Part shown: in pieces, positions 1-25,837 of the stretch | Layout of the letters: each line of letters begins with the position of its first letter | Numbering within the stretch: position 1 is the first letter of the stretch | Virus record (IMG/VR): IMGVR_UViG_3300042364_000576 | Coordinates: 1 to 25,837 of that record | DNA: 25,837 bases | Reading direction: 5' to 3' (one strand) | DNA from: a virus | Position numbers and translations under genes: made by a program | The notes under the pieces: generated by a model | The model's input: only the letters and a program-made list of their open reading frames with translations | Told to the model about the DNA's origin: nothing | Databases searched by the model: none

Positions 1-1
1 T

Positions 2-337
2 CTCACACAAGAAGAAGTAGAAGAACTCCGCAAACAAAAACACGAACTGACTGAATACGGCAAACAGAAGTTGAGAGAACTTATGAGAAACCAAGAACCA
101 TACCCTGATGAGATGTTTGAGGAAGCAGAGCGTCGTGAGAAACTAAATGCTGGTTTCAAACAAGATGCTGATGGTAATTGGTATCGTCCTACACTACAAG
201 AACTCACCAGAAATGAGAGAATTGAACTTGCCGAAAAAGAGATTGCTTATATGGTAATGGGTGGGCAAGATGGACGAGAGTATGCTAACTCTATTGCTTT
301 TCTTCTTCAAGTATTGGATAGTTTGAGAGATGAGTAG
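2..337 (+). CDS. Hypothetical protein, 5' end outside window
   Basis: The reading frame is already open at base 2, so this is the C-terminal part of a longer protein; an internal TTG at 71 or ATG at 83 is less likely to be the start. The visible part is very rich in Glu, Lys and Arg and reads like a charged helical or coiled-coil segment, with NWYRPTLQEL in the middle. The stop overlaps the next start by 8 bases, so it heads or continues the operon that leads to the halogenase. No family was recognised. Confidence 0.7.
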   Translation, partial: LTQEEVEELRKQKHELTEYGKQKLRELMRNQEPYPDEMFEEAERREKLNAGFKQDADGNWYRPTLQELTRNERIELAEKEIAYMVMGGQDGREYANSIAFLLQVLDSLRDE

Positions 338-512
338 AACTGAAAACCCAGACGAAATCGTGCTGAAAGATGTGGAAATGTTTCACCTGGAAAGTATGAA
401 CGAACGCAGTCTGTGGTGTGGTATTTACGGACAAGACGGTAAAATCTATCACTTGAATATTCACGCAGATGGTGATAAACTGAGATACTACTGGAGCGAT
501 GAAACGCCGTGA
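330..512 (+). CDS. Small hypothetical protein (60 aa)
   Basis: An acidic 60-residue protein with a beta-like centre (WCGIYGQDGKIYHLNIHADG). It starts 8 bases inside the upstream gene and its TGA shares bases with the GTG start of the next gene, so it is probably translationally coupled on both sides. No family was recognised; the unbroken frame and overlap pattern are the main support. Confidence 0.7.
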   Translation: MSRTENPDEIVLKDVEMFHLESMNERSLWCGIYGQDGKIYHLNIHADGDKLRYYWSDETP

Positions 513-1051
513 AAGACTGGAAATCCTACTGTGAGACTGCATACAATAGTCTCAAGGCCAATTTGCATAACTGGGGAAAACCTGAGTTTGCTCGCCCGAT
601 TACTAGAATCTATTATATCGGTGTCTTTGACTCGGGCATCCCCAATCCTACTGGCCTGATCAGCGAAAATGCACTGAAAAACAAAAGTGTAAAGAAAAAG
701 GTTGTACATGACCATTGTTTGTCTCCACAATTCATTTCGCGCATGATTCTGGACAACCCAGACGTGTATCTGTCCAGCCTTGACAAGTTTCAGGAGATCT
801 TTTTGCTCTCTTGCCAGACCATTGTGGTCACAGCGGAGGAGAACCTGGAGCTCAGTTACCTGACATCAAATGATGGTGATACTTATCAGGTGAAAGTTCC
901 CACACATTTGAAGTATAATCATCTAGGCATTAAGCTTTACAAAAGACCAGAGAATGCTGTAAGATGGAATAAGTCTATGTCGATTGATTCTAACATTTTG
1001 GATGTTCCTGAGGAACTGAAAGAATATGAAAAACAATTCCTAGTATCATGA
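509..1051 (+). CDS. Hypothetical protein (180 aa)
   Basis: GTG is chosen as start because it overlaps the upstream stop as GTGA, the same coupling seen through this operon. The protein has a basic centre (ALKNKSVKKKVVHDHCLSPQ) followed by a helical stretch with two cysteines or histidines nearby. VHDHC resembles part of a metal or nuclease site, but there is too little to name one. The stop overlaps the next start by 4 bases (ATGA). The role is unknown. Confidence 0.75.
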   Translation: MKDWKSYCETAYNSLKANLHNWGKPEFARPITRIYYIGVFDSGIPNPTGLISENALKNKSVKKKVVHDHCLSPQFISRMILDNPDVYLSSLDKFQEIFLLSCQTIVVTAEENLELSYLTSNDGDTYQVKVPTHLKYNHLGIKLYKRPENAVRWNKSMSIDSNILDVPEELKEYEKQFLVS

Positions 1052-1224
1052 AAAAAGGTTTTATCACTGACGATGGTTATGCTGCGGTTCCTTATGGTAA
1101 AAAGAACCTAATTATTATACATGGTGGTTATCAGTTAGAAATGGTTTCTACAGTCCGAGAAGCACAGAAATTCATTAAAAATCACCGTATTCAACCACAA
1201 TCAGGAACGGTATTTGTTAAATGA
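1048..1224 (+). CDS. Small hypothetical protein (58 aa)
   Basis: A 58-residue frame starting MKKGFITDDGYAAVPYGKKN and ending GTVFVK. It fills the gap between two overlapping neighbours exactly: its ATG overlaps the upstream TGA and its TGA overlaps the next ATG, 4 bases each. It is basic with no clear motif. That fit is the main reason to believe it is real. Confidence 0.7.
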   Translation: MKKGFITDDGYAAVPYGKKNLIIIHGGYQLEMVSTVREAQKFIKNHRIQPQSGTVFVK

Positions 1225-1457
1225 TTTCACTATACTTTTGGTTAGGGTTATTTTTAATCATCGGATACTTTGTTGTCACGGATAGTTCCTTGGCAACTTT
1301 TTTGGTATTGACGCAGAAAATAATTGAACTGGAATATAAGAAACTCAAGTGGAGAATCATGCAGAGTCCTGATAATCCAATCGTTAAATATATGATATGG
1401 AGAAGATCCATGAAACTTGCAAAAGAACTCAGGAAGGAATTGAATGAAAAAAATTGA
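1221..1457 (+). CDS. Small membrane protein (78 aa)
   Basis: Residues about 2-20 (SLYFWLGLFLIIGYFVVT) form a clear hydrophobic transmembrane helix. A long basic helical tail (residues 30-78) rich in Lys, Arg and Glu follows and is predicted to be cytoplasmic. The start overlaps the upstream stop by 4 bases, and the end overlaps the halogenase start by 14 bases, so halogenase translation is probably coupled to it. The role is unknown; it could place the downstream enzymes at a membrane, which is inference only. Confidence 0.75.
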   Translation: MISLYFWLGLFLIIGYFVVTDSSLATFLVLTQKIIELEYKKLKWRIMQSPDNPIVKYMIWRRSMKLAKELRKELNEKN

Positions 1458-2892
1458 TAGTATCATTGTAGTTGGTGGTGGTACTGCTGGATGTATTGCT
1501 GCTTTGATTTTAAAAACAAGATTTCCACAGAAAGAAATTAAGATCGTAGAATCTGCGGATGTTGGTATTGTTGGAGTTGGCGAAAGTTCAACCGAACATT
1601 GGGCTCAATTCTGCTCATTTGTTGGACTCAATCAACTTGATGCTGTGATGCACTGCAATGCAACATTTAAGATTGGTGTGTACTTTGATAACTGGGCAGA
1701 AAATGACTTTATGCACAGTGTTGGATCACCATTTTCAAAAACGATGGCAGGATATTTTTACAATTATGCTCACGTAATTGCAACGGGTCAACTTCCCCAA
1801 AAAATGCAAGGTGATAAGACTTGGGAAAATAAAGTTGCGTTGAATAATTTTAACAATTTGAATGATTCTCCAACGAATCAATACCATTTCGATACATTTG
1901 CATTAAACACATTTTTACATGAAGAATGTAAAAAGAGAAATATTGAAATAATCATTGACGATTTAACAGGTGCAACTTTAGATGAAGAAACTGGAGATAT
2001 TCGCTCTCTTGTGTCAAATGAATGGGAGCATTATGCAGATTTCTTCGTCGATTGCACTGGATTCGCAAGACTTCTTTTACATAAAACTTATGGCATTAAG
2101 TGGAAATCATATGCACGTTATTTCCCATTAAACTCTGCTATTGCATTTCCAACAGATGAGATGCAAGAGTATAACAAATACACCAAATCTACTGCTAGAA
2201 AGAATGGATGGTCTTGGACAATTCCAACGCAAACTAGAACTGGAAATGGATATGTGTATTGTGATGGATTCATTGGAAAAGATGAAGCTCATCAAGAAAT
2301 GGAAGAAGCATATGGTCAAACTTTAGAAGTTGCAAGATCATTCAAGTTTGATCCTGGTCGTTTAGAGAAGGCATGGCATAAAAACTGTTATGGGGTCGGA
2401 TTAGCTCAAAGTTTTGTTGAACCATTGGAAGCTACATCTATTGGTAGTGTCATTCAACAAATGTTTTGTTTCATACACTTTTTACCATCATATGACGAGG
2501 AAAGCTGTAATAAACATGTAAATGACATCTTCGATAACATTGCAGATTATGTTCAAGCACATTATCTTGTAAAGAGGAATGATACTCCATTTTGGAAAGA
2601 AGTTAAAAATAATCTGGAATTGACGCCAAATCTTCAAAATTATCTTGATAAGTGGAAAAATAGGATGCCATTACCGTCCGACATTTATTGTCCGTGGGGA
2701 ATGTTCAATTCTGTAAATTATATTCCAGTTCTTTACGGTTTGGATTGGTTTGATCGTGATAAAATTAAATCCGAATATGATCAATATGAAATGTATGAAA
2801 CTTCACAAAAAGAATTAGATGAATCTAATAATTATCAAGACAGTTTATTCTGGATTGGACATAGAGATTTTATTAAAAGTATAAAAGGATGA
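1444..2892 (+). CDS. Flavin-dependent halogenase, tryptophan-halogenase family
   Basis: A 482-aa protein, close to the usual 500-540 aa of the family. It has the FAD-binding GGGTAG motif (residues 11-16), GVGESSTEHW (45-53), a lysine in ATFKIG (K76) that lines up with the catalytic lysine of PrnA/RebH, the diagnostic GWSWTIP (255-261), and FVEPLEAT with E326 at the place of the second catalytic residue. Such enzymes use FADH2, oxygen and halide to make a lysine-held halogenating species that modifies an aromatic substrate. Another cyanophage member, VirX1, has been shown to halogenate, preferring iodide. No flavin reductase is visible nearby, so FADH2 would have to come from elsewhere. The stop overlaps the next gene, an oxygenase. 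The substrate cannot be read from the sequence. Confidence 0.95.
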   Translation: MKKIDSIIVVGGGTAGCIAALILKTRFPQKEIKIVESADVGIVGVGESSTEHWAQFCSFVGLNQLDAVMHCNATFKIGVYFDNWAENDFMHSVGSPFSKTMAGYFYNYAHVIATGQLPQKMQGDKTWENKVALNNFNNLNDSPTNQYHFDTFALNTFLHEECKKRNIEIIIDDLTGATLDEETGDIRSLVSNEWEHYADFFVDCTGFARLLLHKTYGIKWKSYARYFPLNSAIAFPTDEMQEYNKYTKSTARKNGWSWTIPTQTRTGNGYVYCDGFIGKDEAHQEMEEAYGQTLEVARSFKFDPGRLEKAWHKNCYGVGLAQSFVEPLEATSIGSVIQQMFCFIHFLPSYDEESCNKHVNDIFDNIADYVQAHYLVKRNDTPFWKEVKNNLELTPNLQNYLDKWKNRMPLPSDIYCPWGMFNSVNYIPVLYGLDWFDRDKIKSEYDQYEMYETSQKELDESNNYQDSLFWIGHRDFIKSIKG

Positions 2893-3515
2893 AAATGAAT
2901 AATAAATTGATCGTCGTAGAAAATTTTTTTGACGATCCCGATTCCGTAAGAAAATGTGGAATAGATTTTTTTAATTCTCCAAATGGCAATATTTTCAATG
3001 ATAATGGAAAAACTTATCCTGGATTTAGAAGCTACAAACTAAGCAAACAATTTCCACATATTCACGAAGAAATTCAATCAAAAGTAGAGTTTCATACTGG
3101 AGAAAAATATTCCAAGTTTACCGCAACTTTTCATCTTACAAACTCCACTCATGGTTGTGGACTGATTCATTTTGATAGGAAATATTTAGCTGGAGTGATT
3201 TACTTAAATGAGTTTTACCCACAAAATACTGGAACGAAAGTTGTAAAATCTTTAGTGCCGGGAATTGACGAATTGCCAGAACTATTGTTTCAGTTTCCAA
3301 AAGTGTCTCAAAGCAAGGATTACAATGTGTTGCAAGATTTTGCTAAACTTAAAAGAGAACGTGCTAAAGAGTACTATAAAGATTCTATAGTAATTCATGG
3401 AGAATACAATAGACTTGTCGCTTATGATGGAAATTTTTTGCATACTCCAGACAATTACTTTGGATTTAACTTATACAATTCTAGATTGACTATAGCATTT
3501 TTTGCAGATCTGTAG
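2889..3515 (+). CDS. DUF6445-like Fe(II)/2OG oxygenase-fold protein, halogenase partner
   Basis: A 208-aa protein with the N-terminal signature IVVENFFDDPDSVR, then HFD (H94, D96), a distal histidine in FLHTPD (H185) and an arginine (R199). This HxD...H...R order is the metal and 2-oxoglutarate site of the double-stranded beta-helix oxygenases and matches what I recall of DUF6445 proteins. The first ATG overlaps the halogenase stop; a second ATG at 2895 has better spacing (6 bases) from AAAGGA at 2883-2888 and may be the true start. It is related to the protein at 13602. The likely role is hydroxylation or a similar oxidation; the substrate is unknown. A TATAAATA late promoter follows it. Confidence 0.8.
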   Translation: MKMNNKLIVVENFFDDPDSVRKCGIDFFNSPNGNIFNDNGKTYPGFRSYKLSKQFPHIHEEIQSKVEFHTGEKYSKFTATFHLTNSTHGCGLIHFDRKYLAGVIYLNEFYPQNTGTKVVKSLVPGIDELPELLFQFPKVSQSKDYNVLQDFAKLKRERAKEYYKDSIVIHGEYNRLVAYDGNFLHTPDNYFGFNLYNSRLTIAFFADL

Positions 3516-3522
3516 TATACTA
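3513..3522. repeat. 10-bp palindrome over stop codon
   Basis: TAGTATACTA is a perfect palindrome containing the TAG stop of the oxygenase gene and touching the late promoter motif that starts at 3521. It may be a small transcription or processing signal, or chance in AT-rich DNA. Confidence 0.35.
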
Positions 3523-3528
3523 TAAATA
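3521..3528 (+). promoter_or_regulatory. T4-type late promoter (TATAAATA)
   Basis: An exact match to the T4-like late -10 element, which needs the phage sigma factor gp55. It lies between the oxygenase stop and the start at 3545, leaving a leader of about 10 bases, and would drive the 3545-4292 unit. Confidence 0.7.
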
Positions 3529-3544
3529 TTGATTCTATTCTAAC

Positions 3545-3712
3545 ATGTACGAAGATTTAACACATTTTGAAAAAACACTTGCGCGATTTGGTGATCGTGT
3601 GGAATTGATTGTGGGACTTGAATTGGGTGATAAACTCACCGGAGATCAAGCTTACGAGCAAATTAAAGAACTATATAAAGAACTTAAGAAGGTTTATAAA
3701 GCAAAAGAATGA
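3545..3712 (+). CDS. Small conserved-type phage protein (55 aa)
   Basis: Starts MYEDLTHFEKTLARFGDRVE and ends in a Lys/Glu-rich helix. It looks like a short all-helical protein, and I recall similar N-termini (MYEDL..FEK..ARFGDRV) in other cyanomyoviruses, without a known function. It is the first gene after a TATAAATA late promoter, and its stop overlaps the next ATG by 4 bases. Confidence 0.75.
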   Translation: MYEDLTHFEKTLARFGDRVELIVGLELGDKLTGDQAYEQIKELYKELKKVYKAKE

Positions 3713-3999
3713 CTATGAATAATGAAGTAGGATCTGGAACAATGCCAGAAGCTATCTGGACACTACCAGTAGAAAAAGTTAAGAATGACAAGGGAAAAGA
3801 TGAATACATTATCTCGATTCCAGATGAAGTAAGAAAGCATCTCAAATTAAAGGAAGGTGATAAACTTTTTTGGGGAGAACGAGAAAAAAACATGTATGAA
3901 GTTCGTAAAGCCAAAAAAGACGAATTGCGACATTTTAAGATTGATCTTGGACAAGATAATGCCATTCGACAGGCAAAAGCAGATAGATTTATGTTATAA
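3709..3999 (+). CDS. AbrB/SpoVT-like (MazE-fold) putative DNA-binding protein
   Basis: A 96-aa protein. Residues about 16-62 show the swapped-hairpin pattern: TLPVEKVKNDKGKDEYIISI, then PDEVRKHLKLKEGDKLFW, closely like the (V/I)TIPkeiRkkLglkeGD core of AbrB and MazE antitoxins. The C-terminal tail is basic. Proteins of this fold usually bind DNA as dimers and act as regulators or antitoxins. The next gene overlaps by one base but does not look like a known toxin, so a toxin-antitoxin pair is not supported; a phage regulator is more likely. Confidence 0.65.
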   Translation: MTMNNEVGSGTMPEAIWTLPVEKVKNDKGKDEYIISIPDEVRKHLKLKEGDKLFWGEREKNMYEVRKAKKDELRHFKIDLGQDNAIRQAKADRFML

Positions 4000-4292
4000 T
4001 GTCTCATGATCCCAAAGAAATTATTAAATTTATAGATAGTGCAGAATATCAATGTTATGATAGCCGCACATTTGGAGGGATTATGACTCTTGCTAAAACT
4101 GGATCAGATAATCTTAGCACAGAAGAATGGGATGAACTAGTAGCATTAAAGGATGCTATAAGTTACGCTCCACAAACAGTATCAGCAGAAAAGATGGAAA
4201 AGTTTGCTGAACTTATGGTACGTTCTTTAGAAGGTAAATGTGATCCCCCTCCACCCAAGAACTGGCGCGGATCAGCATTGAGTGACAGTTGA
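3999..4292 (+). CDS. Hypothetical protein (97 aa)
   Basis: A mainly helical acidic protein ending in a proline-rich tail (CDPPPPKNWRGS). Its ATG shares a base with the TAA of the AbrB-like gene. Its stop codon lies in the arm of the hairpin at 4282-4303 that closes this operon. No family was recognised. Confidence 0.7.
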   Translation: MSHDPKEIIKFIDSAEYQCYDSRTFGGIMTLAKTGSDNLSTEEWDELVALKDAISYAPQTVSAEKMEKFAELMVRSLEGKCDPPPPKNWRGSALSDS

Positions 4293-4316
4293 GAAACTGT
4301 CACAAGCCCCCTTGTG
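4282..4316 (+). terminator. Twin hairpin at gene end (module 1)
   Basis: GTGACAGTT-GAGA-AACTGTCAC is a perfect 9-bp stem with a GNRA-type tetraloop and contains the stop codon of the upstream gene. It is followed with a 3-base overlap by CACAAG-CCCC-CTTGTG. The two stems share CAC and cannot both form fully. There is no U tract, so it is not a standard intrinsic terminator; it could end transcription weakly, protect the 3' end or mark a processing site. The second 16-mer recurs exactly at 8123-8138. Confidence 0.6.
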
Positions 4317-4340
4317 CTGCCTCTAGATTCTTGGTATCTT
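4312..4340 (+). promoter_or_regulatory. Sigma70-like promoter, TGGCCA module 1
   Basis: TTGTGC, a 17-base spacer, then TATCTT (4335-4340), preceded by TGG as an extended -10. The invariant TGGCCA overlaps the last T of the -10, and the leader continues GTTGAGA. It drives the gene at 4364. The -35 lies in the 3' arm of the hairpin. Confidence 0.7.
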
Positions 4341-4363
4341 GGCCATGTTGAGACAAGCACCAC

Positions 4364-4750
4364 ATGGCAACCCGCTCTCGCATCGGTATCGAACTTAAAG
4401 ATGGTTCTATTCTGTCTGCCTACCACCATTGGGATGGTTATCCTGAGTGGTTGGGTCGTATTCTGAAGACTCATTATAACAGCAAAGAACTTGCCTCTGA
4501 GTTGATTGATGGTGGCGACATGAGTGCTGCTTGGAATGACAATCACGAACCCGAGTATTATTCCGCTCGTGGTGAAGATGTTCCTCCTCGCCTTGATAAG
4601 GATCTGTGCGAGTATCTTCTGCCCGATAATAGCGAAGAGTTTGCTTATGTTTTTCGTGATGGTGCGTGGGTATGCTACGACATGCACCAGTTTGATGATA
4701 GCAAACTGCCCGAAGTTGTTGAAATCCCCTCTGGAGCTCTTGCAGCATGA
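4364..4750 (+). CDS. Conserved-type phage protein of unknown function (128 aa)
   Basis: Starts MATRSRIGIELKDGS, then AYHHWDGYPEWLG and ELIDGGDMS, and later YVFRDGAWVCYD. This opening is one I recall from many cyanophage and other phage proteins of unknown function. It is the first gene behind module 1, with the ATG 24 bases after the -10. The composition is more GC-rich than the halogenase block. It is acidic and probably cytoplasmic. Confidence 0.8.
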   Translation: MATRSRIGIELKDGSILSAYHHWDGYPEWLGRILKTHYNSKELASELIDGGDMSAAWNDNHEPEYYSARGEDVPPRLDKDLCEYLLPDNSEEFAYVFRDGAWVCYDMHQFDDSKLPEVVEIPSGALAA

Positions 4751-4911
4751 CTAAAATCGAACGCAAGTATTTGATTGGCACTTTACTCGGTGTGGTGGCA
4801 ATCATTGGTTGGAATGTGTTTCTAATTCAACGCGATGATCGCATGTATAAAGCATACTACAAACAGCAAGCATTGACAAACGTCGAACAATCTACTAAAA
4901 TTAAGGAGTAG
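4747..4911 (+). CDS. Small single-pass membrane protein (54 aa)
   Basis: MTKIERKY is followed by a hydrophobic helix (residues about 9-27, LIGTLLGVVAIIGWNVFLI) and a polar tail QRDDRMYKAYYKQQ. The basic N-terminus before the helix suggests N-in topology. It overlaps the upstream stop by 4 bases (ATGA). The function is unknown. Confidence 0.7.
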   Translation: MTKIERKYLIGTLLGVVAIIGWNVFLIQRDDRMYKAYYKQQALTNVEQSTKIKE

Positions 4912-4924
4912 TTAATCAGAAAAG

Positions 4925-5158
4925 ATGAAATCACTTTACATTGTCGATTATTGGGTTGGTTTTCCTACTTCAGAATATGGTGGCACAATTACTGTCATTG
5001 CCAAAGATGATAATGAATGTCACGATCTACTGCTGAATTGGCGAGATGAGTATTCAGAATCGTATGATGATCGTATTCTTGCCAATGTAGTTAAGGCACC
5101 ACGTTTTGCTCTCGTTGAAGAAGAAGAATCTCGCATTGTTGATTCATTTGTAACCTGA
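4925..5158 (+). CDS. Hypothetical protein (77 aa)
   Basis: Reads like a compact alpha/beta protein: KSLYIVDYWVGFPTSEYGG, ITVIAKDDNECHDLL, then an acidic C-terminus. GGAG lies 18-21 bases upstream, too far for a good ribosome site; AAAAG is closer. It is followed by the next gene after 2 bases. No family was recognised. Confidence 0.75.
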   Translation: MKSLYIVDYWVGFPTSEYGGTITVIAKDDNECHDLLLNWRDEYSESYDDRILANVVKAPRFALVEEEESRIVDSFVT

Positions 5159-5160
5159 TT

Positions 5161-5442
5161 ATGTCTGTCAAGTTTCCTCACAAAGCACCGAACAATTATC
5201 ACTATGAGCAAACACTATTCAAGCGAAATGTCACTGCAATTTGGATTTGTGATGATCGCACTTACGATTATAACAACGGTGAGCCTGTTCGGTGCATATG
5301 GGGATTCTACAATTCCAAAACAAGACAATACCATTCCCCAGTTAATTCATCGACAGTGGGTAGTGTAGTAGACGCACAGAAAACTACACCCTACTCTGCA
5401 ATGCAAGTTAAAGTTACTCCCCTTGAAGCTGCGTTCTCATGA
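5161..5442 (+). CDS. Hypothetical protein (93 aa)
   Basis: Contains HYEQTLFKRNVTAIWICDDRT and CIWGFYNSKTRQYHSP, a beta-rich pattern with several aromatic residues. It sits in the run of small genes behind module 1, and its TGA overlaps the next ATG. No family was recognised. Confidence 0.75.
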   Translation: MSVKFPHKAPNNYHYEQTLFKRNVTAIWICDDRTYDYNNGEPVRCIWGFYNSKTRQYHSPVNSSTVGSVVDAQKTTPYSAMQVKVTPLEAAFS

Positions 5443-5618
5443 CTAATCTACAACGTCAAATCTTGATCGAGATTGAAGATCATTGGAATCATCAAATGTG
5501 TTATCTAGTAGATAAAGATCGTTATGATGATGCTGATGCACTATACCTAGAGTTTGTTGTTGATGGTGAAGAGCCTGAAGATTGGATGTTCTTGGAGGAT
5601 CTTGATGCTGTTGTCTGA
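5439..5618 (+). CDS. Small acidic hypothetical protein (59 aa)
   Basis: MTNLQRQILIEIEDHWNHQM leads into a strongly acidic C-terminus (DGEEPEDWMFLEDLD). It starts within the upstream stop (ATGA), and its 3' end carries the ribosome site and start of the next gene. Small acidic phage proteins can act as host-protein inhibitors or DNA mimics, but nothing specific points to that here. Confidence 0.7.
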   Translation: MTNLQRQILIEIEDHWNHQMCYLVDKDRYDDADALYLEFVVDGEEPEDWMFLEDLDAVV

Positions 5619-5772
5619 GGGTGATTCTGTTAAGTATAAAAATGTTGTGGGAATTGTCACATTTATGTGTGACTCTTCCCTTTCTATTTTGGTAGCAAAT
5701 GGACAACATCCTTCACATGATGTTCGTGTTGTTGTTCACAAATTAGATTACAATAAAATTGTAAAATTGTAG
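5605..5772 (+). CDS. Small beta-barrel-like hypothetical protein (55 aa)
   Basis: ATG at 5605 is chosen because GGAGG at 5594-5598 is 6 bases upstream, although this overlaps the previous gene by 14 bases. SEGDSVKYKNVVGIVTFMCD and VRVVVHKLDYNKIV look like the strands of an SH3/KOW-type barrel. I recall similar small proteins in other cyanophages, without a function. Confidence 0.7.
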   Translation: MLLSEGDSVKYKNVVGIVTFMCDSSLSILVANGQHPSHDVRVVVHKLDYNKIVKL

Positions 5773-5780
5773 TTAATAAT

Positions 5781-5787
5781 CTAAATA
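5781..5787 (+). promoter_or_regulatory. Late promoter motif (CTAAATA)
   Basis: CTAAATA is a variant of the late -10 used by cyanomyoviruses. It lies 16 bases before the start at 5804, in the 31-base gap after the previous stop. Confidence 0.5.
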
Positions 5788-5803
5788 CCTAAAAAGACGA
5801 AAG

Positions 5804-6022
5804 ATGAAGTCATTTAAGGATTTTCAAGAGCAACTTGAGCGTGGTAGATTAACACCATCAACACCTGCACAAACTCAACAGCAACGAGCCACAAGCGCCC
5901 GGAGAGCGAATGTAATTGCTCGTAGGATGCGTCACCGAGCTGAAGATGAATTATCATCACATCAGGCAAACATGAGAACATTACTCAAAAAGAGCGGCGA
6001 AGACATCAAAGGTAGCCACTAA
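5804..6022 (+). CDS. Small basic Gln-rich hypothetical protein (72 aa)
   Basis: Opens with MKSFKDFQEQLERGRL, a MKxFKxFxE start often seen on small late proteins of T4-like marine phages. A Thr/Pro/Gln-rich linker and an Arg-rich helix (ARRANVIARRMRHRAEDE) follow. It has its own CTAAATA promoter and no overlapping partner. The Arg-rich helix could bind nucleic acid; this is inference. Confidence 0.7.
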   Translation: MKSFKDFQEQLERGRLTPSTPAQTQQQRATSARRANVIARRMRHRAEDELSSHQANMRTLLKKSGEDIKGSH

Positions 6023-6039
6023 TCGAACTGTCCACTACC

Positions 6040-6069
6040 TTGCCAACTACCCACTGTTCAATGTATAGT
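6040..6069 (+). promoter_or_regulatory. Sigma70-like promoter, TGGCCA module 2
   Basis: TTGCCA, an 18-base spacer, then TATAGT (6064-6069) running into TGGCCA. The leader is diverged (TTCTTGAGGGACACT) but keeps GAGG as a ribosome site before the ATG at 6092. Confidence 0.65.
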
Positions 6070-6091
6070 GGCCATGTTCTTGAGGGACACT

Positions 6092-6214
6092 ATGTACGAC
6101 GAACTTTGGACTGAGATTGTTGATGCTCCTGGTGAGCTCTTTGACATTCCTGAACTTCGTGAAGACGAAGGATTTGACTTCAATGAATACCTTACTGCTG
6201 ACTACGATTACTGA
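6092..6214 (+). CDS. Very small acidic protein (40 aa)
   Basis: Starts MYDELWTEIVDAPGELFD and ends ADYDY; about one third of residues are Asp or Glu. It lies directly behind module 2 with GAGGG 9 bases upstream of the ATG and is followed after one base by another gene. Its strong charge and promoter-proximal place fit an early host-directed peptide, but that is inference. Confidence 0.65.
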   Translation: MYDELWTEIVDAPGELFDIPELREDEGFDFNEYLTADYDY

Positions 6215-6215
6215 A

Positions 6216-6374
6216 ATGAAATCCTCTGAAGTGCTGAAACAAATGAAAGAGTTGCGCGAAGAGTGGCATCGCAACTATTTTCAACTGACAAAAGAACAAC
6301 ACAAACAGTATAACGAATTGCGTAATCTACGTTATGAACGTGTGAAAGAATTGCAAGACTGTGCCAGTGCTTAA
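6216..6374 (+). CDS. Small coiled-coil-like protein (52 aa)
   Basis: ATG at 6216 directly follows the 40-aa gene. The frame stays open upstream but only by running antisense to spacing logic, so the short start is preferred. MKSSEVLKQMKELREEWHRN and later YNELRNLRYERVKELQ form one long amphipathic charged helix. The TAA lies in the loop of the hairpin at 6361-6382. Confidence 0.65.
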   Translation: MKSSEVLKQMKELREEWHRNYFQLTKEQHKQYNELRNLRYERVKELQDCASA

Positions 6375-6408
6375 ACTGTCACAAGGGGTCTTTACGGATC
6401 CCCTTTTT
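6361..6408 (+). terminator. Stop-codon hairpin plus intrinsic-type terminator (module 3)
   Basis: GTGcCAGT...ACTGtCAC (6361-6382) folds around the upstream TAA, with one internal mismatch. AAGGGG (6383-6388) then pairs with CCCCTT (6400-6405) and is followed by a short T run, the best intrinsic-terminator shape among these modules. The loop of the second hairpin holds the -35 of the next promoter. Confidence 0.6.
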
Positions 6409-6418
6409 CATGTATGAT
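6391..6418 (+). promoter_or_regulatory. Sigma70-like promoter, TGGCCA module 3
   Basis: TTTACG, a 16-base spacer, then TATGAT (6413-6418) running into TGGCCA. Transcription should begin near 6424-6426, so the message for the ligase-like gene would be almost leaderless. Confidence 0.55.
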
Positions 6419-6424
6419 GGCCAC

Positions 6425-7336
6425 ATGAAGAATACTCATCTCGAACATCCCGAAGATTCTGCACTGCTCGGCAAGAAATCTGTGCAGAATACTATCAACT
6501 ATCTTCGCAACTGTAAGGGTAGTTGCACTGTAAAATACGATGGTGCTCCCGCTATTGTGTTTGGTACGAATCCCGAGAATGGTAAGTTTTTTGTTGGCAC
6601 TAAAAGTGTATTCAACAAAGTAAAGGTTAAGATCAATTATACTCACGATGACATCGAAAAGAATCACGGCACGAACTCTAAGGTTGCTGGGATTCTCCAC
6701 ACTTGTCTCGAAACTCTTCCGAAGGTGGAAGGCATTTATCAGGGCGATTTTATTGGTTTTGGTGGTACAAATACTTTCACTCCCAATACTATCACTTATG
6801 CTTTCGATTCCCTTCCCAATTCTATTGCTATTGTGTTTGCTTGTCATACTTCTTATCATGGCAAGACGATGAAAGAATTGACTGCATCTTTCAATGTGCC
6901 AGAGTATCTGAAGCACAACTTTATGTCAACTTATTTCGTGAATACTGATGCAGTTATTATCTCCCGTCGTCGTCGAATTGATTACATTCTTGGTCTTGCA
7001 AGTGTGGTTAGTAATTTTGTTAAGTACCCTGATGCAAAAGAAGTAGCACAACTGCAGATTGCAGTCAATAAGTGTATTCGTGAAGGTCGTTCAGTTTCTG
7101 ATGTTTTGAGTGGCAATCTGTTGCTGTTGTTTAATTTGCTCACCGAAGCTAAATTGTTGCTGATGGAAGGAATCACTGTCACTGGTGATGATGTTCGCGC
7201 TACGATTGAACTCGGTGTTGATTACATCAACTCTGGTCATGAGGGTTATGTTCACTGCAACGATTATGGTGCTTATAAATTAGTTAATCGTGAAGTATTC
7301 TCACACTATAACTTCACACTTCCCAAGAGTTGGTAA
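6425..7336 (+). CDS. Ligase-like (KxDG) nucleotidyltransferase-fold protein
   Basis: 303 aa from the ATG at 6425. An in-frame ATG at 6410 lies upstream of the predicted transcription start, so it is not preferred. It shows the order of the covalent nucleotidyltransferase superfamily (DNA and RNA ligases, capping enzymes): motif I VKYDGAPAIV with K37, D39 and G40; FFVGTKSVFN after it; EGIYQGDFIG as a motif III-like segment; HEGYV with E273 and G274 as motif IV; and AYKLVNR with K285 as motif V. In such enzymes the motif I lysine is adenylated. No OB-fold or DNA-binding domain is obvious, and about 100 helical residues separate the halves. It could be a working ligase, a related nucleotidyltransferase or a binding-only relative. 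An oxygenase gene follows after one base. Confidence 0.7.
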   Translation: MKNTHLEHPEDSALLGKKSVQNTINYLRNCKGSCTVKYDGAPAIVFGTNPENGKFFVGTKSVFNKVKVKINYTHDDIEKNHGTNSKVAGILHTCLETLPKVEGIYQGDFIGFGGTNTFTPNTITYAFDSLPNSIAIVFACHTSYHGKTMKELTASFNVPEYLKHNFMSTYFVNTDAVIISRRRRIDYILGLASVVSNFVKYPDAKEVAQLQIAVNKCIREGRSVSDVLSGNLLLLFNLLTEAKLLLMEGITVTGDDVRATIELGVDYINSGHEGYVHCNDYGAYKLVNREVFSHYNFTLPKSW

Positions 7337-7337
7337 T

Positions 7338-7889
7338 ATGAAACACAAAAGAGTTTTAACATCATCTGGGAGATTTATTGACATCTACGATGATGTATTT
7401 CCTTTTCACTTACAAGAACATCACATTACTTTCATACAGAGAACAAATTATAAATTAGGTGCTCGTAGTAGCACGCTCATTTGGCAGAAAGATAGAACTC
7501 AATTTACATCTCATTTTTCTGAAGAAGATTTTAATAGATTACAATTTAAAAATGATGAATTGCTATTAAAACTGCAGGATCATGAAATTGTTTCTTGTTG
7601 GTCTTTAGCATCAAGTCCATTTTCAACGTATTATTATCATCCAGATTCTAATGCCCCGAATTGCATTTCATTGCTTTATTATGTGAATACGCGATGGGAT
7701 AGAAATTGGGGTGGAGAAACATTATTTGCAAATGATGAAGGAGAATGTGAAATTGCAGTTGAGTATAAACCGGGAAGAGTCGTTCTTTTTGATAGTTTAA
7801 TTCCACACAAACCATCACCAGTTTCTATGCAAGCTGATGAGTTTCGTTTTACTTTTGTGATTGTAATGAAACCAAAAGTGAATAATTAA
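7338..7889 (+). CDS. Fe(II)/2-oxoglutarate oxygenase (prolyl-4-hydroxylase-like)
   Basis: 183 aa from ATG 7338, one base after the previous stop; a longer in-frame version from 7290 would overlap the ligase-like gene. The core is typical of the P4Hc class: YYYHPDSNAPNCISLLYYVN with H101 and D103, NWGGETLF, RVVLFDSLIPHKPSPV with H157, and R170 for the 2-oxoglutarate carboxylate. The enzyme would couple decarboxylation of 2-oxoglutarate to hydroxylation of a protein or small molecule. It differs from the two DUF6445-like proteins in length and in the GGETLF segment. It is more AT-rich than the gene before it, hinting at separate origin. The substrate is unknown. Confidence 0.88.
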   Translation: MKHKRVLTSSGRFIDIYDDVFPFHLQEHHITFIQRTNYKLGARSSTLIWQKDRTQFTSHFSEEDFNRLQFKNDELLLKLQDHEIVSCWSLASSPFSTYYYHPDSNAPNCISLLYYVNTRWDRNWGGETLFANDEGECEIAVEYKPGRVVLFDSLIPHKPSPVSMQADEFRFTFVIVMKPKVNN

Positions 7890-7892
7890 ATA
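7885..7892 (+). promoter_or_regulatory. Possible late promoter (ATTAAATA)
   Basis: A late -10 variant differing from TATAAATA at two positions, overlapping the oxygenase stop and 19 bases before the start at 7912. The match is weak but well placed. Confidence 0.35.
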
Positions 7893-7911
7893 CAACAGTT
7901 GTTATAAAACA

Positions 7912-8118
7912 ATGCAAGACGAGTTTTACATCACAAATGGCATCAATCATCATCACTGCAGTTCACTTGAAGAAGCATACCTGTTAGGTCAACATTATGC
8001 AACAGAATTGCAAGGTGAAGTTGCAATTTATGTGAACAATGTGAAAGTTGATACTATTGCCCCACAAGCTAGATCATCTGAAGTAGAAGGAGAGACGCCC
8101 CCTGTGCCACTTGAATAA
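7912..8118 (+). CDS. Small conserved-type protein (68 aa)
   Basis: MQDEFYITNGINHHHCSSLE, then a helix (EAYLLGQHYATELQG) and a strand pair (VAIYVNNVKVDTIAP). The His-His-His-Cys cluster is notable and might bind metal. I recall similar small cyanophage proteins without a function. The TAA lies in the hairpin of module 4. Confidence 0.7.
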   Translation: MQDEFYITNGINHHHCSSLEEAYLLGQHYATELQGEVAIYVNNVKVDTIAPQARSSEVEGETPPVPLE

Positions 8119-8138
8119 GTGTCACAAGCCCCCTTGTG
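8104..8138 (+). terminator. Twin hairpin at gene end (module 4)
   Basis: GTGcCACTT-GAAT-AAGTGtCAC (8104-8125) surrounds the upstream TAA. It overlaps CACAAG-CCCC-CTTGTG (8123-8138), the same 16-mer as at 4301-4316. No U tract follows. Confidence 0.6.
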
Positions 8139-8162
8139 TGGAGCCCTTGGCCGTCGTATTAT
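8134..8162 (+). promoter_or_regulatory. Sigma70-like promoter, TGGCCA module 4
   Basis: TTGTGT, a 17-base spacer, then TATTAT (8157-8162) running into TGGCCA and the leader GTTGAGAGGAAT. GAGAGGA is the ribosome site for the ATG at 8186. Confidence 0.75.
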
Positions 8163-8185
8163 GGCCATGTTGAGAGGAATGACAC

Positions 8186-8419
8186 ATGACTCACATCATC
8201 ACAGAGCGCACCACAATGTCGCAAGGGATGCCCATCACCGTTACCACTGTAGACGGTTTGGATCGTATTCAGATTAACAACAAACTGCACGATCTTGGTG
8301 AGCAGATTCTAAAGCTTCGTATGGAACAAGATGCTCTCCTGCAGATGCGTAACATGATCGACGCTGAGAATGATCGCCGCGAGATGGGTGATCTGTTCGA
8401 TGAAATGTTCGGAGGTTGA
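8186..8419 (+). CDS. Small coiled-coil-like protein (77 aa)
   Basis: A polar N-terminus (MTHIITERTTMSQG), then a long helix from about residue 28 (RIQINNKLHDLGEQILKLRM...ENDRREMGDLFDEMF) with leucine-type spacing. It is first behind module 4 with the conserved leader. Its last codons carry the GGAGG ribosome site for the next gene. No family was recognised. Confidence 0.75.
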   Translation: MTHIITERTTMSQGMPITVTTVDGLDRIQINNKLHDLGEQILKLRMEQDALLQMRNMIDAENDRREMGDLFDEMFGG

Positions 8420-8423
8420 TGTC

Positions 8424-8858
8424 ATGACTGTCGTCACACTTTCCAAGTATTCTGCACAACAAGAGGCACAAGGTAGCATCGAAAATGCTATCTTGGGTTA
8501 CACTTACGCATTGTGTGAAGCACTGCGTCAGAATTACATCGACTATTCTATTCGTTCCCATTCACTTCGCACGTCTGATGTAAATTATCACAATGCACAG
8601 ATTGCTATGCTGAAGGCAGGCATTTGTGACTACAATTTCTTTCCCGAGACTGGTAAAAAGTATCACAAGATTGTGATGGATGCTAACGGATCTCGCTCTG
8701 TTCATTGTTTCATTGACAAGAAAACTGGTGATGTTTATAAGTCTGCATCGTGGAAAGCTCCTGCCAAAGGTATTCGTTACGATCTGCGAATCATCGAGCA
8801 ACGTGAGTGGTTGCTGCAACATGCTGACTGGGCAGGTTCTTATCTTTACGCACGATGA
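8424..8858 (+). CDS. Conserved-type phage protein of unknown function (144 aa)
   Basis: ATG at 8424 is chosen because GGAGG lies at 8411-8415 and the previous gene stops at 8419. The first half is helical; the second half has SRSVHCFIDKKTGDVYKSAS, then WKAPAKGIRYDLR, a segment I recall from proteins of many phages without a known function. It overlaps the next gene by 4 bases. Confidence 0.82.
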   Translation: MTVVTLSKYSAQQEAQGSIENAILGYTYALCEALRQNYIDYSIRSHSLRTSDVNYHNAQIAMLKAGICDYNFFPETGKKYHKIVMDANGSRSVHCFIDKKTGDVYKSASWKAPAKGIRYDLRIIEQREWLLQHADWAGSYLYAR

Positions 8859-9118
8859 CTTACTCTAATCTTTCCAAGATTCGTCCGAAACTGAGAACAT
8901 CTGGCAATGTGACTGGCAACTTCGGACGCCCAAAAGCTAAAGCAGGTTCTTCACTCAATGATCTCGGAATGACTAACGCAAAGACTGTCAAATGTACCAC
9001 ACAAGATGAATACCTGAATCGTCTACATTATGCGTTTGATAATACAAACGATCCAAAGTTGCGTCAGTTCATTTATACTGAGATTCGTAAGATTCATGTT
9101 CAGCGAGGAACTTGGTAA
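8855..9118 (+). CDS. Small basic hypothetical protein (87 aa)
   Basis: A disordered-looking basic N-terminus (SKIRPKLRTSGNVTGNFGRP) is followed by a helical half (TQDEYLNRLHYAFDNTNDP...FIYTEIRKIH). It overlaps the upstream stop by 4 bases and is followed directly by the 30-aa membrane peptide. No family was recognised. Confidence 0.75.
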   Translation: MTYSNLSKIRPKLRTSGNVTGNFGRPKAKAGSSLNDLGMTNAKTVKCTTQDEYLNRLHYAFDNTNDPKLRQFIYTEIRKIHVQRGTW

Positions 9119-9211
9119 ATGCTCTATTTCCTTATCATTTCAGCAGCATTTGCGTGGTTCTTTTTTGTTCTATTCTCCAAGCATTTTGATTACTTAAACA
9201 AAGATGATTGA
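9119..9211 (+). CDS. Membrane micropeptide (30 aa)
   Basis: MLYFLIISAAFAWFFFVLFS is one hydrophobic transmembrane helix, followed by a short polar tail ending NKDD. It begins right after the upstream TAA and overlaps the next gene by 8 bases. Its position in a gap-free operon is the main support. Confidence 0.6.
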   Translation: MLYFLIISAAFAWFFFVLFSKHFDYLNKDD

Positions 9212-9386
9212 GCTTGCACTGATCACATCACTCTCCACCGCACAGATAGAAGAGAGAATCAACAGAGCTTGTGCCTACATTGTTGGTATCCCATACGCAT
9301 CTGACAACTTTAGCGATAGAGAATGGGAAAGATTTGTGGTATGCAAGAATCTTATGAAACGCAATTTTACTCATAAAATACGCTGA
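9204..9386 (+). CDS. Small hypothetical protein (60 aa)
   Basis: A mostly helical protein (TAQIEERINRACAYIVGIPY, then SDREWERFVVCKNLMKRNFT). Its first codons overlap the 30-aa gene, and its TGA lies in a small hairpin at 9382-9395. No family was recognised. Confidence 0.7.
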   Translation: MIELALITSLSTAQIEERINRACAYIVGIPYASDNFSDREWERFVVCKNLMKRNFTHKIR

Positions 9387-9395
9387 TCGTTCAGC
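9382..9395 (+). terminator. Small stop-codon hairpin (module 5)
   Basis: GCTGA-TCGT-TCAGC is a 5-bp stem with the TGA of the upstream gene in its 5' arm. It is weak alone but repeats the stop-in-hairpin arrangement of modules 1, 3, 4 and 7. Confidence 0.4.
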
Positions 9396-9398
9396 CCC

Positions 9399-9427
9399 TT
9401 GACCCGAGCCCCCATCCACCGTATATT
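9399..9427 (+). promoter_or_regulatory. Sigma70-like promoter, TGGCCA module 5
   Basis: TTGACC, a 17-base spacer, then TATATT (9422-9427): one of the two best sigma70 matches of the set. TGGCCA and the leader GTTGAGAGGAATCACC lead to the ATG at 9451. Confidence 0.8.
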
Positions 9428-9450
9428 GGCCATGTTGAGAGGAATCACCC

Positions 9451-9663
9451 ATGACTTTCGCTGAAGCACTGATTGCATCTGGTTATGTATTCGATGCAGA
9501 GGATTATGATGGTTGTTTTGTAAAAGTTGACTCCGAAGGTTTCATTCATTGTTATCAGGAAGGTGAGGATGATAATGAGTGGAATTATGTCAAAATGACC
9601 AATGAGTTTGATGTCATTTCCGAAGTAACTTTCGATCCTGATTCTAACACCGTTGTCAACTGA
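9451..9663 (+). CDS. Small acidic hypothetical protein (70 aa)
   Basis: MTFAEALIASGYVFDAEDYD, then alternating strands (CFVKVDSEGFIHCYQEGED). It is very acidic, with an estimated quarter of residues Asp or Glu. It is first behind module 5 with the conserved leader. No family was recognised. Confidence 0.75.
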   Translation: MTFAEALIASGYVFDAEDYDGCFVKVDSEGFIHCYQEGEDDNEWNYVKMTNEFDVISEVTFDPDSNTVVN

Positions 9664-9670
9664 AACTATC

Positions 9671-9832
9671 ATGAAACTCACCAACACTGTTCGCATCATC
9701 GACAAAATGGGATTGTTCCCTGAGACTAGAGGCAAAGCGCGTTACATTACGGTGAAAACTTATAATCATGCGATGGAGATTGTGGATGAACAGAATAAAC
9801 TAGGTAACATTGCAACTCACATCAACTGGTAA
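9671..9832 (+). CDS. Small basic hypothetical protein (53 aa)
   Basis: MKLTNTVRIIDKMGLFPETR, then ARYITVKTYNHAMEIVDEQN. This looks like a small alpha/beta fold. It follows the previous gene by 7 bases and precedes the next by 4. No family was recognised. Confidence 0.65.
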   Translation: MKLTNTVRIIDKMGLFPETRGKARYITVKTYNHAMEIVDEQNKLGNIATHINW

Positions 9833-9836
9833 AAAA

Positions 9837-10058
9837 ATGAAGATCTACAAAGTTACATTTTTGATGTCCGATTTCTATGATTATGTTCTCTCATTTTATG
9901 GTGAGAATGGTATCTACAAGATCGGAGCTACGTTGGACATGGTAATGGAAGCTACAGAGAAATACATCAACTCTGGAGCTAACTTTTATGGTGATAGTTT
10001 CGACCGTGAACATGTGCGTGACATTATGATCAACGATTATGGGCTGAAGATGGTATAA
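9837..10058 (+). CDS. Small hypothetical protein (73 aa)
   Basis: ATG at 9837 is preferred to a TTG at 9810 inside the previous gene. MKIYKVTFLMSDFYDYVLSF, then a helix (GATLDMVMEATEKYINSG) and a mixed C-terminus. It is the last gene of the module 5 unit. No family was recognised. Confidence 0.7.
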   Translation: MKIYKVTFLMSDFYDYVLSFYGENGIYKIGATLDMVMEATEKYINSGANFYGDSFDREHVRDIMINDYGLKMV

Positions 10059-10078
10059 CAAACCTTTGTGCCAGTTGT

Positions 10079-10113
10079 CTGGCTGTCCACCATTCTCCCC
10101 ACGGGGCAGCCAG
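10079..10113 (+). repeat. Inverted repeat before module 6 promoter
   Basis: CTGGCTG (10079-10085) pairs with CAGCCAG (10107-10113), with an inner CCCC/GGGG pairing near 10097-10106, giving a long hairpin that ends 6 bases before the -10. The 21 bases at 10081-10101 recur at 10761-10781, the same distance from the next -10. Confidence 0.55.
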
Positions 10114-10119
10114 GTTTGG

Positions 10120-10125
10120 TATCTT
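10120..10125 (+). promoter_or_regulatory. Extended -10 promoter, TGGCCA module 6
   Basis: TGG plus TATCTT running into TGGCCA. No good -35 exists at the expected place (CCCCAC), so the extended -10 or an activator bound to the shared upstream 21-mer may compensate. The leader GTTGAGAGGAATCACC leads to the ATG at 10151. Confidence 0.65.
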
Positions 10126-10150
10126 GGCCATGTTGAGAGGAATCACCCCG

Positions 10151-10375
10151 ATGAATCAAGTCTACTCCTACGTCACCAGCTGGAAGGAAGGTAAAGTCAA
10201 TCAAATGTTCATTCAGAAAGTGACACCTGAATGGCAAGAATGTGGTCACCAGTATGTTGCGATTGCTCTCAATCCTGAGACCAATAAAAGTATGGTGATG
10301 AGCAAGCCACGCTCCCATTATGATACTCTCCAATGGGTTCGTCGCTTCTGTGGTTCATTCTCTCTGCTCTACTGA
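10151..10375 (+). CDS. Small hypothetical protein (74 aa)
   Basis: ATG at 10151 follows the conserved leader; the frame is open further upstream through the promoter, but that is not transcribed from it. MNQVYSYVTSWKEGKVNQMF, IQKVTPEWQECGHQYVAIAL and a basic end with WVRRFCGSFSLLY. It is followed after 2 bases by the next gene. No family was recognised. Confidence 0.7.
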   Translation: MNQVYSYVTSWKEGKVNQMFIQKVTPEWQECGHQYVAIALNPETNKSMVMSKPRSHYDTLQWVRRFCGSFSLLY

Positions 10376-10377
10376 TT

Positions 10378-10557
10378 ATGAACACTCAAGAACAAATTGA
10401 TCGTGTCATCAAGATACTTGAAAATGCAGTTCAAGAGAATCTTTTGGCAGGGGATAATCCCGATAAAGGTTATCCTTACGCTGCAGGCTATTCTCGCTCT
10501 GCTATGATCGGAGCGATTGATGATCTCAAACGTATTGTAACTCAACTGGACAAATGA
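10378..10557 (+). CDS. Small helical protein (59 aa)
   Basis: ATG at 10378 sits just after the previous TGA and gives MNTQEQIDRVIKILENAVQE, a helical protein with a central GYPYAAGYS segment and a second helix (AMIGAIDDLKRIVTQL). The stop overlaps the next ATG by 4 bases. No family was recognised. Confidence 0.7.
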   Translation: MNTQEQIDRVIKILENAVQENLLAGDNPDKGYPYAAGYSRSAMIGAIDDLKRIVTQLDK

Positions 10558-10751
10558 TGCACACTGGTTTCACTCTGAATCGCGTAAGTTTCACTCAAGA
10601 TGAAGAAACCTGCATTCTCAAGTTTCTTAATCAAGCAAGAGAATGTGGCCACCCAAGTGCTAACGAACAGTGGTATCCAGTTATTGATAGTATTCTGCAA
10701 AAGTATTTCGATTCTGATGTAAAAGAAGCGCAGGCATGGCAGACCGTGTGA
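10554..10751 (+). CDS. Small hypothetical protein (65 aa)
   Basis: ATGATG offers two adjacent starts. The sequence includes FTQDEETCILKFLNQARECG, helical and acidic, ending EAQAWQTV. It contains one non-promoter copy of TGGCCA. Its TGA lies in the 5' arm of the module 7 hairpin. Confidence 0.7.
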   Translation: MMHTGFTLNRVSFTQDEETCILKFLNQARECGHPSANEQWYPVIDSILQKYFDSDVKEAQAWQTV

Positions 10752-10770
10752 CAGTTGCACGGCTGTCCAC
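10746..10770 (+). terminator. Stop-codon hairpin (module 7)
   Basis: GTG-t-GACAG pairs with CTGTC-CAC with one bulge and contains the upstream TGA. It runs into the 21-mer shared with module 6. There is no U tract. Confidence 0.5.
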
Positions 10771-10799
10771 CATTCTCCCCATTGCTCCCGAATCCTTGG

Positions 10800-10805
10800 T
10801 ATCTT
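10800..10805 (+). promoter_or_regulatory. Extended -10 promoter, TGGCCA module 7
   Basis: TGG plus TATCTT running into TGGCCA, with the same 21-base upstream block as module 6 at the same distance and again no clear -35. The leader begins a six-codon frame MLRGIT whose TGA overlaps the real ATG at 10830 (TGATG). Confidence 0.65.
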
Positions 10806-10829
10806 GGCCATGTTGAGAGGAATCACCTG

Positions 10830-10994
10830 ATGCGAATTGATGTTAAGTGCTACGGCGCACCTTGGGAGAACACTACCACCGATCTCGATAAAGCATACGA
10901 TCTCGCGTATAGCTTGAGTGAAGAGTATCAGTGCGATGTGGATCTCCGTTATAATGAAACGGGCATCATCTTCACCACCGTTTCTAACTACTGA
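10830..10994 (+). CDS. Small hypothetical protein (54 aa)
   Basis: ATG at 10830 follows the conserved leader; a longer frame from 10755 would begin upstream of the promoter and is not preferred. MRIDVKCYGAPWENTTTDLD, then a helix and strands (CDVDLRYNETGIIFTTVSNY). It is first in the module 7 unit. No family was recognised. Confidence 0.7.
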   Translation: MRIDVKCYGAPWENTTTDLDKAYDLAYSLSEEYQCDVDLRYNETGIIFTTVSNY

Positions 10995-10996
10995 TC

Positions 10997-11206
10997 ATGC
11001 AATTCCAAGTTACTTACATCGACTTCGACTTTTCTTCTGATGATGATACCTGGGGAGATGTTGACCCCGATTATCAACAAGAAGTGACAGAGGAAACGAT
11101 TGGTCAGATCTGGGAAGCTGTTGATGAAGATGATCTAGTTGAAGAGATCACAACTGCAACTGGATGGTGTATTCGATCCATTGATTATCGCACTGTTCTG
11201 AAATGA
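10997..11206 (+). CDS. Small very acidic protein (69 aa)
   Basis: MQFQVTYIDFDFSSDDDTWG, then a highly acidic helix region (EAVDEDDLVEEITT) and WCIRSIDYRTVLK. About one third of residues are acidic, which fits a protein-binding or DNA-mimic role as well as others. It overlaps the next gene by 4 bases. Confidence 0.75.
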   Translation: MQFQVTYIDFDFSSDDDTWGDVDPDYQQEVTEETIGQIWEAVDEDDLVEEITTATGWCIRSIDYRTVLK

Positions 11207-11448
11207 TTGCCCTTCCGAATCCTACTGCTAAAATGACACTGACTCAAGACCAGCTTTCGAAACTGATTCAACTCTATGCTGAGCAAGTTGTTGATAGTAT
11301 GGATGTGCGCGATTTATGTGCCTTTGCGATTGACACAATTTGTGATAACATGGATGGCTTAAGTGAGGATGAAATTAAAACAGAGATTGAAGAGCTTTAT
11401 GATCATGAAATGCTCGCTGACCTGCTGGAGAGTGTGACAGCCGAATAA
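11203..11448 (+). CDS. Small acidic helical protein (81 aa)
   Basis: MIALPNPTAKMTLTQDQLSK, then long acidic helices (AEQVVDSMDVRDLCAFAIDT; SEDEIKTEIEELYDHE). A second ATG is available at residue 11. It ends GAATAA followed by GTGGCAC, a degenerate version of the module hairpin text. No family was recognised. Confidence 0.75.
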   Translation: MIALPNPTAKMTLTQDQLSKLIQLYAEQVVDSMDVRDLCAFAIDTICDNMDGLSEDEIKTEIEELYDHEMLADLLESVTAE

Positions 11449-11463
11449 GTGGCACCCAGCCCC

Positions 11464-11492
11464 TTGTAGAGGGCCCCTGGCTGCCGTATATT
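11464..11492 (+). promoter_or_regulatory. Sigma70-like promoter, TGGCCA module 8
   Basis: TTGTAG, a 17-base spacer, then TATATT (11487-11492) running into TGGCCA. The leader differs from the others: about 55 bases with a G-run followed by C-runs (GGGGGAGGG... CCCCCC), able to fold, and no clear ribosome site at the ATG at 11554. Confidence 0.7.
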
Positions 11493-11553
11493 GGCCACAT
11501 GAGGGGGAGGGAACGACCCCCCACCCCCCACCGATCCTTTCTCTTCTCAAACC

Positions 11554-11868
11554 ATGCGCAAGATCGAACAGCAGATGAACAAAGCCATCACCGCTGGTGT
11601 TGACTTCAAGAGTGCAAACACCGAGGTTATTTCTTGCACCAATGTTGCCGATGTGTTCCTGCATGGTAACTTGATTGCTCGCATCGGTGAGACCTGGATT
11701 GAACTGTTCGATGGCGGCTGGCGCACTGCTACCACCAAAAGCCGTCTCAATGCTATTCTCGCTGAGCATGGCTGCCCTGGTGAGTATGTCTTTCAGAAGA
11801 ACTATCAGTGGTTCATCAACTACAATGGTGCCACGATTCCTTTCTTCTCCGGTATGCGCCTGAACTGA
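11554..11868 (+). CDS. Conserved-type phage protein of unknown function (104 aa)
   Basis: MRKIEQQMNKAITAGVDFKS, ANTEV, VFLHGNLIARIG, LFDGGWRTATTKSRLNAIL and WFINYNGATIPFF. I recall this layout from proteins of many tailed phages, cyanophages included, always without an assigned role. Its start lacks a clear ribosome site despite the long structured leader. Codon use is GC-richer than average for the window. Confidence 0.85.
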   Translation: MRKIEQQMNKAITAGVDFKSANTEVISCTNVADVFLHGNLIARIGETWIELFDGGWRTATTKSRLNAILAEHGCPGEYVFQKNYQWFINYNGATIPFFSGMRLN

Positions 11869-11905
11869 ATCTTTCCTTCAATTCTTTACACTCACTAACA
11901 CTCTC

Positions 11906-12064
11906 ATGACTGAAGCTCGCACTGTTACTTTCACTCACACTCGCACCAATGAGGAAGAAACTGTATCGCTTCCTAATCTACAAGCCGCCTATCGCTTTGT
12001 GTTGACTTTGCAGGTTGCAGGTGTGCAAGCGATTGTTAATCTTCTCCCCGAAGATGTGGCATGA
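11906..12064 (+). CDS. Small hypothetical protein (52 aa)
   Basis: MTEARTVTFTHTRTNEEETV, then LPNLQAAYRFVLTLQVAGVQ and a short end. It overlaps the next start by 4 bases. The 37-base gap before it is pyrimidine-rich with no clear ribosome site, as before 11554. No family was recognised. Confidence 0.7.
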   Translation: MTEARTVTFTHTRTNEEETVSLPNLQAAYRFVLTLQVAGVQAIVNLLPEDVA

Positions 12065-12192
12065 AAAAGAATCAGTATCTGCCTCTAGTCTTTCTCCTGT
12101 TCTTTATACTCTCCCCAGCATTAAGGTATAACACAGGAGAGTTATTTCATCTCATTGGTAACACAATCCAATCCACAACAAACCAACAATGA
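12061..12192 (+). CDS. Small membrane or secreted peptide (43 aa)
   Basis: MKKNQYLPLVFLLFFILSPA is a basic start plus a hydrophobic core, like a signal peptide or membrane anchor, followed by a polar tail. SPALRY could be a weak cleavage site. It overlaps both neighbours by 4 bases, the next being the HicA-like gene. Confidence 0.65.
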   Translation: MKKNQYLPLVFLLFFILSPALRYNTGELFHLIGNTIQSTTNQQ

Positions 12193-12386
12193 GCAGCAAA
12201 ACATTCAAGAAAGAACTCACTGTGATGATGGAATCGAATGGTTTTGAGTTACAGCGAAGTGCCTCACATCTGGTCTGGAAACATGTCTCAGGTGTGCAAA
12301 TCTTCACCAGTGCTACACCCTCTTGTCGTCATGCATTGAATCAAATTAAACGACAAATAAGGCAAAAAGGTGTTAAAATCAATTAA
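12189..12386 (+). CDS. HicA-like protein (65 aa), no HicB partner seen
   Basis: The pattern FKKELTVMMESNGFELQRSA, SHLVWKH, then a C-terminal helix rich in Arg and Lys, is close to HicA/YcfA: helix, then G(F)xxxRxxGSHxxxxH with the histidine used for mRNA cleavage, then (L)xxIxRQxG. SASHLVWKH holds the expected His (H27); RRQIRQKG-like text ends the protein. HicA toxins are normally paired with a HicB antitoxin; no HicB-like gene lies on either side. It may be a phage-borne mRNA interferase aimed at host transcripts, a partner of a distant antitoxin, or an inactive RNA-binding relative. Confidence 0.65.
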   Translation: MSSKTFKKELTVMMESNGFELQRSASHLVWKHVSGVQIFTSATPSCRHALNQIKRQIRQKGVKIN

Positions 12387-12404
12387 AAAATGGCTTTTTT
12401 AATT
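12381..12404 (+). terminator. AT-only hairpin after HicA-like gene
   Basis: AATTAAAAAA-TGGC-TTTTTTAATT is a perfect 10-bp inverted repeat containing the TAA of the HicA-like gene. The six-T run is in the 3' arm, so it is a weak terminator; it reads alike on both strands. Confidence 0.5.
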
Positions 12405-12424
12405 ATAATGAGTGTTTTATCTTG

Positions 12425-12451
12425 TTCTCAATAAGTTATAGTTATTGAGAA
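12425..12451. repeat. 10-bp inverted repeat, possible bidirectional terminator
   Basis: TTCTCAATAA-GTTATAG-TTATTGAGAA is a perfect inverted repeat with a 7-base loop; TTGAGAAT recurs nearby around 12468. It sits between the HicA-like gene and the 3' end of the possible minus-strand gene, whose TAA is inside it. An operator or recombination site are alternatives. Confidence 0.55.
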
Positions 12452-12618
12452 TCAATTAGGTGTATTGTTGAGAATGAAAGACCCTTAGAAAGCCCAGTTC
12501 TTATAGCGATCTTAGCCCGCAGGCTACCACAACCGCGCAGAAATGTCAAGACCTCGGAGATTACCAAATCCGCACAGTCCTCCCAATTCTTATAAGGACC
12601 GCTGATAAATACTCTCAC
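12442..12618 (-). CDS. Possible antisense small protein (58 aa)
   Basis: The only stretch of the small-gene region without a + strand gene has a minus-strand frame that reads like real protein: from GTG at 12618, RVFISGPYKNWEDCADLVIS, EVLTFLRGCG and AKIAIRTGLSKG. FISGPY resembles the opening of nucleoside deoxyribosyltransferase-like and DUF4406 proteins, though this frame is much shorter than those. The stop lies in the hairpin at 12425-12451, as for convergent genes. The frame can extend to an ATG at 12657. No good ribosome site was seen. It may instead be a remnant or chance. Confidence 0.35.
   Translation of the reverse strand: MRVFISGPYKNWEDCADLVISEVLTFLRGCGSLRAKIAIRTGLSKGLSFSTIHLIDSQ
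12604..12611 (+). promoter_or_regulatory. Possible late promoter (GATAAATA)
   Basis: One base off TATAAATA, just upstream of the module 9 sigma70 promoter, so the gene at 12682 could be read both early and late. It also lies at the start of the possible minus-strand gene, so it may be chance. Confidence 0.35.
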
Positions 12619-12622
12619 GGTC

Positions 12623-12651
12623 TTGACAGTTTCCCCCCTGCATCTTATACT
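12623..12651 (+). promoter_or_regulatory. Sigma70-like promoter, TGGCCA module 9
   Basis: A perfect -35 TTGACA, a 17-base spacer, then TATACT (12646-12651) running into TGGCCA. The leader is not the conserved one. It leads to the ATG at 12682. Confidence 0.75.
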
Positions 12652-12681
12652 GGCCACAGTTAAGTCCTCTGCCCCAAAACC

Positions 12682-12849
12682 ATGTCAGTTTCTTATCTTC
12701 AAGCCCAGAAAAAGAATGTGCGTGTAACACTGGATCTTTCCGTGTACAGTGACTTTGATGCCAGACAGATTGATTGGCGTAAGTTATTCCAACTCGATGG
12801 TGATGAGACCGTGGAGGCTTATGTGGAAGATGTGGATGTAGACTGGTAA
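12682..12849 (+). CDS. Small acidic hypothetical protein (55 aa)
   Basis: MSVSYLQAQKKNVRVTLDLS, then SDFDARQIDWRKLFQLDGDE and an acidic end (DVDVDW). It is the first gene of module 9. There is no clear ribosome site before the ATG. No family was recognised. Confidence 0.7.
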   Translation: MSVSYLQAQKKNVRVTLDLSVYSDFDARQIDWRKLFQLDGDETVEAYVEDVDVDW

Positions 12850-12922
12850 GAGTATAACCACAGAGGGAATGAGATGCGCCCTTATAGACACTCACCAAAC
12901 ACACAGTTTCTAACACTTTATC

Positions 12923-13039
12923 ATGACTCGTTCGATTGCACTTTCGCTGCTCGCACAAGGTAACAACGGCAATGAGATTCTGAGCATTCTCGACTCTATC
13001 GCTGCCGACAATGTGGAGATTGACATTATCGAATTCTGA
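12923..13039 (+). CDS. Very small conserved-type protein (38 aa)
   Basis: MTRSIALSLLAQGNNGNEIL, SILDSIAADN, then an acidic end. I recall similar 35-60 aa peptides (ALxLLAxGNNGxEILxILD) in other cyanophages, which supports it as a real gene despite its size. A 73-base gap with no clear signal precedes it. Confidence 0.7.
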   Translation: MTRSIALSLLAQGNNGNEILSILDSIAADNVEIDIIEF

Positions 13040-13061
13040 TCGTATAATGAGGGTGCTGCGG

Positions 13062-13158
13062 TTATTCGTGGCGCCCACTTATTCGTATTGACAGTTATTC
13101 GTGATGGCAGTATGTGGCCGTTGGCGGTTATAACGGGCGGGCGGCGTGGCGGTTATAA
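13062..13158 (+). repeat. Two short direct-repeat families in the leader of the 13239 operon
   Basis: TTATTCGT occurs at 13062, 13079 and 13095 (steps of 17 and 16 bases). GGCGGTTATAA occurs at 13123-13133 and 13148-13158. The whole 199-base gap 13040-13238 holds these repeats, a possible sigma70 promoter and a late promoter, but no gene. Confidence 0.6.
13088..13116 (+). promoter_or_regulatory. Possible sigma70-like promoter in the repeat leader
   Basis: A perfect TTGACA, a 17-base spacer, then TATGTG followed by GCC. It looks like a one-base-shortened version of the TGGCCA promoter core (TATGTGGCC). The third TTATTCGT repeat lies in the spacer. Confidence 0.4.
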
Positions 13159-13205
13159 AAAAGCAAACAACCCTAACCTACAGAGGTGACAATTCGACCG
13201 AGCTT

Positions 13206-13213
13206 TATAAATA
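13206..13213 (+). promoter_or_regulatory. T4-type late promoter (TATAAATA)
   Basis: An exact late -10 match, 25 bases before the ATG at 13239. It should drive the 27-aa, zinc-ribbon and oxygenase genes. Confidence 0.7.
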
Positions 13214-13238
13214 TCAAAAAAAATTCCCGGAGGAAAAA

Positions 13239-13322
13239 ATGGGCGTCAAATGGATTCATAAAGACGGTTATTCGAGACCTGATAAGCGCACATTGCCTAA
13301 GAAAGGAGGTAAGAAAAAATGA
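13239..13322 (+). CDS. Basic micropeptide (27 aa)
   Basis: MGVKWIHKDGYSRPDKRTLP is followed by KKGGKKK. A strong ribosome site (GGAGG at 13229-13233, 5 bases before the ATG), a late promoter and a 4-base overlap with the next gene make it likely real. The 3' end also contains AAAGGAGG, the ribosome site for the next gene, so it may serve mainly as a leader frame. Confidence 0.65.
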   Translation: MGVKWIHKDGYSRPDKRTLPKKGGKKK

Positions 13323-13609
13323 AAGAGAAAAAACCTGAGTTTCCTTCATTGGTTGAACAGGGAAAAAATCTTGCCAAGTCTGTAAAGAATGTTGCGAAGG
13401 ATGCAATTAAAGGGGGACCCGTTGTTGCCCCATTTGAAGTTGTAAAAAAAAGACTGAAGACTTGTAAAAAATGTGAGTATTATTATGAGTCTGCAACGGA
13501 CCAGAAATTCGATAGATGTTCTGCATGTGGATGTGTCATAATAGCTAAGACAAATCTAGCATCTTCAGAGTGTCCCAAGGGGAAATGGGGTAAGTGGGAA
13601 AGTGAATAA
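13319..13609 (+). CDS. Zinc-ribbon-like protein with six cysteines (96 aa)
   Basis: An amphipathic basic N-terminal helix (GKNLAKSVKNVAKDAIKGG) precedes a cysteine domain: C49-x2-C52, C67-x2-C70-x-C72 and C85 in SSECPKGKWGKW. This CxxC...CxxCGC...CPxGKW layout recalls the DUF6171-type zinc-ribbon proteins found in several phages. It probably binds one zinc and may bind nucleic acid or protein; no enzyme motif was seen. It overlaps the following oxygenase-fold gene by 8 bases. Confidence 0.75.
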   Translation: MKEKKPEFPSLVEQGKNLAKSVKNVAKDAIKGGPVVAPFEVVKKRLKTCKKCEYYYESATDQKFDRCSACGCVIIAKTNLASSECPKGKWGKWESE

Positions 13610-14276
13610 TATTATTCCCAACACGATTGTGGACGGGTTTTTTGATGATCCATATCAAATAAGAGAGTTTGGATTGCAATCTGCACAACACACTGAAACT
13701 GATAGAAATCAAGTATCATATAGGGGACAAAGATCAGAGTGTCTCTCTAAAGTACATCCAGTTTTATTTGATCAAATCAATAAAAAAATTCTAAGTAGTT
13801 TTTATGATTTAAGTAAAGAAAACATTTCATGGAAGTCTAATATCAGATATCAACTTACAGATGAATCTTTTGGATATGGATGGGTTCATACTGATTATTT
13901 TGTACCTTCATTATTGACAGGAATCATTTATTTGAATCCAGATACATCGTTAGATTCTGGTACAAGTTTATATCGACCGAAGAATTTAGTTGCACATACA
14001 TTGCACGATGATGTAAAAAGAAAAGCTAATATAGATCTACAGTTTAGACAATCTGATTATTATTTTAAGTGTAGAGAGGAAAATAATAATCAGTTTGAAA
14101 AGATATTAACAGTAAATAATCTGTTTAATCGAATGCTTGTATTTGATTCTCGTTATTTTCATTGTGCAGATCGTTTCTTTGGAAATACTAGAGAGACTAG
14201 TCGATTGACCTTGGTTGTGTTTTTATATGAATTATTTGTGAACCAAACTCCGATTACAAGAATACGTTCAGTTTAA
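13602..14276 (+). CDS. DUF6445-like Fe(II)/2OG oxygenase-fold protein, second copy
   Basis: A 224-aa protein from GTG 13602, inside the end of the zinc-ribbon gene. It repeats the plan of the protein at 2889: IVDGFFDDPYQIREFGL at the start, VHTDYF with H96 and D98, LTGIIYLNPD, a distal histidine in FDSRYFHCADRFFG (H187) and R201. The two differ widely in the middle, so they are old paralogues or separate gains, not a recent duplication. The metal and co-substrate residues appear intact, so an oxidising enzyme is likely. The substrate is unknown. Confidence 0.78.
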   Translation: MNNIIPNTIVDGFFDDPYQIREFGLQSAQHTETDRNQVSYRGQRSECLSKVHPVLFDQINKKILSSFYDLSKENISWKSNIRYQLTDESFGYGWVHTDYFVPSLLTGIIYLNPDTSLDSGTSLYRPKNLVAHTLHDDVKRKANIDLQFRQSDYYFKCREENNNQFEKILTVNNLFNRMLVFDSRYFHCADRFFGNTRETSRLTLVVFLYELFVNQTPITRIRSV

Positions 14277-14287
14277 AATAAATAATC

Positions 14288-14500
14288 ATGTTGAGCACGG
14301 ATGATACGGTGCAAAAGATTTACCACATATACGCAAAAAATAAGTGTTTGTTCCATTCAATCGATGAAGAGGAATTCCAAGTAACATGGAATACTCTGAA
14401 TCGATTGGTTGGTTTAATGAAAACTGATTACTCTGTCAATGATCTTTCCTTTGAGGAATTGTTTGTCAATAAAGAAGTAGTGCTGAATTCTTCTCATTGA
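14288..14500 (+). CDS. Small conserved-type protein (70 aa)
   Basis: TVQKIYHIYAKNKCLFHSID, FQVTWNTLNRLVGLMKTDYS, then DLSFEELF. It is helical and acidic, and I recall similar small proteins in other cyanomyoviruses, without a function. No good ribosome site was seen before the ATG. Confidence 0.75.
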   Translation: MLSTDDTVQKIYHIYAKNKCLFHSIDEEEFQVTWNTLNRLVGLMKTDYSVNDLSFEELFVNKEVVLNSSH

Positions 14501-14525
14501 CATCACCATATATACATGGTAAAAT
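14497..14525 (+). promoter_or_regulatory. Sigma70-like promoter
   Basis: TTGACA, a 17-base spacer, then TAAAAT (14520-14525), 23 bases before the ATG at 14549. It lacks the TGGCCA core of the module promoters. The -35 overlaps the stop of the previous gene. Confidence 0.5.
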
Positions 14526-14548
14526 TGATCTGAAAGTTATTTTCTCTT

Positions 14549-15328
14549 ATGGCAAAAGGATTTACTGTTAAGGCTCCTGCTCCAAAGGTACAAGAAGCCG
14601 AGTGGGACTATGATAAAATTAAAGAAAGAATGCGTGGGAAGTCAATTGTATTCTGTCTTCCTGGACGTGGTTGTTCATATCAGTTTCTGAAGTCATTTGT
14701 ACAACTGTGCTTTGATATGGTACAGAATCAAATGAGTATTCAGATTTCTCAAGATTACTCATCGATGGTGAACTTTGCACGTTGTAAGTGCTTAGGTGCT
14801 AACGTACTTCGTGGTCCTAAGCAGATTCCCTGGGATGGTAAACTGAACTATGATTACCAACTGTGGATTGATAATGACATCGTGTTTAACACAGAAAAGT
14901 TCTGGCAACTCTGTGATCTGGCTCTGAGTGAAGACAGCGAGGGCAATCTTGTTGACAAAGAAATCACCGCAGGTTGGTATTGCACAGAAGATGGTCACAC
15001 GACCTCAGTGGCTCACTGGTTGGAAGAAGATGACTTCCGTAAGAACGGTGGTGTGATGAATCATGAGACTCTGACCACCATGGAAAAGCGTCGTAAGCCT
15101 TTCACCGTAGACTACACTGGTTTCGGTTGGGTGATGATTAAGAACGGTGTCTTTGAGAACCTTGAGTACCCCTGGTTCGCTCCTAAGATGCAAGTATTTG
15201 AATCTGGCAATGTCCAGGATATGTGTGGAGAAGACGTATCATTCTGTCTCGATGCTAAGGAAAAGGGTTTTGAGATCTGGTGCGATCCTCGGATCCGTGT
15301 TGGTCACGAAAAAACTCGTGTAATCTGA
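14549..15328 (+). CDS. GT-A-type glycosyltransferase-like protein (259 aa)
   Basis: After a short linker, residues 31-110 read as a Rossmann-like nucleotide-binding half (KSIVFCLPGRGCSYQFLKSF ... YDYQLWIDNDIVF) ending in the DxD motif D108-N-D110, which in GT-A enzymes holds the metal and nucleotide sugar. Later come TGFGWVMIKNGVFE and GEDVSFCLDAKEKGFE (ED at 228-229) with IRVGHEK, the usual acceptor-site and late His positions. It would move a sugar onto an unknown acceptor, perhaps a virion protein, as it sits just before tail genes. No membrane helix was seen. The composition is GC-richer than the neighbours on both sides. Confidence 0.78.
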   Translation: MAKGFTVKAPAPKVQEAEWDYDKIKERMRGKSIVFCLPGRGCSYQFLKSFVQLCFDMVQNQMSIQISQDYSSMVNFARCKCLGANVLRGPKQIPWDGKLNYDYQLWIDNDIVFNTEKFWQLCDLALSEDSEGNLVDKEITAGWYCTEDGHTTSVAHWLEEDDFRKNGGVMNHETLTTMEKRRKPFTVDYTGFGWVMIKNGVFENLEYPWFAPKMQVFESGNVQDMCGEDVSFCLDAKEKGFEIWCDPRIRVGHEKTRVI

Positions 15329-15480
15329 TGTTTGATATTGTATACCGAGGGAGAGTCTTATACCGTAATCTCACACATGAAGAGTGTTCTGAGATTCTGG
15401 ATGACCTCTCTCAAAGGTATTATGAAGACTTAGAATTTGATGTAAATGAATTAGAACTAAGGGAGAGTACTTATGGCTAA
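15328..15480 (+). CDS. Small acidic protein (50 aa)
   Basis: ATG at 15328 shares a base with the previous TGA (TGATG) and is preferred to a GTG at 15280 inside the glycosyltransferase-like gene. MFDIVYRGRVLYRNLTHEEC, then an acidic helix (LEFDVNELELRE). It overlaps the next gene by 8 bases. No family was recognised. Confidence 0.7.
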   Translation: MFDIVYRGRVLYRNLTHEECSEILDDLSQRYYEDLEFDVNELELRESTYG

Positions 15481-15622
15481 AATTGCATCTTCGATGAACA
15501 AGAACTTTCATGTTCCTGGACCTCCGAAGAAAACTCGACAGGGACAGAGTAAGATGACGCTGACCTCTGCCACTTCTCGCAATGGTAAGCAGAAAAAATA
15601 CAGAGGACAAGGTAAAGGATGA
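15473..15622 (+). CDS. Small basic protein (49 aa)
   Basis: MAKIASSMNKNFHVPGPPKK is followed by a Lys, Arg, Ser and Gly-rich tail (KMTLTSATSRNGKQKK, then YRGQGKG). It is probably disordered and able to bind nucleic acid. It has GGGAG upstream (15461-15465) and overlaps both neighbours. The function is unknown. Confidence 0.7.
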   Translation: MAKIASSMNKNFHVPGPPKKTRQGQSKMTLTSATSRNGKQKKYRGQGKG

Positions 15623-15837
15623 TTCAACTGAATCCCACAATCCCAGTCGTTACCCCCAAAGGTAATGGTTGGGCATTTTTTTTAATCGACCGTTCACAGG
15701 AACACGATCTTGAATGGGTTGTGTTCCTAGATAATGGTGGGTACTGTTGGACTTTTAAGAACTCTGACATTCGAATACAGAAAAACTTTACAATACATCG
15801 GAAAAATATTGCAGACTTCGGGATAGCAACCCCGTAA
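15619..15837 (+). CDS. Small beta-rich protein (72 aa)
   Basis: MIQLNPTIPVVTPKGNGWAF, then HDLEWVVFLDNGGYCWTFKN and DIRIQKNFT. The aromatic strand pattern suggests a compact beta fold. It overlaps the previous stop by 4 bases. I recall a similar small protein in other cyanomyoviruses; the role is unknown. Confidence 0.75.
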   Translation: MIQLNPTIPVVTPKGNGWAFFLIDRSQEHDLEWVVFLDNGGYCWTFKNSDIRIQKNFTIHRKNIADFGIATP

Positions 15838-15843
15838 AAAGTT

Positions 15844-15861
15844 CTGATTTACCAAAATCAG
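15844..15861 (+). promoter_or_regulatory. Hairpin touching a ribosome binding site
   Basis: CTGATTT-ACCA-AAATCAG is a perfect 7-bp stem whose last two bases are the first two of AGGAG (15860-15864), the ribosome site of the gene at 15873. It could limit or pace translation, or be an RNA cleavage site. Confidence 0.45.
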
Positions 15862-15872
15862 GAGCTAAAACA

Positions 15873-16067
15873 ATGGCAATTCATCCAACTGATAAAGGAA
15901 GTGAATTTATTGAGTCAGGAATGACGTTAATTACTCAGATTTCTTCCGAAAAATACCTTCAAAAACAGAAAAAAACTCAAAAATACGACGTTCCAAGTGA
16001 TCGTTACTCAAGACCATGCGGTGGAGCAGGTGGTTTTGATGATTTTGTCGAAAGATGGCACGAATAA
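15873..16067 (+). CDS. Small hypothetical protein (64 aa)
   Basis: MAIHPTDKGSEFIESGMTLI, a basic middle (SEKYLQKQKKTQKYD), then a Gly-rich end (SRPCGGAGGFDDFVERWHE). AGGAG is 8 bases before the ATG, a good ribosome site partly covered by the hairpin. It is the last gene before the late promoter of the baseplate block. Confidence 0.75.
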   Translation: MAIHPTDKGSEFIESGMTLITQISSEKYLQKQKKTQKYDVPSDRYSRPCGGAGGFDDFVERWHE

Positions 16068-16081
16068 CCTCCAAAATTGCG

Positions 16082-16089
16082 AATAAATA
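16082..16089 (+). promoter_or_regulatory. Late promoter motif (AATAAATA)
   Basis: A late -10 variant one base from TATAAATA, 21 bases before the gp25-like start. It fits late expression of the baseplate operon. Confidence 0.6.
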
Positions 16090-16110
16090 AGTTAGATTTA
16101 TTCTATTTTC

Positions 16111-16512
16111 ATGCCTTTAGAAAGGGTAAGTAAGGGTTTTAAGGACGTAAGTGGTTCATTTTTAGTGAGCTCACTCAATTACGACCTTATTTCGCTTAAA
16201 AATGAAAATGCAATTGCTCGTTCAATTCGCAATTTAGTTCTTACCTCGCCTGGAGAGCGTTTTTTTAACGAAAATTTGGGTTCAAATGTCTCAAAAACTG
16301 TTTTTGAGAACCTGGACAACGTTTCAGCATCAATTATTCAGAGTGAAATTGAAAATACAATCAATAATTATGAACCAAGAGTGAATTTACGCGATGTTAA
16401 GGTGAGACCAGACTTCGATAACAACAGTTTTGACGTTACAATTACATATGAAATCATTGGAATTGATGTTTTACCTCAACAACTGACATTTGCCTTACAA
16501 CAGACACGATAA
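16111..16512 (+). CDS. 25: Baseplate wedge protein, gp25-like
   Basis: 133 aa, near the 132 aa of T4 gp25. The core ENAIARSIRNLVLTSPGERF, then FNENLGSNVSK and VFENLD, is the signature of the GPW/gp25 family. gp25 is a small wedge and sheath-initiation protein of contractile tails. The middle (VSASIIQSEIENTINNYEPR) and C-terminus (VTITYEIIGIDVLPQQLTFA) also fit. Its TAA directly abuts the gp6-like ATG, as expected for the 25-6 pair in these phages. No clear ribosome site was seen. Confidence 0.92.
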   Translation: MPLERVSKGFKDVSGSFLVSSLNYDLISLKNENAIARSIRNLVLTSPGERFFNENLGSNVSKTVFENLDNVSASIIQSEIENTINNYEPRVNLRDVKVRPDFDNNSFDVTITYEIIGIDVLPQQLTFALQQTR

Positions 16513-18426
16513 ATGACACTAGTAAACTTTAGCAATCTCGATTTTGATCAAATTAAGAGTTCTCTCAAGGAATATTTGAGAGCCAACTCGAATTTTACTG
16601 ACTATGATTTCGAAGGTTCTAATTTATCGACGATAATTGATACGCTTGCTTATAATACATACATTACTTCGTACAATGCTAACATGGTTAGCAACGAAGT
16701 TTTCATTGATTCGGCAACTTTAAGAGAAAATGTTGTTTCTCTCGCAAAAGCAATTGGATATATTCCAAGATCGAGGAAGTCATCAATCGCAACCGTTTCA
16801 TTTTTTGTTGACACTTCTTCTTTACCAATTACACCATTAACATTAACTCTTCAGAGAGGACTTGTTTGTACAAGTTCTACAACTTTTCAGGGACTGAGTT
16901 ATAGTTTTAATATTATTGATTCTGTTACAAAACCTGTTGTGAATAATATTGTAACATTTGACGCAATTCAGGTTTATGAAGGAACATATCTTACTCAAAC
17001 ATTTACTGTAGATACAAATAATCCAAATCAAAAATTCATATTATCAAATGCTGGTATTGACGTAAGTTCAATACGAGTTGCAGTTAGAAATACTCAAAAT
17101 AGTACTGTGACTCGTCAATTTAGCCTTTCAGAAAACCTGATTGATATTGGACCAACATCAAAAGTCTTTTTTATTCAAGAAATTGAAGATCAAAGATACG
17201 AAGTTATTTTTGGTGATGGAATTTTTGGGGTAAAACTTGAGAACCTTAACTTTATTGAAGTTTCTTATGTTATAAGTAATGGTGAAAATGGAAATGGCAT
17301 ATCTAACTTCGTATATGCTGGAAGACTTTTAGATAATAATGACGCTTCAGTTGTAGAGTCAATTTCAGAAATCACAACTGACATTGCATCAAATAATGGT
17401 CAAAATTTAGAGTCTGTAGATTCAATTAAAAAATTTGCTCCAAGAATCTATGCTTCACAAAACAGAGCTGTAACCGCTGCTGATTATGAAGCGATTGTTC
17501 CTACAATATTCCCAGAGACAGAATCCATCTCCGTATATGGTGGAGAAACATTGAATCCACCCAGATATGGAAAAGTATTTATTTCAATCAAACCTTATAA
17601 TGGAGATTTTTTATCCAGTATTGTTAAGGATCAAATTAAAACTCAATTAAGAAAATATACCGTCGCAGGAATTGTTACTGAGATTATTGATCTCAAGTAT
17701 ATATTTGTAGAATATGAATCAACAGTTTACTATAATGCAAATTTATCTCCTGGTGCTGGAAATGTAAAGTCAATTGTTGAAGCGAATCTTTCAAGATATT
17801 CCGATTCAACAGAGCTGAATCGATATGGATCAAGATTCAAATATAGCAAATTCCAAAAAATAATCGACGACAGCCATCCATCAATTACATCAAACATTAC
17901 AAAAATCACAATGCGTCGTGATTTAAGTGCAAAAGTAAATGTTCTTGCGGATTATGAATTGTGTTTTGGAAATCAATTTCACATTAAAAATTCAAGAACT
18001 GGATATAATATCAAATCCTCTGGATTTAATGTTGATGGAATCGTAGATCAAGTTTATTTTGGAGATTTACCGGGATCAAATGAAAAGACTGGAAGTATAT
18101 TCTTATTTAAATTGAATTCTCTTACAGAACCAGTTATTGTTAGAAACAATGTTGGATCTATTGATTATGAAAGAGGTGAAATTAATTTATCTCCAATCAA
18201 AATTACAAACACTGTAAAAATGAAAAATGGATTGAAGATTGTTGAAATTTCAGCAATTCCTAAATCAAATGATGTCATCGGAAAAGAGGATCTTTATTTG
18301 CAACTAGATATTAATAACAGTATCTTAAATATGCAAATAGATGATATTTCATCTGGTGCAAATATTTCAGGATCAACATATACTGTAACATCTAGTTATA
18401 CAAACGGCAGTTTAATCAGATCATAA
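16513..18426 (+). CDS. 6: Baseplate wedge protein, gp6-like (Baseplate_J class)
   Basis: 637 aa against 660 aa for T4 gp6. The N-terminus matches the family well: NFSNLDFDQIKSSLKEYLRA, NFTDYDFEGSNLSTIIDTLA, YNTYI and ATLRENVVSLAKAIGYIPRS. Later FGDGIFGVKL and the segment NRAVTAADYEAIVPTIFPET are typical of Baseplate_J proteins. gp6 forms the wedge ring that holds the baseplate together and drives its shape change on infection. It sits one base before the giant gene and directly after gp25. It is AT-rich like the rest of the late block. Confidence 0.94.
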   Translation: MTLVNFSNLDFDQIKSSLKEYLRANSNFTDYDFEGSNLSTIIDTLAYNTYITSYNANMVSNEVFIDSATLRENVVSLAKAIGYIPRSRKSSIATVSFFVDTSSLPITPLTLTLQRGLVCTSSTTFQGLSYSFNIIDSVTKPVVNNIVTFDAIQVYEGTYLTQTFTVDTNNPNQKFILSNAGIDVSSIRVAVRNTQNSTVTRQFSLSENLIDIGPTSKVFFIQEIEDQRYEVIFGDGIFGVKLENLNFIEVSYVISNGENGNGISNFVYAGRLLDNNDASVVESISEITTDIASNNGQNLESVDSIKKFAPRIYASQNRAVTAADYEAIVPTIFPETESISVYGGETLNPPRYGKVFISIKPYNGDFLSSIVKDQIKTQLRKYTVAGIVTEIIDLKYIFVEYESTVYYNANLSPGAGNVKSIVEANLSRYSDSTELNRYGSRFKYSKFQKIIDDSHPSITSNITKITMRRDLSAKVNVLADYELCFGNQFHIKNSRTGYNIKSSGFNVDGIVDQVYFGDLPGSNEKTGSIFLFKLNSLTEPVIVRNNVGSIDYERGEINLSPIKITNTVKMKNGLKIVEISAIPKSNDVIGKEDLYLQLDINNSILNMQIDDISSGANISGSTYTVTSSYTNGSLIRS

Positions 18427-18427
18427 T

Positions 18428-21400
18428 ATGACACAGACAAGGGTAAAGACGAGTTTAATTGTTGAAAATCAAGTTCCCTCTTATATAAGAGATGAATTTC
18501 CCATGTTTGTTGAGTTTTTATCTCAATATTACAGATCTTTGGAATATCAGAGTGGCCCATCTGATATTTTACAAAATATAGATCGATATGTAAAATTAGA
18601 AAATCTTACAAATTTAATTGAATCCACTACTTTATCTGCAGACATTGAGTTTTTTGATACGACAATATCCGTTGATTCTACAAGTGGATTTCCTGATTCA
18701 TATGGATTACTTTTAATTAATAATGAGATCATCACATATGAATCAAAAACATCAACAACATTTGTTAATTGTATTCGAGGATTTGTAGGAACTACATCAT
18801 ATCAAGATCCTGCAAATTATGATCAACTTGTTTTTTCAGATTCTGAAGTAGCAGAGCATTCTTCTGGAGAAACTGTTACAAATTTAAGTGTTCTTTTCCT
18901 AAAAGAATTTTTTACAAAAGTTAAAAATCAAGTTGCTCCTGGATTTGAAGTCAGAGAATTATATTCAGAATTAAACGAATCCTTTTTTATTACTCGTATA
19001 AAAGATTTTTATTCTTCCAAGGGATCTGATAAGTCTTTTAAAATTCTTTTCTCAGCTCTTTATGGGGAATCTGTATCTGTAATTAAACCAAGAGATTATT
19101 TAATTCAACCATCGGATGCCCAATACTATATCACCAAAGATCATGTTGTCGAGGCAATTTCTGGTGATCCTATGAGTCTCTCTGGATCAACTTTGATTCA
19201 AGACAAAACAGATTTTATTGCTGGAGCTAAAAGAACAATTTCAAAAGTAGAAAGAATACTTAGAGGTGAAAGAGAATATTATATTATTAGTCTTGATTAT
19301 GATCAAGAAAAAGATGTTAACGTTTCTGATTATAATTTTGGAGAATTTGCAATTCATCCAAAAACACAAATAGTAACAACTGCAGGAATTGGTGTTACAA
19401 CACTTGATGTGGATTCTACCGTAGGATTCCCAGAATCTGGAACATTAATAGCATTGGTTGCAGATGATACCACAATTTCGATTACTTATAGTGAAAAAAC
19501 ACTCAATCAATTTTTAGGGTGCTCTGGAGTAACTTCAGAACTCTCAGCATCTCAAGAAATTGCTCTTGACGCATATGCTTATGGAATGGTTGGTATTTCA
19601 ACAGATAATGTGGTGAAAGTTAGAATCACTGGCGTATTGTCAGATTTGCAAATTTTAGATGATAATTATTATCAAGAAAAAAATGATGCAATTCAAATTA
19701 AAACATTAGGATCAAAACTAGATTCACCTAAAGCAAATAATTGGTTTTTTAATGTATCCGCACGGTATGATGTTAAAAGTTTAGAATTACTTGATATTTC
19801 AAATTTTACGTATAAGGTAAATCTTTTTGACGAGCACGATTTTGTAATTGGTGATTCAATTACACTTATTTCTTCAGATAGTAGAGAGTTTTATGGAAGT
19901 ATAATTCCAGAAAATATTACTTCAATTTTTACTTCCAATGTTTCTGGATTTGATAATAAAACTTCATTTAATATTTCTGGGCAGGGCCAATTAAGCGCAA
20001 ATTCTTTTTATACTGTCAGAAAAAATATTTCAAAGGTATCTACAACAAATTATGCTGAAATCGAAAGATTTTCTTCTAATATTCAAAACATTTACACAGA
20101 TTTACATGATTCGTTATATTTAGCTGCAAATTCTTTACCAACATATTTTAATAGACCATTAACAATTACTGATCGTACAATTACTTTTTCTGGAACTTTT
20201 TCTGGAACTCAATTAGTAATTGGAACTCATGGACTATTAACTGGTGATGCGATTGTTTATAATCCTACTGATAGTTCAAATAAATTAGATTTGATTAAAG
20301 GGATTTATTTTGTAAAGAGAATTAATTCTACAACGATATCTCTTGCAAGAAGTCGTCAAAATATTTACACTCAAAATTATATTTCAATAACAGGAACAGT
20401 TACTAATAATAAATTTTTCTTCTTTGAATTTTCTGATAGATCTTTAAATCTTGAAAGAGTAAAACCACAAAAACTTATTCGAAAATTATCAACCCCAATT
20501 AATGATGGATTGGAATATGAAACGGAAGGACATACGGGAATTTTTGTTAATGGTGTAGAATTATCAAATTATAAGTCAAGCGATTTAATTTATTATGGTT
20601 CGATTTTAAGAATAATACCGACTTCTCCAGGATCTGGATACGATCTAATGAGTCCACCAGTTTTAACAATTTCCGATGATTTGGGAACTGGAGCTGTTGC
20701 AATTTGCACAGTAACTGGTGCATTAAATCGAGTTGATATTGTTGATCCGGGTTTTGATTATCTAGAAGATCCAATTATCACTATTACTGGTGGTGGAGGA
20801 ACAGGTGCAATCGTAAAACCAAATCTAATAGAATTTGATCACTCTGCAACATTTAATTCATCTGCCTCTTCTTCACAAGTCAATACCATAAATGATACTA
20901 TTGGGTTTGGAACTTTTCATAAATTTAGAGACTCTGAAGAAGTCATTTATGATACTCAAGGAGAAAGTAATGTCGGCGGTATTACAACCGGAGCAAAATA
21001 TTATGTTTCCGTTCAAAACGGGACAACAATTAAATTGCATAATACTTTGACAGATGCTTCTGTAGGTATTAACACAATTAATTTATCCTCTTTTGGAACT
21101 GGAAATCATAGATTTTTATCAGTAAATAAGAAAAAGAAAATTGGATCAGTATCAGTAATAGAGAGTGGCACTGGATATGTAAGTAGTGGATCATCTATTC
21201 AATTAACAATTAAAGGTAGAATTGGTGTTTCAACCTTAACAGGACAAAATTTCAATGCAGTTTTAAAACCGATTTTTAGAGGAGAAATCACCTCAGTTTC
21301 TATTATTTCTGCTGGATCTGAATATGGTGATGAAGAAATCTTAAATTATCAAAGACAACCAACATTCACTTTAAACAGTGGATCTGGAGCTCAGTTGGTA

Positions 21401-24400
21401 ACGGTTGTATCTGATGGAAAAATCAAACAAGTTTTTGTAACCAATAATGGAAGCGGTTATAATTCTCCTCCAAATTTGGTTATTAATAGCACTACTGGAT
21501 CTGGTGCTGTTCTTACACCAATTATTAATAATGGTCAATTAGTTGAAGTAAAAGTTATATTTGAAGGAAACGGATATTCTGAAGGAACGGATATTGATGT
21601 TATACCTGCTGGAGCAGGAGCATTATTTGAAGCATCTTTAACATCTTGGAGAGTTGATACGGTACAAAGATTATTACAATCAAATCAAATACCATCCGAT
21701 GATGGAATTCTTCAAAGATCATTGAAAGATTCTTATGGACTTCAGTATACCCATTCATATGCCGCAAGATCTTTAAGAATCTCTTCACTTGCAACACAAT
21801 TTATTGCAGAAACTCCAATTTTTGTATCAGACTTACAAACTTCTGCAGGAGCTGAAATTGAATCATCCACACACTCTCCTATTATTGGTTGGGCATTTGA
21901 TGGAAATCCAATTTATGGACCATATGGATTTGATTCCTCTGGTATTGTTAAGAGAATGGTTTCTGGATATACTATATCATTAAGTCCAGATAGACCAAGC
22001 ACTTTATTATATCCTTCCGGATATTTCGTTGAAGATTATATTTTTACAAACAGTGGAGATTTAGATGAACACAATGGAAAATTTGGACCAACTCCTGAAT
22101 TTCCAGATGGAGTCTATGCCTATTTTGCTACTATAAATTCTATAAATGATTCCACTGGGCCATTTGCATCATTTAGAAGACCAGTGTTCCCATATATTAT
22201 TGGAAACACTTATAAATCAAAACCAATAGCGTTTAATTATTTGGCTTCATCAAATCAAGATGAAATTGATATAAATGCTCAAGGTTGGAGTAGAAACACA
22301 TATCCATATCACTTTACTAACGCTAGAAGTTATTATGATTTTGCCATAGACTCAAATAAAATTAAAAAGCAATTATCGATTGTAAAAAATACAACAAGAT
22401 CTGGAATTGATTCTATTGGTATCGTAACTGGAGGGACAAACTATCAAGTTGGTGATCAAATTGTTTTTGATAATACTGGAACTGGTGGTTTTGGCATTTC
22501 GGCAGAAGTTTCTTTCCTTGAAGGAAAAGAAGTAAACAATGTTGGAATTGCAACTTCTGTAATTGAAGGAGTTCAAATGATTCCCGTATCTAATGGAAAG
22601 CAGTTCATTGGATATACAACTAATCCACATACTTACAATAATAATGACTTGGTAAGTTTTACATCAACTGGAATTAGCACCAGTGGAAAAATAAAAGTAG
22701 TTATTAATGAGTTGTTATTATCTACTGGAGTTGGTTCTACAGGATATACCGGAATTGTAACATACTTCAATGTAAATGGCAATTTGAATGTTGTAAAAGA
22801 AAACGACATATACCAAATTCTTGGAGAACAAGTAAAAATTCTTAACGTAGATACTCTCTCATCAAGAGTTAGAGTTTTACGCAGTTATAATCAAACGCAA
22901 GGTATGACAACAATTGCTGCTGGAGTAGCAATTACCGAAAGAACCAGACGATTTGAATTGGCATTTGGAATTTCGACTTCTACATTTAATTTACAATTAA
23001 ACAAGCAAATATATTTTGATCCTAAAGAAACTGTTGGATTGGGAACAATTGCTGGTCCTGGAATAGGATATAGTTTAAGTTTTACAAATCCTGGAGCTGG
23101 AATAACTCAAATTAATATTCCAACCAGAGCTTTATGGATACCAAAACATGGTTTGGAAACTGGAACAGAATTGATATATGCTGACAATGGTGGAACTGCA
23201 GTTTCAATATCTACAGATGGAGTATCAAGTTATCAACTTTCAAATAATTCTTCCGTTTATGTTGCAAGACTTGGAGATAATTTAATTGGTATATCAACAA
23301 TTAAAGTTGGACTTGGAACTACCGGTTCTTTTGTGGGAATTGCAACAACTGCTTCTTTACTTTATTTCACAAATGTTGGAACTGGAAACTCTCATAGTTT
23401 TACTACAAACTATCAAAATACTTTAAAAGGAACAACGACTAGAAATTTAGTCACAGTTTCTCTTGCTGCAACTCATGGACTTGAAATAGGAGATTCTGTT
23501 AAAGTTTCAGTTCTTCCTGGAGTTGTAACAAGTTTATATTCTGGAACCTATGAGATTGTTTCTACATCATCTACTCAATTTGCATATACAATTTTAAGTT
23601 ATCCAGAGGCATCAAGTTATTCATCCTCCAATGGGGAATTGAAATATCAAACTACATCCGGAACTGCTTATGGTCCAATTCATCAAGCAAAATTAAAATC
23701 AAAAGGTCTATCATATAGAACTCTTCCATATATTGAATCAATAACAACAGGTATTGGAACAAATGCAGTTTTAGTTCCATATGGCACTGGTATTGGGTCT
23801 ATTAATAGAGTTGAAATTCAAGATATTGGATTTGACTATCCTTCAGATTTAAGTTTAAGGCCAACAGCAAAAATTCCAGAAATTTTAGAAGTAAACAATT
23901 TATTTTCAATTAAATCCATAGGAGTTACTTCAGTTGGAAGAAACTATATTGTAGCACCAGACTTAATTGTTATTGATCGTTTAACAAGAGAAATTGATCA
24001 AGGTGTTGATTTAGAATATAATCTTGGAGATACTCAAGTTTCTATTCTAAAAAATTCAAGATCTGTCAATAAAGAAACTTCAATAGTTTTTCCAATAAAC
24101 AATAGTAATGGTGTTGGAATCAGTACGATTAGATTTATTTCTGCAAGTAAAGATGTTGTCGTAACACTTGGATCCAGTTTTAGTAATGTCGCAGATTTCC
24201 CCTTTGCAATTGGAGATAAAATTTTAATTGAAAATATTAGTGTTGGTATTGGATCGACTGCCAAAGGATATAATTCAGAAGCCTATGGATATGAGTCCTT
24301 TACAATTGTCAATATAGATCCAAATATTGGTGGAATTGGAGCAACGGTTTCCTATAACTTAACTGGAAGACTATCTTTAACAGAAATTCCAGGAAACTAT

Positions 24401-25837
24401 GATCCAATTAATTCTGCAGGAAGAATAATTGCGGAAAGAGATCTTCCATCATTTTCAATTGAGTATCAAAGAAATGAATTTTTTGATGGAGAAAATGTAT
24501 TTTCACAATCATCCAGTGGAGTTATAGAAAATTGGGATGAAAATAATAATACCGTAAGAGTCTCTACAAATCAAGGATTTGTGCAAGGTGATACTTTAGT
24601 CGGTGAATCTTCTAAAACTGAGGCCGTAATTAATCGAGTAATTAGTTTTGATTCAATCTATAATGTCAAATCAAATTCAATAGTTAAAAAAGGTTGGCAA
24701 CAGCAAACCGGATTTTTAAATAATGATCTTCAAAAAATTGCAGATAATGATTACTATCAATATTTTTCATATTCTATCAAAACAAATACTCCATTTAGTG
24801 ACTGGGATGATGTAGTAGATGATTTAAATCACCCCGCAGGATTTAAAAAATTTGCAGATCTTCAAGTTGTATCTTCTCCAGATTCAATTGGAATTGGAAC
24901 AACCGCAGAAATGGAAATTGCCACTTTGGCCGAATTGGATTCTACAATCGATACTCACTGTATATCAGATTTTGATCTTGTAACAGAAAATAATATTTTT
25001 GTTAGTAATAGATTTGCCTCAAATCAAATTAACTTCAATTCAGCGATTCTACAAGATTATTTTGAGTCGGTTGGAAATAGGGTTCTTAATATTGATGATC
25101 TTTCTCCACAATTTAATAGTAATCCTAGATCAACTCCGTTTTCAACGATTGACGCATTTACATTATCCGATAATCGTTATAGAAAATATATTACATTTGT
25201 AAGAGATTTAGTTTTACCAGAACAAAATCAAGTACTATTGACATCATTACTTCACGATAGTAATTTTGGTTATTTGAATCAATATGGAAAAATTTTCAAT
25301 CAAGATGATTTGGGAACCTTTGATTTTAGTATCGCTGGTACTGAAGGTGCTTTAGTATTTTATCCTGTTTTTTCAGAAGAAAATAATTATGATATTTCAT
25401 TCTCAAGTATTAACGTTTCTGACGTAGTTTCATCCACTGGAGAATATAACCTTGGAAATATTGTCAATATTAAATCTTCAACTGTAACGATTCCTGTTGG
25501 TGTTAGCACTGCAACTACAATTGTTGGAATTGCATCTACGTATAGGGCTTCTAAAGTTTATGTTGTAATTGGAGCAACAGATGGTTCTTTCTATGAAGTC
25601 GATGAAATTAGCGTTCTCCATAATGGAACTGATGTAGAGTTCTTAGAATATGGGCAGTTAACAACTGGTAACTTATCTTCTTTCAGTTCACCAGGAATTG
25701 GAACATACAATGCGTATTTGTCTGGATCCAATTTAAACATTGATTTAACTCCAGATGTTGGATTATCTACAGCACACTTTGTAAATACTGTTCGCGTTTC
25801 AATTGCAAATTCATCTGCAGTTGGAGTGGGAACAACT
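18428..25837 (+). CDS. Giant virion structural protein in gp7 position, with YHYH domain; 3' end outside window
   Basis: ATG at 18428 opens a frame that runs without a stop for 2470 codons to the window edge, far beyond T4 gp7 (1032 aa). The start VENQVPSYIRDEFPMFVEFL plus its place behind gp6 suggests the wedge-initiator gene as enlarged in cyanomyoviruses. Features: a first region to about residue 250; PGFDY or NGSGY-type repeats (GxGYxxPPxxxI...GTGA) near 735-1060 and again near 1795-1850; and a YHYH domain with GWAFDGNPIYGPYG (1154-1167) and LDEHNG (1212-1217) ending PDGVYAYF. The rest is Ser, Thr, Ile, Gly and Asn-rich beta-type sequence with many VGIGT or GIST stretches. It probably forms baseplate or fibre-like parts. 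Whether it is one polypeptide or is cut later cannot be seen. Confidence 0.85.
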   Translation, partial: MTQTRVKTSLIVENQVPSYIRDEFPMFVEFLSQYYRSLEYQSGPSDILQNIDRYVKLENLTNLIESTTLSADIEFFDTTISVDSTSGFPDSYGLLLINNEIITYESKTSTTFVNCIRGFVGTTSYQDPANYDQLVFSDSEVAEHSSGETVTNLSVLFLKEFFTKVKNQVAPGFEVRELYSELNESFFITRIKDFYSSKGSDKSFKILFSALYGESVSVIKPRDYLIQPSDAQYYITKDHVVEAISGDPMSLSGSTLIQDKTDFIAGAKRTISKVERILRGEREYYIISLDYDQEKDVNVSDYNFGEFAIHPKTQIVTTAGIGVTTLDVDSTVGFPESGTLIALVADDTTISITYSEKTLNQFLGCSGVTSELSASQEIALDAYAYGMVGISTDNVVKVRITGVLSDLQILDDNYYQEKNDAIQIKTLGSKLDSPKANNWFFNVSARYDVKSLELLDISNFTYKVNLFDEHDFVIGDSITLISSDSREFYGSIIPENITSIFTSNVSGFDNKTSFNISGQGQLSANSFYTVRKNISKVSTTNYAEIERFSSNIQNIYTDLHDSLYLAANSLPTYFNRPLTITDRTITFSGTFSGTQLVIGTHGLLTGDAIVYNPTDSSNKLDLIKGIYFVKRINSTTISLARSRQNIYTQNYISITGTVTNNKFFFFEFSDRSLNLERVKPQKLIRKLSTPINDGLEYETEGHTGIFVNGVELSNYKSSDLIYYGSILRIIPTSPGSGYDLMSPPVLTISDDLGTGAVAICTVTGALNRVDIVDPGFDYLEDPIITITGGGGTGAIVKPNLIEFDHSATFNSSASSSQVNTINDTIGFGTFHKFRDSEEVIYDTQGESNVGGITTGAKYYVSVQNGTTIKLHNTLTDASVGINTINLSSFGTGNHRFLSVNKKKKIGSVSVIESGTGYVSSGSSIQLTIKGRIGVSTLTGQNFNAVLKPIFRGEITSVSIISAGSEYGDEEILNYQRQPTFTLNSGSGAQLVTVVSDGKIKQVFVTNNGSGYNSPPNLVINSTTGSGAVLTPIINNGQLVEVKVIFEGNGYSEGTDIDVIPAGAGALFEASLTSWRVDTVQRLLQSNQIPSDDGILQRSLKDSYGLQYTHSYAARSLRISSLATQFIAETPIFVSDLQTSAGAEIESSTHSPIIGWAFDGNPIYGPYGFDSSGIVKRMVSGYTISLSPDRPSTLLYPSGYFVEDYIFTNSGDLDEHNGKFGPTPEFPDGVYAYFATINSINDSTGPFASFRRPVFPYIIGNTYKSKPIAFNYLASSNQDEIDINAQGWSRNTYPYHFTNARSYYDFAIDSNKIKKQLSIVKNTTRSGIDSIGIVTGGTNYQVGDQIVFDNTGTGGFGISAEVSFLEGKEVNNVGIATSVIEGVQMIPVSNGKQFIGYTTNPHTYNNNDLVSFTSTGISTSGKIKVVINELLLSTGVGSTGYTGIVTYFNVNGNLNVVKENDIYQILGEQVKILNVDTLSSRVRVLRSYNQTQGMTTIAAGVAITERTRRFELAFGISTSTFNLQLNKQIYFDPKETVGLGTIAGPGIGYSLSFTNPGAGITQINIPTRALWIPKHGLETGTELIYADNGGTAVSISTDGVSSYQLSNNSSVYVARLGDNLIGISTIKVGLGTTGSFVGIATTASLLYFTNVGTGNSHSFTTNYQNTLKGTTTRNLVTVSLAATHGLEIGDSVKVSVLPGVVTSLYSGTYEIVSTSSTQFAYTILSYPEASSYSSSNGELKYQTTSGTAYGPIHQAKLKSKGLSYRTLPYIESITTGIGTNAVLVPYGTGIGSINRVEIQDIGFDYPSDLSLRPTAKIPEILEVNNLFSIKSIGVTSVGRNYIVAPDLIVIDRLTREIDQGVDLEYNLGDTQVSILKNSRSVNKETSIVFPINNSNGVGISTIRFISASKDVVVTLGSSFSNVADFPFAIGDKILIENISVGIGSTAKGYNSEAYGYESFTIVNIDPNIGGIGATVSYNLTGRLSLTEIPGNYDPINSAGRIIAERDLPSFSIEYQRNEFFDGENVFSQSSSGVIENWDENNNTVRVSTNQGFVQGDTLVGESSKTEAVINRVISFDSIYNVKSNSIVKKGWQQQTGFLNNDLQKIADNDYYQYFSYSIKTNTPFSDWDDVVDDLNHPAGFKKFADLQVVSSPDSIGIGTTAEMEIATLAELDSTIDTHCISDFDLVTENNIFVSNRFASNQINFNSAILQDYFESVGNRVLNIDDLSPQFNSNPRSTPFSTIDAFTLSDNRYRKYITFVRDLVLPEQNQVLLTSLLHDSNFGYLNQYGKIFNQDDLGTFDFSIAGTEGALVFYPVFSEENNYDISFSSINVSDVVSSTGEYNLGNIVNIKSSTVTIPVGVSTATTIVGIASTYRASKVYVVIGATDGSFYEVDEISVLHNGTDVEFLEYGQLTTGNLSSFSSPGIGTYNAYLSGSNLNIDLTPDVGLSTAHFVNTVRVSIANSSAVGVGTT

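Follow-up and report, generated by a model that had tools for sequence, protein, structure and literature searches.

Organization of the Locus

The window, meaning the whole stretch of DNA analysed here, is a 25.8-kb virus record with T4-like baseplate genes. Because of these genes, and of a gp6 that is 59% identical to the gp6 of Synechococcus phages, it is classified from its sequence as a cyanomyovirus-like fragment. Three ORFs stand where the original prediction had placed them (1221–1457, 1444–2892, and 2889–3515), and the locus comprises the following features:

1221..1457, plus strand: small protein of 78 residues with one transmembrane (TM) stretch, PHROG 3344 (hydrophobicity; PHROG match).
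1444..2892, plus strand: predicted flavin-dependent halogenase of 482 residues (Pfam, PHROG, motifs, AF2 fold).
2889..3515, plus strand: DUF6445 protein, 208 residues if started at 2889 or 206 if started at 2895 (Pfam, invariant residues, AF2).
2886..2889, plus strand: AGGA, a Shine-Dalgarno-like site within the last halogenase codons (visual reading, no statistics).

The halogenase gene had been described as overlapping both of its neighbors. Upstream this is the case, with the 3′-end of the 1221–1457 gene overlapping the halogenase start by 14 nt. The downstream overlap had to be corrected: no Shine-Dalgarno sequence is suitably placed for the ATGA at 2889, and the AGGA at 2886–2889 lies 5 nt before the ATG at 2895. 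Since this spacing fits the latter better, the DUF6445 protein probably starts at 2895 rather than at 2889, which leaves a gap of about 2 nt between the two genes. Such a gap is still consistent with translational coupling. Gene overlaps are however frequent in phages of this kind, and an overlap by itself therefore says little.

The 78-residue protein contains a single hydrophobic stretch, with a maximum Kyte-Doolittle mean of 2.23 over a 19-residue span. Homologues occupy the same place in six contigs (L009, L010, L011, L012, L013, and L014), and the protein was seen only beside halogenases at least 70% identical to that of the window, so that the membrane role once proposed for the pair finds no support beyond these nearest relatives. 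Elsewhere in the window, positions 3709–3999 encode a protein with a MazE-like antitoxin domain (6.1e-6), and a second, divergent DUF6445 gene is found at 13602–14276, upstream of a glycosyltransferase-like gene (14549–15328) and of the gp25/gp6 baseplate genes.

The Halogenase

The product of 1444–2892 matches the Pfam family PF04820 (Trp_halogenase) over residues 7–435, that is to say over the whole domain (E = 2.6e-92), as well as the PHROG tryptophan halogenase family (1.8e-112). Its AF2 model has a pLDDT of 89.5, and the top PDB folds are Xcc4156, which comes out best, PyrH, and PrnA. Both signature motifs are present and conserved across the viral homologues: GGGTAG, which corresponds to the GxGxxG motif for FAD, and WSWTIP, which corresponds to W-x-W-x-I-P. 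Of the 123 viral homologues, all keep the catalytic Lys76, and 119 keep Glu329. The prediction of a flavin-dependent halogenase with intact catalytic residues is thus well supported, since residues, Pfam, PHROG, and fold agree with what had been read from the sequence. The window carries no flavin reductase of the PF01613 family, as had been noted before, and none was found in 19 other halogenase-bearing phage records.

In a quick tree, with SH-aLRT support only, the window halogenase falls within a phage-only group of 49 rows, while those of phage syn9, a relative of Syn10, are placed in a second phage group, with 16 rows. It lies outside the clade of the syn9 and Syn10 halogenases, the latter being VirX1 (PDB entry 6qgm). 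The known phage halogenase VirX1, to which the original prediction had pointed, thus belongs to another phage clade, and a close relationship with it is not supported. Among bacterial contigs, L025 (36%, labeled Actinomycetota) comes nearest to the window halogenase, though it may itself be viral; directly after its halogenase it encodes a protein weakly related to the syn9-gp43-like family.

The DUF6445 Protein

The product of 2889–3515 matches DUF6445 (PF20043) with 31.0 bits, against a curated cut-off of 24. In an alignment of 18 phage and bacterial DUF6445 proteins, H94, D96, H185, and R199 are among the invariant residues. From what is known of the superfamily, we take H94-D96-H185 to be the 2-His-1-carboxylate iron site and R199 to be the arginine that binds 2-oxoglutarate (2OG). 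The AF2 model (pLDDT 87.9) has almost exclusively 2OG oxygenases among its best Foldseek matches, and it matches PHD2, a bacterial prolyl-4-hydroxylase (P4H), and EctD. Profile comparison by hhalign with a set of phage 2OG oxygenases gives E = 1.6e-5. The protein displays an HxD…H facial triad and a C-terminal arginine on a double-stranded beta helix, and it is a predicted Fe(II)/2OG oxygenase, the fold proposed earlier for this downstream gene being confirmed by both the invariant residues and Foldseek. No mention of DUF6445 was found in the literature searched. As for its viral relatives, a search of viral contigs with the single window sequence found nothing, and genes were found with a closer alignment as the query.

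Conservation of the Gene Pair

A DUF6445 gene lies directly 3′ of the halogenase gene in all six contigs (L009, L010, L012, L013, L014, and the window) in which the halogenase is at least 70% identical to the window's, itself included, and the downstream sequence is complete. It also follows the halogenase of L119, which is 59% identical. This partner is however mostly missing beside the halogenases of L109–L118 (58–66% identical), and among further relatives the pair is mostly split or other oxygenases stand in place of DUF6445. In L130 and L136 the order is endonuclease, then DUF6445; in S-H38 two other oxygenases are found directly downstream of the halogenase and a DUF6445-matching gene upstream. 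Overall, an oxygenase is directly downstream in 12 of 75 dereplicated halogenases. The exact pair is therefore a feature of close relatives, split or replaced in most of those below about 66% identity; such a split had been named as evidence against a functional link, and among distant relatives it holds for the exact pair, though not for the enzyme types.

In the P-SSM2-like group (L002, L005, and the L120–L142 region), a SegE-type GIY-YIG endonuclease gene comes after the halogenase in 17 loci, and in some of them it stands between halogenase and oxygenase.

Association of Halogenases with Oxygenases

In bacteria, a Trp-type halogenase is encoded within 1.5 kb of the DUF6445 gene at 33 of 62 loci, and a halogenase, SapC, Cupin_8, or TonB receptor is near it at 39 of 62. 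These are family-level loci, class-wide co-occurrence having been uninformative, with DUF6445 in few of the sampled genomes and the number of halogenase candidates limited; one set of genomes was reached through halogenase matches, which biases that set upward. The chance rate for such a linkage is estimated at about 2%, from 18 scored halogenases listed in one 4.7-Mb genome.

In phages, the association was assessed by permutation in 17 complete genomes, which are not phylogenetically independent. Among the oxygenases listed, at least one is found within 3 kb of the halogenase in 13 of the 17 phages, against 5.1 expected (P about 1e-4), and 46 lie within 5 kb, against 13.1 expected. Immediate adjacency occurs in 4 of 17, against 1.5 expected among the oxygenases listed (P = 0.056). 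A phage-wide rule placing the halogenase immediately beside an oxygenase is thus ruled out, and the enrichment is one of gene neighborhood. Cyanophages are rich in 2OG oxygenases, so some adjacency is to be expected, and many of the DUF6445 genes in phages are without a neighboring halogenase.

Several independent arrangements were also found. In L268, a DUF6445 gene precedes a halogenase (39% identical to that of the window) with a 14-nt overlap, which is the reverse order. In L335, three DUF6445 and two 2OG_Oxy_3 genes lead into the halogenase, and a similar array is found in L277. Finally, a single 680-residue ORF in L178 (1450–3492) joins an N-terminal Trp-type halogenase to a C-terminal domain with HxD…H among its invariant residues. 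Stand-alone relatives of this domain occur elsewhere, for example in syn9 and Sf-CH11, and lie there close to halogenases. Its relevant PDB matches are TET-like dioxygenases at a weak E = 0.05, and no clear profile match was obtained with the other 2OG sets; for this reason it is called only a probable Fe/2OG-type oxygenase, on the strength of its invariant residues and sub-threshold matches. Since the association recurs in unrelated phages and in bacteria, in reversed order, in tandem arrays, and in one fusion, the two enzyme types are likely to act in a shared pathway.

Several other observations were made in these neighborhoods. Seventeen apparent halogenase matches beside viral DUF6445 genes were discounted, their best match being the fused C-terminal domain of L178. 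Contigs L160–L164 share one 11.4-kb arrangement of four tandem halogenase-family genes flanked by several 2OG oxygenases, and L158 has three halogenase-family genes. An unnamed family of 230–290 residues, with no Pfam match above cut-off, is repeatedly found beside phage halogenases, the syn9/VirX1 group included (L008 3630–4418, which is syn9 gp43; L335 5694–6398; L178 693–1463; L165 9518–10138; L255 7063–7929), and distant relatives lie near the tail genes of haloarchaeal tailed viruses. It could be a partner or a substrate of the halogenases. Some PHROG names look wrong when compared with domain matches and were not accepted: members of PHROG 274 (“DNA endonuclease V”) and 1644 (“minor coat protein”) match 2OG oxygenase/DUF6445 in Pfam, PHROG 447 (“NAD synthetase”) matches SegE GIY-YIG, and PHROG 2954 (“ferrochelatase”), to which the L178 domain belongs, resembles an oxygenase.

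Substrate and Proposed Mechanism

Trp-specific halogenases carry a Trp4 motif, and enzymes devoid of it make no contact with tryptophan (PMC8269204). With the motif definitions of that study, neither of the two Trp-specific versions is present in the window halogenase, in which the corresponding stretch reads CPWGMFNSVNYIPVLYGL. Free tryptophan is for this reason an unlikely substrate. The cyanophage PrnA has been said to produce chlorotryptophan (PMC9964418) and possibly to give antibiotic protection (PMC2984593), and because free tryptophan is unlikely here, it is doubtful that these remarks apply to the window protein. Pyrrolnitrin-type chlorotryptophan is likewise an unlikely product, given that the Trp-binding motif is missing and that the enzyme is not in the VirX1 clade. 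Xcc4156 and BrvH are active on indoles and not on free tryptophan, and a peptide substrate has been suggested for them (PMC7336383). A larger aromatic borne by a peptide or protein is our guess for the window enzyme, made from the missing motif and from the context of related phages.

The locus may thus encode a two-enzyme oxidative tailoring module that acts on one larger, probably peptide-borne aromatic substrate, a reading to which we give slightly better than even credence. By analogy with its family, the halogenase would bind host-supplied FADH2, O2, and halide to form hypohalous acid; Lys76, together with Glu329, would then hand this on to an electron-rich ring, which would receive chlorine, bromine, or iodine. 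The DUF6445 protein, with Fe(II), O2, and 2OG, would hydroxylate or otherwise oxidize the same substrate, and the two steps could occur in either order. Instead of free tryptophan, the substrate would probably be some larger molecule that carries an indole or phenol group, the likeliest candidate being a phage or host peptide or protein. Of the two oxidations on one substrate first proposed, the shared pathway is thus retained as likely from the recurrent association, while the exact pair is often split and free tryptophan is argued against.

Other explanations have to be weighed against this module. The two genes could be coincidental neighbors, that is, independent accessory genes that are co-transcribed and serve different substrates in a type of genome full of 2OG oxygenases. 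The number of these enzymes in cyanophages, the splitting of the exact pair in most distant relatives, and the marginal result for immediate adjacency in complete phages speak for this; the bacterial linkage, the local enrichment, the reversed overlapping pair, the arrays, and the fusion speak against it, and we hold it to be improbable, at about one chance among a few. Slightly more weight, though still well short of an even chance, goes to the idea that the pair tailors a small molecule (an indole, a pigment breakdown product, or a host signal) and not a peptide or protein. BrvH and Xcc4156, which have no Trp4, do accept free indole and its derivatives in vitro, and VirX1 accepts many aromatics. 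Such breadth in vitro is however weak evidence as to a native substrate, and there are no biosynthetic genes around the halogenase-DUF6445 pair.

The database name and the earlier proposals for cyanophages would instead make the enzyme a PrnA-like tryptophan 7-halogenase supplying chlorotryptophan for an antibiotic. Set against the CPWGMFNSVNYIPVLYGL stretch in place of either Trp4 motif, and against the fact that no pyrrolnitrin pathway gene was recognized within the window, this is extremely unlikely. It is also very unlikely, if a little less so, that the flavin enzyme has ceased to halogenate and hydroxylates a peptide residue, as do the distantly similar maturases LodB and QhpG: the profile matches to these are very weak and mostly confined to the FAD-binding motif, whereas the viral homologues conserve Lys76 and Glu329 and the fold is nearest to true halogenases.

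Phage halogenases are usually guessed to make antibiotics from tryptophan. Two observations point to a different role: the missing Trp motif, and the link with Fe/2OG oxygenases that recurs in phages as well as in TonB-type loci of bacteria. Concrete pairs, arrays, and one fusion that can be tested are now named for it. If the tailoring module is real, it would be the first functional setting for DUF6445.

Comparison with Known Systems

Like the window enzyme, VirX1 is a flavin halogenase encoded by a cyanomyovirus, but the two are only about 30% identical and belong to separate phage clades. In the related phage syn9, whose match statistics equal those of Syn10, the halogenases are clustered with oxygenases, among them gp52 (DUF6445) and gp49 (JmjC_2/Cupin_8), and as in the window there is no PF01613 flavin reductase. 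Halogenases of the VirX1 group are mostly found beside tail-fiber-type genes, whereas that of the window is not. In eight phages (S-SRM01, S-SZBM1, P-TIM40, P-RSM6, S-WAM1, Sf-FP1, S-CREM1, and S-RIM44), the halogenase gene follows a tail-fiber, adhesin, tail-fiber-assembly, or collagen-like gene, either immediately or with one or two small genes in between, and most of these phages have several oxygenase genes in a row thereafter; in the tree, S-SRM01 does not fall within the VirX1 clade. This placement after tail-fiber-type genes suggests a virion target for these halogenases. Since the window pair is located differently, this suggestion enters only the broader idea given below.

Among the bacterial enzymes, the Xcc4156/BrvH-type indole halogenases resemble that of the window in having no Trp4, and Xcc4156 is its best fold match, although the identity is only about 24%. 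PrnA and PyrH have in common with it the fold, the FAD motif, and the catalytic Lys and Glu, but they hold free tryptophan by the motif that it lacks. A closer relative is encoded by P-SSM2 (prnA, PSSM2_217), with 57% identity and a 2OG_Oxy_5 gene one gene downstream; there, however, a SegE-type GIY-YIG endonuclease gene separates halogenase from oxygenase, and the oxygenase is of another subfamily than the window's.

The bacterial loci that bring together TonB-dependent receptor, SapC, Cupin_8, DUF6445, and halogenase link the same two families as the phage. They differ in that no TonB receptor or SapC was recognized at the phage loci examined, and in that the DUF6445 proteins are only about 20% identical. 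It is tempting to see in both a peptide- or protein-modifying system common to phages and bacteria, in which a halogenase and Fe/2OG oxygenases (DUF6445, JmjC-like, 2OG_Oxy) would together halogenate and hydroxylate one target, the tail fiber or adhesin in the VirX1 type, but this broader idea is tentative and more probably wrong than right. What the two kinds of loci do have in common is that oxygenases of the Cupin_8/JmjC type accompany the halogenases in bacteria and phages alike.
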